From Flavobacteriales bacterium (GTDB lineage: Bacteria; Bacteroidota; Bacteroidia; Flavobacteriales_D; Parvicellaceae): DNA of 54,682 bases. The notes under the pieces were generated by a model. That model worked only from the letters and a program-made list of their open reading frames with translations, was not told the DNA's origin and did not search any database. Every line of letters starts with the position of its first letter. The first letter of the stretch is position 1. The stretch is taken from NCBI GenBank assembly GCA_029251405.1, contig JAQXDK010000045.1:1-54682 (forward strand), given 5' to 3'. The translations under genes and the position numbers were made by a program. Shown here piece after piece: positions 1-54,682 of this stretch.

Positions 1-1576
1 TATAACTTGATAAATCAACATTAACTAATGTCCAAGGGTCAGATCCCGAAGTTTGCTGCTGACCTGTAACAGAATACTCTGTAGTAAATGGACCTGAAGA
101 ACTCGTACTTACTCCAACATTTAATGTGCCGATATTGGCACCATAAGCGTGTAGATAAAAACTTAATTGGGCAGAAGAGGCACTACTCAAATCAAGAGCC
201 TGCGATACAATCGAGCCATTTTGGGATGCGGCTCCTGATGTTTCAAAGTAAAAATAATAGGAACCCGATTGAGCGCTGTTAGGACCTGTACCAGAAGAAT
301 TGGTAGGAGAACTGAAAATACACCAAGAACCATTTGTAGTTGCGTCAGGAAGAGTATTAATATCTCCTGACCAACCTGTTGCATTGTCACAATCACTCGA
401 AAAAACAGTTACGGAACCAAGCTGAGGAATATCTATCCAAGGACCTGAGGAAGAATTGGTTGAATATTCCCATAGATAAGTCAAATTTGTACCACCTATT
501 GGAGATGAGGTATTAGTTATGGCAGAGGGATCAAAACTATTATTGCATGTTGATTGTGCATTTCCGATAGAACCAGCGTCACTAGGGTTGGAACCAACTG
601 TCATTTCCACGGCATCTGTATAAACAGCAGCAGAGGGATCACCACAGCGGTAATATCCTCTTCTATACCAGGTGGTTTGCGATATAGTGGATGGATCGTA
701 AGTAGAATTGTTTGAACTTCCGATAGTAGTCCATGGACCAGAACTAGAGGAGGTGGAATATTGCCAAAAATAAGTTGCTGTTCCTCCACTACCACCAGAA
801 CCAGAAGAAATATTTGTTATAGTGTTAGGATTAAAACTTCCACAGCTGTTTTGAGGGTTTCCTATAGATCCTGAGCCTGTAGGTTCTGAGCATGAATTTG
901 AGAGTGTTACAACTCTAAACCAATCTCCTGGTTTATTATTTTCGCATCCCATCTTAAATCTTTTATAAGAATTACTAATCTGGAACCAATCCTTACTATT
1001 ACTTTGTGTATTCCATTGTGTATAATTACCCGGATTGCCCCCCGGTCTTCCGCCCGCTGGTTCGAACTCTCTTCCTACAGGAGCACCAGATGGATAGTAG
1101 CTGCTTGAATATTCAGAACTAGACCAATATTCGGTTTTAGATTGTATAAGATAAACTCCTATAATTTCACCTTGAAAATCAACATAGCCTGCATTACTTG
1201 TTGATTGGAAATCATTATTATCATTTAAATAACACATGTATACATTAACTGATGGGTCAGAACCATAGGATGTATAAGTAAAACCACTGCCAGAATAATC
1301 GAAAGCACCTATTTGGTTAATAACTGTTGATAGAAGAATACCTTGCTTTTCAATTGTTACTGTATTTTTACCACTTTGATAACCACAGCAATCATACGAA
1401 GTCGAACCATTGCCTCTACCATGAAATGCTTCTGCAGGAAGACTAGTATGTTTTTCATTCATATTGGAATTAGTGCCGGATATTCCATAGGGTGAAGTAA
1501 ATTGACTATAAACACCTTGATTAATGATGAGAATAAGCGAAATAATAGATGAAATATATAAATAAAGTTTGCGCAT
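1..1576 (-). CDS. Large secreted repeat protein with MAM-like domain (N-terminal part; runs off the left edge)
   Basis: The open frame reads leftward from an ATG at 1576 and is still open at base 1, giving about 525 residues of an unfinished protein. It begins with a clear signal peptide (MRKLYLYISSIISLILII, cut after about residue 25 at YSQ). Residues of about 25-230 are Gly/Ser/Tyr-rich, with a CC pair, and match no family I recognise. Two Ig-like repeats follow, each starting with a GSIGN..C motif and carrying W.YST.SSSGPW. The second repeat breaks off after GPW and passes into a MAM/concanavalin-like segment (SDCDNATGW at its start, GSYYFYFET in the middle). This architecture is typical of Bacteroidota T9SS cargo and adhesin-like surface proteins; the sorting tail would lie outside the window. 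Function is unknown. Confidence 0.85.
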   Translation of the reverse strand, partial: MRKLYLYISSIISLILIINQGVYSQFTSPYGISGTNSNMNEKHTSLPAEAFHGRGNGSTSYDCCGYQSGKNTVTIEKQGILLSTVINQIGAFDYSGSGFTYTSYGSDPSVNVYMCYLNDNNDFQSTSNAGYVDFQGEIIGVYLIQSKTEYWSSSEYSSSYYPSGAPVGREFEPAGGRPGGNPGNYTQWNTQSNSKDWFQISNSYKRFKMGCENNKPGDWFRVVTLSNSCSEPTGSGSIGNPQNSCGSFNPNTITNISSGSGGSGGTATYFWQYSTSSSSGPWTTIGSSNNSTYDPSTISQTTWYRRGYYRCGDPSAAVYTDAVEMTVGSNPSDAGSIGNAQSTCNNSFDPSAITNTSSPIGGTNLTYLWEYSTNSSSGPWIDIPQLGSVTVFSSDCDNATGWSGDINTLPDATTNGSWCIFSSPTNSSGTGPNSAQSGSYYFYFETSGAASQNGSIVSQALDLSSASSAQLSFYLHAYGANIGTLNVGVSTSSSGPFTTEYSVTGQQQTSGSDPWTLVNVDLSSY

Positions 1577-1707
1577 TTGTTTTATTAACAACGCAAACTT
1601 AATAAAGGGTCGAAGCTTGTGAAGTCTTTGAGAAAAAATGAGTGGTTATTCAGTTGACTGAGTAATGAAAAATAACTAAAGTAGGCTTATTGAGTAGTAT
1701 TTAAGTA

Positions 1708-3537
1708 TTAATATTTTAAACTTATTAAATTACTTACTAAGTCTTCTTCCTTACTCAAATTTAGTTTTTTTCGAAGACGATATCTTCGACTTTCAACAGA
1801 TCTTACTGATAATCCCATAATATCTGCTATCTCCTTAGTATTAAGGTTCATACGCAAGAAAGTACATAGCTTAAGGTCAGAAGTAGTAAGATCGACGTAA
1901 GTTCTTGTTAAATACTCAAGATAGCCGGGGTAAGCTGCATTAAACTGATCGGAATACAAATCTTCTTTACGTTTTTCTGAGAGGAGTCTATTAATTGATT
2001 TAATTAATGGAGAGAAGGAATTTCTATCTTTTTCGGACTTCAATAAAGAACTGTAATACTTTAAATCTTTTAATATATTAGATACCTGTTCGTTCTCCTG
2101 AACAATGTTGGTGGAAATAGCTGCTAGTTCTCTTTTTTTATGCTCTAACTCAGACTTAGCTATTTTTTCATTTTGAGATGAAATTATCATTTGCTTGTCT
2201 AGATATACTTTTCTTGACAAGAAATAAGCAGTAGCAAAACATAATATTAAAATAACAATAATTGAAATAAATACAATACGTGAATTTTTTTGCTTCTGTT
2301 CTTCTATTTCTCGTTTTTTTATAAGAATTTCATTTTTTGATTCTAACCCAGAAAGCAACTGACTTACTTGTACACTATACCTGTAATCTTTATTTTTCAA
2401 TAATTCCCCCACAAATAATTCTATTTCTGAAGATAACCCCAATTTATTCAACGCTTTTATCTTTAATTCTAGAGCAATTTCTATTTGTTTTTGTAAGTTT
2501 TGTTCTTTTGATAACAATATGCACTCTTCAACTGCTTTTAAACAGTTTTCGTAATCTGCCAACCTATAGTAAACGTTAGCTTTTTTATTAATAAGGCTAG
2601 CCTTTTGAAAAGTAAACTCTCTGTAATATTTAGATGCAATATTATATGCCTCCAATGCTTGATTGTATCTTTTTTGATTAAAAAGATACTCTCCCTTATA
2701 CTCGAAGCAATTCCCTAAATAGTTATCTAAAAGCTTGAATGTTAAATCATTAAAATCTTTAAATTTAACTGAGTTCTTTTCCTCTTGAATCATTCTATTA
2801 ATGCTGTCGGTTTTAGCAAGGTATAAATCACCCTTATCTTGCATGTTCCATTTATAATATAACTCGCTGTAAGATTTAAAGGAATGAGCAATATCTACGG
2901 CGTTAAATTGATTCTTATACCTTAAATTATAAGCCTTGGTAATATTTCCTAAGGCAGCATTATAATCTTTAAGCTCTATTTGCACTAAAGCAATATTGTT
3001 ATATGTAGTAGATAAGCCTCTAATTTTAGGTAATAAAGAATCTAATTGAGTAAAATATGTTTTACCAAGTTCATATCTCTCCATGGCTTTATTGTACTGA
3101 CCTTGACTGAAAAATATATTTCCAATATTTATGGAAAGCCATGGAGCCTGCGTAGGCTCTGAGTTTGAAAAGGCGGTTCCTTGTCTTTTAATTAACTGAA
3201 ACTCATACATGGCATCTTCTAAATAAGAAAGTGCTAAAACAGGAAGATCTTTTTTTAGATATAATTCACCTAATGTACTGTATAGGTAAAGTGTAAAAAG
3301 ACTAGGGCCTAAGGGAATGTAATCTTCTAGAGAATTTAAACATATAGATATGGCTAAATTAGGATCTGAGTACTTTAGTTGGTAAATTTTTTGTTTTAGC
3401 TCAACATTTATTTCGTTTTTAAATATTTTAACAGAGTTTAATTTGGCTTTGGCTTGCGCAAGTACTTCAATACCACTCATGAGTAGCATTAACAATAGTG
3501 ACAAAAATAAAAAATGTTTTTTCAACAGAGTAAACAT
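1708..3537 (-). CDS. TPR-transmembrane-LuxR-type HTH regulator
   Basis: 609 residues. A signal/anchor sequence covers residues 1-27, TPR-like helical repeats about 55-400, one membrane segment about 420-441 (IVFISIIVILILCFATAYFL), a coiled coil about 445-525, and a LuxR/GerE-like helix-turn-helix about 552-597 containing LNTKEIADIMGLSVRSVESR. This is a common Bacteroidota layout in which an extracytoplasmic TPR sensor is joined across the membrane to a cytoplasmic DNA-binding domain. No kinase or receiver domain is visible. It lies upstream of, and on the same strand as, the large secreted protein (131-bp gap), so control of that gene is possible but unproven. The ATG at 3537 is chosen because the signal peptide follows directly. 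Confidence 0.85.
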   Translation of the reverse strand: MFTLLKKHFLFLSLLLMLLMSGIEVLAQAKAKLNSVKIFKNEINVELKQKIYQLKYSDPNLAISICLNSLEDYIPLGPSLFTLYLYSTLGELYLKKDLPVLALSYLEDAMYEFQLIKRQGTAFSNSEPTQAPWLSINIGNIFFSQGQYNKAMERYELGKTYFTQLDSLLPKIRGLSTTYNNIALVQIELKDYNAALGNITKAYNLRYKNQFNAVDIAHSFKSYSELYYKWNMQDKGDLYLAKTDSINRMIQEEKNSVKFKDFNDLTFKLLDNYLGNCFEYKGEYLFNQKRYNQALEAYNIASKYYREFTFQKASLINKKANVYYRLADYENCLKAVEECILLSKEQNLQKQIEIALELKIKALNKLGLSSEIELFVGELLKNKDYRYSVQVSQLLSGLESKNEILIKKREIEEQKQKNSRIVFISIIVILILCFATAYFLSRKVYLDKQMIISSQNEKIAKSELEHKKRELAAISTNIVQENEQVSNILKDLKYYSSLLKSEKDRNSFSPLIKSINRLLSEKRKEDLYSDQFNAAYPGYLEYLTRTYVDLTTSDLKLCTFLRMNLNTKEIADIMGLSVRSVESRRYRLRKKLNLSKEEDLVSNLISLKY

Positions 3538-3664
3538 ACTCTAATATACAATAAAAAAAACAATAAATGAGTATTAAAATTAAAATATGTGTAGTTTAAT
3601 TTCTTATCATTTTTAAATTGTAAAGAGATTTTAATGACTTTGATAAGAAAACAATACTAATCAA

Positions 3665-3698
3665 TTTGCTGATGGTAAGATAAATTGACATACATTTG
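3665..3698 (+). promoter_or_regulatory. Bacteroidota-type promoter of the cold-shock gene
   Basis: A TTTG at 3665-3668 and a perfect TAnnTTTG box (TACATTTG) at 3691-3698 are 22 bp apart, which fits the -33/-7 pattern of Bacteroidota primary-sigma promoters. The box ends 22 bp before the ATG at 3721. Confidence 0.6.
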
Positions 3699-3720
3699 CA
3701 TTTTATAATAATAAATTACA

Positions 3721-3912
3721 ATGAATAAAGGAATAGTAAAATTTTACGATAACACCAAAAGATTTGGTTTTATTAAGGAGGATGGTTCAGAAAAAGAACA
3801 TTTTGTACACTCTTCAGGCCTAATTGATGAAATTCAAGAAAACGATCAAGTTGAATTTGAATTGAAAGAAGGTAAAAAAGGTTTAAATGCAGTTAATGTA
3901 AAGGTTATTTAA
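3721..3912 (+). CDS. Cold-shock domain protein (CspA family)
   Basis: 63 residues, the whole being a single cold-shock OB-fold. RNP1-like KRFGFIKEDG (about 13-22) and RNP2-like HFVHSSGL (about 27-34) are visible, with acidic and basic stretches after them, as in single-domain CspA proteins that bind single-stranded nucleic acid and melt RNA structure. It is monocistronic, with its own promoter and a strong terminator. The N-terminal MNKGIVKFYDNTKRFGFI is the standard start for flavobacterial Csp proteins. Confidence 0.93.
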   Translation: MNKGIVKFYDNTKRFGFIKEDGSEKEHFVHSSGLIDEIQENDQVEFELKEGKKGLNAVNVKVI

Positions 3913-3932
3913 ACCAATTTTTAAACGACTTT

Positions 3933-3960
3933 AAAGCTCACTAACGTGAGCTTTTTTTTT
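3933..3960 (+). terminator. Rho-independent terminator of the cold-shock gene
   Basis: Stem AAAGCTCAC / GTGAGCTTT (3933-3941 and 3946-3954; the outermost pairs run into the T-run) around a TAAC/CTAAC loop, followed by an unbroken run of T to 3960. The T-run overlaps the stop codon of the convergent ABC-F gene at 3959. Confidence 0.85.
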
Positions 3961-5821
3961 ATCCCATTTTTTCTTCCAACTCCATCCATCTCGACATTTT
4001 ATTATCAATTGTATTCGTTAACTCTTCTAGTTCTTTACTCTTTTTCATCATCAAATCATAATCCATAGTAGTGTCTTTAAAAGATGCCTCTAAATTGCTT
4101 TTTTCTAACTCTAATTTACTTATTTGCTTTTCTAAGCTTTTATACTCCTTTTTCTCAGTAAAAGTAATGGTATGTTTGGTTTTTAAATTGTTATCTTTCT
4201 CTTCTTTCTTATTTGTTTTCAATTCTTTGCTTTGTTTATTTCTAAGCTCTGAATAACTGCAATAATGATCTTCAACAACTCCAGCTCCTTTAAAAACAAA
4301 CAAATGATCGGTTAACTTATCCATAAAATAACGATCGTGAGATACTAGAATTAAACAGCCCTTAAATTCTAACAAAAACTCTTCTAACTTATTTAAAGTC
4401 AAAAGATCTAAGTCATTAGTAGGTTCATCAAGGATTAAAAAATTAGGGTTTTTCATTAGCACAGTCAACAAATAAAGTCTTCGCTTTTCACCACCACTCA
4501 ACTTTGACACATAAGTATATTGCATTTGAGCATCAAACATGAAGTGCTCCAAGAGCTGAGAAGCTGAGATTTTACTTCCATTAGCCATCACTATCACATC
4601 TGCAATGTCTTTTAATACTTCTATAACCCTTTTGTCTTCTTTTAATACAATGCCTTTTTGATTAAAATAGCCATAAACTATTGTTTCTCCAATATTTATT
4701 TTTCCACTATCTGCCTCTTCTCTACGAGTAATAATATTTAAAAAAGTACTCTTGCCAACTCCGTTATCTCCAATAATACCAATACGTTCTCCATTTTTAA
4801 ATACATAATCAAACCCACTTAAAATTTTTAAATCTCCATAAGATTTATATACTTTTTTGAGTTCTAAAATCTTGCCTCCAACCCTACTCATCTTTACTTC
4901 TAGCTTTAACTCCTGCTTTACCTTTTTAGAATTCGCTTTTTGCTTGATGTTATCAAAATTATCTACCCTTGCCTTTGACTTTGTAGTTCTTGCCTGAGGA
5001 GTCTTTCTAATCCATTCCAACTCTTTTTTCATCAATCTACCAGCCTTTGATATCTCAGTACTAAAATTAGCCTCACGCTCTGCTCTCTTTTGAAGAAAAT
5101 AACTGTAATTACCCTTATGATGATATAATTTACCATCTTCCAGCTCCAATATATGATTACAAACCCTATCTAAAAAATAACGATCGTGAGTGATCATTAA
5201 AAGCGTTATATTCTGATTTTTTAAATACTCTTCCAACCATTCTATCATTTCAATATCTAAGTGGTTAGTAGGCTCGTCTAATAGCAACAACTCTGGTTTA
5301 TCTAAAATAAGTAATGCTAACGATAATCTTTTTCGCTGACCACCCGATAGATCTTTTAAATTTTGGGTTAAATCCAGAATTTTAAAGCGCGTTAATATTT
5401 GATTTAATTCGTTATTAAAATTCCAGGCATTAGCCTTATCCATTAAATCTGAAGCCTCTTGAAAGCGCTGACTTGTTGCATCATTAAAATCAACAGTTTG
5501 TAATTCCAAAGCCTTGTCATAATCTCTAATTATTTGCATGACATCAGAATTGGAATTCTCTAAAAACTCTTTTACTGTGAACCCCTCATTAAAAAGCGGA
5601 TCTTGTTCTAAATATCCTATTCTTATACCATTTCTTAAAGTTATTTTCCCAGATTCAGTTACGTCTTTACCTGCAATAATTTTAAGCATACTGCTTTTAC
5701 CAGTCCCATTATTGGCAATTAACGCCATCTTATCTCCCTTACTTAAACCAAAAAATAAATCTTGAAAAAGTATTCTTTCCCCATAAGATTTACTGATATT
5801 TTCTACTGATAAATAGTTCAT
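3959..5821 (-). CDS. uup: ABC-F family ATPase, Uup type
   Basis: 620 residues with two ABC ATPase domains and no membrane segments. Domain 1 has Walker A NNGTGKSS (about 37-44), signature LSGGQRKR (about 160) and Walker B LLLLDEPTNHLD (about 180). Domain 2 has Walker A GDNGVGKST, signature LSGGEKRR and Walker B LILDEPTNDLD. The linker carries the Uup-like ELEWIRKTPQARTTKSKAR motif, and the C-terminal 70 residues form a coiled coil as in Uup. ABC-F proteins act on ribosomes or branched DNA; Uup is tied to precise transposon excision and ribosome function. It is convergent with the cold-shock gene and 39 bp beyond the stop of the sulfotransferase-like gene. Confidence 0.9.
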   Translation of the reverse strand: MNYLSVENISKSYGERILFQDLFFGLSKGDKMALIANNGTGKSSMLKIIAGKDVTESGKITLRNGIRIGYLEQDPLFNEGFTVKEFLENSNSDVMQIIRDYDKALELQTVDFNDATSQRFQEASDLMDKANAWNFNNELNQILTRFKILDLTQNLKDLSGGQRKRLSLALLILDKPELLLLDEPTNHLDIEMIEWLEEYLKNQNITLLMITHDRYFLDRVCNHILELEDGKLYHHKGNYSYFLQKRAEREANFSTEISKAGRLMKKELEWIRKTPQARTTKSKARVDNFDNIKQKANSKKVKQELKLEVKMSRVGGKILELKKVYKSYGDLKILSGFDYVFKNGERIGIIGDNGVGKSTFLNIITRREEADSGKINIGETIVYGYFNQKGIVLKEDKRVIEVLKDIADVIVMANGSKISASQLLEHFMFDAQMQYTYVSKLSGGEKRRLYLLTVLMKNPNFLILDEPTNDLDLLTLNKLEEFLLEFKGCLILVSHDRYFMDKLTDHLFVFKGAGVVEDHYCSYSELRNKQSKELKTNKKEEKDNNLKTKHTITFTEKKEYKSLEKQISKLELEKSNLEASFKDTTMDYDLMMKKSKELEELTNTIDNKMSRWMELEEKMG

Positions 5822-5860
5822 TGGATAAACATAATCATAATAAATTTCAAGAAAGAGTAA

Positions 5861-6583
5861 TCAGTCTAAGAATGACATTAATTTTTGGTAATAATAAAGA
5901 GCTTTTTCTAACAAATTGTGCTGATTAGAAGGGATGTCATTTTCAAATTTTTCTGTATATGGACTGAAACCCTCGGAATTGTGCACATTACCATACCAAT
6001 AGGGGGCCCAAACCCCATCTTCAACAATACCTCCCTTTTTCCAAGAAAGCATTTTAGAATCAAAAGAAATATTAAAAAAACCACACATATTAGTTAAAAT
6101 TTCTTTTGGATTTTTCAATAGTTCTTCTGACGAAATTATTTTGAATTTTATACTTTTTTTCTTAAAACTACTTGCTAAAAGGTACTGCAGCTCGTATCCT
6201 AAATCGTCCATGGTAGGATTTTGAATTACTTTAGAAAAAGATATCATTGCACTTTGGGGATTTCTGGTTAAAATAATATTACTCCAACTATTAGCAAAAC
6301 TTAGGTTGACTCCTTTTAAGTGATGCGTCATATTCTTTATAAATATAATTTTAAAGTCTTTTTTTAAAGAATTTATTTTGTTTAGAACTTCATCTAAGCT
6401 GGTGGGTTGACTTTCTAATATTTCTTTTTTCCCAGGATGATTGATTTTAGGATTGACATGCGTCAAATAATAAGCGTAAAAAGGTTCGTCAAGCACTTTT
6501 ACATCCTTCCTTTGTGCAAATGAATACATCAAAGCAGTAGAAATATTTCTAGGACTGGCCCACAAACAAATTACTTGACTCAT
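5861..6583 (-). CDS. Sulfotransferase-like P-loop protein paired with an aminotransferase
   Basis: 240 residues. The N-terminus VICLWASPRNISTALMYSF resembles the PAPS-binding 5'-phosphosulfate loop of sulfotransferases, and NIILTRNPQSAMISF near residue 105 resembles the 3'-phosphate-binding strand. No signal peptide or membrane segment is present. Its ATG overlaps the stop of the aminotransferase gene by 4 bases, so the two are probably translated together. From memory, plant BCAT-like proteins carry a similar P-loop domain fused to a class IV aminotransferase, which would support a joint role. True sulfotransferase activity and the substrate are unknown. Confidence 0.75.
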   Translation of the reverse strand: MSQVICLWASPRNISTALMYSFAQRKDVKVLDEPFYAYYLTHVNPKINHPGKKEILESQPTSLDEVLNKINSLKKDFKIIFIKNMTHHLKGVNLSFANSWSNIILTRNPQSAMISFSKVIQNPTMDDLGYELQYLLASSFKKKSIKFKIISSEELLKNPKEILTNMCGFFNISFDSKMLSWKKGGIVEDGVWAPYWYGNVHNSEGFSPYTEKFENDIPSNQHNLLEKALYYYQKLMSFLD

Positions 6584-7491
6584 TTTATTTGAGATTCAAT
6601 AAGTGTTTTGTAATACTTTTCTAAAGTCGCTGAGAATTCGTTATTTGAATTTTCCCCGATAGATTTCCCATCTATTGAAATTACAGGAGTTACACCAGCA
6701 AAGGTTCCAGTAACAAAAGCCTCGTCTGCTCCGTAGACATCAAACAAAGAAAAGTTAGTTTCTTTAACTTCAATATTATTCATTTTACAAACATCAATTA
6801 TTTTTTGCCTTGTAATACCATTCATACAATATTGGGTAGTAGAAGTATAAACCACTTTATTTTTAATCATGAAGAAATTAGTAGCATTACAAGTTGCTAC
6901 AAATCCATGAACATCTAACATTAGTGCTTCATCGGCACCAGCCTCAATAGCTTGAATTAATGCTTGAACTTCATGCAGCTTACTGTGGCAATTTAATTTA
7001 GGATCTAAATAATCTGGAGCACCTCTTCGAATTGTAGAAGTAAATAATTTAATGCCTTTATTCTTAGAACTGGGGTCAGCTAATTTATATTCTGGTATAA
7101 TTACCAAATTAGGGCCAGAAATAGTTAGTCTAGGATCTTGAGATGGTGTTTTTTTAATACCTCTAGTTATCATCATTCTAACATGAACACCATCGGTCAT
7201 CTTATTTTCCTTTAAAACAGAATTTATAATTTTAATGAGCTCTTGTTTTGAAAAAGACAACTTAATCCCTGTTGCCTTTGCTGCATTCCACAATCTAGAC
7301 AAATGATCATCTATAAAAATTAAAGTTCCTTTAGCAAGTCTGACTGCCTCCCATACCCCATCTCCAACTAAATAACCACTATCAAAAACACTAATTTTAG
7401 CTTCAGCTCTTTTATGAAATTCTCCATTGATGTAAATTTTAATATCATTATTTCTAACATCATCTAAAGCATTGTGTGTACCGTGTATCAT
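6580..7491 (-). CDS. Class IV PLP aminotransferase (BCAT/D-amino-acid transaminase-like, atypical)
   Basis: 303 residues with the fold-type IV pattern: IYINGEF near 19-25, SVFDSGYLVGDGVWEAVRL at 34-52, a DPKLNCHSKL region at 163-172 that should hold the PLP lysine (K165 or K171), and TGTFAGVTPV at 261-270. In ordinary BCAT and D-amino-acid transaminases a Glu contacts the PLP ring in a G-x-x-x-E-G motif; here the aligned segment is GFVATCNATNFF, so Thr200 occupies that place. I recall this VATCN variant from a whole subfamily, so it may define a different chemistry rather than an inactive protein. It is first in a two-gene unit with the sulfotransferase-like gene, divergent from the DAHP synthase gene. 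Confidence 0.82.
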   Translation of the reverse strand: MIHGTHNALDDVRNNDIKIYINGEFHKRAEAKISVFDSGYLVGDGVWEAVRLAKGTLIFIDDHLSRLWNAAKATGIKLSFSKQELIKIINSVLKENKMTDGVHVRMMITRGIKKTPSQDPRLTISGPNLVIIPEYKLADPSSKNKGIKLFTSTIRRGAPDYLDPKLNCHSKLHEVQALIQAIEAGADEALMLDVHGFVATCNATNFFMIKNKVVYTSTTQYCMNGITRQKIIDVCKMNNIEVKETNFSLFDVYGADEAFVTGTFAGVTPVISIDGKSIGENSNNEFSATLEKYYKTLIESQIK

Positions 7492-7577
7492 ATTGTCTAT
7501 TTATTACTACTTAAATATAAGTTTATTAAACAATTTTTCATCTAATAAAATTATCTAAATATCTTCGCCTTAATAAA

Positions 7578-8657
7578 ATGAATACCCATTTTCAAAAAAT
7601 ATTTAACCATAACAAACCAGTAATAATAGCTGGTCCATGTAGCGCAGAATCTGAAAAACAAGTTTTAGCAACTGCTCATGAATTAAAAAAACATCCCCAT
7701 TTAATATTTAGAGCAGGTATCTGGAAACCCAGAACAAGACCCAATAGTTTTGAAGGTGTTGGTGTAAAAGGTCTAAAATGGTTGCAAAAAGCTAAAGAAG
7801 AAACTGGACTCCAAACCACCACCGAAGTAGCTAAAGCAGCCCACGTAGAACTAGCGATCAAACACCAGATAGATGTGTTATGGATAGGTGCAAGAACTAC
7901 TGGAAACCCATTTGCAGTTCAAGAAATTGCTGAAGCCCTTAAAGGAATAGATGTTCCCGTATTTGTTAAAAACCCCATTAACCCAGAACTTAACCTTTGG
8001 ATAGGTGCAATTGAAAGATTAAAAGCTATTGGCATTCAAGACATAGCTGCTATCCACAGAGGATTTTTCGCTTATAAGAATTCAAAATACAGAAATACTC
8101 CACAGTGGCAAATCGCAATAGACATACAAAAAAAATTCCCAAATATGCCCATGATATGTGACCCCAGTCACATTACAGGAAAAAGAAATATGATTTTTGA
8201 AGTTGCTCAAAAAGCTATGGATATGAATTACGACGGATTAATGATAGAAACACATAAAGATCCTGAAAATGCACTTAGCGATAGTGAACAACAAATTACT
8301 CCAAAAGACCTGGAAACTATTCTCAACAAACTAGTTATTAGAAATCATAAAATTGAAGATAAAGACTTTAAATCTTCTTTACAGCAACTTAGGTTTCAAA
8401 TAGACGACTTGGATATTGAATTATTAGATACCTTAAAAAGAAGAATGGAGTTGGTTCAAAAAATTGGTTCACACAAAAAAGAAAACAAAGTAACTATTCT
8501 TCAAAATGACCGATGGTCAGAAATGCTTAAAACCAGATCTAAATACGGAAAAGAGAACGGACTTAGCGAACAATTTGTACAGCAACTTTTAAAAGCTATT
8601 CATCAAGAATCTATAGACAAGCAAAACAACGTAATGAATAATAATGATGAAATATAA
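7578..8657 (+). CDS. Bifunctional DAHP synthase / chorismate mutase
   Basis: 359 residues. Residues 1-260 form a class I (KDPG-like barrel) 3-deoxy-7-phosphoheptulonate synthase, with PVIIAGPCSAES at the N-terminus, RAGIWKPRTRP near 46, and a late MICDPSHITGKR motif. Residues of about 270-345 are a type II (AroQ) chorismate mutase: LRFQIDDLDIELLDTLKRRMELVQKIG. The enzyme condenses phosphoenolpyruvate with erythrose 4-phosphate and rearranges chorismate to prephenate, linking the first step of the shikimate pathway to the Phe/Tyr branch. This fusion is usual in Bacteroidota. A weak TAnnTTCG box at 7560-7567 lies just upstream. Its end overlaps the next gene by 14 bases. Confidence 0.93.
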   Translation: MNTHFQKIFNHNKPVIIAGPCSAESEKQVLATAHELKKHPHLIFRAGIWKPRTRPNSFEGVGVKGLKWLQKAKEETGLQTTTEVAKAAHVELAIKHQIDVLWIGARTTGNPFAVQEIAEALKGIDVPVFVKNPINPELNLWIGAIERLKAIGIQDIAAIHRGFFAYKNSKYRNTPQWQIAIDIQKKFPNMPMICDPSHITGKRNMIFEVAQKAMDMNYDGLMIETHKDPENALSDSEQQITPKDLETILNKLVIRNHKIEDKDFKSSLQQLRFQIDDLDIELLDTLKRRMELVQKIGSHKKENKVTILQNDRWSEMLKTRSKYGKENGLSEQFVQQLLKAIHQESIDKQNNVMNNNDEI

Positions 8658-9681
8658 CGTACTTCCAAACACCGACATTAAGGTTAGCAAAATATGTCTA
8701 GGCACCATGACCTATGGACGTCAAAACAGCGAAGACGATGGACATCAACAATTGAATTACGCCTTAGAAAAAGGCGTTAATTTTATAGATACTGCTGAAA
8801 TGTATCCAGTTCCTGCAGAAGCTACTAGATACGGAAATACTGAAAGAATAATCGGCTCTTGGATTAAAAAATCTGGTAAAAGAAATGATATCGTTTTAGC
8901 TACTAAAATTGCAGGACCAGGAGACTACACCAAGCATATACGAACCACAGGCTTTTCAGAAAGTGCTCTAAATGAAGCAGTAGAAAATAGTTTAAAACGG
9001 TTACAGACCGATTTTATAGATTTGTACCAATTACATTGGCCAGATAGAAACACCAATAAATTTGGAGTTAGAGGTTTTAAACCCATGACTAACGAGAAAT
9101 GGGAAGATAATTTTAAAGAAGTTCTTCATTCCTTAAACAAAATCATGAAATCTGGGAAAATTAGACACATTGGGCTCTCCAACGAAAACCCCTGGGGAAT
9201 GATGCGATTTTTAGAAGAATCAAAAAATGATCTTCCAAGAATGATTACGATTCAAAACCCGTATTCACTTTTGAACAGACAATTTGAAGTTGGAAATGCT
9301 GAAGTTTCCATTAGAGAAAATGTTGGTCTACTCGCCTATTCACCACTTGGCTGCGGGGTTCTTTCTGGAAAATATATTCAGAAAAAAGATAAAGAAAATA
9401 GCAGGTTAAATTTATTCAAAAGGTTTGTCAGGTACAGCAGCAACCAGAGCACTGAAGCAACGAAAATGTATTTAGAAATTGCTCAAAGAAATGATATTTC
9501 ACTTACTAAAATGGCACTTGCATTTATCAACCAACAGCCATTTGTTACCAGTAATATTATCGGGGCAACCAATCTATCACAGCTTCAAGAGAACATTGAT
9601 TCAGTAGATGTAGAACTGAGTACTGATGTTTTAAAAGAAATAGATAGCGTTCACGAAACTATACCAGACCCCGCAACTTAA
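8644..9681 (+). CDS. Aldo/keto reductase, Tas-like
   Basis: 345 residues, the usual length for Tas-type aldo/keto reductases (NADP(H)-dependent TIM-barrel enzymes). The catalytic tetrad can be placed at Asp49 and Tyr54 (FIDTAEMYP), Lys88 (LATKIAG) and His131 (YQLHWPD). The C-terminal cofactor-binding stretch has SNIIGATNLSQLQENI. The substrate cannot be told from sequence. Two adjacent ATGs (8644 and 8647) are possible starts; both lie inside the end of the DAHP synthase gene, so translation is probably coupled. Confidence 0.88.
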   Translation: MMKYNVLPNTDIKVSKICLGTMTYGRQNSEDDGHQQLNYALEKGVNFIDTAEMYPVPAEATRYGNTERIIGSWIKKSGKRNDIVLATKIAGPGDYTKHIRTTGFSESALNEAVENSLKRLQTDFIDLYQLHWPDRNTNKFGVRGFKPMTNEKWEDNFKEVLHSLNKIMKSGKIRHIGLSNENPWGMMRFLEESKNDLPRMITIQNPYSLLNRQFEVGNAEVSIRENVGLLAYSPLGCGVLSGKYIQKKDKENSRLNLFKRFVRYSSNQSTEATKMYLEIAQRNDISLTKMALAFINQQPFVTSNIIGATNLSQLQENIDSVDVELSTDVLKEIDSVHETIPDPAT

Positions 9682-9693
9682 TATCAAAACTTT

Positions 9694-9722
9694 TTGTTAG
9701 TTGAAAAATTAGTTTACTTTCG
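9694..9722 (+). promoter_or_regulatory. Promoter of the MarC-family gene
   Basis: TTG at 9694-9696 and TACTTTCG (TAnnTTYG) at 9715-9722, 18 bp apart, ending 15 bp before the ATG at 9738. Confidence 0.5.
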
Positions 9723-9737
9723 CGGAAAATTTTAATA

Positions 9738-10313
9738 ATGGAATTCAATATTAAAGATATTCTAACAATTTTTATGGTATTATTTGCTGTCATTGACATT
9801 ATTGGTAACATTCCCATAATTATTGATTTAAGACAAAAAGTTGGACAAATACAAAGTGAGAAAGCCAGTCTAATTGCAGGAATTATTTTAATAGTTTTTT
9901 TATTTATAGGTGAACAATTACTAAGTATAATAGGAATTGATGTCCATTCATTTGCCATAGCAGGATCGCTTATTATATTTTTTATTGCCCTGGAAATGAT
10001 ATTAGGTATCAAAATTTATAAAGACGAGAAAAACCCATTAAATGCTACAGTTTTCCCTTTAGCTTTTCCCTTAATTGCTGGACCTGGTAGTCTTACCACC
10101 CTGCTTTCCCTAAAAGCCGCTTACAGTAACACAAATATTATAATCGCAATATTTATTAATATGTTATTTATTTACATAGTTCTTAAGGGGTTCAATAAAA
10201 TAGAAAAAATTATTGGTGAAAATGGTATTGGTATTATTAGGAAAATTTTCGGAGTAGTTCTTCTAGCCATTTCCATTAAATTATTTACGAGTAATATTAA
10301 ATTTCTTCTGTAA
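9738..10313 (+). CDS. MarC-family integral membrane protein
   Basis: 191 residues, close to the family norm of about 200-220, with about six hydrophobic helices. Family marks include the N-terminal FMVLFAVIDIIGNIPI, the central FPLAFPLIAGPGSLTTLLS, and a C-terminal helix ending IRKIFGVVLLAISIKLF. MarC proteins are inner-membrane proteins of uncertain transport function; the historical link to multiple antibiotic resistance was not upheld. The gene has its own promoter and stands alone. Confidence 0.88.
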   Translation: MEFNIKDILTIFMVLFAVIDIIGNIPIIIDLRQKVGQIQSEKASLIAGIILIVFLFIGEQLLSIIGIDVHSFAIAGSLIIFFIALEMILGIKIYKDEKNPLNATVFPLAFPLIAGPGSLTTLLSLKAAYSNTNIIIAIFINMLFIYIVLKGFNKIEKIIGENGIGIIRKIFGVVLLAISIKLFTSNIKFLL

Positions 10314-10397
10314 AAACTTCTTTTATTAATATTTTTTATCTTTTTTAATATATATTTTTGGAATAATTCTTGTACTTTTATAGTAAACAAAATTGCT

Positions 10398-11180
10398 ATG
10401 AAAACATTTAAATTACTGACTTACACATTTATTTTTTCTATTCTTTTCACCTCCTGCGCCATTGTAAGACCGGGTGAAGTAGGTGTTAGAAAATTTTTAG
10501 GAAGACTACGAGGAAATGTCATAAATCCAGGACCTGCATTTATCAATCCCTTTACAACTTCTTTAATTATTATACCTACAAGAACTGTAAACAGAGAGGT
10601 GAAACTAAATTTACCTTCTAAGGAAGGATTAAATGTAAACGCAGAAATTTCTATTCTCTACCACGTAAAACAAGAAAAGACTATTGATATTATAAACGAA
10701 GTTGGAGTTAATTTTGAAAGAGTTTTAATACTTAGCACCTTCAGATCTGCAGCTGCTGATGTTTGTGCCAAATTTTTTGCAAAAGATATGCATTCTGGTA
10801 AGAGAGCTGAAATTGAGTCAGAAATAAAAGTAAAGATGATTAAGCTATTAGAAAATAGAGGTTTTGTTATTGAAGCAGTACTTCTAAAAAGTATATCGCT
10901 TCCTTCTGGGCTGTATGCAGCTATTGAAGCAAAATTAAGAGCAGAACAACAAGCGCAGCAAATGGAATTTGTTTTACAGAGAGAAAAGAAAGAGGCGGAC
11001 AGAAAGCGAATTGAGGCCGAAGGTATAAGAGACGCTCAAAGAATTATTAAAGAGGGTATCACACAAGGGAATATTGAATGGCGAAGTTTGGAAGTGCTAA
11101 AAGAAATTGCTACTTCTCCAAATGCAAAACTGATATTAACAGACGGTAAAACACCTGTATTAATTAATGGCGACGATTAA
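10398..11180 (+). CDS. SPFH/prohibitin-domain lipoprotein
   Basis: 260 residues. The N-terminus [20 protein letters not shown] is a signal peptide ending in a lipobox (LFTSC, Cys20), so the mature protein should be lipid-anchored and face the periplasm. The SPFH domain follows at once ([41 protein letters not shown]) to about residue 165. The charged helical stretch typical of prohibitins and stomatins ([27 protein letters not shown]) covers about 175-225. SPFH proteins form membrane-bound ring or cage assemblies. A lipid anchor instead of an N-terminal transmembrane helix is less usual. First gene of a run of four; its stop overlaps the AIM24-like gene by one base. Confidence 0.88.
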
Positions 11181-11974
11181 TGGATTCTCACGTAATTGAT
11201 TATAAAATACATGGTGACGACCTGCAAACAGTTGCGATTGAACTCGATCCTAATGAAACTGTAATTGCTGAAGCTGGCTCCATGAACTGGATGGATGGTG
11301 GAATTTCATTTGAAGCGAAAATGGGAGATGGTTCCGAAGTAAATAGCAGTTTTATGAACAAGCTATTTAGCGTTGGAAAAAGAGTTTTAACTGGTGAATC
11401 TATATTTTTAACTCATTTTACAAATATTGGAAGTGGGAAAAAAGAAGTAGCTTTTGCAGCCCCTTACCCAGGTTCCATTATTCCTATCGATTTAAAAGAG
11501 GTTAACGGAGAAATACTTTGTCAAAAAGATGCTTTTTTATGTGCTGCAATGGGAACTAATGTGTCTATTGCCTTTAATAAACGAATTGGAGCTGGTTTTT
11601 TTGGTGGTGAAGGATTTATTCTTCAAAAACTTAGAGGAAATGGATTGGCTTTTCTTCATGCCGGCGGTACGGTAGTTAAGAAAGAATTAAATAACGAGAC
11701 CCTTCTTATAGATACTGGTTGCATTGTTGCTTTTACTAATAATCTAGACTATAATATAGAAAAAGCGGGGAATTTAAAATCCATGATTTTTGGTGGCGAA
11801 GGACTTTTTCTAGCTACAGTTAAAGGTACTGGAACAGTATATCTTCAAAGTTTACCTTTTTCTAGAATGGCAGATAGAATACTTCAAAATGCACCCAAAA
11901 TGGGAGGCAAATCTAAAGGAGAAGGCTCAGTTTTAGGGGGATTGGGTAGAATGATCGACGGAGATAATTTTTAA
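11180..11974 (+). CDS. AIM24 / TIGR00266-family protein
   Basis: 264 residues. [20 protein letters not shown], a later [20 protein letters not shown], and [10 protein letters not shown] are marks of the AIM24 family (TRAP-like beta-sandwich fold). No signal peptide or membrane segment is visible. In yeast, Aim24 is a mitochondrial inner-membrane protein linked to cristae organisation; bacterial members have no settled role. The start ATG shares its A with the preceding TAA stop (TAATG), a sign of coupled translation with the SPFH gene. Confidence 0.88.
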
Positions 11975-11980
11975 TCATTT

Positions 11981-12991
11981 TTGGATTCACTTACTCAAAT
12001 TGTACTAGGAGCATCGGTTGGGGAAGCAGTTTTAGGAAAGAAAATTGGTAATAAAGCTATTTTGTGGGGAGCAATAGCTGGAACCCTTCCTGATTTAGAT
12101 GTTTTACTTAGATATTTTACAGACGAAATATCAGCCACTCAAATGCATAGAGGTTTTTCACACTCTATTGTTTTTGCTATTTTAATAGCTCCTGTTTTAG
12201 GATGGATTGCCAAAAAAATACATTTTAAAATAAAACATGTATCGTTTAGAGATTGGACCAAGCTCTTTTTTTGGACTACTGTTACCCACCCATTATTAGA
12301 TGCACATACAACATGGGGCACACAGTTTTTCTGGCCATTCGATTACCGTTTAGCGTACCAAAATATTTTTGTAGTTGATCCCATATATACCTTACCCTTT
12401 CTTGGATTTTTAATAGCAGCGATGAGATTAAAAAGAGAAAACCCCAAGAGATCTAAATTGAATAAAATAGGACTTTCTTTAAGTACTTCATACCTAATAC
12501 TTACCTTAATATTTAAATGGATCTCTTTTAAGGAATTTAAAAAAGGATTACAAAATCAAAACATAGAATATGTTGAAATGGATACCAAACCGGCTCCCTT
12601 AAACTCAATACTTTGGTCGTCATTAATCGAAACTGACAACGGTTATAGAACTGCTTACTATTCTCTTTTCGACCAGCACGAAATAAGTTATTCTAAAGAG
12701 TTTGAAAAAAACCACCAATTAATAGATCCTTATTTAGATCAAGAAGTTGTTCAACAACTTATCGATATTTCGGCTGGATGGTATAGAATAGAAGAAAGAA
12801 ATGGGAAATTACTTTTTTGGGACTTAAGATTTGGGCAAATGGGTATGGATGTAAACAAAGCTTCGTTTTTATGGTATTACGAACTTAATATTGATGAAAC
12901 TGGAAACGTGACAGCCATTAAAAGACAACCACCAATTAAAAATTTCGAAATGGTTTTCCAAGAGCTTATTCATAGAATTAAAGGCAACTAA
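11981..12991 (+). CDS. YdjM/DUF457-type membrane-bound metal-dependent hydrolase (TTG start)
   Basis: 336 residues. It opens with LTQIVLGASVGEAVLGKK, followed by GTLPDLDVLLRY, MHRGFSHSIVFAI and THPLLDAHTTWGTQFFWPF, whose His and Asp residues are the conserved putative metal ligands of the DUF457/YdjM family. About five hydrophobic segments lie in the first 180 residues; the C-terminal half is soluble. The only sensible start is TTG at 11981, because no upstream ATG exists in frame and the next downstream ATG would remove the family N-terminus. It is six bases from the AIM24-like gene and 11 from the Crp-like gene, in one transcription unit. Confidence 0.82.
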   Translation: MDSLTQIVLGASVGEAVLGKKIGNKAILWGAIAGTLPDLDVLLRYFTDEISATQMHRGFSHSIVFAILIAPVLGWIAKKIHFKIKHVSFRDWTKLFFWTTVTHPLLDAHTTWGTQFFWPFDYRLAYQNIFVVDPIYTLPFLGFLIAAMRLKRENPKRSKLNKIGLSLSTSYLILTLIFKWISFKEFKKGLQNQNIEYVEMDTKPAPLNSILWSSLIETDNGYRTAYYSLFDQHEISYSKEFEKNHQLIDPYLDQEVVQQLIDISAGWYRIEERNGKLLFWDLRFGQMGMDVNKASFLWYYELNIDETGNVTAIKRQPPIKNFEMVFQELIHRIKGN

Positions 12992-13002
12992 ATCGTAACT
13001 GA

Positions 13003-13530
13003 ATGGACTTTCTCACTGAAATAATAGGTACAGATACTAAAGCAATTCACAAAAAATTTAAAAAGAAAGAAATCATTCAAAAGCAAGGTGTTGTTTCAAA
13101 AAATGCTTTTTATGTGAAAAAAGGATTGATAAGAAGTTACTCTATTGATGAAAAAGGGAAAGAACATATATTTATGTTTGGTGCGGAAGACTGGATAATA
13201 GCAGACTTAGAATCGAATGTATTTAACAAACCTACTGAGCTCTGTATTGAAACAATTGAAGATAGTGAAATAGTTATTTTCACAATAGATGACTTTAATT
13301 ATGCTGAATCGTCAAAAGAAAAACTTCAAAAAAACTCAAAATTATTGGCCAGAAGAATTGGATCTTTACAACGTAGAGTAATTCAATTAATGAGTTCTTC
13401 TGCCAAAGAGAGATATCAGATATTTTTAGAAACTTATCCTCTACTTCCAAACAGAGTGCCACAAAAAATGATAGCTTCCTATCTAGGGATTACCCCAGAA
13501 GCGCTAAGTAAAATAAGGGGAGAATCTTAA
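13003..13530 (+). CDS. Crp/Fnr-family transcriptional regulator
   Basis: 175 residues. A cyclic-nucleotide-binding-like beta-barrel covers about 15-115 (VSKNAFYVKKGLIRSYSIDE), then a dimer helix and a short HTH near the end (PQKMIASYLGITPEALSKI). The phosphate-binding cassette of true cAMP receptors (GE..L..RAA) is not seen, as is usual for the many flavobacterial Crp-like proteins, so the ligand is unknown. It is the last gene of the SPFH/AIM24/YdjM run. The intergenic palindrome at 13544-13557 may be its target, but this is only a guess. Confidence 0.85.
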   Translation: MDFLTEIIGTDTKAIHKKFKKKEIIQKQGVVSKNAFYVKKGLIRSYSIDEKGKEHIFMFGAEDWIIADLESNVFNKPTELCIETIEDSEIVIFTIDDFNYAESSKEKLQKNSKLLARRIGSLQRRVIQLMSSSAKERYQIFLETYPLLPNRVPQKMIASYLGITPEALSKIRGES

Positions 13531-13543
13531 TCAATTGCATTTC

Positions 13544-13557
13544 TTAATCTAGATTAA
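13544..13557. promoter_or_regulatory. 14-bp perfect palindrome upstream of yceI
   Basis: TTAATCTAGATTAA is a perfect palindrome in the 78-bp gap between the Crp-like and YceI genes. It is flanked by partly symmetric arms (GCATTTC at 13537-13543 and GAGATGC at 13560-13566). It sits 52 bp before the yceI ATG and fits an operator. No T-run follows, so it is unlikely to be a terminator. Confidence 0.4.
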
Positions 13558-13608
13558 TGGAGATGCACACTATTTATGTGAAATTTGTTTAAAATTTAAA
13601 TTAAAACA

Positions 13609-14175
13609 ATGAAAATCATTAAATATATTTCTGCATTGGCCTTTACATTGGTAGTTTTAGGGTTAAGTGCTCAAAACATAAACACTCAAAAGTCTTCTGT
13701 TGAATGGATTGGAAAAAAAATTGGTGGACAACACAATGGAAACATTCAACTGAAAAATGGTATGATTGATTATAAAAATAATCAAATACAATCTGGATCT
13801 TTCACCATCGATATGAATACCATAACTTGTACAGACCTAGAGGATGAAGGATATAATCAAAAACTAGTTGGACACTTAAAGTCTGATGATTTTTTTGGAG
13901 TAAACAAATACCCTACCGCGTCTTTTAAAGTAACTGAATCTTCTACATTTAAAAACGATAAAGCAAATGTTTCTGGTGATTTAACCATTAAAGGATTGAC
14001 TCAAAAAATAACTTTTGAAGTATCAAAAAATAAAAATGTTTTTACAGCTACTTTAGATATTGACAGATCGAAGCACAATGTAAAATATGGCTCCAATTCA
14101 TTTTTTGATAGTCTAGGAGATGCTGCAATAGACGATATCTTCAATTTAAAAATTAAATTAATAACTAACAACTAG
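13609..14175 (+). CDS. YceI-family periplasmic lipid-binding protein
   Basis: 188 residues with a signal peptide (MKIIKYISALAFTLVVLGLS, cut near residue 22 before QNINTQ) and a full YceI lipocalin-like domain: SSVEWIGKKIGGQHNGNI at the start, HLKSDDFFGVNKYPTASFKV in the middle, and GDLTIKGLTQKITFEV. The family binds long isoprenoid or fatty lipids in the periplasm. The stop is followed, after one codon and in the same frame, by the CDGSH mini-gene. Confidence 0.9.
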   Translation: MKIIKYISALAFTLVVLGLSAQNINTQKSSVEWIGKKIGGQHNGNIQLKNGMIDYKNNQIQSGSFTIDMNTITCTDLEDEGYNQKLVGHLKSDDFFGVNKYPTASFKVTESSTFKNDKANVSGDLTIKGLTQKITFEVSKNKNVFTATLDIDRSKHNVKYGSNSFFDSLGDAAIDDIFNLKIKLITNN

Positions 14176-14178
14176 TAT

Positions 14179-14262
14179 ATGAACACTGACCGACCTAAAT
14201 GTGGATGCGGGAATACTGCAGATCCTGATGGATTTTGCGACGGATCTCACGCTAACAAGTAA
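14179..14262 (+). CDS. 27-residue CDGSH iron-sulfur mini-protein
   Basis: A short ORF (ATG at 14179, TAA at 14260-14262) encodes 27 residues containing KCGCGNTADPDGFCDGSH. The ligand set of CDGSH [2Fe-2S] proteins is present: Cys8, Cys10, Cys20 and His24 with DGS between. Spacing differs from the canonical motif: nine rather than eight residues separate Cys10 and Cys20, and the conserved Pro sits four residues before Cys20 instead of two. The ORF is in the same reading frame as yceI, separated only by the yceI TAG and a TAT codon, and a strong terminator follows at once, so it is probably the last gene of the yceI transcript. The complete motif in so short a frame makes chance unlikely. Confidence 0.75.
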   Translation: MNTDRPKCGCGNTADPDGFCDGSHANK

Positions 14263-14265
14263 ATT

Positions 14266-14288
14266 AAAGCCCCTCGGGGCTTTTTTTG
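14266..14288 (+). terminator. Rho-independent terminator after yceI/CDGSH
   Basis: GC-rich stem AAAGCCCC / GGGGCTTT (14266-14273 and 14276-14283) followed by T residues to 14287. It begins four bases after the CDGSH stop codon. Confidence 0.9.
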
Positions 14289-14364
14289 ATCATTACCAGA
14301 TTTACAGCTGTAAAAGGTTGTTCCTTTGTTTTAATTTTTTAACATCTTATTAAACATTATAAAT

Positions 14365-14372
14365 TATCTTTG
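14365..14372 (+). promoter_or_regulatory. -7 box of the RND efflux operon
   Basis: TATCTTTG matches TAnnTTTG and ends 14 bp before the ATG at 14387. No good TTG was found at the expected -33 distance. Confidence 0.45.
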
Positions 14373-14386
14373 TACGATTTTAAAAA

Positions 14387-15541
14387 ATGAAAGCAAGAAA
14401 GTTTATTGTATTTATAATTCTATTATTAGTAATAGGATTATTATTTATGGTTGGAAGCCTCAGCTACCAATCCGGCGTCAGTTATGGAGAAGCACATGCT
14501 GAAGAAATCAGATCTTCACAGATTAAAGATGTTAGTCCAGTACTTACAGAGAAATTTGCAAATATTCAGAAAGTAAAAAACGAATCTCATCCAGTAACTG
14601 TTGCAGGATCTGGAAGAGTTTTACCAGGAACAATTATTAATATATCCACTGAAGTTCAAGGAGTTTTAAACAGTCCTATTTCACTAAAGAAAGGCACTAC
14701 CTTTTCCAAGGGGAATTTATTATTTAAGATTAGAGATATTGATGCAAAATTAATGTTGGCTGCTAGAAAAAGTGGTTACTTAAGTCTTTGGACATCTGTC
14801 CTACCCGACTTGGCCACAGACCACTCCGATAATTACGATAAATGGTATACTTTTTTTAATTCCATTACAGTTGACCAACCTCTTGAAGATTTCCCTTCTT
14901 TTTCCTCAGCTAGAGAAAAAAACTTTATAATTTCCAGAAATCTACTAGCAGAATACCTAAATATTAAAAGCGACGAATACAAACTAACCAAATACAACCA
15001 AATCGCCCCATTTAATGGATCTATTGTTGAATCTTACAGCGATCAAGGAGCTATTGTTAATCCTGGAAGTCCAGTGATACAAGTCATGAGAAATGATAAA
15101 CTAGAAATTGAAATTCCAGTTCCAGTTAAGTACATGCAAAAAATTAAAGTGGGCAGTAAAGTAACTCTAAGTGAAAATAATGTGGAATTTGAGGGCATAG
15201 TTTTAAGAAAAGGTAATTTTATAAACGCCAACACTCAAAGTGTACCAGTATATGTAAAACCTGATGGCAATCATCCCTTGTATTATGGAATGTATGTGCA
15301 GGCCGTAATGGAGTTCGAAGATTCAGAGCTAGTAAGTAGAATTCCAAGAAAAGCCGTTTTTGGTAAAAATAAAATCTATGCATTTAATTTAGATAGCACC
15401 ATAACGGAATTAGAAATAAATGTACGTTCAAGTGACGATAAATATTACTACGTTGATAATTTGAGAGATTCTCTTTTATTTGTCTCTCAACCACTTATTA
15501 ATGCAAAACTGGACACGAAACTAACACCCGTTTTTCAATAA
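14387..15541 (+). CDS. RND efflux periplasmic adaptor (membrane-fusion protein)
   Basis: 384 residues. An N-terminal membrane anchor (about 5-27) is followed by the HlyD/biotin-lipoyl-like halves: GTIINISTEVQGVLNSP near 83 and APFNGSIVESYSDQGAIVNPG near 207, with the expected hairpin between them and a beta-barrel after. Such adaptors bridge the inner-membrane RND pump and the TolC channel. It is one base from the pump gene and is the first gene of a three-gene efflux operon with its own -7 box. Confidence 0.9.
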   Translation: MKARKFIVFIILLLVIGLLFMVGSLSYQSGVSYGEAHAEEIRSSQIKDVSPVLTEKFANIQKVKNESHPVTVAGSGRVLPGTIINISTEVQGVLNSPISLKKGTTFSKGNLLFKIRDIDAKLMLAARKSGYLSLWTSVLPDLATDHSDNYDKWYTFFNSITVDQPLEDFPSFSSAREKNFIISRNLLAEYLNIKSDEYKLTKYNQIAPFNGSIVESYSDQGAIVNPGSPVIQVMRNDKLEIEIPVPVKYMQKIKVGSKVTLSENNVEFEGIVLRKGNFINANTQSVPVYVKPDGNHPLYYGMYVQAVMEFEDSELVSRIPRKAVFGKNKIYAFNLDSTITELEINVRSSDDKYYYVDNLRDSLLFVSQPLINAKLDTKLTPVFQ

Positions 15542-15542
15542 C

Positions 15543-18500
15543 ATGAAAAAACTTATTGCCTATTTTATCAAATTTCCAATTTGGGCTAATGCACTAATCG
15601 TAATTACTGGAATTGCTGGTGTTTTAAGTTTATTGATGATGCCCAAATCATTTTTTCCAGAGATGAATCCCAATAGGGTATTTATAACAGTTGCTTACCC
15701 GGGAGCATCTCCAAAAGAAGTTGAAGAAGGTATTACTACTAAAATTGAAGAATCACTAAATGGTATTCAGGGAGTTAAAGAAATTACATCAAAATCCTCC
15801 GAAAATCTGTCAAATATAACTGTAACAGGTGTTGAAGGTATTGACGTAGATAAAATGCTACAGGATGTGAAAAACTCTGTTGATGGAATTAGTCAGTTTC
15901 CATCAGGAGCTGAGAGACCGCTAGTATTTGCTCAAACTTCAAGAGGAATGGGAGGTCTTTCTAATGTAGTTGGGTTTTACTCTCTCTACGGAACAGATGA
16001 TTTGTGGGAATTAAAAAAAATAGCTGAAAAAGTAGAACAAGACTTACTATCCTCCAAGGAAATAAGCCAAATTGATGTGGTTGGATACCCACCTGTTATC
16101 ATCGCAGTAGATATTCGAGAAAATGATTTGCTAAAATACGGCCTCAGCTTTAACTACATATCAAATGTTATTAAATCTAGCAACATCGACCTTTCTGGAG
16201 GAAGCGTTAAAACAGACGACGAGGAAATAATTATTCGATCCATGAACAGATCAACAGATCCTGAAAAAGTTAAAGAAACTGTAATTTTTGCGCAACCAAA
16301 TGGAGATTTAATTAAGCTAAAGGATATTGCAGATGTAAAACTTGACTTTTCAGAAATACCTCTTAAAAATTATGTCAATGGTAAAAGAGGAGTCAGTTTT
16401 ATTGTGAAAAAAACTACGGATGAAGACTTGGATAAAATTGCTTCTGAAATGACAAATTACATTGAAGACTTCAATAAAAAACAAGAAAACTTTCAAATGA
16501 GGTCTTTATTTCAGTTTGCAGATTTATTAGACCAAAGGATTGACACCTTAAGTTATAACCTTGTCATTGGATTGTTTTTAGTTTGTTTTGTTTTGGGCTT
16601 GTTTTTAAGCCTTCGACTTTCTTTATGGGTTGCTTTTGGAATCCCGTTTTCTTTTATTGGGATGATTTCTTTTGGTATCATGTATGGAATGACTATCAAT
16701 ATGATTTCATTATTCGGAATGATACTAGTAGTAGGGATTTTAGTTGACGACGGAATTGTTATTGCAGAAAATATATATGCGCACTTTGAAAGAGGTAAAT
16801 CCCCAATGAAAGCTGCACTAGATGGTACAACAGAAGTTATGAATGCCGTTTTTACATCTGTGTTAACTACTGTATTTGCATTTTCAACATTGCTATTTGT
16901 TGGAGGAGAAATGGAAATGATGCAAGAAATGGCTTTTAGCGTAATAGCCTGCTTGTTATTTTCTTTAGTTGAAGCTTTTTTAATTCTTCCATCCCACTTA
17001 GCAAGTAAGAAAATACTTAATCGTAACAATAAAAAGAATGGAAAACTAAGACATAAACTTGAAAAAGGAGTAAATATTGTTAGAGATAGTTATGGGAATT
17101 TATTAGAAAAAATACTTAAAAGACATCGTCTTCATGTATGGGGACCAATGGGATTTATTGGATTAGTAATTTTACTTTTTAATTTCGGATTTATTAGATG
17201 GACTTTTTTTCCAAGTATTCCCTTTGATAGTATCCTTGTAGAATTCACGTATCAACCGGGTGAAAGAGAAACAAGAACAGAAAAATTCCTATGGTATTGT
17301 GACTCTATAGTAGATGATTACAATAAGGAATTAATGACAAGATACAACGATACCATAATTACCTACAAAGCCATCAGTGTAGGAAGTACTGAAAATTTAG
17401 GGGAAGTTGGATCGCATGTTGGGTCTGTTAGAATATCTGTAAAGGAAAATGAACACATTTCTACCATAGACATGTCTAACGAATTGAAAAAGAAATTCCC
17501 AAAAGATTCAACCAGATTTTTAGAAAAATTTACGGTTGGTGGTCAGCAAAGATTTGGTAAAGCTGTATCTATTTCGCTTCAAAGTGAAAATGGAGATGAC
17601 TTACAAAACGCTGCCAATTGGATGAAAGATCAACTAGGAAGTTTTCCAGAAGTTAAGAATGTTTTAGACAACAGTGGAATTGGAAATAGAGAGCTTCATT
17701 TAGAATTAAAAAATAAAGCCTATCTACTTGGATTGAATGAGTTGACAATTTCAAATCAAATTAGACAAGGTTTTTTCGGACAAGAAGTACAGAGGCTAAT
17801 TAAAGGAAGAGACGAGGTTAAAATTTGGTTGCGATATCCTTTAAAAGACAGAAATTCTGTTGGAGATATTGAAAATACAAGAATTAAAACTGAAAATGGT
17901 CAGGAGTTTCCTTTAAGAGAGTTAGCAGATTACTCCATTAAAAGAGGTAAAATTAAAATCAACCATATTGACGGTAAAAAAGAAGTTAGAGTAGATGCAT
18001 CACTAACAGACGCAGAACTTTCTGGACAAGTAAACTCACAGATAAAAAAAGAAATTTTACCTAAAATGTCGGAGCTTTTTCCCAACGTTGACTTCCAAAT
18101 TAAAGGCCAAGCAGAAAGAGCAGCAGATTCAGGTATGAGGCTAGGTATTGCATTTTTAATTAGTATTATATTAATCATGGTTACCATTTCTTTAAACTTT
18201 AAATCTTTCTATCAAAGTAGACTTATCCTAATGGTTGTTCCAGTTGGAATTTTTAGTGCCTTGCTAGGACATGGAATTGTTGGAAAACCTTTTTCCACTT
18301 TAAGTGTTTGGGGAGTAGTTGCTTTAGTAGGCATTTTAGTTAACGATGCGGTTGTAATGCTGGACCAGTACAACAAAAACTTAGCATTGGGTATGGGCAT
18401 GAAAGAAGCTGTCTTAAAAGCAGGGAAATCTAGGTTTAGAGCCATTATTTTAACTACCATTACGACTGTTGCTGGTCTTTACCCATTAATTTTAGAAGAA

Positions 18501-18725
18501 AGTTTTCAAGCTCAATTTTTAATACCTATGGCTATTTCTGTAGCATATGGTGTTTTATTTGGCACCCTAATACTTCTTATTTATTTCCCACCATTAATTT
18601 TATATTTTAACGATATAAAAAGAACTAAGAAATGGATTTGGGAAGGCGGAAAAATTGCTCCAACCTGGGATGAAGTAGAGCCAGTTATTGAAAATCTTAA
18701 AAGAGTTAAAGAGTTTGAAGAATAA
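15543..18725 (+). CDS. RND efflux pump permease (AcrB/MexB superfamily)
   Basis: 1060 residues, full length for the family, with the usual 12 membrane segments in two halves, each with a large periplasmic loop. Residues of about 400-412 (GILVDDGIVIAEN) hold the paired Asp of the proton relay; the matching second-half helix has GILVNDAVVMLDQ. The N-terminus FPIWANALIVITGIAGVLSL and the early FITVAYPGASPKEVEEGI are typical. The substrate cannot be told: the MmpL and HME (metal) subclasses look unlikely, but drug or lipid export is open. It overlaps the TolC gene. Confidence 0.93.
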   Translation: MKKLIAYFIKFPIWANALIVITGIAGVLSLLMMPKSFFPEMNPNRVFITVAYPGASPKEVEEGITTKIEESLNGIQGVKEITSKSSENLSNITVTGVEGIDVDKMLQDVKNSVDGISQFPSGAERPLVFAQTSRGMGGLSNVVGFYSLYGTDDLWELKKIAEKVEQDLLSSKEISQIDVVGYPPVIIAVDIRENDLLKYGLSFNYISNVIKSSNIDLSGGSVKTDDEEIIIRSMNRSTDPEKVKETVIFAQPNGDLIKLKDIADVKLDFSEIPLKNYVNGKRGVSFIVKKTTDEDLDKIASEMTNYIEDFNKKQENFQMRSLFQFADLLDQRIDTLSYNLVIGLFLVCFVLGLFLSLRLSLWVAFGIPFSFIGMISFGIMYGMTINMISLFGMILVVGILVDDGIVIAENIYAHFERGKSPMKAALDGTTEVMNAVFTSVLTTVFAFSTLLFVGGEMEMMQEMAFSVIACLLFSLVEAFLILPSHLASKKILNRNNKKNGKLRHKLEKGVNIVRDSYGNLLEKILKRHRLHVWGPMGFIGLVILLFNFGFIRWTFFPSIPFDSILVEFTYQPGERETRTEKFLWYCDSIVDDYNKELMTRYNDTIITYKAISVGSTENLGEVGSHVGSVRISVKENEHISTIDMSNELKKKFPKDSTRFLEKFTVGGQQRFGKAVSISLQSENGDDLQNAANWMKDQLGSFPEVKNVLDNSGIGNRELHLELKNKAYLLGLNELTISNQIRQGFFGQEVQRLIKGRDEVKIWLRYPLKDRNSVGDIENTRIKTENGQEFPLRELADYSIKRGKIKINHIDGKKEVRVDASLTDAELSGQVNSQIKKEILPKMSELFPNVDFQIKGQAERAADSGMRLGIAFLISIILIMVTISLNFKSFYQSRLILMVVPVGIFSALLGHGIVGKPFSTLSVWGVVALVGILVNDAVVMLDQYNKNLALGMGMKEAVLKAGKSRFRAIILTTITTVAGLYPLILEESFQAQFLIPMAISVAYGVLFGTLILLIYFPPLILYFNDIKRTKKWIWEGGKIAPTWDEVEPVIENLKRVKEFEE

Positions 18726-20031
18726 ATTACTTTTCATATTGTTTTTGGTTCCCTTCTTGGGCTTCTCACAAGACTCTCTAAGTCTAAGTAAAGCTATTGA
18801 GATTGGTTTACAAAAAAACTACGATATTAGGTTAACACAAAAAAATGTGGAAATCAATTCTCTATTTAATAATTGGGGAGAAGCGGGAAGACTTCCTCAG
18901 TTAAATGTTAATTTAGGTCAAAACAATTCTATTTCAGATCAAAGAAAAAATCCAATTTCGTTTGCTCCTTTCCTTTTCCAATCAAACGATGTTAGCGGGA
19001 ATATAGCAATGAATTGGACTATTTTTAATGGATTTGGTGTCAAAGCAAATAAAATAAAACTAGAGCAACTCCAGCTTCAAAGTGAAAATACAGCAACTCT
19101 TGCAGTTGAAAATACTATTCACGGAATAATTTTAGCTTATTATCAATCCAAGATGCAAATGGAGCAACTAAAATTATTAGAAAATATTGTAAAACTAACA
19201 AGTGAAAAATATGCACAACAACTTATAAAAAGTAATATTGGAGTTGGTGTAAAATTTGACTTGCTTCAATACGAGGGTAATTTATACACTGATAGTTCCA
19301 ACAAATACTTACAAGAATTAAATTTTAAAAATTCAGTTAGAAATCTTAATCTAATTATGGGAGAAGAAGTTGAAAAAAATTGGATTTTAAGTTCTGATAT
19401 TAAACCTGAATTAACAAAAAAAGATTTAGCTGTTCTCAAAAAAGAAATGCTATCAAATAACACCAATATCAAAAATCAATTTATAAATATTGCATTAACT
19501 CAGCAAGATATTTCTATAGCTAAGTCTCAATTCTATCCAGTTATAAATTTCAGTGGTGGACTGAATTCTAGCTTTGGCCAACTGAGCACCAACGATGCAA
19601 ATTCTCCAATTAGAAAAGCAGGAAGCAGAAATTTAAATTATTACGGAAACTTTACTTTAAACTTTAAAATTTATGACGGTGGAAAGGTTAAAAGAGGCAT
19701 CAAGGCATTACAGATTCAGAATGAAGTGGATCAGTTACAAATGGCACAAATGACAGAACAATTAAATTTTGAATTGACCAATGCTTTTGAGCTCTATCAG
19801 ACTAGAATAAAAATATTTGATTTGACACAAAAAGCATTTTTAGTTTCAAAAAATAATTTAGAAATAGCAAAATTAAAAGAACAAAGTGGTCTCATAAATT
19901 CCTTCAATTTTAGAGATATTGAAATGGCATTTCTAACCTCTGGAGTTGCTCTTTATCAAGCAAGTTACGACTTACTAGAATCCAATGCTACCCTACTTAA
20001 AATGTCGGGAAAAATAATTCAAAATAATTAG
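18715..20031 (+). CDS. TolC-family outer-membrane channel (TTG start)
   Basis: About 438 residues from the proposed TTG at 18715. This start gives a clean signal peptide (MKNKLLFILFLVPFLGFSQ) and overlaps the pump stop by 11 bases; an alternative TTG at 18688 would add nine charged residues before it. Two outer-membrane-efflux repeats are visible: DSLSLSKAIEIGLQKNYDI early and QQDISIAKSQFYPVINFSGG in the second half, with long helical hairpins between. It completes the tripartite RND pump with the two genes upstream. Confidence 0.88.
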   Translation: MKNKLLFILFLVPFLGFSQDSLSLSKAIEIGLQKNYDIRLTQKNVEINSLFNNWGEAGRLPQLNVNLGQNNSISDQRKNPISFAPFLFQSNDVSGNIAMNWTIFNGFGVKANKIKLEQLQLQSENTATLAVENTIHGIILAYYQSKMQMEQLKLLENIVKLTSEKYAQQLIKSNIGVGVKFDLLQYEGNLYTDSSNKYLQELNFKNSVRNLNLIMGEEVEKNWILSSDIKPELTKKDLAVLKKEMLSNNTNIKNQFINIALTQQDISIAKSQFYPVINFSGGLNSSFGQLSTNDANSPIRKAGSRNLNYYGNFTLNFKIYDGGKVKRGIKALQIQNEVDQLQMAQMTEQLNFELTNAFELYQTRIKIFDLTQKAFLVSKNNLEIAKLKEQSGLINSFNFRDIEMAFLTSGVALYQASYDLLESNATLLKMSGKIIQNN

Positions 20032-20046
20032 GTTTTTTTTAACCTA

Positions 20047-20066
20047 ATAGTATGCGTGCATACTAT
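20047..20066. promoter_or_regulatory. Probable MarR operator upstream of marR-fadNAE
   Basis: ATAGTATGC-GT-GCATACTAT is a perfect inverted repeat with 9-bp arms and a 2-bp centre, the size expected for a winged-helix dimer. It lies 29 bp before the MarR-like start codon and just upstream of a possible -7 box (TATATTTA, 20074-20081), so binding would cover the promoter. Autoregulation and control of the fad genes is the simplest reading. Confidence 0.65.
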
Positions 20067-20095
20067 ATTTTTCTATATTTAGTTAAATATTTTTC

Positions 20096-20527
20096 ATGAA
20101 ACCTCAGGAAACAGTAGACTTTCATATTCGGTGGTCTTGGTATAATGTATCAAGAATGTATAACTCAAAAGCAAGTGAATTTGGGGGAAGTATGTCTATA
20201 GGTTATGCTTTATTGAATATTGATAAAGATGGCACACCTTCGACAAAATTGGGTCCCAAAATGGGAATGGAAGCAAGAAGTCTAACCAGAATGATAAAAA
20301 CTTTAGAAAAAAATGGTTGGATAGAAAAAAAAGAGGACTTCAAAGATAAAAGAATGGTAAATCTTCATCTTACAGAAGAGGGTCAAAAGATGAGAAATAA
20401 GTCTAGAAATTATGTAATAGAATTCAATAAAAAAATTCAAGAAGAAATTAATTCAAATGATTTAAAAACATGTTTTAATGTTCTAAATAAGGTAAATAAG
20501 ATAATTGATAGCAATAATATTTTTTAA
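20096..20527 (+). CDS. MarR-family transcriptional regulator of the fad operon
   Basis: 143 residues with a winged helix-turn-helix: LGPKMGMEARSLTRMIKTLE is the recognition region and KKEDFKDKRMVNLHLTEEG is the wing and following strand. The N-terminal VDFHIRWSWYNVSRMYN forms the dimer helix. It is six bases upstream of fadN and has a 20-bp palindrome in front, so it probably represses fadNAE and itself. A fatty-acid or acyl-CoA ligand is an inference from the neighbours. Confidence 0.88.
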   Translation: MKPQETVDFHIRWSWYNVSRMYNSKASEFGGSMSIGYALLNIDKDGTPSTKLGPKMGMEARSLTRMIKTLEKNGWIEKKEDFKDKRMVNLHLTEEGQKMRNKSRNYVIEFNKKIQEEINSNDLKTCFNVLNKVNKIIDSNNIF

Positions 20528-20533
20528 AGTACT

Positions 20534-22918
20534 ATGGTAAAAAACATAAAAAAAGTAGCTGTTTTAGGCTCTGGTATAATGGGTTCTGGAATCGCTTGTC
20601 ATTTAGCTAATATAGGATTAGATGTTTTACTATTAGACATGGTTCCAATTGGCGAAGAAGAAAATAAGAAGAGCAGTATCAGAAATAGTATCGTTAACAA
20701 TTCTTTGAAAAATTCCGTAAAATCAAAGCCTTCACCAATTTTCAATAAAGCTGTACTAAAGAATATTACTACAGGAAATTTTAGTGATGATTTTAAAAAA
20801 ATAAAAAATTACGATTGGATTATTGAAGTAGTTGTAGAAAGACTTGATATTAAAAATATAATCTTTGAAAAAGTAGATTTATATCGTAAAAAAGGAGCTT
20901 TAATTTCTAGTAATACATCTGGAATTCCCATTAGTTCAATGCTGGAAAATAGATCTGACGATTTTAAAGCTCATTTTTTCGGAAGTCATTTTTTCAATCC
21001 CGCAAGATATTTAAACTTATTAGAACTCATTCCATCTCCATTCACTAAAGAAGAAATCATCAAATTCATGATGAATTTTGGTGAGAAAATATTAGGAAAA
21101 ACTACTGTCTTATGTAAAGATACACCTGCTTTTATTGCTAACAGAATAGGTGTTTTTGCAATACAAGAGCTTTTTCATGTTGTAAAGCAAATGGAACTTT
21201 CTGTATCAGATGTAGATCTATTCACTGGCCCTATTATGGGAAGACCTAAGTCCGCTACCTTTAGAACATGTGACGTAGTAGGGTTAGACACCTTAATTCA
21301 TGTTGCAAATGGTGTAAAATCAAATTGTCCAGAGGATGAAAGAAATAAAGTATTTCAATTACCAGATTTCATTGTAAGTATGAAAAAAAACAATTGGTTA
21401 GGAAGTAAATCTGGCCAAGGATTTTACAAAAAAACAATAGATGAAAACAGAAAGAAAAAGATACTAGAACTTGATTTAGTTAATCTAAAATATAAAGAAT
21501 CAAAAAAATCAAAATACGAGACAATAGCCAAAGCAAAAAAAGTAGAAAAGCTCTCCAAAAGAATTCAAATTCTTTTTAATGGCGAAGATAAAGCTGGGGA
21601 GTTCTACAGAAAAATATTTGCTGGTATTTTCAGCTATTCCGCTTGTAGAACACCTGAAATATCAGACGACATCTATTCCATAGATCAAGCTATGAAAGCA
21701 GGGTTTGGTTGGGAAATGGGGCCTTTTGAATTGTGGGATGCAGTTGGTTTTCAATCTGGATTAAAATCCATATTAGCATCTAACTTAATAGTTCCAGATT
21801 GGATAAAGAATATTGCTGATAAAGAAAGTTTTTCGTTTTACAATTCCAATCAAGATGGGGAATTTTTTTACAATCATTCAAATACAACGTTTGATTTAAT
21901 TCCTGGATTTGCAGATACTATTTCACTAAACTATTTAAGTCAAACTAATTTAGTTTGGAAAAATAAAGAAGCTTCTATCATTAATCTTGGAGATGGAATA
22001 ATTAATGTGGCTTTTCACTCTAAAATGAATACCATTGGTAGTGAAATATTAGGTGCTCTTAATTATGCAATAGATTTATGTGAGGAAGGAAATTATAAGG
22101 GCATAGTTATTGCCAATGAAGGTGCAAATTTTTCTGCAGGAGCTAACGTGGGTATAATTTTTATGTTGGCAATGGAACAAGAATTTGAAGAGCTAGAGCT
22201 TGCTGTAAAGACATTTCAAAATACTACCATGCGACTGAGGTATTCACCTATTCCTATTGTTGCTGCTCCACATGGTTTGACACTTGGTGGTGGTTGTGAA
22301 ATTTGTTTGCATGCAGATAAGGTAATTGCTCACGCAGAAACTTACATGGGATTGGTTGAATTTGGTGTAGGATTAATACCAGGTGGTGGTGGAACAAAAG
22401 AAATGGCTCTTAGATTTTCAGATGGATTACGTCCAGGAGACATTAGAATAAACAGATTTAGAGACAATTTTCTAACTATTGGTCAAGCCAAAGTATCTAG
22501 TTCTGCAAAAGAAGCTATGGATCTTGGTTTTTTAAGAACAGGAACAGACGAAGTAATAATTTCTAAAAGCAATCAAATTGTTTATGCTAAACATGCTTGT
22601 CTGCAAATGGTTGAAGAAGGATATATCCAAAAAAATATTAGAAAAGACATTTCGGTTTTGGGTCAAGAAGGTCTCGGAATTGTCTACGCAGGTGCCCACT
22701 CTATGATGTCTGGGAACTATATGTCTAAGCACGATCAGCTAATTTCTGAAAAATTAGGATATGTTCTTGCAGGAGGAGACCTGTCTCAAATCACTGAGGT
22801 ATCTGAACAATATTTATTAGATATGGAACGAAAAGCTTTTATTGAATTGTGTAGTGAAAGAAAGACATTAGAAAGAATACAAAGCTTATTACAAACTGGT
22901 AAAATTTTAAGAAATTAA
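20534..22918 (+). CDS. fadN: 3-hydroxyacyl-CoA dehydrogenase / enoyl-CoA hydratase (FadN type)
   Basis: 794 residues. An NAD-binding Rossmann motif (VLGSGIMGSGIACHLANIG) at 11-29 and the HCDH domain to about 300 come first, then a second HCDH C-terminal domain, and an enoyl-CoA hydratase (crotonase) domain at about 480-700 with NEGANFSAGANV, GLTLGGGCEI and GLIPGGGGT. Both catalytic Glu positions of crotonases are filled (GGGCE, and LVEFGVGL). This order, dehydrogenase first and hydratase last, is that of Bacillus FadN and opposite to proteobacterial FadB. It catalyses the hydration and second oxidation steps of beta-oxidation. Second gene of marR-fadN-fadA-fadE. Confidence 0.92.
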   Translation: MVKNIKKVAVLGSGIMGSGIACHLANIGLDVLLLDMVPIGEEENKKSSIRNSIVNNSLKNSVKSKPSPIFNKAVLKNITTGNFSDDFKKIKNYDWIIEVVVERLDIKNIIFEKVDLYRKKGALISSNTSGIPISSMLENRSDDFKAHFFGSHFFNPARYLNLLELIPSPFTKEEIIKFMMNFGEKILGKTTVLCKDTPAFIANRIGVFAIQELFHVVKQMELSVSDVDLFTGPIMGRPKSATFRTCDVVGLDTLIHVANGVKSNCPEDERNKVFQLPDFIVSMKKNNWLGSKSGQGFYKKTIDENRKKKILELDLVNLKYKESKKSKYETIAKAKKVEKLSKRIQILFNGEDKAGEFYRKIFAGIFSYSACRTPEISDDIYSIDQAMKAGFGWEMGPFELWDAVGFQSGLKSILASNLIVPDWIKNIADKESFSFYNSNQDGEFFYNHSNTTFDLIPGFADTISLNYLSQTNLVWKNKEASIINLGDGIINVAFHSKMNTIGSEILGALNYAIDLCEEGNYKGIVIANEGANFSAGANVGIIFMLAMEQEFEELELAVKTFQNTTMRLRYSPIPIVAAPHGLTLGGGCEICLHADKVIAHAETYMGLVEFGVGLIPGGGGTKEMALRFSDGLRPGDIRINRFRDNFLTIGQAKVSSSAKEAMDLGFLRTGTDEVIISKSNQIVYAKHACLQMVEEGYIQKNIRKDISVLGQEGLGIVYAGAHSMMSGNYMSKHDQLISEKLGYVLAGGDLSQITEVSEQYLLDMERKAFIELCSERKTLERIQSLLQTGKILRN

Positions 22919-22921
22919 ATT

Positions 22922-24103
22922 ATGAAAACAGCGTATATTGTAGGTGGTTATAGATCAGCAGTTGGGAAATCATCCAAAGGAATTTTTCGTTTTACCAGAC
23001 CTGACGAAATGGGAAAGCAAGTAATTCAGCATTTACTTAAAGATTTTCCTAATCTAGATACTAAAAGAATTGACGACGTAATTGTTGGAAATGCAACCCC
23101 TGAAGGAGAGCAAGGTCTCAACCTAGCAAGAATGATTTCTTTAATGGGACTGGAAACTGATAAAGTTCCTGGAATGACGGTTAACAGATATTGTTCTTCA
23201 GGACTTCAGAGTATTGCTCTTGCAAAATATCAAATAGAAGCAGGAGCAGCAGACTGCATCATAGCTGGTGGAGTTGAATGCATGTCCCCTATTCCATTTG
23301 GCGGATGGAGAATAGTTCCTCATCCAAAAGCAAGTAAAGAAAACCCAGAATGGTATTGGGGTATGGGACTTACCGCAGAGGCTGTTGCAGAAAAGTATAA
23401 AGTAAGCCGGTCTGCCCAAGATGAATTTGCTTTAAACTCTCATATTAAGGCCATTTCAGCAATAGAAAAAGGGAAATTTAAAGATGAAATTGCTCCTATT
23501 AAAGTCCATCATATCTTCTTAAACGATAACGAAAAAAGACAAGAACAAAAGTATAGCGTTAATATTGATGAAGGACCAAGAAAAAATTCAAATATAGAAG
23601 CACTTTCTAAATTACGTCCCGTATTTAAAAATGGTGGTACAGTAACTGCAGGTAATTCCTCTCAAACTTCAGATGGTGCAGCGTTCGTTATGGTGATGTC
23701 TGAAAGTATGGTTAAAGAACTGAACATTACTCCTATTGCTAGATTGATTTCATACAAAGTAATAGGTTTAGAGCCAAAAATAATGGGTGTTGGGCCTTTA
23801 TACGCTATTCCTGAAGCCTTAAAAATGGCGGGATTAAAACTTAAAGACTTAGAACAAATTGAACTGAACGAAGCCTTTGCATCTCAATCTGTAGCAATTA
23901 TTAAAGAACTAGGACTAAATCCTGAACTAGTTAATGTTAACGGAGGAGCTATTGCCCTTGGACATCCCTTAGGATGCACTGGAGCTAAACTAAGTGTACA
24001 GTTATTCAATGAAATGAGACGAAGAAAACAAAAAATAGGTGCCGTAACTATGTGCGTGGGAACTGGTCAAGGTGCATGTGGAATATTTGAACTTTTAAAT
24101 TAA
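22922..24103 (+). CDS. fadA: Acetyl-CoA C-acyltransferase (3-ketoacyl-CoA thiolase)
   Basis: 393 residues, full thiolase length. The nucleophile Cys is in [15 protein letters not shown] (about residue 90), the His in [15 protein letters not shown] (about 345), and the second catalytic Cys in [12 protein letters not shown] (about 378). It cleaves 3-ketoacyl-CoA with CoA in the last step of beta-oxidation. It begins three bases after fadN and is followed five bases on by fadE, so the three are one operon. Confidence 0.94.
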
Positions 24104-24108
24104 AATTA

Positions 24109-25905
24109 ATGAAGATAGAGGAAGATAAGATTATTAAAGGAGGTGAATTTCTTGTAAAAGAAACGAAACCAGAAGATGTTTTTATTAGAGAGGAATTTGG
24201 GGAAGAACAAATGATGATGCTCAGTGCAACAGTTGAGTTTTCAGAAAAAGAGGTGAAGCCCCACTTAATGCGATTTGAAAATAAAGAGTATTCTTTAGTA
24301 GAAGAACTCATGCGTAAAGCAGGTAACTTAGGTCTATTAGCTATTAATGTTCCTGAAAAATATCAGGGATTGGGAATGGGTTTTAATACAGGAATGCTTA
24401 TTTGTGAAGAAATATCCAGCTTATCTGGTTCTATTGCTACTGCATTCGGCGCTCATACTGGAATTGGAACACTACCCATTTTACTTTATGGAAATGAAGA
24501 GCAAAAAATGTATTATTTACCTAAAATCTCGTCTGGTGAATGGATGGCTTGCTACAACCTAACTGAACCGGATGCTGGATCCGACGCTAATTCGGGCAAA
24601 ACAAAAGCAGTTCTTACAGAAGATGAGAAACACTATGAAATTACAGGTCAAAAAATATGGATTTCAAATGCAGGTTTTGCACATGTTTTTATTGTCTTTG
24701 CTCGAATAGAAAACGATAAAAATATAACAGCATTTGTGTTTGAAAAAGATAAAGTAGAAGGATTAACATTAAATCCTGAAGAACACAAACTGGGAATTAG
24801 ATCATCATCTACAAGACAAGTTTTTTACAACAAAGTAAAAGTACCAACGTCTGCAATGTTGGGAAAACGAGAAGAAGGATTTAAAATAGCCATGAATGCT
24901 TTAAACGTAGGAAGAATAAAATTAGGTGTAGCAGTCACTGGAGCATCTAAAAGAATCATAAACTATGCTATTAATTACTCTAACGAACGTAAACAATTTA
25001 AAACTTCTATTTCTTCTTTCGGAGCTATTCAACATAAAATAGCAGAAATGGCTACTAAAATTTACGTAGCAGATGCTGCAAATTATAGAAGTGGACAAAA
25101 TATAGAAAATCATATTAAAAGATTAGAAGAAAGTGGAATCGATTCTCAAAAAGCAAAGCTATTAGGAGTTCAAGAATATTCTATTGAATGTGCTATTTTA
25201 AAAGTATTCTGTTCAGAAGTCGTTCAGTATGTTTCAGATGAAGCAGTACAAATATATGGAGGTATGGGTTTTTCAGCAGAATCAGAAGTAGAAGCTGCTT
25301 ACAGAGACGCTAGAATTTCTAGAATTTATGAAGGAACCAATGAAATAAATAGACTTCTAATTGTTAAAATGATTCTCAAAAAAGGAACTACTGGAGAAAT
25401 AGATTTAATGTCGTCGGTGAAAAGAGTAGCTAAAGAATTACTAACACTACCCACTTTTGAAAATACTTCTAAGGGACTGTTTACAGAAGAGAAAAAGGTT
25501 CTTAATAATTTGAAAAAAGCTGTTCTTTTAGTTGCTGGATCTGTGTCTGAAAAATTAGGTAATAAAATAGCTACAGAACAAGAAGTCATGATGAATATTG
25601 CAGATATGATTATTGAAACTTACGTACTAGAATCTGCATTGTTAAAAACAGAAAAGTTAGTGATGAAAAATGGAGAAAAAAATACAACAGAACAAATTGC
25701 AATGTGTATAAATTTCCAACACCAATCTGTAGAAAAAATAAGTAAAAATGGGAAAGAAGCGCTATATGCTATTTCTGAAGGAGACGAACAAAAAATTCTA
25801 CTTTTAGGACTAAAAAGATTTACAAAAATTAATGCTTCAAATCTTAAAGACAATAGAAGATTAATTGCTAAAAAACTTATTGAAACAAACAAATATTGCT
25901 TCTAA
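24109..25905 (+). CDS. fadE: Acyl-CoA dehydrogenase, long VLCAD-like form
   Basis: 598 residues, about 200 longer than short acyl-CoA dehydrogenases. The FAD enzyme core covers about 40-420: ACYNLTEPDAGSDANSGKT, IWISNAGFAHVFIVFARI, and the catalytic Glu in SRIYEGTNEINRL near residue 410. The extra C-terminal helical domain (about 430-598) resembles VLCAD-type enzymes, suggesting long-chain substrates. It makes trans-2-enoyl-CoA, feeding FadN. The fadN-fadA-fadE order matches the Bacillus fadNAE operon. Confidence 0.92.
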   Translation: MKIEEDKIIKGGEFLVKETKPEDVFIREEFGEEQMMMLSATVEFSEKEVKPHLMRFENKEYSLVEELMRKAGNLGLLAINVPEKYQGLGMGFNTGMLICEEISSLSGSIATAFGAHTGIGTLPILLYGNEEQKMYYLPKISSGEWMACYNLTEPDAGSDANSGKTKAVLTEDEKHYEITGQKIWISNAGFAHVFIVFARIENDKNITAFVFEKDKVEGLTLNPEEHKLGIRSSSTRQVFYNKVKVPTSAMLGKREEGFKIAMNALNVGRIKLGVAVTGASKRIINYAINYSNERKQFKTSISSFGAIQHKIAEMATKIYVADAANYRSGQNIENHIKRLEESGIDSQKAKLLGVQEYSIECAILKVFCSEVVQYVSDEAVQIYGGMGFSAESEVEAAYRDARISRIYEGTNEINRLLIVKMILKKGTTGEIDLMSSVKRVAKELLTLPTFENTSKGLFTEEKKVLNNLKKAVLLVAGSVSEKLGNKIATEQEVMMNIADMIIETYVLESALLKTEKLVMKNGEKNTTEQIAMCINFQHQSVEKISKNGKEALYAISEGDEQKILLLGLKRFTKINASNLKDNRRLIAKKLIETNKYCF

Positions 25906-25906
25906 A

Positions 25907-28141
25907 CTAAAAAACTAAAGTTGCTCCAAAGACCAAGTTTATTCCTTGGAAGGAGGCATACATATAGGAAGCATCAAAAGTATAATCATTTGGATTTTCT
26001 ATTCCTATATTTTCATCAAAAGGATCAAAAGCTCTTAAGATGGAGTTATTAGGTGGAGTAAAATTGGTGAAATTTCTCACCCCAATATAAGTACTCCAAC
26101 CACGATTTAAATTCTTGGTTATTTTCAAGTTATGAATGGTATAAGGACTTGAATATTCAGGTCTTACATCATTCTCTAGAACGGGTAATCTTATTGGACC
26201 GTAATTTGTTGCAGCATAGTTAATGTCTAAAGCTAATTTTTCAAAAGAATATACTGCGATCCATTTCACACTATACTTTTCCGCTAATAATTGTCTGTTT
26301 TTAATAGTTGATCCGTTACTTAATTCTTCAAAATTTGCAACATCCAAAAAGGTATTATTGACAGATAATTTAAGCGGAATATTTTTAAAATTAATAAGTA
26401 AATCTGCACTAAACCCCTTAGCTTCTGCATAACCACTTAAATTTTTATATATAATTTGATTATCGTTGGTCAGAAAATCAGGGATTATTTTATTTGAAAA
26501 TCTAGAGTGAAAAACCGACGTTTCTAATAAAATATTTAATGTTTTATGAACCCATTTATTGCTCATAGAAAAATTAATGTTTTTGGATCTTTCTGGTCTT
26601 AGTTCCTCCAGAAAAACCACTTCTCTAGATCCTGTTAAAGCAGCATGATCTTCAGTAAATACATTAACTACTCTAAATCCATTTCCATATCCCAACCTAA
26701 TGGAAGAATTTGTAATGAAATCCCATTGGTAATTGATTCTTGGAGAGTGAATAAACCCGTGTTTATCGTGATAATCAGTTCTCCAACCCATTAATAATCT
26801 GTGCTTATTATGGAGCTTATAATTATCCTGGATAAATGCCCCTGGAAGTAACCATATATCCGGGAAAAGAGTAGCTGGAGTATTATCATTGTAGTTATTG
26901 TATCGAAGGGCTAAACCACTTAGTAGTTGATGTTTATTTTGTATCTTTTGATGGTGCGTAAGCTGACTGAACCCTATTATCTGTTGTGCTTCGTATTGGG
27001 AAGTACCATACCAAGATTTTTGATCGTGCCAACTAAATGAAGTTTGCCACTTTAGCGATGGTAAAGATGGAAATAGGTAGAAAGAACTAGCCTCAACCCT
27101 ATTAGTTAAAATAGATTCACCATAAACTGTATTTTTTCCTCTGTCAGCAGTTTGCCAATCCATTTCTCCACCCCATCTATTTTCATTTAAATATCTCAAT
27201 GAAATATTTAAAGGATTCGCTCCATTCTTGCTAAAAAACTGAAACTTATTATAAATTGAATACCTATTTTTCAATGTTAAATCTGTAAAGTTATCCTCAT
27301 TATTATCTATTGGGTTGTTGTATCGAAAAACATCAATAGCACTAAATGCTTTCCATCTTTTTTTATCCAAAAATTTTAGACTTAATGAAGTTTGCAATTC
27401 TCCCCAATTAGAAAAATTAATATCCACAGTTAATTTCGGAATACATTCCACACTTTTAGTAACAACATTGATCAGTCCTGCCATCGCTTCAGATCCGTAA
27501 ACTGTTGATGCAGGACCTTTAATTACCTCCACTTGATCAATTAAACTTGTAGGAATCCCTTGAAGACCGTAAACTGTTGACAATCCTCCCATAATCGGCA
27601 TTCCATCTAGAACAACCATTGAATAAGCACCTTCCATTCCATTTATATGGATGTCACCTGTGTTACAGACAGAACAATTTAGTTGTGGTCGTAATCCAGC
27701 AATTTGATTCGTAGCTTCAACTAAACTTGGAGACGGTACTGCATTTAAAAATTTTGATTTATAGACAGCTATTGGTATTGGACTTTCCTTTCTCTTTATT
27801 AATTCTAGAGTTCCACTGATAACCATTTCATTAAGCAAATCGTTATTTTCACTAAGTTTAAAAACAAGTGATTTCAAAATAGATTTAGGAGTTGTTTTAA
27901 TTTCTAAATCTTTATATCCAACAGCGGATGCTTTTAAAATAGAAATTGGATTATTTAAGAAAATAATGAAATTGCCAATTGAATCAGCAACTACAGCTGA
28001 TTTAGAATCTATATCTGTAATGTGTGCATATGGTAAAGGACGGTAACTTTCATCCAACACCTTACCCGAAACTCGGGTGTTTTGGGTGTATACAGTTAAT
28101 TGATAAAATAATAGAATGGATAGATATAATATTTTTTTCAT
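25907..28141 (-). CDS. TonB-dependent receptor, probable metal or metal-chelate uptake
   Basis: 744 residues. A signal peptide (about 1-20) is followed by a carboxypeptidase-regulatory-like domain (RVSGKVLDESYRPLPYAHI), a plug with LNCSVCNTGDIHINGMEG (Cys156 and Cys159), VVLDGMPIMGG and GPASTVYGSEAMAGLINV, then a 22-strand-type barrel ending in Phe (FGATLVF). Outer-membrane receptors of this kind take up iron chelates, haem, cobalamin or other metals using TonB energy. The divergent neighbours are a DtxR regulator and a ZIP transporter, and a palindrome lies between, so metal uptake under DtxR control is likely. A perfect TAnnTTTG box (28147-28154, minus strand) lies only five bases before the ATG. 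Confidence 0.92.
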   Translation of the reverse strand: MKKILYLSILLFYQLTVYTQNTRVSGKVLDESYRPLPYAHITDIDSKSAVVADSIGNFIIFLNNPISILKASAVGYKDLEIKTTPKSILKSLVFKLSENNDLLNEMVISGTLELIKRKESPIPIAVYKSKFLNAVPSPSLVEATNQIAGLRPQLNCSVCNTGDIHINGMEGAYSMVVLDGMPIMGGLSTVYGLQGIPTSLIDQVEVIKGPASTVYGSEAMAGLINVVTKSVECIPKLTVDINFSNWGELQTSLSLKFLDKKRWKAFSAIDVFRYNNPIDNNEDNFTDLTLKNRYSIYNKFQFFSKNGANPLNISLRYLNENRWGGEMDWQTADRGKNTVYGESILTNRVEASSFYLFPSLPSLKWQTSFSWHDQKSWYGTSQYEAQQIIGFSQLTHHQKIQNKHQLLSGLALRYNNYNDNTPATLFPDIWLLPGAFIQDNYKLHNKHRLLMGWRTDYHDKHGFIHSPRINYQWDFITNSSIRLGYGNGFRVVNVFTEDHAALTGSREVVFLEELRPERSKNINFSMSNKWVHKTLNILLETSVFHSRFSNKIIPDFLTNDNQIIYKNLSGYAEAKGFSADLLINFKNIPLKLSVNNTFLDVANFEELSNGSTIKNRQLLAEKYSVKWIAVYSFEKLALDINYAATNYGPIRLPVLENDVRPEYSSPYTIHNLKITKNLNRGWSTYIGVRNFTNFTPPNNSILRAFDPFDENIGIENPNDYTFDASYMYASFQGINLVFGATLVF

Positions 28142-28146
28142 TGAGG

Positions 28147-28154
28147 CAAATCTA
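28147..28154 (-). promoter_or_regulatory. -7 box of the TonB receptor gene
   Basis: Read on the minus strand, TAGATTTG is a perfect TAnnTTTG. It ends five bases before the start codon, implying a leaderless or nearly leaderless transcript. Confidence 0.45.
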
Positions 28155-28169
28155 GTAAAAAAAATATAT

Positions 28170-28189
28170 TTTTTAGTCTTGTCTAAAAA
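28170..28189. promoter_or_regulatory. Probable DtxR-family operator shared by the divergent metal genes
   Basis: TTTTTAGTC-TT-GTCTAAAAA: outer arms TTTTTAG and CTAAAAA pair perfectly, and the inner bases are symmetric except for one T/T mismatch. It lies in the middle of the 69-bp gap between the TonB receptor and the DtxR gene and overlaps the expected -33 region of the dtxR promoter. TTAG...CTAA half-sites are typical of DtxR/IdeR/MntR boxes. Confidence 0.65.
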
Positions 28190-28210
28190 TAATATTTATA
28201 TTTACTAGAA

Positions 28211-28867
28211 ATGAATTCACAATCAGAAGAAGATTATCTTAAAGCGCTTTACCATTTACAAAAAGAAACCAAGGAAGTTTCCACCAATTCTATTGCAGAA
28301 TACTTAGAGATGAAGCCCTCCAGTGTTTCAGATATGTTGAAGAAACTAGCAGATAAAAAATACATATATTATGTTAAATACAAAGGTTCTTCGCTAAGTC
28401 AAAAAGGGAGGTTTATTGCACTTCAAATAATTAGAAAACACCGACTATGGGAAACTTTTTTAGTAGAAAAACTTGGTTTTGGATGGGGTCAAGTTCACAC
28501 AATTGCTGAACAATTAGAACATATTAAGTCTGAAGATTTAACCGATAAATTAGATGCCTTTCTTGAATTCCCTAAATACGATCCTCACGGAGATCCCATT
28601 CCAAATAAAGAAGGAAGGATAGAAAAAATGAATCAAAAATTATTGATTGAACTTAAAGAATCTCAAAAAGGAATTATTACTGGAGTAAAAAAAGGAACGG
28701 CGAGTCTTCTTAGCTATTTGGATAAGGAAAATATTAAGTTAGGAGACGCAATTGAAGTTCAAGAAATTATTGAATTTGATGGAACTTACGTTGTTAAAAT
28801 CAACAGTAGAAAGCTAACTTTTTCTGAAAAAATTTGTCAAAACCTTTTATTAGAAACTTATGATTGA
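28211..28867 (+). CDS. DtxR/MntR-family metal-dependent regulator
   Basis: 218 residues. A winged HTH covers 1-65 (SEEDYLKALYHLQKE, STNSIAEYLEMKPSSVSDML). The metal-binding dimer domain follows (RKHRLWETFLVEKLGFGW, HTIAEQLEHIKSEDLTDKL, FPKYDPHGDPIPN), with the His, Glu and Asp residues used as metal ligands in this family. The FeoA-like SH3 domain occupies about 150-218. It should repress uptake genes when Mn or Fe is plentiful. It overlaps the ZIP gene by eight bases and faces the TonB receptor across the palindrome. Confidence 0.92.
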   Translation: MNSQSEEDYLKALYHLQKETKEVSTNSIAEYLEMKPSSVSDMLKKLADKKYIYYVKYKGSSLSQKGRFIALQIIRKHRLWETFLVEKLGFGWGQVHTIAEQLEHIKSEDLTDKLDAFLEFPKYDPHGDPIPNKEGRIEKMNQKLLIELKESQKGIITGVKKGTASLLSYLDKENIKLGDAIEVQEIIEFDGTYVVKINSRKLTFSEKICQNLLLETYD

Positions 28868-29723
28868 ATCTTTAAAAATATGGTTTATAGATCAAAATCC
28901 TATTTTACAAGCACTGTTAGCGGGGCTATTCACATGGGTTGTTACTGCTATTGGTTCGGGATTGGTTTTCTTTTTTAATTCGTCAAATAGAAAAGTATTA
29001 GACATATCTCTTGGTTTTACTGGAGGAGTGATGATTGCTGCTAGCTTTTGGTCTCTATTAGCACCTTCAATAGAATACGTGGAGATGCAAAAAGAATTAG
29101 GATTAACCAATATGCCTACATGGCTGGCTCCGACAATTGGATTTTTTTTAGGTGCATTATTCTTATTTGCCTTAGATAAAATCATACCACACTTGCACTT
29201 ATTTGATAAAAAAAACCAAGCAGAAGGATTCAACACCAAATGGCAAAAGACCATTTTATTAGTTTTAGCCATTGCATTGCACAATATTCCAGAAGGTCTA
29301 GCTGTTGGAGTAGCTTTTGGAGCCATTGCTTCTCCAGAAATTGTCAATAATTTAAACATTGAAATATTTACTCTTGGATCTGCAGTAGCTTTAGCCATAG
29401 GTATTGGTATTCAGAATTTCCCCGAAGGTTTTGCAGTTTCTATGCCTCTAAGGAGACAAGGGATGAGTAAATTTAAATCTTGGCAGTGGGGGCAGCTATC
29501 GGCAATTGTAGAACCAATTTTTGCAGTTATTGGAGCAGCTATTGTAATGCAAGTACTTCCCATACTTCCCTATGCACTAGCATTTGCAGCAGGAGCTATG
29601 ATTTTTATTGTTGTTGAGGAAGTTATTCCTGAAAGTCAAAAAGGGGGTAATACAGATTTAGCAACCATGGGTTTAATAGCTGGATTTATAGTTATGATGG
29701 CCCTGGATGTTGGCTTGGGTTAA
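28860..29723 (+). CDS. ZIP-family metal transporter
   Basis: 287 residues with about eight hydrophobic helices. The ZIP metal-binding signatures HNIPEGLAVGVAFG (about 140) and GIQNFPEGFAVSMPL (about 181) are both present, with a His-containing loop before them (IIPHLHLFDKK). Bacterial members move Zn, Fe or Mn. The eight-base overlap with dtxR shows that regulator and transporter are made together; the sequence does not tell which metal. Confidence 0.92.
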   Translation: MIESLKIWFIDQNPILQALLAGLFTWVVTAIGSGLVFFFNSSNRKVLDISLGFTGGVMIAASFWSLLAPSIEYVEMQKELGLTNMPTWLAPTIGFFLGALFLFALDKIIPHLHLFDKKNQAEGFNTKWQKTILLVLAIALHNIPEGLAVGVAFGAIASPEIVNNLNIEIFTLGSAVALAIGIGIQNFPEGFAVSMPLRRQGMSKFKSWQWGQLSAIVEPIFAVIGAAIVMQVLPILPYALAFAAGAMIFIVVEEVIPESQKGGNTDLATMGLIAGFIVMMALDVGLG

Positions 29724-29730
29724 TCTGCCG

Positions 29731-30027
29731 TTAGATTAGTACTAAGTCTGTTAAATAATTTGATCCGATTTTTGAATTTAATTGCCCCAACAAAACTGTC
29801 TTTTGAAGAACCAATTCTTGTTTAAAAGCAGCACTAGAAAGTTGTAAAAATAATTTTTGATTTTTCACATAGGATTTTTTTACTTTTTTCATTAAAAATG
29901 GTCCCATTATTTCCTTGAACGAAAGTAAAATTTCTTGTTCTTGGAATTTTTTTCTAAGACCAGTCTGATCTATGAAGTCGTTCACAACGTTTTGTAATTT
30001 TTCTTCGTTTGCAGTCCTTTTTTTCAT
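29731..30027 (-). CDS. dciA: DUF721/DciA-family protein
   Basis: 98 residues. It has the DUF721 layout: an N-terminal helix (NEEKLQNVVNDFIDQTGL), then IMGPFLMKKVKKSYVKNQKLFLQL, SSAAFKQELVLQK and a short Leu-rich tail. DciA loads the replicative helicase in bacteria lacking DnaC or DnaI. It is three bases behind recF on the same strand, a frequent arrangement in Bacteroidota. The short length is normal for this phylum. Confidence 0.82.
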   Translation of the reverse strand: MKKRTANEEKLQNVVNDFIDQTGLRKKFQEQEILLSFKEIMGPFLMKKVKKSYVKNQKLFLQLSSAAFKQELVLQKTVLLGQLNSKIGSNYLTDLVLI

Positions 30028-30030
30028 GCA

Positions 30031-31122
30031 CTAAATTTTAAAAGAATTCCCTTCTTCAATCCAAAATAATTTACTTGGAATATTTAACTTTTTTAAAATA
30101 TTTGGTATTTTTTCTTTGTTGGTATCTGTAATAAAAGTTTGTCCAAGTTTATTTTTCTCTATTAAAGATAAAATATAACCCACTCTATGATCGTCTAACT
30201 TGTCAAATATATCGTCTAACAACAGTACTGGTGTAATATTTTTTTTCAGTTTAATATATTCAAATTTAGCTAGTTTTAGGGCAATTAGGAAGGTTTTCTG
30301 CTGGCCCTGAGAACCAAATTTTTTAAGTGGATTTTCATTTATTGTAAAAAGGAAATCATCTCTGTGAACACCTGACGATGTGTGACCAATTATTTGATCT
30401 TTATTTCTGTTATTTATAAAAATATCCTTCATTGAGGATTCAATTAAAGATGAAAAATAATCGAGTGATACTTTTTCTTTGTTGGACGAAATATCTTTGT
30501 AATATTTATTAAAAATAGGAACAAACTCTTTTGTGAAATTTTCTCTGGATTTAAAAATAGAATTGGCAAGTTCTACCATTTGCTCGTCATATACATCAAG
30601 TAAATCGATGGATGTGTTTTTAGTTTTTAGGAATGAATTTCGCTGTTTTAGAAGCTTGTTATACTGCAAAAGGCTTAATAAATAATTCTTATCAAATTGC
30701 GCAATTAAAGCATCAAAAAACCTTCTCCTTGACTCACTACCATCTAGAATTAAATTAATATCATATGGGGTAATCATTACTACCGGAAAGAGACCAATAT
30801 GATCTGCAAGTTTTTTATAAATTTTTTTATTTTTTTTAAATGTTTTCTTTTCACCTTTTTTTAGCCCACAATAGAGACTAATCTCTTCATCAAAATTAGA
30901 AATAGAGGCTTGAATTACGTAAAACGCCTCTTTAAACATGATATTTTGGCTATCTACAGAATTGAAAAAGCTTTTAGTATAACTTAAATGATATATGGCA
31001 TCTAACAGATTAGTCTTGCCTTGGCCATTATCGCCAAGAAAACAATTTACTCTACTGGAAAGCTCTAAATCGACTTGAAAAATATTTTTAAAATTAACAA
31101 GAGAAAGCTTAGATATATACAT
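30031..31122 (-). CDS. recF: DNA replication and repair protein RecF
   Basis: 363 residues, the family norm. Walker A is GDNGQGKTNLLDAIYHLSY at about 31-49; the ABC-type signature lies in FGSQGQQKTFLIALKLAKF (about 270); Walker B is PVLLLDDIFDKLDDHR (about 300). RecF is an SMC-like ATPase that helps load RecA at gapped DNA. It is first of a two-gene leftward unit with dciA and divergent from the TPR/ribH unit. Confidence 0.95.
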   Translation of the reverse strand: MYISKLSLVNFKNIFQVDLELSSRVNCFLGDNGQGKTNLLDAIYHLSYTKSFFNSVDSQNIMFKEAFYVIQASISNFDEEISLYCGLKKGEKKTFKKNKKIYKKLADHIGLFPVVMITPYDINLILDGSESRRRFFDALIAQFDKNYLLSLLQYNKLLKQRNSFLKTKNTSIDLLDVYDEQMVELANSIFKSRENFTKEFVPIFNKYYKDISSNKEKVSLDYFSSLIESSMKDIFINNRNKDQIIGHTSSGVHRDDFLFTINENPLKKFGSQGQQKTFLIALKLAKFEYIKLKKNITPVLLLDDIFDKLDDHRVGYILSLIEKNKLGQTFITDTNKEKIPNILKKLNIPSKLFWIEEGNSFKI

Positions 31123-31171
31123 AATGTAAAATTACAATATAAAAGATAGCTTTATAGTTTGTAAAAAAAAC

Positions 31172-31179
31172 TATTTTTG
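31172..31179 (+). promoter_or_regulatory. -7 box of the TPR-ribH unit
   Basis: TATTTTTG matches TAnnTTTG and lies 43 bp before the ATG at 31223. No TTG was found at the ideal upstream distance. Confidence 0.45.
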
Positions 31180-31222
31180 CAAACTAATTAAATAAATCGA
31201 AAGATTTTATATTTGAATATAA

Positions 31223-32023
31223 ATGGCTGAAGAAAAAAATAAAGTAGCATCAGAATCTGTAGAAAACAATTCTGAAAACACTGTAGTAAATGACAACTCT
31301 AATCAGGAAAATGTAACAGAAAACACACTTGAACTTATTCTTGGAGAAAAAGGTTTTGAATATTATTTAAACAATAAAAAGAAAGTTACATTATATGCAA
31401 TAATTGTTGGAGGTTTAATTCTTGGATTATTAGCCTACAAATTAGTGTATGTTAAAATGTTGGTAGAACCAAAAGAAAAAGAAGCTTCAGAAGAATTATG
31501 GAAAGCTGAGTCTAAAGCTTTTGACGAAAATAACTGGGAAGCTTCTATTTATGGAGACAGCCTTGGATTTTTCAAAGGGTTTCAAGAGATATCCGAAGAA
31601 TATTCAGGTCAAAAAGCCGGACAAATTGCTCAATATAATTTAGGGATTTCCTTTATAAATAATCGAGAATACGAAAACGCTATAATAGCTCTTAATAAAG
31701 TTAGTTTCAAGGATGAATTGCTAGGCACCATAACATTAGGTGCTATTGGTGACTCGTATTTACAGCTAGGATCCGTAAGTGATGCTTTAGAATATTATAA
31801 AAAAGCTTACAATAGAAGAGAAAATGATTTAACAAGTCCAATATATCTAATGAAAGCTGCATTGTGTCATGAAATTGAAGAAAATTACGAAGAGGCTATA
31901 ATACTGTATGAGATGGTTTATAAAAATTATCCAAATAATAATAATTCTATTAATGCCGAAAAATACTCAGAATCTTTAAAACTTGGAAGTCCAGTTTTTA
32001 AATTTAAAAAAGACACTCTTTAG
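31223..32023 (+). CDS. TPR protein with one transmembrane anchor (YfgM/BamD-like)
   Basis: 266 residues. An acidic, Asn-rich cytoplasmic head (1-50) is followed by one membrane helix (about 57-76, LYAIIVGGLILGLLAY) and TPR repeats to the end (AQYNLGISFINNREYENAI, GDSYLQLGSVSDALEYYKKA, EEAIILYEMVYKNYP). The layout recalls YfgM, an ancillary factor of the Sec machinery, but it could equally be a general scaffold. It is two bases from ribH in one unit. Confidence 0.8.
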   Translation: MAEEKNKVASESVENNSENTVVNDNSNQENVTENTLELILGEKGFEYYLNNKKKVTLYAIIVGGLILGLLAYKLVYVKMLVEPKEKEASEELWKAESKAFDENNWEASIYGDSLGFFKGFQEISEEYSGQKAGQIAQYNLGISFINNREYENAIIALNKVSFKDELLGTITLGAIGDSYLQLGSVSDALEYYKKAYNRRENDLTSPIYLMKAALCHEIEENYEEAIILYEMVYKNYPNNNNSINAEKYSESLKLGSPVFKFKKDTL

Positions 32024-32025
32024 TA

Positions 32026-32541
32026 ATGGCAACTAAGGGTAAAAATTTATCTTCAGAAGAAAAATTCATAGTTTCAAACCCTGAAAAAACAAGAATTGGT
32101 ATTGTAGTTTCCGATTGGAATAAAAAAATAACCAACAGACTTCTAAACGGAGCTAAATCAGTGCTTGAAAAATCAGGTATTCCAATAGACAATATATTAG
32201 TAAAAAATGTCCCTGGCACCTTTGAATTACCACTTGGTGCTCAGTATTTATTAGATAAAAACTTAGTTGATGGTGTTATTTGCATTGGATGCGTAATTCA
32301 AGGAGAAACAAAGCATTTTGATTATGTTTGTCAAGGAGCTACCAACGGAATTATGGGCTTAGGTTTAAGATATAATAAACCAACTATTTTTTGTGTTTTA
32401 ACAGATCAAAATGAACAACAGTCCATTGATAGATCTGGAGGTAAACACGGTAATAAAGGTACAGAAAGTGCTATTGCTTGTCTCAAAATGCTAGAACTTA
32501 AAACAAATATTTCTAAACCAGATTCTAAAATCGGATTTTAA
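32026..32541 (+). CDS. ribH: 6,7-dimethyl-8-ribityllumazine synthase
   Basis: 171 residues. Lumazine-synthase motifs are clear: GIVVSDWNKKITNRLLNGA, NVPGTFELPLGAQYL, and IGCVIQGETKHFDYVCQG with the catalytic His. The enzyme forms lumazine in the penultimate step of riboflavin synthesis. Its TAA stop shares a TTAA with the stop of the convergent pyrophosphohydrolase gene. Confidence 0.95.
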   Translation: MATKGKNLSSEEKFIVSNPEKTRIGIVVSDWNKKITNRLLNGAKSVLEKSGIPIDNILVKNVPGTFELPLGAQYLLDKNLVDGVICIGCVIQGETKHFDYVCQGATNGIMGLGLRYNKPTIFCVLTDQNEQQSIDRSGGKHGNKGTESAIACLKMLELKTNISKPDSKIGF

Positions 32542-32948
32542 GAACTTAATATCTTTTTAAGATTGGGTTTAAAATATAAATCTGATTTTAATACTTTTCC
32601 ATCCGCTCTGTAAATTGGTTTTCCATTTTTATCCAGCTTACTCATGTTACTTCGTTGAATTTCTTCAAAAACATCTTGCATTTTATCTTGTAATCCATGC
32701 TTTAGAATAGTTCCACACAGAATATAGAGCATATCTCCAACCGCATCAGCAATTTCTGTCAGGTCACCTTCTTTAGCTGCTTCTAAATATTCTTCATTTT
32801 CTTCTTTCATAAGATTGTGTCTGAGCATATAATCATTTTCTGAAATCTTAGCTACAGGTGAATATTCGTTTTCTATACCAAATGATTCGTGGAACTTCTC
32901 AACAGCTGCTATACAATCGCTTAATTTTATTTTATTTTTCATACCCAA
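32538..32948 (-). CDS. MazG-like nucleotide pyrophosphohydrolase
   Basis: 136 residues of all-alpha pyrophosphohydrolase fold. The metal-binding EExxE type motif is KEENEEYLEA (about 48-57) and the second, ExxxD, is EIADAVGDMLYILCG (about 66-80). Such enzymes hydrolyse NTPs, often house-cleaning non-canonical ones; the C-terminal YRADGKVLKSDLYFKPN fits the HisE/MazG-like subgroup found in many bacteria and phages. The start at 32948 or a second ATG six bases downstream are both possible. Confidence 0.82.
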   Translation of the reverse strand: MGMKNKIKLSDCIAAVEKFHESFGIENEYSPVAKISENDYMLRHNLMKEENEEYLEAAKEGDLTEIADAVGDMLYILCGTILKHGLQDKMQDVFEEIQRSNMSKLDKNGKPIYRADGKVLKSDLYFKPNLKKILSS

Positions 32949-33022
32949 ATTTAATCCTAGAAGTCATTAGACCACTCAAAATTTTTAAAAATTAGTTAAC
33001 ATATATTAACACGAGTATTTTT

Positions 33023-33056
33023 TTGATTTTTAAAAGAATCTTCATTTTTACTTTCG
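33023..33056 (+). promoter_or_regulatory. Promoter of the moxR-bat operon
   Basis: TTG at 33023-33025 and TACTTTCG at 33049-33056 (TAnnTTYG), 23 bp apart, ending 15 bp before the moxR ATG at 33072. Confidence 0.5.
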
Positions 33057-33071
33057 TTTAAAAATTAAAGA

Positions 33072-34094
33072 ATGGAAAGTTTGGAAAATACTATCAATGA
33101 TAAAAATGTTGACATCAGTAAAATTAATGAACTAATTCAGAAAGAAAGTGGTTTTATTGATTTACTAAACCTGGAAATAAAAAAAGTCATTATTGGACAA
33201 CAACACATGATTGAAAGTTTATTAATAGGACTTCTATCTAATGGTCATATTCTTTTAGAAGGTGTCCCGGGATTAGCAAAGACATTGGCTATTAGCACTT
33301 TATCTAAAGTAATAAATGTAGATTTCAAGAGAGTACAATTCACACCAGATCTTCTTCCTGCAGATTTATTGGGAACCATGATTTACAATCAAAAAAAGGA
33401 AGAGTTTATCTCCAAAAAAGGCCCTCTTTTCTCTAACTTTATTTTAGCTGATGAAATTAACAGAGCTCCTGCAAAAGTTCAGAGTGCTCTTTTAGAGGCG
33501 ATGCAAGAAAGACAAATTACTATTGGTGATAAAACCTATAAATTACCTGAGCCATTTTTGGTTATGGCAACTCAAAACCCAATTGAACAAGAAGGTACTT
33601 ACCCACTACCAGAAGCGCAAGTAGACAGGTTTATGCTGAAAGTGGTTTTACCCTATCCATCCAGAGAAGAAGAACGACTGATTGTAAGAGCAAATGTATC
33701 TACCGAAGGGTTTCCAACTCCCAATAAAGTGGTCGACCCAAAAGAAATTATTAAGGCTAGAGATATTGTAAAGAAAATTTACATGGATGAAAAAATTGAA
33801 AAATATATTGTAGACATTGTCTATGCAACAAGAGAACCAGAACATTATCAACTAGACGAAATCAAACATTTTATTTCATTTGGCGGTTCTCCAAGAGCAA
33901 GTATCTCTTTAGCTAGTGCTGCAAAAGCCTATGCCTTCTTGAAAAAAAGAGGTTATGTAATACCTGAAGATGTAAGAGCGGTTTCTCAAGATGTGCTTAG
34001 ACATAGAATTGGATTATCTTATGAAGCTGAAGCTGAAAATATCACTGCAGAAAATGTAATTACCACCATATTAAACAGAGTTGAAGTACCTTAA
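33072..34094 (+). CDS. MoxR-family AAA+ ATPase of the Bat cluster
   Basis: 340 residues. Walker A is EGVPGLAKTLAI (about 62-73; the GLAKT form is common in MoxR), Walker B is FILADEINRAPAKVQSAL, and sensor MATQNPIEQEGTYPLPEAQ follows. MoxR ATPases act as chaperones for VWA-domain partners, several of which follow here. It heads a tightly packed operon running to nth. Confidence 0.94.
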   Translation: MESLENTINDKNVDISKINELIQKESGFIDLLNLEIKKVIIGQQHMIESLLIGLLSNGHILLEGVPGLAKTLAISTLSKVINVDFKRVQFTPDLLPADLLGTMIYNQKKEEFISKKGPLFSNFILADEINRAPAKVQSALLEAMQERQITIGDKTYKLPEPFLVMATQNPIEQEGTYPLPEAQVDRFMLKVVLPYPSREEERLIVRANVSTEGFPTPNKVVDPKEIIKARDIVKKIYMDEKIEKYIVDIVYATREPEHYQLDEIKHFISFGGSPRASISLASAAKAYAFLKKRGYVIPEDVRAVSQDVLRHRIGLSYEAEAENITAENVITTILNRVEVP

Positions 34095-34107
34095 TTAAAT
34101 CTTTCTT

Positions 34108-34971
34108 TTGGAAACTAGTGAACTATTAAAAAAAGTAAGAAAAATTGAGATAAAGACGAAAGGTTTGTCCAAGCAGGTATTTTCTGGGGAATACCATTCG
34201 GCATTTAAAGGTAGGGGTATGGCCTTTTCGGAAGTTAGAAATTACATACCTGGAGATGAGATCAGAACTATAGATTGGAATGTTACTGCCCGATTTAATG
34301 AACCTTATGTAAAAGTATTTGAAGAGGAAAGAGAACTTACTGTAATGCTTATTGTAGATATTTCAGGGTCAGAAAGTTTCGGTTCTGATGATCTGCTCAA
34401 GCGTGAGTTTATTGCTGAAATAGGAGCTGTTTTAGCCTTTTCAGCCACTCAAAACAACGATAAAATAGGAGCCATTTTATTTTCAGATCAAATTGAATTA
34501 TATATTCCTCCGAAAAAAGGTAGAAAACATATTTTAAGAATAATTAGAGAACTTATCGAGTTCAAGCCCAACTCTACTTTAACCAATGTAGGAGAAGTAC
34601 TTCAAAATTTTAACAACCTCATTAAAAAAAGAGCCATAGCTTTTTTAATCTCGGATTTTCTAGAAAGTAAACTTGAAAATGCTCTTAAGATAACTGCTAA
34701 AAAACATGATTTAATAGCACTAAGAATATTTGACGCAAGAGAAAAAGAATTACCCGATACTGGAATGACTTTATTTTCAGACAGCGAAACAGGACAAAAT
34801 AAATGGATAAATACAAGCAGTAAAAGTGTTAGAGATATCTACTACAACAATTTTCTTTCAAGAGAACATGGTATTTTAGAATCTTTCAAAAAATCTAAAG
34901 TTGACCATGCTAATATTTGTCTTCAGTCCGGTTATATTTATCCACTTATGAATTTATTTAAAAAGCGTTGA
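34108..34971 (+). CDS. DUF58 protein (TTG start)
   Basis: 287 residues. SGEYHSAFKGRGMAFSEVR, PGDEIRTIDWNVTAR and EEERELTVMLIVDISGS are the classical DUF58 motifs; the last begins a VWA-like fold with a MIDAS-type DxSxS. The start is TTG at 34108, giving the normal family N-terminus (METSELLKKVRKIEI). DUF58 genes almost always follow moxR, with which they form a functional pair. The end overlaps the next gene in a TTGA. Confidence 0.9.
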   Translation: METSELLKKVRKIEIKTKGLSKQVFSGEYHSAFKGRGMAFSEVRNYIPGDEIRTIDWNVTARFNEPYVKVFEEERELTVMLIVDISGSESFGSDDLLKREFIAEIGAVLAFSATQNNDKIGAILFSDQIELYIPPKKGRKHILRIIRELIEFKPNSTLTNVGEVLQNFNNLIKKRAIAFLISDFLESKLENALKITAKKHDLIALRIFDAREKELPDTGMTLFSDSETGQNKWINTSSKSVRDIYYNNFLSREHGILESFKKSKVDHANICLQSGYIYPLMNLFKKR

Positions 34972-35936
34972 AAAAGTTTTTAATCATATTAATATTAATA
35001 CCTTTTTCTTTTAAAAGCCAGTCTTTTGATTTTCAATCTATTTCCAAAAAAAAGAAACTTACTGTTGGTGAAGCTGTTGAAATTGATTTAAAATTAACTA
35101 TTCCAGCTGATAAAATATACGACACTGTTTATTTTAAATTGTCAGAAAATGGAGATTCTCTATTGGATAATTGGGAACTATGGAACAAAAGTATACTTCA
35201 AAAATCTTCTATTGAAAATGAAACTGGAAATTTCTTAATCACATACTCTCAAAAAATTTCTGTTGCTAATTTTGATACAGGTCAATTTGTTTTCCCTTCT
35301 GCTTTGGCTTTTGTTGATTCTACAATTGCATATTCTAATTCCATAGAATTTTCAGTTTCATTGGATGAAATTGATGAAAAATCTTCCATAAAACAAGAAA
35401 AACCAATTAAAGAAATTACCATTTCCTGGTACGAATATGTTCTTTACTTTTTAAGCAAATACGCTTGGTGGATGCTAGGAATTGTAATTTCGATCCTGCT
35501 TTTGTTTATTATCATTAAAAGATTTAATAAAAAAACCAAAGAGACTATTTCAACTCCACCAATTCCAATTGAAATTACACTTCTAGAAACACTTTCTAAA
35601 ATTGAAAAACAAAAATATTGGGAAAACGGATATTACAAGAAATATTACAGTGAGCTATCAAATATTCTTTGGAAATTTTTAGAATACAGATATCAAATCA
35701 AAACTTTTGAAAAAACAAGTTCAGAAATATTAGAAGCTTTAAAATGGAGTTCTTTACCAAAAAATTTCACTCCTTCTATTGAACGTTTTTTTGAAATTTC
35801 AGATGGAGTGAAATTTGCAAAACAATCCTCTTTAGAAAAAGATAACATTTCAGCAATTAAAACTATAAGAGATCTAATTGAGCTAGAAAGACAAGATTTA
35901 ATTACAGAAATAAAAAGTCCTGAACATAATGAATAG
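34968..35936 (+). CDS. BatD-like membrane protein of the Bat cluster (TTG start)
   Basis: 322 residues. A signal peptide (MKKFLIILILIPFSFKSQS), a periplasmic beta-rich domain, one membrane helix at about 165-188 and a cytoplasmic helical tail with YYKKYYSELSNILWKFLEYRY. The tail and layout resemble the second half of BatD. It starts with TTG within TTGA, sharing bases with the DUF58 stop, and overlaps batA by eight bases. Genes of this type are usual between DUF58 and batA in Bacteroidota, but its role is undefined. Confidence 0.8.
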   Translation: MKKFLIILILIPFSFKSQSFDFQSISKKKKLTVGEAVEIDLKLTIPADKIYDTVYFKLSENGDSLLDNWELWNKSILQKSSIENETGNFLITYSQKISVANFDTGQFVFPSALAFVDSTIAYSNSIEFSVSLDEIDEKSSIKQEKPIKEITISWYEYVLYFLSKYAWWMLGIVISILLLFIIIKRFNKKTKETISTPPIPIEITLLETLSKIEKQKYWENGYYKKYYSELSNILWKFLEYRYQIKTFEKTSSEILEALKWSSLPKNFTPSIERFFEISDGVKFAKQSSLEKDNISAIKTIRDLIELERQDLITEIKSPEHNE

Positions 35937-36954
35937 CCTATTTCAGAAATATCAATTCAGTGACCCTTGGATTCTTTGGTTTCTACTATTAATACCAATA
36001 TCTGTTATTATTTACTTCTTTTTATTTCAAAAAAAGAATGAACCTATGAAAATTTCAAGTCTGAACTTTTTTGAAGGGATTTCTGACAAATGGACAAGCA
36101 AATATCAACATCTTGGATTTGTTTTAAAATTAATCGCAATTGGTTCTTTAATAATTGCACTGGCAAGACCTCAAATACCTATTGAAGCGCATTCTGAAAC
36201 TGAACTTTTTAAAGAAGGAATTGACATTGTGATATCCATGGATGCTTCAGGAAGCATGTTAGCAAAGGACTTTTCTCCAAATAGATTTGAAGCTTCTAAA
36301 GATTTAGCAAAAGAGTTTGTTAAAGACAGAGTAAACGACCGTGTTGGCTTGGTGATTTTTGAAGGAGAATCTTACACTCAATGTCCCCTAACATCTGATA
36401 GAGAAATACTAATTGAATTGATTGAATCTGTTGAACAAGGTGTTGTAGAACAAGGCACAGCCATTGGCATGGGATTAGCAACTGCAGTAAACAGATTACG
36501 TGAAAGTGAAGCGCCAAGTAAAGTAATAATTTTATTAACAGATGGTGTAAACACCCATGGGAAAATTCATCCACTTAACGCAACCGAAATTGCTAAGGAG
36601 TTTAATATTAGAGTATATACTATAGGTGTTGGTACGAATGGAAAAGCAAAAACACCTGTAGCAATCGACCCTTTTACGGGGAATTACATATATGATTATG
36701 TAGATGTTGAAATTGATGAAAAAACCTTAAAAGCAATTGCAAGTGAAACTGGAGGTAGATATTTTAGAGCCACAGATAATGATAAGTTAAAATCTGTTTA
36801 CAAGGAAATTAACGAATTAGAGAAAGCTAAAATAAAAACTATTGAATATGACATTGATCTACCTGAAAAGGGTAACCTTTTTATTTTATTTGGTCTAGGG
36901 CTTTTATTAATAGAATTTTTTATTTCCAGATACTTTTTTCAAGGAATTTCATGA
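35929..36954 (+). CDS. batA: BatA, VWA-domain membrane protein
   Basis: 341 residues. An N-terminal membrane pair (about 14-35 and 63-80), then a VWA domain with a complete MIDAS: DIVISMDASGSM (about 100) and ILLTDGVNTHG (about 202). A C-terminal membrane helix ends the protein (FILFGLGLLLIEFFI). In Bacteroides and Leptospira the Bat proteins are linked to oxygen tolerance and envelope stress. It overlaps batB by four bases (ATGA). Confidence 0.93.
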   Translation: MNSLFQKYQFSDPWILWFLLLIPISVIIYFFLFQKKNEPMKISSLNFFEGISDKWTSKYQHLGFVLKLIAIGSLIIALARPQIPIEAHSETELFKEGIDIVISMDASGSMLAKDFSPNRFEASKDLAKEFVKDRVNDRVGLVIFEGESYTQCPLTSDREILIELIESVEQGVVEQGTAIGMGLATAVNRLRESEAPSKVIILLTDGVNTHGKIHPLNATEIAKEFNIRVYTIGVGTNGKAKTPVAIDPFTGNYIYDYVDVEIDEKTLKAIASETGGRYFRATDNDKLKSVYKEINELEKAKIKTIEYDIDLPEKGNLFILFGLGLLLIEFFISRYFFQGIS

Positions 36955-38111
36955 AAATAAACAAGAAAAAATATTACTCCAAAACCTCTAGTTTGATAAT
37001 AACTCTATTGATATTAGAAATTATTTTTTGGACTATTACACTTTCTGTATACCAATATCTAATATTAAATGTTAGAGAATTTAGATTAGAACATCCGAAG
37101 GTGTTGTGGCTTTTAGTTTTAGTTTTTATTTTAAATATTATTTGGCTAAAAAATAAAATTTGGAAGAAAAACGCCGTTAATAAGTTTGCAAAGTTAAATA
37201 CCCTGAGCAGAATATTTAATGGGTTTTCGAATAATAGGTCAATCTATAAATACATACTATTTAGAACTGCTATTGGCTTACTAATTATAGCTGCATCCAA
37301 TCCTCAATATGGTGAAAATGAAAGAACTGTTGCATCAAAAGGTATCGATGTAATGGTTGCACTAGACATAAGTAAAAGTATGATGGCTGAAGATATCGTT
37401 GAAGGATACAACCGACTCGATATTGCAAAATTAGCAATAGGTAAATTAATTAACGAACTTAGAGGAGATCATGTTGGAATTGTAGTATTTGCTGGTGAAG
37501 CTTACAAGCAATTACCTCTAACACCTGACTACCAAGTAGCTAAATTGTTTCTTAAAAGTATTGGAACCGATATGATTTCTTCTCAAGGAACTGATATAGG
37601 AAATGCTATAGAATTAAGCATGAGCTCTTTTAACGAAGAAAGAAAAACTAACAAAGCAATTGTTATAATTTCCGATGGAGAAGACCATGAAGAGCAGGCA
37701 GTTGAAGCAGCAAGAAGAGCTAGTGATGATGGAGTAGTTATTTGTACAGTAGGAATGGGTTCCGATAAAGGTGTCCCTATTCCTATAATTAGAAATGGGA
37801 GAAAAATAGGTATTAAAAAAGATAAAGATGAATCTACTGTTTTAACAAAACTTAATGAAAAAAATTTAATTGATATTGCTCAAGCAGGTAGTGGTAGTTA
37901 CACAAAAACTAAAGGATTAAATTTAAATTTAAGAACCATTATAGACAGGATAAATAAAATAGAAAAAACTACTCTCAAAAAAGACAGATACTCTACTTAC
38001 GATGACCAATTTCAATGGTTTTTATTTCCTGCACTAATCTTATTACTTTTAGATCTTGTAATTTTTGAGAAAAGAGGCAAAATTGATGAAAAAATAACAT
38101 TATTTAAATGA
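36951..38111 (+). CDS. batB: BatB, VWA-domain membrane protein
   Basis: 386 residues, laid out like BatA: two N-terminal membrane segments, a VWA domain with MIDAS DVMVALDISKSMMAED (about 135) and AIVIISDGEDHEEQA, and a C-terminal membrane helix (FLFPALILLLLDLVIF). It probably forms a complex with BatA and MoxR. It overlaps batC by four bases (ATGA). Confidence 0.93.
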   Translation: MKINKKKYYSKTSSLIITLLILEIIFWTITLSVYQYLILNVREFRLEHPKVLWLLVLVFILNIIWLKNKIWKKNAVNKFAKLNTLSRIFNGFSNNRSIYKYILFRTAIGLLIIAASNPQYGENERTVASKGIDVMVALDISKSMMAEDIVEGYNRLDIAKLAIGKLINELRGDHVGIVVFAGEAYKQLPLTPDYQVAKLFLKSIGTDMISSQGTDIGNAIELSMSSFNEERKTNKAIVIISDGEDHEEQAVEAARRASDDGVVICTVGMGSDKGVPIPIIRNGRKIGIKKDKDESTVLTKLNEKNLIDIAQAGSGSYTKTKGLNLNLRTIIDRINKIEKTTLKKDRYSTYDDQFQWFLFPALILLLLDLVIFEKRGKIDEKITLFK

Positions 38112-38905
38112 GATTATCACTAAACATTAGGCTTTTAATAACTACTACAATCCTTAGTATGAGTATGTATTCTCAAACTATTGAAAGTAAACTTGAGTTA
38201 AAAAAAGGAAACGAGTTTTTTCTAAAAGGAGATTTCGAGAAATCATCTAATAGCTATAACAATTCACTTGACGCAGATGATAACAACCTTAATTCAATAT
38301 TTAATAGCGGTAATTCATCATTAATGATGGGAGAATATGAAGAAGCTAGAGAATATTTTAAAACTTACATTTCAAAATCATCAGACAAATTAGACAAATC
38401 GTTAGCTCATTATAATTTAGGGAATTCATTTCTCAAGCAGCACCAAAAAGAGGTAAATGAAGGCGGACAAAATTCAGCTGAGCACTTACAAAATGCAGTT
38501 AACGAGTACAAACAATCTTTAAGACACAACCCTAAAGATAGTGATGCTAGGTACAATTTATCATACGCCATGAAGCTGATGCAAAACCAGCAAAATAAAG
38601 ACAAAGATCAACAAGACAAAGATCAACAAGATAAAGATCAAAAAGATAAAGACCAACAAGACAAAGACCAACAAGACAAAGACCAACAAGACAAAGACCA
38701 ACAAGACAAAGACCAACAAGACAAAGATCAAAAAGACAAAGATCAAAAAGAACAAGATCAAAAAAAGAAAAACCAGCAAAAAGAATCTAAAGAACAGGCT
38801 TTAAAAAATTTAGATGCAATAAATGGTGATGAAGAAAAGGTTCTACTAAAAGTCAATAGAAAAAAAGGAGATCAGAAAAAGAAGAGTAAAACTAAAGACT
38901 GGTAA
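38108..38905 (+). CDS. batC: BatC, TPR protein with Lys/Asp/Gln-rich repeat tail
   Basis: 265 residues. A signal peptide (about 1-22), TPR repeats at about 25-150 (LELKKGNEFFLKGDFEKSS, KSLAHYNLGNSFLKQHQKE), then a low-complexity region of 11 five-residue units of the form DKDQQ or DKDQK (residues 165-219), and a basic tail. The TPR part is the standard BatC; the long charged repeat is coded by a 15-bp tandem repeat and could vary in length between strains. Same operon as batB and batD. Confidence 0.92.
   Translation: MRLSLNIRLLITTTILSMSMYSQTIESKLELKKGNEFFLKGDFEKSSNSYNNSLDADDNNLNSIFNSGNSSLMMGEYEEAREYFKTYISKSSDKLDKSLAHYNLGNSFLKQHQKEVNEGGQNSAEHLQNAVNEYKQSLRHNPKDSDARYNLSYAMKLMQNQQNKDKDQQDKDQQDKDQKDKDQQDKDQQDKDQQDKDQQDKDQQDKDQKDKDQKEQDQKKKNQQKESKEQALKNLDAINGDEEKVLLKVNRKKGDQKKKSKTKDW
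38600..38764 (+). repeat. 15-bp tandem repeat inside batC, 11 units
   Basis: Eleven head-to-tail units of the form GACAAAGAYCAACAA, each five codons, remaining in frame. Units 5-8 (38660-38719) are identical; the outer ones differ at one to three positions (GAT for GAC, AAA for CAA). Copy-number change would alter BatC length without a frameshift. Confidence 0.95.
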
Positions 38906-40681
38906 ATGAAGAATTTATTACTTTACATATCGTTCATTTTCAGTTTTTTTTCTTCAATTTCCCAAGATTTTGTTTTCAAATCTTACGTTGACCAAAATAA
39001 TATATCTACAGACGACTACATCAGATTTACTGTTGAATCAAGTGAAAGGGTTCAACTAAATAATTTAAATTTTAAAGATTTTATAATTAAACAAGGTCCT
39101 TTCACCAGTTCATCAAGTCAAACAACAATTATTAATGGGAAATTTAAATCCAAAAACGAGTATAAATCTACTTTTATAATAACTCCTAAAAATACTGGAA
39201 CTCTTTCCATAGAATCTATTAAAGTTAATTACAACGGAAAGGATTACCAAACAAAAAAAATTACAATAAACGTTTCTAAAGGGCAACAAAACACGGTTTC
39301 TTCCAATAACAAAAAAACTAACTCTAATAATTCCAACAGTAAACTATTCGCCAAAATAACTTGTTCCAACTACCAACCCTATATTGGAGAAAATTTAATT
39401 GTAAAATATAAAATTTATCAATCGTCTTATCACATAAGGAATCTAGAGATTACGGATTATGATCTTCCTATGATAAGTGATTTTTGGACAGAACTTATTG
39501 AACCAAAAAACAAACAATGGAAAGAGGAACAAGAAATTATTAATGGGATATCTTTTAGAGTATTTACTCTGAAAAAAGAAATTGTTTCTCCGCAAAAATC
39601 TGGAAAGTTATTTATACCATCTTTTGAAGTATCAACAGTTATCAATAGAGATTTTTTTAATCGAGGAACCTCAAAAATCATTAAAAGTAACCAGCCCGTT
39701 ATAAATGTTAAAAAACTTCCTGCTAACGCACCTAAGAGTTTTAAAGGTCAGGTTGGTAAAAATTATAAAATGGATGTTAATTTGAGTAAACTAGAACTAG
39801 CTGTAGACGAAGCCTTAGACTTAGAACTAATTATTTCTGGAAGTGGTAATCTAAAACAAATTAAGATGCCTATTCTCAATTTCCCAAAAGACATGGAAAA
39901 ATATCCTGAAGAAATTAAATCTAAAATAACCTTAAGTGAAAATGGTATTTCTGGAAGAAAAAAAATGAACCAACTGCTAATTCCAAGATTTCATGGAGAT
40001 TATGAAATTCCACCCATTGAGTTTTGTTATTTTGATGTAACCAGAAATAAATACAAAATCTTAAATCACCCTGGCTTTAAAATCAAAGTTAGTAAAGGAA
40101 CCAATCAAAGTTTATCTAATTCATTGGCTCCTAACTCCAATACAATTAATGAACAGGAAGAAGTAGAATTAATAAATGAAAACATTCACCATATAAAAAG
40201 TAAAACCAAGTTGTATGATTATAGTGATCCAATATTTGGGAGCAAATTATACTGGTCTATTATATTTTCAATTCCAATTGGATTGATATTTCTTCTAATA
40301 ATTTTGAGTAATAAAAATAGATTTACTGATAAAGAGAAAATTAAAGTCAAGAAAATTATAAAAAAAGTAAATCAAGAATTTAACAACCTCAATAATAATA
40401 TTGATCAAATTTCAGTAACCGACTTTTACAAAGAAATTTCAAAACTTTGGAATATCTATTTAACTAATAAATATCAAATAAAATTATCTGATTTAAGTAG
40501 AGATAAGATTAAAGAAATACTTAAAGAAAATAGTATTTCTTCAGACGACATTTTACAAATGGATAAAATATTAAACAATTGTGAAATGGCTCAGTACAGT
40601 CCCTTAACAAATCAACTGGCTAAAGAAAGTCTAGAAGAAAGTCAAAATTTAATCCAAAAATTTGAAAAAAATGCTGTCTAG
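38906..40681 (+). CDS. batD: BatD, oxygen-tolerance membrane protein
   Basis: 591 residues. A signal peptide (about 1-19), several beta-sandwich domains with typical BatD lines (FVFKSYVDQNNISTDDYIRF, IGENLIVKYKIYQSSYHIRN, GKLFIPSFEVSTV, IPRFHGDYEIPPIEFCYFD), one membrane helix at about 452-470 and a cytoplasmic helical tail. It starts on the base after the batC stop and overlaps batE by 20 bases. Confidence 0.92.
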   Translation: MKNLLLYISFIFSFFSSISQDFVFKSYVDQNNISTDDYIRFTVESSERVQLNNLNFKDFIIKQGPFTSSSSQTTIINGKFKSKNEYKSTFIITPKNTGTLSIESIKVNYNGKDYQTKKITINVSKGQQNTVSSNNKKTNSNNSNSKLFAKITCSNYQPYIGENLIVKYKIYQSSYHIRNLEITDYDLPMISDFWTELIEPKNKQWKEEQEIINGISFRVFTLKKEIVSPQKSGKLFIPSFEVSTVINRDFFNRGTSKIIKSNQPVINVKKLPANAPKSFKGQVGKNYKMDVNLSKLELAVDEALDLELIISGSGNLKQIKMPILNFPKDMEKYPEEIKSKITLSENGISGRKKMNQLLIPRFHGDYEIPPIEFCYFDVTRNKYKILNHPGFKIKVSKGTNQSLSNSLAPNSNTINEQEEVELINENIHHIKSKTKLYDYSDPIFGSKLYWSIIFSIPIGLIFLLIILSNKNRFTDKEKIKVKKIIKKVNQEFNNLNNNIDQISVTDFYKEISKLWNIYLTNKYQIKLSDLSRDKIKEILKENSISSDDILQMDKILNNCEMAQYSPLTNQLAKESLEESQNLIQKFEKNAV

Positions 40682-41426
40682 AATAGTTCAAATAGGTTTA
40701 ATTTTTCTAATTTTTTCAAATAATGTTATTTGTCAAGAAAATGATTCCATTTTTAATGTATCCAATATTCACTACGAAAATAAAAATTACGACTCTGCAA
40801 AAACAGGCTATTTAAAACTTTATAATAATGGTCTAATTAGTAAAGAGTTGTTATTAAACTTAGGAAACAGTTATTTTAAATTAGATAGCTTACCCCATGC
40901 TATTTTATTTTATGAAAAAGGAATGAAAATAGCTCCTGGAAATAAAGATTTAATGCATAATTTACAGTTTTGTAATACCTTTCTTAAAGACAAAAACTCT
41001 ATAAAAAAATCAATATTTATTAACGACTTGGTTTTTAGCTTTTTAGGTAAATCTCCCAACTACTGGGCTTTTTCATCTATAATTACCCTCTCTTTGTCTT
41101 GCATTCTATTTTTCTTCTATTGGATTACTAATAAAAACACATATAAGAGAATTTATTTTTACAGTTTTGTCGTTACTCTTTTAATTTTTATAGCTTGTGT
41201 TTTATTTAGTGCTATAAGTAAGTCTAAAATCAATAATTCTAATTATGCTGTAGTCTTCTCACCTACAGCTAAAGTAATGACGGCTCCATCACAAAATTCG
41301 TCTACAACTTATCAATTACACGAAGGTTCAAAAGCAAAAATTACTGGAGAAAATCAGCTGTGGTTCGAAATATCATTCAACGACCGTAAAGGTTGGGTTC
41401 AAAAAAAATTTCTTAAAAGAATATAA
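40662..41426 (+). CDS. batE: BatE, TPR and SH3-like membrane protein
   Basis: 254 residues. Signal peptide (about 1-24), two TPR repeats (about 30-105, GNSYFKLDSLPHAILFYEKG), two membrane helices (about 125-148 and 159-182), and a bacterial SH3 domain at the C-terminus (residues of about 195-254, HEGSKAKITGENQLWFEI, GWVQKKFLK). This is the usual last Bat protein. Its stop and the nth start share TAATG. Confidence 0.9.
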   Translation: MKKMLSRIVQIGLIFLIFSNNVICQENDSIFNVSNIHYENKNYDSAKTGYLKLYNNGLISKELLLNLGNSYFKLDSLPHAILFYEKGMKIAPGNKDLMHNLQFCNTFLKDKNSIKKSIFINDLVFSFLGKSPNYWAFSSIITLSLSCILFFFYWITNKNTYKRIYFYSFVVTLLIFIACVLFSAISKSKINNSNYAVVFSPTAKVMTAPSQNSSTTYQLHEGSKAKITGENQLWFEISFNDRKGWVQKKFLKRI

Positions 41427-42070
41427 TGACAAAATCTGATAAAGTTCTCTATGTTATAAATGAACTTGAAAGATTATATCCTAAAACACCAGTTCCGTTA
41501 TTGCATACCGACCCCTATACTCTCTTAATTGCTGTATTGTTGTCTGCTCAATGTACAGATGAGAGAGTTAATAAAATAACCCCAATTTTATTTAATAGAG
41601 CAAACAATCCAATTGATATGGTCCAATTAAAAGTGGAAGAAATTAAATCCATAATTAGACCCTGCGGCTTATCGCCAAAGAAATCTAAAGCCATCCATGA
41701 ATTGTCTTCTATACTCATCAACAAATACCAAGGCCAAGTTCCAAATAATTTATCCTTGTTAGAAGAGCTCCCTGGTGTTGGCCATAAAACTGCTTCGGTA
41801 GTAGTTAGTCAAGCATTTGGTGTACCTGCTTTTCCTGTTGACACCCATATTCATCGACTAATGTATAGGTGGGGTTTTACAAATGGTAAAAATGTAGTCC
41901 AAACAGAGAAAGATGCCAAAAGATTATTTCCAAAAGAAATATGGAATAAACTTCATTTACAAATTATTTTTTACGGTAGAGAATACTCTCCTGCAAGAGG
42001 AGTTAGAAAGGAAAAAGATTTTTTAACAGTAGCAATAGGAAGAAAATCAGTGATTAAGAAGTATATTTAA
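41426..42070 (+). CDS. nth: Endonuclease III-type DNA glycosylase/AP lyase without the iron-sulfur cysteines
   Basis: 214 residues. The HhH-GPD core is complete: AVLLSAQCTDERVNK, the hairpin LPGVGHKTASVVV with catalytic Lys121, and FPVDTHIHRL with catalytic Asp139. It removes oxidised pyrimidines. The C-terminus (FYGREYSPARGVRKEKDF to the end) has none of the four cysteines of the [4Fe-4S] cluster (C-x6-C-x2-C-x5-C) of E. coli Nth. The gene is joined to the bat operon by a one-base overlap. Confidence 0.92.
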   Translation: MTKSDKVLYVINELERLYPKTPVPLLHTDPYTLLIAVLLSAQCTDERVNKITPILFNRANNPIDMVQLKVEEIKSIIRPCGLSPKKSKAIHELSSILINKYQGQVPNNLSLLEELPGVGHKTASVVVSQAFGVPAFPVDTHIHRLMYRWGFTNGKNVVQTEKDAKRLFPKEIWNKLHLQIIFYGREYSPARGVRKEKDFLTVAIGRKSVIKKYI

Positions 42071-42073
42071 TTT

Positions 42074-42622
42074 ATGAAAAACATTTTATTACTATTTATA
42101 ATTTTATTGGGCTCAAAGTTCATGGGGCAAAGCTTTACTATCCAACAGAACAATATGACTTTGTCAGGACTATCAACTAGTGGTGATTTTTCTCAAGGTA
42201 CTTATCTTGATGCTTTAGCTAACGATTCACTGACATGGAGTATTGTTTCAGATTCTTTACCTTCTATATGGAATTTTTCACTTTGTTTTCCAAACTGTTA
42301 TCCTATAGGTTCTAATAGTGGTAATCTAATAATTACAAATGGAGATAGTTATTATTTGAACTGTCACATTTATCCCAATAATACAACTGGAGAAGGTTAC
42401 ATTACCATGGAAATAACAAACAGTTCAGGAGTCACAGAACAAGTTACGTGGCATGGAGTTGCCGGAAGCGTAGGTATTGTTAATGAATTTTTTAAAACAA
42501 GTAGTGAAATAAAAAACATCTATAACCTAAATGGTCAAATTGTCCAGGAGTTTCAAAATAATAGAATCTACATAGTTCAACTAAAAGATAACAGTGTTGT
42601 GAAAACTTTTATTAATAATTAG
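42074..42622 (+). CDS. Small secreted protein with a T9SS-like C-terminal tail
   Basis: 182 residues. Signal peptide (about 1-19, cut before QSFTIQQ), a beta-rich body with two Cys pairs (LCFPNCYP; LNCH), and a C-terminal tail (IYNLNGQIVQEFQNNRIYIV, then KTFINN) like type A T9SS sorting signals. No further family is recognised. It begins four bases after nth but looks like an unrelated passenger; its end overlaps the convergent di-haem peroxidase gene by 11 bases. Confidence 0.8.
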   Translation: MKNILLLFIILLGSKFMGQSFTIQQNNMTLSGLSTSGDFSQGTYLDALANDSLTWSIVSDSLPSIWNFSLCFPNCYPIGSNSGNLIITNGDSYYLNCHIYPNNTTGEGYITMEITNSSGVTEQVTWHGVAGSVGIVNEFFKTSSEIKNIYNLNGQIVQEFQNNRIYIVQLKDNSVVKTFINN

Positions 42623-43598
42623 TAATAAAAGAACTGTCTGTTAAACATTTTAAAAAAGAAACTAAATCTTCTTTTTCAGATTGGCTTATTTCAAAAGGTT
42701 TTATCCAGTCATGCTTGTTTTTATGATTCATACCACCCTTGGAATAATGTTCTATAACTTCTTCTAAAGACTCCAAACTTCCATTATGCATATATGGACC
42801 AGTGACTTCAATATTTCTTAATGTAGGGACTTTAAAACAACCGTTGTCATTTTCATTTAAAGTAACTCTCATTTTACCCATATCTTGGTAGTTCTCGTAT
42901 AAACCGTTATTAACAATTTGACCATTTGAGAAATTAAAACCACTATGACATTTTACACAATTCAATTTCTTAAAAAGTTCCATTCCATTTATTTCGGACG
43001 TTGATAAAGCAGCAGAATTATTTTGAAAATAAAATTGATCGTACCTAGAGTTCCCACTTATTAAAGTTCTTTCAAAACTAGCAATTGACTGGGTAATTAA
43101 TTTTGGAGTTGGTATTGCACCAAAAGCCTTTTGAAATAGATCTAAATATGCTGGATTTTTTTTTAGTCTTTCGGTTAGTAATAAAACATGAAAATCAAAT
43201 TCATTTTTTTCATGAATCGGAACCAACGCTTGCTCTTCTAAAGAAGGATTTACACCGTCCCTTAAAAAGTTTTTATTGTAAACAATATTAGTGAGTGTAG
43301 GGGTGTTTCTAGTTACCGTTCTTTTTTTAATCCCTTCTGCAGTTCTTAAGCCGTCTGTGTATGCATATTTTGGAATGTGACAAGAAGCACATGAAACTGA
43401 AGAATCTCTAGACAAAAGAGGATCAAAAAATAATTTTTTTCCAAGATCAATTTTTACTTTACTGAGTTTATTTTCAGCTGGTATTTCTGGTTTAGGGAAC
43501 CCAGCAGGGACAGATAAATAAAAGTTTTTATCTGTATCGAATGAAAAAAAGAAACATATTAGAAATAGAAAAACAAGATTATTTTTATTGGACAACAT
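42612..43598 (-). CDS. Di-haem cytochrome c peroxidase (MauG/MbnH-like)
   Basis: 328 residues with a signal peptide or anchor (about 1-25) and two haem-c sites: CASCH (70-74) and CVKCH (214-218). Distal features of the family are visible, such as FDPLLSRDSSVSC, RNTPTLTNIVYNKNF, PTLRNIEVTGPYMHNGS and the ALVPIHEKNEF loop. The family includes classical peroxidases and MauG-type enzymes that oxidise protein side chains. It overlaps, by 14 bases, the upstream MbnP-like gene, and methanotroph MbnH is such a di-haem enzyme, so an MbnH-like role in modifying its partner is likely. Confidence 0.9.
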   Translation of the reverse strand: MLSNKNNLVFLFLICFFFSFDTDKNFYLSVPAGFPKPEIPAENKLSKVKIDLGKKLFFDPLLSRDSSVSCASCHIPKYAYTDGLRTAEGIKKRTVTRNTPTLTNIVYNKNFLRDGVNPSLEEQALVPIHEKNEFDFHVLLLTERLKKNPAYLDLFQKAFGAIPTPKLITQSIASFERTLISGNSRYDQFYFQNNSAALSTSEINGMELFKKLNCVKCHSGFNFSNGQIVNNGLYENYQDMGKMRVTLNENDNGCFKVPTLRNIEVTGPYMHNGSLESLEEVIEHYSKGGMNHKNKHDWIKPFEISQSEKEDLVSFLKCLTDSSFITNY

Positions 43599-44559
43599 TA
43601 AACTTTTTATAAATCATCTCTAATCCATTATCTATGGTTACAATATAAATTCCAGTTGCAAACTCTTTAAGAGGAAAATAACTACCCTCACTAGGCAAAT
43701 TATTTTCGTACAATTTAACTTTTCCGTTTATATCTGTAATTTTTAAATTCACTTTTTGGTTGGAATTAAAATGATAATTTATGGTTGGGGCAAATGCTAA
43801 AGTGTAATCCATAAAAATGTAATTATTATTTTTTGGAGATTCAATTGAGGAGGAAATTATATTATATGATTCAAAAACATTCATAGAATATGAATTATTA
43901 CACATTAGTAGGTTGTTGGTGCTGCTACTGTGGTCAACTCCAACTGTTGATAAATTAAGTCCTGAAAGAAACCTTTCGGCATTAACTTTTAAGTCAATAT
44001 AAATAGTATCGTTAGAATTTACTGGGTTAACATTTATTTGATCAATAGGACTTAACATTTGATCTCCTAAAGCGTGTAATTCGAATGGTGTATCTGGATT
44101 ATTGTCATTATTTGCATCCGTATATCCATTAGTAGTAACAAAAAAGTATCCTGAAGGCCATCCCCAATCCATTGGAGGACTTTTAGGTCCCAAAGGGTGG
44201 GAACCTGTATAATTCGTTGTATTTCCACTGTTTGCAATTTGATCCACACCTACATCAAAACGTATAGCCTCAACATTAGATACGCTAAAATCACCTAAAT
44301 AGTAGTTGGTTATGTGGCCACTAGCTAAAACATAAGTGTTAGGTAAAAGTGAAATTTGACCGCCGTCATATTCAATTTCAAAACCCGATAAATAATATTG
44401 TAATCTGGTGTAATAGTTTTGTACACCATCTAAATCAAAATTTTCATTGTAGTGAAATGTAGAGTCATTTAAAAAGTGATTTAACCGTAGAACAATCTTT
44501 TTTTGTGCACTAACATTAATAAATAAAGTAACTAATAGAAATAAAATGATTTTTTTCAT
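43585..44559 (-). CDS. MbnP-like copper-binding-type protein with a T9SS-like tail
   Basis: 324 residues. Signal peptide (about 1-18), then an MbnP-type beta-domain from RLNHFLNDSTFHYNENFDLD to about 230, including TRLQYYLSGFEIEYDGG, VEAIRFDVGVD and PMDWGWPSGYFFVTTNGY with Trp132 and Trp134. The last 80 residues (KVNLKITDINGKVKLYENNL, then GIYIVTIDNGLEMIYKKF) are a type A T9SS sorting domain, so the mature protein should reach the cell surface. In methanotrophs MbnP binds copper after MbnH converts a Trp to kynurenine. Here the pair has no methanobactin genes near it. Confidence 0.82.
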   Translation of the reverse strand: MKKIILFLLVTLFINVSAQKKIVLRLNHFLNDSTFHYNENFDLDGVQNYYTRLQYYLSGFEIEYDGGQISLLPNTYVLASGHITNYYLGDFSVSNVEAIRFDVGVDQIANSGNTTNYTGSHPLGPKSPPMDWGWPSGYFFVTTNGYTDANNDNNPDTPFELHALGDQMLSPIDQINVNPVNSNDTIYIDLKVNAERFLSGLNLSTVGVDHSSSTNNLLMCNNSYSMNVFESYNIISSSIESPKNNNYIFMDYTLAFAPTINYHFNSNQKVNLKITDINGKVKLYENNLPSEGSYFPLKEFATGIYIVTIDNGLEMIYKKFNVVQ

Positions 44560-44575
44560 AATTAAATTTAAAAAA

Positions 44576-46924
44576 TTATAATAAATTCTCTATAAATAAT
44601 TTTAAAATTCTTTTGTATTCGTTGTACCAGCTGGTAGATTGCTTAAATCCATGAGGCTCTACTGGGAAAAGTGCTAATTCCCAATCCTCTTTTTTTAGTT
44701 CAATAAATCTCTGAGAAAGTCTAACAACGTCTTGAAATTGAACATTATCATCCATAACTCCATGTAACATTAACAAGTTGTCTTCTAAATTTTCAGCAAA
44801 ATATATAGGTGAGCTTTTCTTAAAAGATAGGCTATCTAACAGCGGTGTATTTAAAATATTGGAGGTGTATTCATGATTGTAATGGGCCCAATCAGTTACC
44901 GACCTCAAAGCTGCTCCACAATTAAATTTTCCTGGTTCGGTCAACAATGCCATTAAAGTTATGAAGCCACCGTAACTACCACCGTAAATACCAATCTTGT
45001 TGGAATCAACCGCTAATTTATTTATTAAATAATCTCTTCCAGAAAGTTGATCTTTTAGGTCCCACCCACCCATATGTCTATAAATAGCAGTTCTCCAATC
45101 TCTTCCATAACCTTCTGATGCGCGGTAATCTATATCTAAGACCGTGAAACCCAAATCACAAAGTAAATTATGAAACATATATTCTCTGAAATAGCTGCTC
45201 CACCAATTATGGGCATTTTGTAGATATCCTGCTCCGTGGACAAATATTATTCCAGCTCCATTTGATTTTTCTTTTGTTGGCTTATATAATCTTGTTGGGA
45301 GTGATACTCCATCATCTCCTTTGAAATTAATTATCGGTGGTTTTCTCCATTGATATGCCTCATAAGAGCTGGTAGTAGAATGAGTTATTTTAGTTATTAA
45401 AGCATTTGGCTGGTTTAATGTAGCATATAATTCCCAAGGACGATCAGCAGTAGAATATAAAAAAGCAAGTTTTTTTTCGTCTGGAGAAATTTTCACTAGA
45501 TAACTTCCTATAGAATCTAGTACTGGAACCAATTCTTTAGTTTTGTGTTTTAGATGATAAAAACCACGATTACCAGCATTAGATTTATTTAATGTTAAAT
45601 AAAAAGTTTCACCATCATTTGAAAGGCTAGCATCTCTAACTTCAAAACTACCATCTGTAAGTGTTGTTTTTTTTAGTTTATTTAGGGATTTTTTATAAAG
45701 ATGAGAGTATCCAGTTTCCTCAGATTGGTACCATATTGAACGGTCTTCATCCATCCAACCCATTGCACCACGAGCACTATTCCACCCTGAAATTCCTGGA
45801 CCACCTATCCAAGCAGTATCATGTTGATGGTCAATTTCTTTAAGAATACCAGAACCTAAATCCAGTTCAGTAATCCATCGGTCTTTATTATCTAGAGACC
45901 TTATTTCAATAATCGCCTTATCCCCTTTTCTATTAAATATTGGTGAGTGAAAAGTAACCAGTTTGGGCAAATCTGATGTTTTTTTGAAACTATCTTTTTC
46001 ATATTCTTTTAAAAATTCTGGTCTTTTAAAAATTCCTGATAGATCATCAACTCTTACTGAGAAAGACGTGTCTTTATCAAAAGAGTAAACATAAATACTT
46101 TCTTTTCTATCTGGTCGACCTACTTTAGGTCTGGCATTTTTAATTTTAGACCAACCGTCAAGATTTAAATAGTTTTCTACATGAGTTGCTTTAATTTTTT
46201 GTTTTTCTATTACGCTATAAATAGCTGACTTTTCATCTGGAGAAATAAAAATATCTTTAACTTGAGCTACCTCTAAAGGTTTTCTTTTCCAAGAATTGAC
46301 ATTTTTCAAGTAGTCTTTAGAGTATTGATTTTTTGACTTTTTCTCTCTATGATATTGAAAAAGTTCAAGCTGCTGATTTTCTAAAAAATGTTCATGTGTA
46401 CTTTTATTATTTTTTTTAGAACTGTTAGTAAAATTAAGTACTTCCCTATAAAATGTATGGATTAAATCTATTTTACATAAAGTATTATTTCTTACGAAAT
46501 AGACTACTGATTCATTATTTACTAGCTGAGGTGCATGAATATCATCGTAAGTTTCATAAATAATTTCAGGATTATTTTCACCAACCTTCCATTTTAGAAG
46601 TCTACCATTTTTAGTATAAACGTAAAACTTATTAGAAATATGTTTTTTAATATTCCAAGTGGGAATTTCGGAAATATCATCATAATTCATCTTTAGTGGT
46701 TTGAAATTTTCAACTATAAAATTTTGTGAATTTATTTCATTGTCTGGATTCCATTTAAAAGTTATTTTACCACTGGGTAACCAAGAATGGTTTTCAGGCC
46801 AGAATCCAATAAATTCTTTCCCAGTCATTATTTCTTCCAGATCTAGATCTTTAGCTTGAGAAAAAACCATTGATTTACTGAAAATCAGAACAATAAATAG
46901 CGAAGAAATAATTGAATAATTCAT
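44576..46924 (-). CDS. S9-family serine peptidase (prolyl-oligopeptidase/DPP-like), secreted
   Basis: 782 residues. Signal peptide (about 1-22), a beta-propeller region to about 530, and an alpha/beta-hydrolase domain at the end. The nucleophile Ser is in GIYGGSYGGFITLMAL, the Asp in LLMLHGVMDDNVQF and the His in FPVEPHGFKQS, the last about 30 residues from the C-terminus. It probably trims oligopeptides in the periplasm. It is 16 bases upstream of the MbnP-like gene on the same strand. Confidence 0.92.
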   Translation of the reverse strand: MNYSIISSLFIVLIFSKSMVFSQAKDLDLEEIMTGKEFIGFWPENHSWLPSGKITFKWNPDNEINSQNFIVENFKPLKMNYDDISEIPTWNIKKHISNKFYVYTKNGRLLKWKVGENNPEIIYETYDDIHAPQLVNNESVVYFVRNNTLCKIDLIHTFYREVLNFTNSSKKNNKSTHEHFLENQQLELFQYHREKKSKNQYSKDYLKNVNSWKRKPLEVAQVKDIFISPDEKSAIYSVIEKQKIKATHVENYLNLDGWSKIKNARPKVGRPDRKESIYVYSFDKDTSFSVRVDDLSGIFKRPEFLKEYEKDSFKKTSDLPKLVTFHSPIFNRKGDKAIIEIRSLDNKDRWITELDLGSGILKEIDHQHDTAWIGGPGISGWNSARGAMGWMDEDRSIWYQSEETGYSHLYKKSLNKLKKTTLTDGSFEVRDASLSNDGETFYLTLNKSNAGNRGFYHLKHKTKELVPVLDSIGSYLVKISPDEKKLAFLYSTADRPWELYATLNQPNALITKITHSTTSSYEAYQWRKPPIINFKGDDGVSLPTRLYKPTKEKSNGAGIIFVHGAGYLQNAHNWWSSYFREYMFHNLLCDLGFTVLDIDYRASEGYGRDWRTAIYRHMGGWDLKDQLSGRDYLINKLAVDSNKIGIYGGSYGGFITLMALLTEPGKFNCGAALRSVTDWAHYNHEYTSNILNTPLLDSLSFKKSSPIYFAENLEDNLLMLHGVMDDNVQFQDVVRLSQRFIELKKEDWELALFPVEPHGFKQSTSWYNEYKRILKLFIENLL

Positions 46925-47010
46925 GGTTTATTTTTAGATACTAATTTAATGTAATATTGATTAAATGTAAATTATAGCAATGGGATTGTTTAGATTACTA
47001 ATTTTGTAAC

Positions 47011-47463
47011 ATGTCTTCTAAAGTTGAGATAAAAAATAAAAGGGCAAGATTTGAATTTGAGTTTGTGGAAACATTCACAGCTGGTGTACAACTATTTGGC
47101 ACTGAAATAAAATCTATACGAAATAGCAAAGCGAGTATTGCTGAATCTTATGGTGTAATAATTAAAAACGAACTTTTTATCCGAAACATGTACATAGCAG
47201 ATTATGAAAATGCTGGACATTTTAATCATGACAGTAAACGAGACCGTAAGTTGCTTTTAAATAAAATTGAAATCTCAAAAATTAATAAAAAGCTAAAAAA
47301 CAAGGGGCTTACCATAGTGCCAACTAGACTATTTATAAGTAATAATGGATGGGCGAAAATGAATATCGCAGTTGCCAAAGGGAAAAAAATCCACGATAAA
47401 AGAGAAGATTTAAAGACAAAAGATGTGAAAAGAGAGATAGATAGACAGTTAAAGAATTTTTAA
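47011..47463 (+). CDS. smpB: SsrA-binding protein SmpB
   Basis: 150 residues, the family length. VEIKNKRARFEFEFVETFTA at the start, GTEIKSIRNSKASIAESYG, NYFIR-like FIRNMYIADYENAGHFNHD, and the basic C-terminal tail (KKIHDKREDLKTKDVKREI). It pairs with tmRNA to rescue stalled ribosomes. A TAATTTTG box lies five bases before the ATG. Its stop shares TTAA with the convergent M1 peptidase gene. Confidence 0.95.
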   Translation: MSSKVEIKNKRARFEFEFVETFTAGVQLFGTEIKSIRNSKASIAESYGVIIKNELFIRNMYIADYENAGHFNHDSKRDRKLLLNKIEISKINKKLKNKGLTIVPTRLFISNNGWAKMNIAVAKGKKIHDKREDLKTKDVKREIDRQLKNF

Positions 47464-49337
47464 TTTAATATTTCATCTATCGTATTGTAAGAAACGTAAT
47501 GATAATTATTTCTTGCTTTTTGATAAACACCTTTAGCCCAAAGTTTGTGGTCAGAATTTTTAGAAAGCTCTGTGTAAAGAGGTTGTAAAAACTTTCTTCT
47601 ACCAATTTTAATTAAAAATTTTTCTAGATTTTCAAATGCTGGCTGGTAGTCTGTCTTTATACATTGTAAAAACCAAACTGCCAATATTTCAGAATTTCCG
47701 CTATTAGATAAATTAAAATTACGATCTAAATCTGTTAGTTGTGTAATAGTTACTTCTTTAGGAAGATGTTTTATAAAATGTAACCATTCATGAGTAGACC
47801 AATTCACAGTCTTCAACTTTAAAGAGTTCGCTCCCTTTTCAATAAACTCAGTTGCTAAATTTTCAGCATCTTCAAATCTTTTAGAGATAACTTTAGGACA
47901 ATTTTCTGGAAGACCAGATTCATAAATCCAATCCTGAATATTAAAAGTTGCATTAGATGCATTTAATAAATTTTCATTTAAATATGTTTCAAAATCTTTA
48001 GTTACAATGGTTTTAAATTTATGATCGTTAAAATAATTCTTTAAAAAAGTATCCATTTTCTCTCTACCTACCTTTTCTTCCAACATTCTTAAAAAGAAAT
48101 ATCCTTTTTCATAAGCAATATCAGTCATGGCGTCGTCTGGATGTAAACCAACCATATTTAATTTAAGGCGCTGCATAGTTGGTTCTAAATGTGATATTTC
48201 TTCAGTTAAATCTTGATAACCGAGAAGGGCTAACATTTCAGAATAATCTCTTCCGTAAAGAGATTCCATAATTCTTCTCTCAAAATAAACGGTAAAGCCT
48301 TCGTTTAACCAGAAATCGTTCCAAGTGGCATTAGTAACTAAGTTTCCACTCCAAGAATGTGCTAACTCGTGAGCAATGAGAGCTACTAAGCTTCTGTCTC
48401 CAGCAATAATAGTAGGTGTTGCAAAAGTAAGTCGTGGATTTTCCATTCCACCAAAAGGGAAACTTGGAGGTAGTACAATTACATCGTACCTGTCCCAATC
48501 ATAATTACCATATAATTTCTCAGCAGCGTCTACCATTTTCCCCATGTCCACTAACTCATTGGCACAATCTTCAATCATGGTAGGCTCTGCATAAACACCC
48601 GTTCTTTCATCCACTGGTTTAAAAGCTAAATTACCAACTGCTAAAGCAATTAAATAGGGAGGAATGGGTTGCTTCATTTCAAAATTATAACTATTTAAAT
48701 CAACTATTTTTTGAGGATTTGCCGCACTCATTACGGCCATCATATTTTCAGGGGTTTGAATATGAGCAGAATAAGTAATTCTTAAGCCAGGAGAATCCTG
48801 TATTGGTATCCAAGACCTTGTAAATATAGATTGGCCTTGGGTATACATAAAAGGGAATGCTTTTCCTGCTGTTTGGTTAGGTAATAACCAATCTAAAGCT
48901 TCAGATTTCGCAGTAGTATTATAAAATAAAGTAACTTTTTTAGAAACTTCTAATAATTGTATTTTAACGGCTGTACCTAATAGTTCGTCAAATTTACCAA
49001 GTTCATAATTCAACTTGTTTCCTTTTCCGTCTGTTACACTATCAATTTCTAAATATTTAGAATCTAAAACAAGTATATTGGTATCAGTTTTTTTAATAAA
49101 ATCGTGAGTTACAAAACCCTTTAAAATTTTATTTTCAAAATCAACTTTTAAATTTAAATGCGAATTTGTAATGGTAACATCTTGATAATTGGATAATGTA
49201 TGGCTATCTGTTGCGCTACTATTTTTAGTTGAATTATTTAGATTGATAGTCTCATTATCTGATTTATTGTCCTCTTGAAAACAACTAGTTAAAGAAAAAA
49301 ACAAAAGGAAAACAAAGGCTAAATAATAAAATTTCAT
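47460..49337 (-). CDS. M1-family metallo-aminopeptidase, lipoprotein
   Basis: About 625 residues from ATG 49337, which gives a lipoprotein signal (MKFYYLAFVFLLFFSLTSC); the ORF also has an ATG nine codons upstream, which would hide it. Zinc site HELAHSWSGNLVTNATWNDF followed by LNEGF supplies the HExxH and the third Glu ligand 18 residues on. GGMENPRL is the substrate motif, and the C-terminal helical domain resembles leukotriene-A4-hydrolase-type M1 enzymes. It should release N-terminal residues from peptides at the cell envelope, matching the S9 peptidase and the POT transporter nearby. Confidence 0.92.
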   Translation of the reverse strand: MKFYYLAFVFLLFFSLTSCFQEDNKSDNETINLNNSTKNSSATDSHTLSNYQDVTITNSHLNLKVDFENKILKGFVTHDFIKKTDTNILVLDSKYLEIDSVTDGKGNKLNYELGKFDELLGTAVKIQLLEVSKKVTLFYNTTAKSEALDWLLPNQTAGKAFPFMYTQGQSIFTRSWIPIQDSPGLRITYSAHIQTPENMMAVMSAANPQKIVDLNSYNFEMKQPIPPYLIALAVGNLAFKPVDERTGVYAEPTMIEDCANELVDMGKMVDAAEKLYGNYDWDRYDVIVLPPSFPFGGMENPRLTFATPTIIAGDRSLVALIAHELAHSWSGNLVTNATWNDFWLNEGFTVYFERRIMESLYGRDYSEMLALLGYQDLTEEISHLEPTMQRLKLNMVGLHPDDAMTDIAYEKGYFFLRMLEEKVGREKMDTFLKNYFNDHKFKTIVTKDFETYLNENLLNASNATFNIQDWIYESGLPENCPKVISKRFEDAENLATEFIEKGANSLKLKTVNWSTHEWLHFIKHLPKEVTITQLTDLDRNFNLSNSGNSEILAVWFLQCIKTDYQPAFENLEKFLIKIGRRKFLQPLYTELSKNSDHKLWAKGVYQKARNNYHYVSYNTIDEILN

Positions 49338-49425
49338 ACTATTAATTTTTAGTAAAAATAACATTTCAATCGATTAAAAGATAACTATTGAAAATTTGAT
49401 AAATTCTAGAATTAAAAAAAATGTT

Positions 49426-49433
49426 TACTTTCA
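49426..49433 (+). promoter_or_regulatory. Possible -7 box of the peptide transporter gene
   Basis: TACTTTCA resembles TAnnTTTG with two changes, ending 22 bp before the ATG at 49456. Confidence 0.3.
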
Positions 49434-49455
49434 CAATTAGATAAAATCAAAATCT

Positions 49456-50946
49456 ATGACAACTATTGAAGCTAACGAAAAACACCCAAGAGGGTTAATG
49501 ACCCTATTTTTCTCAGAAATGTGGGAAAGATTCTGTTACTACGGAATGAGAACTCTTTTAACATTATTTCTTGTGAAATCTTTAATGATGGGAGATAGCG
49601 AAGCCTCTTTAATATACGGTGCATACACTGGACTGGTTTACGCAGCACCAATTTTAGGTGGAAGGATGGCCGATAAGTATTTAGGATATAGGTATGCTGT
49701 AATGTTAGGTGCAGTTTTAATGGCAATTGGAGAATTTTTGATTTTAGGTAACAATCAAAATATGATGCTCATTGGAATGGGGGCTTTAATTATTGGAAAT
49801 GGCTACTTTAAAGCTAATATTTCTACCATAGTTGGTAAACTTTATAAAGATAACGACCCTAGAAGAGATTCAGGATTCACTATTTTTTACATTGGTATTA
49901 ATGTTGGCGCGTTATTGGCCACCACAATAGTAGCTTATGTAGGAGAAACTTATGGTTTCAAATATGGATTTGGATTAGCTGGTTTAGGTATGCTTTTAGG
50001 ACTTACCATATTTTGGACTGGAAGAAAAAATTACGCTGCTGCTCCTGGATTGGATGTGCATGAGGCAGGTAAAAAGAAAATTCTAGGGCCTATAAATGTA
50101 CTTCACGCTATTACAATTGGTTCGTTATTTTTAATTCCTCTTTGCTATTTATTAATTATGCAAAATGAATTAATGGATTACATATTATTAGCATTATTTA
50201 TTGGTATTTCTTTTGTTCTTATTAGCGCAGGAAGTAAAGAAGATAAAAAGGAAAATGTTTCTATTTGGAAAGATAGAATGATTGCACTAATTATATTTAT
50301 GATTATTAATATATCATTTTGGGCTTGTTTTGAACAAGCAGGAACTTCTCTTACTCTTTTTGCAGACAGAAATGTAGATAGAATGTTATTTGGTTGGGAA
50401 ATGCCAGCAAGTATGACCCAGTTTTTTAATCCATTTTTTATTATTTTATTTGGATCTATCTTTTCTATTATGTGGGTGAAACTTTCTAAAATTGGTAAAA
50501 ACCCTAGTATTCCTCTAAAGTTTTGTTTTGGAATTGTTCAATTAGCACTGGGGTTTTTATTAACTAAATTAGGATATCAGTTTGTTAACGAAGCTTATCA
50601 AGTTCCTATTCTTACTCTTGTTTTTCTTTACATGCTTCATACAACTGGTGAATTATTTCTTTCCCCAATTGGATTGTCAATGGTTACCAAGTTATCTCCA
50701 AAGAACATGGCAGGAACTGCAATGGGAGCTTGGTTCTTAAGTTTTGCTATTGCTAATTATGTTGGAGGTAAAATTGCTGCTTTTACGGGCGGTCATGGTG
50801 GTAGTGGTGAAGAAGCTACTGCTGAAGCTGGTCTTTTACAATATTTAGATATTTTTTCTACAATAGGTTATGTATTGTTAGTAATTGCAGCTGTAATTTT
50901 CTTACTAAATAAGCCTATTAAGAAACTAATGCACGGAGTAGAATAA
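49456..50946 (+). CDS. Proton-dependent oligopeptide transporter (POT/PTR family)
   Basis: 496 residues with 12-14 membrane helices. The POT motif ExxERFxYYG is present as SEMWERFCYYGMRTLLTLFL (about 19-38), and YKDNDPRRDSGFTIFYIGIN is the PTR signature (about 131-150). FWACFEQAGTSL lies in the helix 7 region. The family takes up di- and tripeptides with protons, here probably those released by the two peptidases nearby. Confidence 0.95.
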   Translation: MTTIEANEKHPRGLMTLFFSEMWERFCYYGMRTLLTLFLVKSLMMGDSEASLIYGAYTGLVYAAPILGGRMADKYLGYRYAVMLGAVLMAIGEFLILGNNQNMMLIGMGALIIGNGYFKANISTIVGKLYKDNDPRRDSGFTIFYIGINVGALLATTIVAYVGETYGFKYGFGLAGLGMLLGLTIFWTGRKNYAAAPGLDVHEAGKKKILGPINVLHAITIGSLFLIPLCYLLIMQNELMDYILLALFIGISFVLISAGSKEDKKENVSIWKDRMIALIIFMIINISFWACFEQAGTSLTLFADRNVDRMLFGWEMPASMTQFFNPFFIILFGSIFSIMWVKLSKIGKNPSIPLKFCFGIVQLALGFLLTKLGYQFVNEAYQVPILTLVFLYMLHTTGELFLSPIGLSMVTKLSPKNMAGTAMGAWFLSFAIANYVGGKIAAFTGGHGGSGEEATAEAGLLQYLDIFSTIGYVLLVIAAVIFLLNKPIKKLMHGVE

Positions 50947-50948
50947 GG

Positions 50949-52355
50949 TTAAAATATTTTACTGGGGTTCATTATATTTTTTGGATCGAATACTTTTTTG
51001 ATGTTGCTCATTAATTTAAGTTCAACATCGTTAAATGCAATATCCATATAACTTTTTTGTACCCAACCAATTCCATGTTCTCCAGAAATAGTTCCACCAA
51101 GTGAAACTGTTAATTTAAAAATTTCTCTAATTGCTTTAGGTAATTCTTCTTCCCACTGGATTTCAGAAAGATTTCCTTTTATTATGTTTACATGTAAATT
51201 TCCGTCACCAGCATGTCCGTAACAAATAGACTCGAAACCGTATTTATCACCTATTTTTTTTACGCCTGAAAGTAAATCTGGTAATTTATATCTTGGTACT
51301 ACTGTATCTTCTTCTTTATATATGCTGTTTACTTTGACAGCCTCTCCTATTCTCCTTCTTATAAACCAAAGTTGCTCTTTTTGAGCTTCATCTTCAGCAA
51401 AAAGTATATTTTCCTCACAATTATGAGCTTCCACCACATTAAGAATTTTTTCCATTTCATCCATTAAATAGTCGGGGTTATTCCCATCTACTTCGATAAG
51501 AAGCAATGCTTTAGTTGAGTTAGACATTTCTAATTGAGCTTCATAGATATACTTAATAGTAAAATCTACAGCTTTTCTGTCCATAAATTCAAGGGCGGAG
51601 GGAATAACACCAGATTTAAAAATAGAAGCTACGGCACTACAAGCGTCGAGGGCGGAAGAAAACGGTACCAAAATCAACTTATTATATTTAGGCAAAGGCA
51701 ATAGCTTTAGGGTTGCTTGAGTGACAATACCTAATGTACCTTCACTACCAACCATTAGCTGAGTTAAATTATATCCGGTTGAATTTTTTAAGGTGTCTGC
51801 TCCAGTATTAATAATTTTTCCATCTGGTAAAACTACTTCAAGATTTAATACAAAATCTTTGGTGACTCCATATTTAACTGCTCTGGGGCCTCCACTATTC
51901 TCAGCAATATTTCCTCCAATAAAACAACTACCTCTACTTGCTGGATCAGGAGCATAATAAAGTCCTTCTTTTGCAACTTCTTCTTGTAAAGTTTGTGTTA
52001 TTACACCTGGCTGTACCTTAATTTGAAGATTATCTAAGTCTATTTTCAATATTTTATTGAATCTTTCCATTGACAAACCTATTCCACCATGAACGCAGAG
52101 CGATCCACCGCTCAGTCCAGTTCTAGCTCCAATTGGTGTAACGGGAATGTTATTTAAAAAGGCTAAATTCATTACCTCTGCAACTTCCTTAGTGTTTAAT
52201 GGTTTTAAAAGAACCTCTGGAGGGAAGTTTAGATTTTCTGTTTCATCGTGACCATAAGATTTAAGGTTCTTTTTATCGATATAAATATTTTTTTTACCCA
52301 CAATTAAAGAAAGTTCTTTAATTATACTTTTAGTGACTAAATTATAGTTATTCAT
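50949..52355 (-). CDS. FAD-linked oxidase, GlcD / D-lactate dehydrogenase type
   Basis: About 468 residues from ATG 52355; an upstream ATG would add 19 hydrophobic residues that do not fit the family. PCMH FAD domain: PVTPIGARTGLSGGSLCVHG, APDPASRGSCFIGGNIAENS and GSEGTLGIVTQATLKLLPLP. The C-terminal domain has CYGHAGDGNLHVNI and GGTISGEHGIGWVQK. Members oxidise 2-hydroxy acids such as glycolate or D-lactate; no GlcE/F partner or iron-sulfur domain lies next to it, so it is of the single-subunit type. The substrate is unassigned. Confidence 0.9.
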   Translation of the reverse strand: MNNYNLVTKSIIKELSLIVGKKNIYIDKKNLKSYGHDETENLNFPPEVLLKPLNTKEVAEVMNLAFLNNIPVTPIGARTGLSGGSLCVHGGIGLSMERFNKILKIDLDNLQIKVQPGVITQTLQEEVAKEGLYYAPDPASRGSCFIGGNIAENSGGPRAVKYGVTKDFVLNLEVVLPDGKIINTGADTLKNSTGYNLTQLMVGSEGTLGIVTQATLKLLPLPKYNKLILVPFSSALDACSAVASIFKSGVIPSALEFMDRKAVDFTIKYIYEAQLEMSNSTKALLLIEVDGNNPDYLMDEMEKILNVVEAHNCEENILFAEDEAQKEQLWFIRRRIGEAVKVNSIYKEEDTVVPRYKLPDLLSGVKKIGDKYGFESICYGHAGDGNLHVNIIKGNLSEIQWEEELPKAIREIFKLTVSLGGTISGEHGIGWVQKSYMDIAFNDVELKLMSNIKKVFDPKNIMNPSKIF

Positions 52356-52451
52356 CTTGTATTTATGGTTTAAAAAACTAAAAACAAGGTAATAAAAAGC
52401 TATGATAATCAAAACAAATGTTGAACAATGAACTATTTTTTACAAAACTAA

Positions 52452-52481
52452 TTGGAGATATCAATATGAACATTATATTTG
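52452..52481 (+). promoter_or_regulatory. Promoter of tRNA-Lys
   Basis: TTG at 52452-52454 and a perfect TAnnTTTG (TATATTTG) at 52474-52481, 19 bp apart. The tRNA begins 15 bp after the box. Confidence 0.6.
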
Positions 52482-52495
52482 CATTCGAAAATTTT

Positions 52496-52571
52496 GATTC
52501 GTTAGCTCAGCTGGTAGAGCACATCCCTTTTAAGGATGGGGTCCTGGGTTCGAACCCCAGACGAATCACCA
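52496..52571 (+). tRNA. tRNA-Lys (anticodon TTT)
   Basis: 76 nt cloverleaf. The acceptor GATTCGT pairs with ACGAATC, discriminator A, and CCA is encoded. The anticodon stem CATCC/GGATG encloses the loop CTTTTAA with TTT at 52529-52531. The T-arm CTGGG-TTCGAAC-CCCAG is standard. A terminator hairpin follows directly. Confidence 0.97.
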
Positions 52572-52595
52572 AAGCCTTCCTCGGAAGGCTTTTTT
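52571..52595 (+). terminator. Rho-independent terminator of tRNA-Lys
   Basis: Perfect 10-bp stem AAAGCCTTCC / GGAAGGCTTT (52571-52580 and 52583-52592) with a TC loop and trailing T residues. It begins on the last base of the encoded CCA and its tail overlaps the stop of the convergent DUF2237 gene. Confidence 0.9.
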
Positions 52596-53013
52596 ATTTA
52601 ATAGCGTGTTCTATTAATTGTTCCATAGTCACATAATCCAAGGCTTTATCGTGTGTTCCTTCTAAATATACTTTAGGAGCTTTTCCAGCATCGTAAGCTT
52701 CTTTCCACCTAAGTACACATAAACACCACTTATCACCTGGTAAAAGGCCAGGAAAACTGTACATCTCGTTGGGAGTTGATAAATCATTCCCTATTAACTT
52801 TGAAAATTCTAAAAAATCTTGAGTCATTTCCGCACAAACAACATGGGTTCCAATATCTGATGTTCCTGTATTACAGAACCCATCTCTAAAAAAACCAGTT
52901 TTTGGACTGCTGCAACATAGCGCTAGGTTTTGACCAAAAATATTTACAGATTGTGCGATATTTTCATTCATAAATAAACATATTATTAAAGTGATAGTTA
53001 TTATTTTATTCAT
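52594..53013 (-). CDS. DUF2237-family protein with an apparent signal peptide
   Basis: 139 residues. The DUF2237 core is unmistakable: CCSSPKTGFFRDGFCNTGTSDIG, split here as LCCSSPKTGFFRD and GFCNTGTSDIGTHVVCAEM, FLEFSKLIGNDLSTP, FPGLLPGDKWCLCVLRWKEA and LEGTHDKALDYV, with six conserved Cys. Family members I know start at about NIFGQNL and look cytoplasmic. Here a hydrophobic leader (MNKIITITLIICLFMNENIAQ) precedes it. Translation could instead start at the internal Met15 (52971), which would remove the leader. Function of the family is unknown. Confidence 0.82.
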   Translation of the reverse strand: MNKIITITLIICLFMNENIAQSVNIFGQNLALCCSSPKTGFFRDGFCNTGTSDIGTHVVCAEMTQDFLEFSKLIGNDLSTPNEMYSFPGLLPGDKWCLCVLRWKEAYDAGKAPKVYLEGTHDKALDYVTMEQLIEHAIK

Positions 53014-53062
53014 TATTAAAATTAATATTTATTAAGAAACTTTTAATATTAATTAAGTTATT

Positions 53063-53070
53063 TACATTTG
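53063..53070 (+). promoter_or_regulatory. -7 box of tRNA-Leu
   Basis: TACATTTG, a perfect TAnnTTTG, ends 12 bp before the tRNA. No TTG was found at the ideal -33 distance. Confidence 0.5.
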
Positions 53071-53082
53071 AATATGATTTAT

Positions 53083-53165
53083 ACCCAAGTGCTGGAATTG
53101 GTAGACGGGCTACGTTGAGGTCGTAGTGCACTATGTGCGTGAGGGTTCGACTCCCTCCTTGGGTA
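53083..53165 (+). tRNA. tRNA-Leu (anticodon GAG)
   Basis: 83 nt class II cloverleaf. Acceptor ACCCAAG pairs with CTTGGGT and the discriminator is A; CCA is not encoded. Anticodon stem CTACG/CGTAG surrounds TTGAGGT, giving GAG. A long variable arm (TGCACTATGTGCG) and T-arm GAGGG-TTCGACT-CCCTC complete it. Confidence 0.95.
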
Positions 53166-53171
53166 CTACTT

Positions 53172-53220
53172 ACAGATAAGTAAGTATAAAATATACTTAC
53201 ATAAGTACTTACTTGTCTGT
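53172..53220. repeat. Competing inverted repeats downstream of tRNA-Leu
   Basis: A long arm pair, 53172-53186 with 53206-53220, matches at 14 of 15 positions (the exception is a T/G wobble) around a 19-nt loop. Inside, GTAAGTATA (53180-53188) and TATACTTAC (53192-53200) form a second, perfect 9-bp hairpin with an AAA loop, sharing bases with the first. No T-run follows, so it is not an ordinary terminator. Confidence 0.7.
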
Positions 53221-53350
53221 TAAAACTATAGGTTCAAATATAGGTTCGGAAGGTTCACTCCATTTATTTTCATAGTTGACTTAGTTAAGGATGCAAAGGG
53301 GGGTTAGAGTTAGTTTAAGTCCTTTTATATTTGGTAACGAAATTTCTAAT
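53221..53350. other. Non-coding stretch between tRNA-Leu hairpins and the YwqK-like gene
   Basis: No gene was found. It holds a 9-bp direct repeat TATAGGTTC (53227-53235 and 53239-53247, 12-bp period) with a third GGTTC at 53252-53256, and then copy 1 of the 34-bp direct repeat described separately. Confidence 0.6.
53274..53307 (-). repeat. 34-bp direct repeat, copy 1 (3' of the YwqK-like gene)
   Basis: Matches 54568-54601 in 29 of 34 positions, the first 16 (AGTTGACTTAGTTAAG on the plus strand) being identical. It starts 43 bp beyond the stop codon of the leftward YwqK-like gene. Confidence 0.8.
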
Positions 53351-54535
53351 TTATTCATATAAAGCTACTATTTGAATTAAATCTCCCTCACAAGTACTAT
53401 GGTAAATAAACTTTGTTTTAGATAATAATTTCTCATCAGAAATTACTAGATGCCTTTGTCCTAACGAAAAATTTTTATGATTATAAAGCTCGTTATTATT
53501 TTTATCTCTGAAAGAAAATGAGGTGTATGGACTTCCACAACCTCTGTCTAAAAATTCAATTTTAATAAAGTTTACATTTTTTTTCAACTCTATACATTCC
53601 CCAAATCCATATTTAAGAGAATCTGGTTTATTCCTTGTAATAGAGATGTCTGGATGATTTATTGGTAAATTTTCACTATATGGGTATTCTTTTGTTAAAT
53701 CAAAAAATTCTATAATCCTATAATCTGTACCTAATTTTATTTCATTGTTAGAATGTTTTTTACCATCTTTATTATAGAACTTTAAATTTCTATTGCGTAA
53801 AGAATCATTAAAACAAATTTCTTTGATTCTTAAATTTTGCTTTTCATCAAAAAAATTCCAAATTTCTTTTTGATTATAATTATTTACTTCACCAGAAACT
53901 GCCATCATACCATTACTATAATATGTAATTTGTTTTCCAGGTGATGTTCCATACCATCCAGCTCTATAATTACATTCAAACATTTTATTTCCATTTTTAT
54001 ACCACATAGTAGAAAGGCCATTTTTTTTATATCCATATTTTCCTTTTATAAGTTCTGATTTCTCAATTAAGTTCCCATATTCATCCCATCTTTTTTTTAC
54101 AGCTAAAGAGTCTGTAATTATTTCTTCAGTTTCTGATGTTTTAATTTTATTTTTATAGAAACTAATAGTTTTTAAATCATCTTTTATTAGAGTTTTCTTA
54201 TATAAATCTCCAAATTCATATTCGTTAGTAATATTATTTTTATCATCAATATCAGCAAAGTAATCGTAATTTAATTTTCCATTTTCTAACCACTTTTTTT
54301 TTGAAATTATAATACCTTCTTTAAATTGCAATTCAGCTTTAAGGTTTTTGTTTCTATGCAATTCAAAAGCAAATCCAGAGTAAAGAAGATCATTGTAATA
54401 AAAATAACCTTCGTACGATTGAAGCCACTTCATTGGTATATTTCCTTTGGGGGCTTTGTCCCAAGACTTGTTTTGAGAAAAAATTGGATTAATTAGGATT
54501 CCACATAATAGTGTAAAGAATAATAATTTCTTCAT
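53351..54535 (-). CDS. Secreted protein with YwqK/MORN-like repeats
   Basis: 394 residues. A signal peptide (MKKLLFFTLLCGILINPIFS, cut before QNKSW) precedes several short beta-hairpin units of the YwqK/MORN type: GLSTMWYKNGNKMFECNY, GKQITYYSNGMMAVSGEV, then LRNRNLKFYNKDGKK. The last 100 residues (LKKNVNFIKIEFLDRGCGSP onward) are a different, beta-rich domain. Proteins of this kind are frequent in Bacteroidota and often labelled YwqK-family antitoxin from homology alone; no toxin is visible here, so the name should not be taken as function. Bracketed by the 34-bp direct repeat. Confidence 0.78.
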   Translation of the reverse strand: MKKLLFFTLLCGILINPIFSQNKSWDKAPKGNIPMKWLQSYEGYFYYNDLLYSGFAFELHRNKNLKAELQFKEGIIISKKKWLENGKLNYDYFADIDDKNNITNEYEFGDLYKKTLIKDDLKTISFYKNKIKTSETEEIITDSLAVKKRWDEYGNLIEKSELIKGKYGYKKNGLSTMWYKNGNKMFECNYRAGWYGTSPGKQITYYSNGMMAVSGEVNNYNQKEIWNFFDEKQNLRIKEICFNDSLRNRNLKFYNKDGKKHSNNEIKLGTDYRIIEFFDLTKEYPYSENLPINHPDISITRNKPDSLKYGFGECIELKKNVNFIKIEFLDRGCGSPYTSFSFRDKNNNELYNHKNFSLGQRHLVISDEKLLSKTKFIYHSTCEGDLIQIVALYE

Positions 54536-54567
54536 TTCATAAATTTTAAACCATTAAAGTAAGAAAA

Positions 54568-54601
54568 AGTTGACTTAGTTAAGAAAGCAAAAGAAGGTTA
54601 G
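54568..54601 (-). repeat. 34-bp direct repeat, copy 2 (3' of the partial right-edge gene)
   Basis: Second copy of the element at 53274-53307, same orientation, 1294 bp away. It begins 17 bp beyond the stop codon of the partial gene at the right edge, so both copies sit just downstream of a leftward gene. Confidence 0.8.
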
Positions 54602-54618
54602 TTGTTTTCCAGTTTCTT

Positions 54619-54682
54619 CTATTCTTCTTTTTTATATTTCTTTTTAAATTGCCATCTAAATCCTACAGTATATATAGCTGCA
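54619..54682 (-). CDS. C-terminal end of a protein entering from the right edge
   Basis: The leftward frame open at 54682 reads AAIYTVGFRWQFKKKYKKEE and stops at 54619-54621. The alternating aromatic/polar pattern before a basic tail looks like the last strand of a beta-barrel, but 20 residues are too few to name a family. Confidence 0.5.
   Translation of the reverse strand, partial: AAIYTVGFRWQFKKKYKKEE

Follow-up and report, generated by a model that had tools for sequence, protein, structure and literature searches.

An MbnP/MbnH-like gene pair with a type IX sorting domain and a di-haem partner lacking the inter-haem Trp in a Flavobacteriales bacterium

Gene pair and genome context

The stretch of DNA analysed here, referred to as the window, comprises 54,682 nucleotides of contig JAQXDK010000045.1 (assembly GCA_029251405.1) from a Flavobacteriales bacterium that was probably marine. 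Two minus-strand genes in the window overlap by 14 bases (43585-43598), as the first-pass annotation had reported. The first gene encodes an MbnP-family protein with a C-terminal domain of the type IX secretion system (T9SS), and the second, an MbnH/MauG-like di-haem protein (Table 1). Of the neighbours, two were scanned with profiles: one is an S9 peptidase, and the other matched no family. The others, named from their sequence, are presumably a Bat-type operon and an endonuclease III-like gene. Neither the profile scan of those two neighbours nor the judgement of the rest by sequence pointed to a copper gene next to the pair.

Table 1. Features of the gene pair in the window (positions are those of the whole stretch).
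Feature	Position	Strand	Evidence
MbnP-family protein with type A T9SS C-terminal domain, 324 aa	43585-44559	minus	PF20243, PF18962, TIGR04183, model
Putative Sec signal peptide, residues 1-18, mature N-terminus Gln19, without lipobox	44506-44559	minus	read by eye from sequence; lipobox pattern
MbnP domain, residues 20-206	43942-44502	minus	PF20243
MxWxW motif, M130-D-W132-G-W134	44158-44172	minus	hhalign to Methylocystis MbnP
W132, predicted kynurenine position	44164-44166	minus	profile-profile alignment
H162, presumed equivalent of copper His ligand	44074-44076	minus	conservation and alignment
T9SS C-terminal domain, about residues 246-324	43588-43824	minus	PF18962, TIGR04183, structural match
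MbnH/MauG-like di-haem protein, 328 aa	42612-43598	minus	TIGR04039, PF03150, 1iqc
First CxxCH, C70-A-S-C-H74	43377-43391	minus	sequence; 124/124 MbnH ORFs
Arg113 at inter-haem Trp position	43260-43262	minus	aligned to W of 1iqc FWDG
Glu133, distal acid-base Glu position	43200-43202	minus	123/124, one gap
Second CxxCH, C214-V-K-C-H218	42945-42959	minus	sequence; 123/124, one gap
Tyr285, MauG-type axial Tyr position (Met in peroxidases)	42744-42746	minus	1iqc ETM aligned to EHY, phmmer

On a different contig, the same genome has another MbnP/MbnH pair, so that its two MbnP and two MbnH matches are paired; the MbnH of the second locus (L035:8471-9475) contains the inter-haem Trp and has its own MbnP. 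The genome also encodes SprA (TIGR04189, 2408 bits), a cytochrome c assembly protein (PF01578, 131.8 bits) and 84 matches to the T9SS tail, 78 of them above cut-off. A profile search of this 97%-complete genome found no MbnB_TglH_ChrH (PF05114) protein, and the earlier statement that the pair occurs without methanobactin genes therefore holds for MbnB-like proteins. It is no surprise, however, because the pair is described in PMC3621798 as conserved far beyond methanobactin producers.

Distribution and gene coupling

Among 40 genomes of kin, counting that of the window, 35 carry PF20243, the MbnP family; in the phylum, it was found in 78 of 296 genomes with at least 90% completeness (77 above the family cut-off). 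For the analysis of gene neighbourhoods, we took 62 of the 65 places in the kin, in 60 stretches, with the window as the 63rd and two short fragments omitted, and 41 of the 102 places in the phylum, in 40 stretches, of which 20 were chosen for a long reading frame and 20 mostly for the best scores. Once the window and two plasmid loci were added, the set contained 106 MbnP and 124 MbnH ORFs. Since this sampling was enriched in tailed proteins, the proportions given below are not frequencies.

An MbnH was counted as in range when it started on the same strand at -120 to +3500 bases from the end of the MbnP gene. This was the case for 100 of the 106 MbnPs, in many families. Among the six others, three lie at contig ends (L046, L055 and L088) and two overlap their MbnH beyond the limit (L103 and L119), and the remaining one, the tailed MbnP of L079, has no MbnH within its 14-kb stretch. 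The 17 loci examined in relatives come from Crocinitomicaceae and from further Flavobacteriales or Bacteroidetes; almost all of these are metagenome or single-cell assemblies whose names suggest marine samples. An SCO1 cluster lies near MbnP in four loci elsewhere in the phylum (one member scanned), and PMC9426467 places MbnPH-like genes of other bacteria in operons with ScoC, PcuAC and CopC. These clusters and operons support a connection with copper at the level of the family rather than of the locus in the window.

The MbnP protein and its sorting domain

The MbnP protein matched PF20243 with an E-value of 1.2e-18 and 68.1 bits against a cut-off of 27, and the same search gave no match in any of 14 control genomes. 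A search of solved structures by phmmer with the single MbnP sequence did not find MbnP, whereas a profile search recovered the solved structure at an E-value of 4e-4. The structure predicted from a 56-sequence alignment (mean pLDDT 91.4) matched 7l6g_C, the MbnP of Methylosinus trichosporium, with Z 16.1 over 199 residues, at an rmsd of 3.0 and 14% identity. Among the matches listed, 7l6g was the one covering the MbnP domain, and the next (Z 9.3) lay on the tail; Foldseek also matched the model to 7l6g_B (3.4e-06). The MbnP fold was thus confirmed at the level of the predicted model, in agreement with the domain assignment made earlier.

Gln19 was invariant in 7/7 close sequences. A rule for Bacteroidetes, the Q-rule, places a new N-terminal Gln after signal cleavage, as stated in PMC10653852, and judging from the sequence the mature MbnP should start at Gln19, as that rule predicts.

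The sorting domain proposed in the first-pass annotation was recovered by two profiles over residues 260-320, narrowly above both cut-offs (PF18962, 28.4 bits against 27; TIGR04183, 28.3 against 23). The model of residues 246-324 matched T9SS C-terminal domains from translocon complexes, namely 8glk_D (the SprA-bound NucA domain, Z 9.2) and 8gl6_D (Z 8.6), scores that are tied with those of many fibronectin-like (FnIII) domains. With a sorting domain above cut-off and SprA in the genome, the protein is a predicted type A T9SS cargo.

A long C-terminal extension was present in 23 of the 106 MbnPs. The assignment of tails by length was cross-checked by profile: Por_Secre_tail was found in 14 of the 56 alignment members, and 14 of the 63 proteins in the first set were long-tailed. 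In the MbnP tree, one branch (support 80) has all tailed MbnPs on the same side, although the genomes encoding them span many families of the phylum. By a crude pattern that gives some false matches, a lipobox was read in 64 of the 83 untailed MbnPs, compared with 4 of the 23 that have a tail. Because the tail sits on a single branch and a lipobox is rare in its bearers, it looks like an old swap of anchors, in which the T9SS tail would replace the lipid anchor usual in untailed Bacteroidota MbnPs. A limited literature collection contained no paper with both MbnP and 'type IX secretion'.

The di-haem partner

The two CxxCH haem sites noted earlier are present in the second protein, which matched PF03150 (CCP_MauG) with 167 bits, so that, at the level of Pfam families, the proposed profile check came out positive for both MbnP and MauG/MbnH. 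Its best NCBIfam model was TIGR04039 (MbnH) with 270.8 bits, ahead of the MauG model (225.8) and below the cut-off of 362.85; the MbnP protein likewise scored 20.4 bits against 140 for the equivalog TIGR04052 (MbnP_like_WxW). The pair is therefore MbnP/MbnH-like in a wide sense, outside the curated equivalogs. The description of the partner as MbnH-like stood as regards its best model, and needs qualification for the score and for the absence of the inter-haem Trp.

The protein might instead be an ordinary peroxidase that reduces hydrogen peroxide, adjacent by chance to an unrelated surface protein. Ordinary peroxidases are its best-scoring solved relatives (1iqc, E 1.8e-42 by phmmer), and their Met at the position equivalent to Tyr285 is a haem ligand. 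However, the window's protein has Tyr at this axial position, as do 116 of the 124 MbnH ORFs, with ligation predicted from the alignment. This Tyr and the top rank of TIGR04039 argue against an ordinary peroxidase, and the coupling of MbnH to MbnP across many families argues against chance adjacency; we consider this explanation very improbable. Glu133 stands at the position of the distal Glu, to which an acid-base role is ascribed (PMC6405878).

Where the inter-haem Trp would be, the protein has Arg113, which precedes Glu133 by 20 residues, as the Trp does in Trp-bearing relatives. In the MbnHs of the plasmid loci (L095 and L096), the Trp lies 23, not 20, residues before the Glu. Of the 124 MbnHs, 40 have no Trp at this position, and 35 of these 40 make up, together with a single Trp-bearing row, a tree set of 36 (SH-aLRT 99). 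In the loci of relatives, which partly duplicate the main set, 13 MbnHs were found, and the 12 readable at position 113 had no Trp there (5 Arg and 7 Leu). A Trp-less MbnH was in range of 20 of the 21 tailed MbnPs with any MbnH, compared to 21 of 79 untailed ones (Fisher 8e-9). The MbnH of the tailed exception, L067, is at a contig end. We rejected a repeated association between the T9SS tail and the Trp-less MbnH, because the tail lies on one branch with only one independent pair, and the association counts as one event.

How the Trp-less enzyme might act bears on a further explanation, in which W132 of the window's MbnP is modified by the other, Trp-containing di-haem enzyme of the genome and the Trp-less protein serves as an accessory subunit. 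Both kinds of MbnH were in range of 24 of the 106 MbnPs (9 tailed and 15 untailed), which fits the idea, and the window's genome has the Trp type solely at the second locus, beside its own MbnP. Nevertheless, when overlaps of up to 500 bases were allowed, 21 Trp-less MbnHs were assigned to tailed MbnPs, and all 21 retained Tyr285, contrary to what an accessory role would suggest. Among the 18 Trp-less MbnHs of untailed MbnPs, Tyr285 was found in 11, Phe or Lys in 6, and one was cut. A genus member, G006 (85% complete), showed a tailed MbnP only, contrary to the need for a second enzyme. Moreover, BthA, with Ser at the inter-haem position, still forms bis-Fe(IV), as reported in PMC6405878, so the loss of the Trp is compatible with Trp oxidation. 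We therefore regard modification by the second enzyme as decidedly unlikely. A residue-by-residue equivalence with BthA was dropped, because the numbering in PMC6405878 did not fit the letters of 6e1c when compared by eye.

The predicted kynurenine site and the presumed copper ligand

In a profile-profile alignment (hhalign, E 6.5e-10), M130, W132 and W134 were paired with the GMAWNW of the Methylocystis parvus MbnP, and H162 with its His. The Methylocystis sequence is close to 7l6g, in which the same letters are present. Trp was found at W132 in 106 of 106 MbnPs and at W134 in 105, and the four positions M130, W132, W134 and H162 read MWWH in 89 of 106. Manesis and co-workers reportedly found in 2021 that the Trp oxidised by MbnH is the first one of WxW, and that His, Met and solvent hold the Cu(I), about 2.9 A from the kynurenine. 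Both W132 and W134 had been put forward as candidates; since W132 aligns with the first Trp, it is the candidate, and W134 appears the less likely target. Kynurenine at W132 is the best reading, and its formation is likely.

H162 was the only His within columns conserved at 75% or more (His in 60 of 63). In a survey of 118 non-redundant MbnPs, this position was His in 83 of the 84 untailed rows with a letter (two further untailed rows were gapped) and in all 16 tailed rows outside the window's sub-clade. Inside the sub-clade, His was found in 8 of 16, and the others had Arg (5), Gln (2) or Asn (1); with two truncated rows added, 9 of 18 had His and the other 9 had R, Q or N. The best tree, built without that column, gave 5 changes at position 162, and at least 4 were forced by the starred branches. 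In the same sub-clade, M130, D131, W132 and W134 were each present in 16/16. Of all the results, this one departs most from what the known system would predict: the presumed enzyme target is invariant, and the presumed copper ligand varies. Given the replacement of H162 in half of the sub-clade, the conserved function may be something other than copper binding. The window's MbnP retains H162, and canonical copper binding by this protein, as read from its sequence, is uncertain; copper binding is possible, with less assurance than the earlier reading held.

These changes give room to an alternative in which W132, or W132 and W134, would be oxidised to a product that does not serve canonical Cu(I) binding, either because the site has been remodelled, with H28, H121 or H210 in the place of H162, or because it has another role such as surface redox chemistry. 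H28, H121 and H210 were each present in 16/16 of the sub-clade, like the motif and unlike H162, which fits a remodelled site. However, they were also found in 9, 10 and 15, respectively, of the 16 other tailed MbnPs and are thus not new to the sub-clade; H162 is kept by the window and by half of its sub-clade; and the ligand role of H162 is itself drawn from the alignment. We consider this alternative rather unlikely. A broader version is more doubtful still: a lineage across the phylum would have surface-sorted MbnPs in which, for the window's sub-clade at least, Trp oxidation is the conserved function and the canonical copper site has been free to be lost. There, a Trp-less MbnH would modify the invariant MxWxW while the His position is free to vary, and the oxidised Trp would serve a new or remodelled extracellular site.

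Proposed mechanism

From the family, the fold, the tail, the gene coupling, the motif alignment, and the SprA and cytochrome c assembly protein of the genome, which are established here, we infer the oxidation, its site, the order of the steps, the location and the copper binding. In the explanation we prefer, the MbnH-like di-haem enzyme would use hydrogen peroxide to convert W132 of the folded, periplasmic MbnP domain into kynurenine. By way of its C-terminal domain, the modified MbnP would then be exported over the outer membrane by the T9SS, to stay on the surface or be released, with the tail taking over from the lipid anchor of the untailed Bacteroidota MbnPs. At the cell surface or close to it, the likeliest role of the protein would be to bind copper(I) through M130 and H162 in the vicinity of the kynurenine. 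As a whole explanation, this two-gene module has a probability of roughly 60% in our estimate. Counted against it are Arg113, the scores below the TIGR cut-offs, the changes at H162, the lack of a recognised copper neighbour and the tailed MbnP of L079 without an MbnH.

The order of steps and the location have precedents. T9SS cargoes fold in the periplasm prior to export, according to PMC11285876, and their N-terminal pyroglutamate is made by a periplasmic enzyme anchored in the inner membrane, according to PMC10653852. CorA is a surface kynurenine-copper protein whose di-haem partner, CorB, is mainly periplasmic, as given in PMC3912023. In view of these precedents, the claim of a new ordering of steps fails, because a periplasmic modification of a T9SS cargo already precedes export, and a surface-displayed kynurenine-copper protein can no longer be presented as a novelty.

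Relation to known systems

The pair in the window is a real MbnP/MbnH-type pair of a common kind that has been in print since 2013. This variant combines T9SS sorting with a Trp-less partner. The pair resembles the MbnP/MbnH of Methylosinus trichosporium, whose MbnH we take to be a Tyr-type di-haem enzyme, in the MbnP fold, the MxWxW, the aligned His and the adjacent di-haem enzyme. It differs from that system in its T9SS tail, in the absence of an MbnB-like protein from the genome and in its scores below the TIGR cut-offs; in addition, the name of 7l6g refers to four Cys, whereas the window's MbnP has a single Cys.

CorA/CorB of Methylomicrobium album and MopE/SACCP of Methylococcus capsulatus are similar in being surface copper proteins with a Trp-derived kynurenine and a co-transcribed di-haem partner. 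Unlike the window's MbnP, CorA and MopE use two His (PMC3912023) and are without T9SS, and PMC3621798 reports no marked similarity of the MbnP sequence to CorA or MopE. MauG and BthA have the His/Tyr-ligated haem that is predicted for the window's partner, and the substrate of MauG is a methylamine dehydrogenase precursor (PMC6405878). MauG and the peroxidases have the inter-haem Trp, whereas the window's partner, with Arg113, and BthA, with Ser, do not. The untailed Bacteroidota MbnPs with an MbnH, including the second pair of the same genome, share the domain, the WxW-type Trp pair and the gene coupling, but mostly have a lipobox instead of a T9SS tail and mostly a Trp-containing MbnH.

What is unusual is that the tailed MbnPs lie on one side of the tree and are mostly without a lipobox, that their MbnHs belong to a Trp-less set but keep the other haem residues, and that an invariant MxWxW occurs with a variable H162 in the sub-clade. 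The MbnP/MbnH Trp-oxidising pair would thus be joined to a second export route in the Bacteroidota. The natural series of H162 and R/Q/N162 could allow Trp oxidation to be told apart from copper binding, and that of Trp-bearing and Trp-less MbnHs could test the need for the inter-haem Trp. Relatives with Flavobacteriales names that suggest a marine origin also carry the pair, which would bear on marine copper handling if the copper binding is true.

Gene content around the MbnP/MbnH pairs

At two sampled loci from another genus of the window's family (L063 and L071), an untailed MbnP and a Trp-type MbnH, that is, one with the inter-haem Trp, lie beside the same Bat-like and endonuclease-like neighbours as the tailed, Trp-less pair of the window, as if one type of MbnP/MbnH pair had been swapped in place for the other. 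The operon in the window that we take to be Bat-type includes a protein with a long DKDQQ-type repeat (Table). At other loci, among them L050, L051, L053, L054, L057, L060, L104 and L109, one MbnP is followed by tandem MbnH genes, one copy with the inter-haem Trp and the other without it; perhaps these represent two subunits or two oxidation steps.

Untailed MbnPs adjoin a protein with a CDVCGC-type motif near its N-terminus in all 13 loci that carry the motif, and the blast cluster that includes the L122 copy covers 26 loci. A Pfam scan of one such protein gave no matches. It is possibly an outer-membrane partner. The MbnPs that accompany the YHYH-domain cluster are mostly short, and the single cluster member scanned had a T9SS tail.

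The protein encoded convergently to the window pair is probably exported; it is kept next to the pair in four loci of the same genus, and its T9SS-tail score was 12.3 bits, which is sub-threshold.

Table. Features near the MbnP/MbnH pairs
Feature	Position	Strand	Remarks
Protein with long DKDQQ-type repeat	window 38108-38905	+	Operon member
Convergent protein, 182 aa	window 42074-42622	+	
YHYH-domain protein cluster	L042:1692-3041	same as pairs	11 other loci
CDVCGC-type motif protein, ~300 aa	L122:5692-6588	same as MbnP/MbnH	12 other loci
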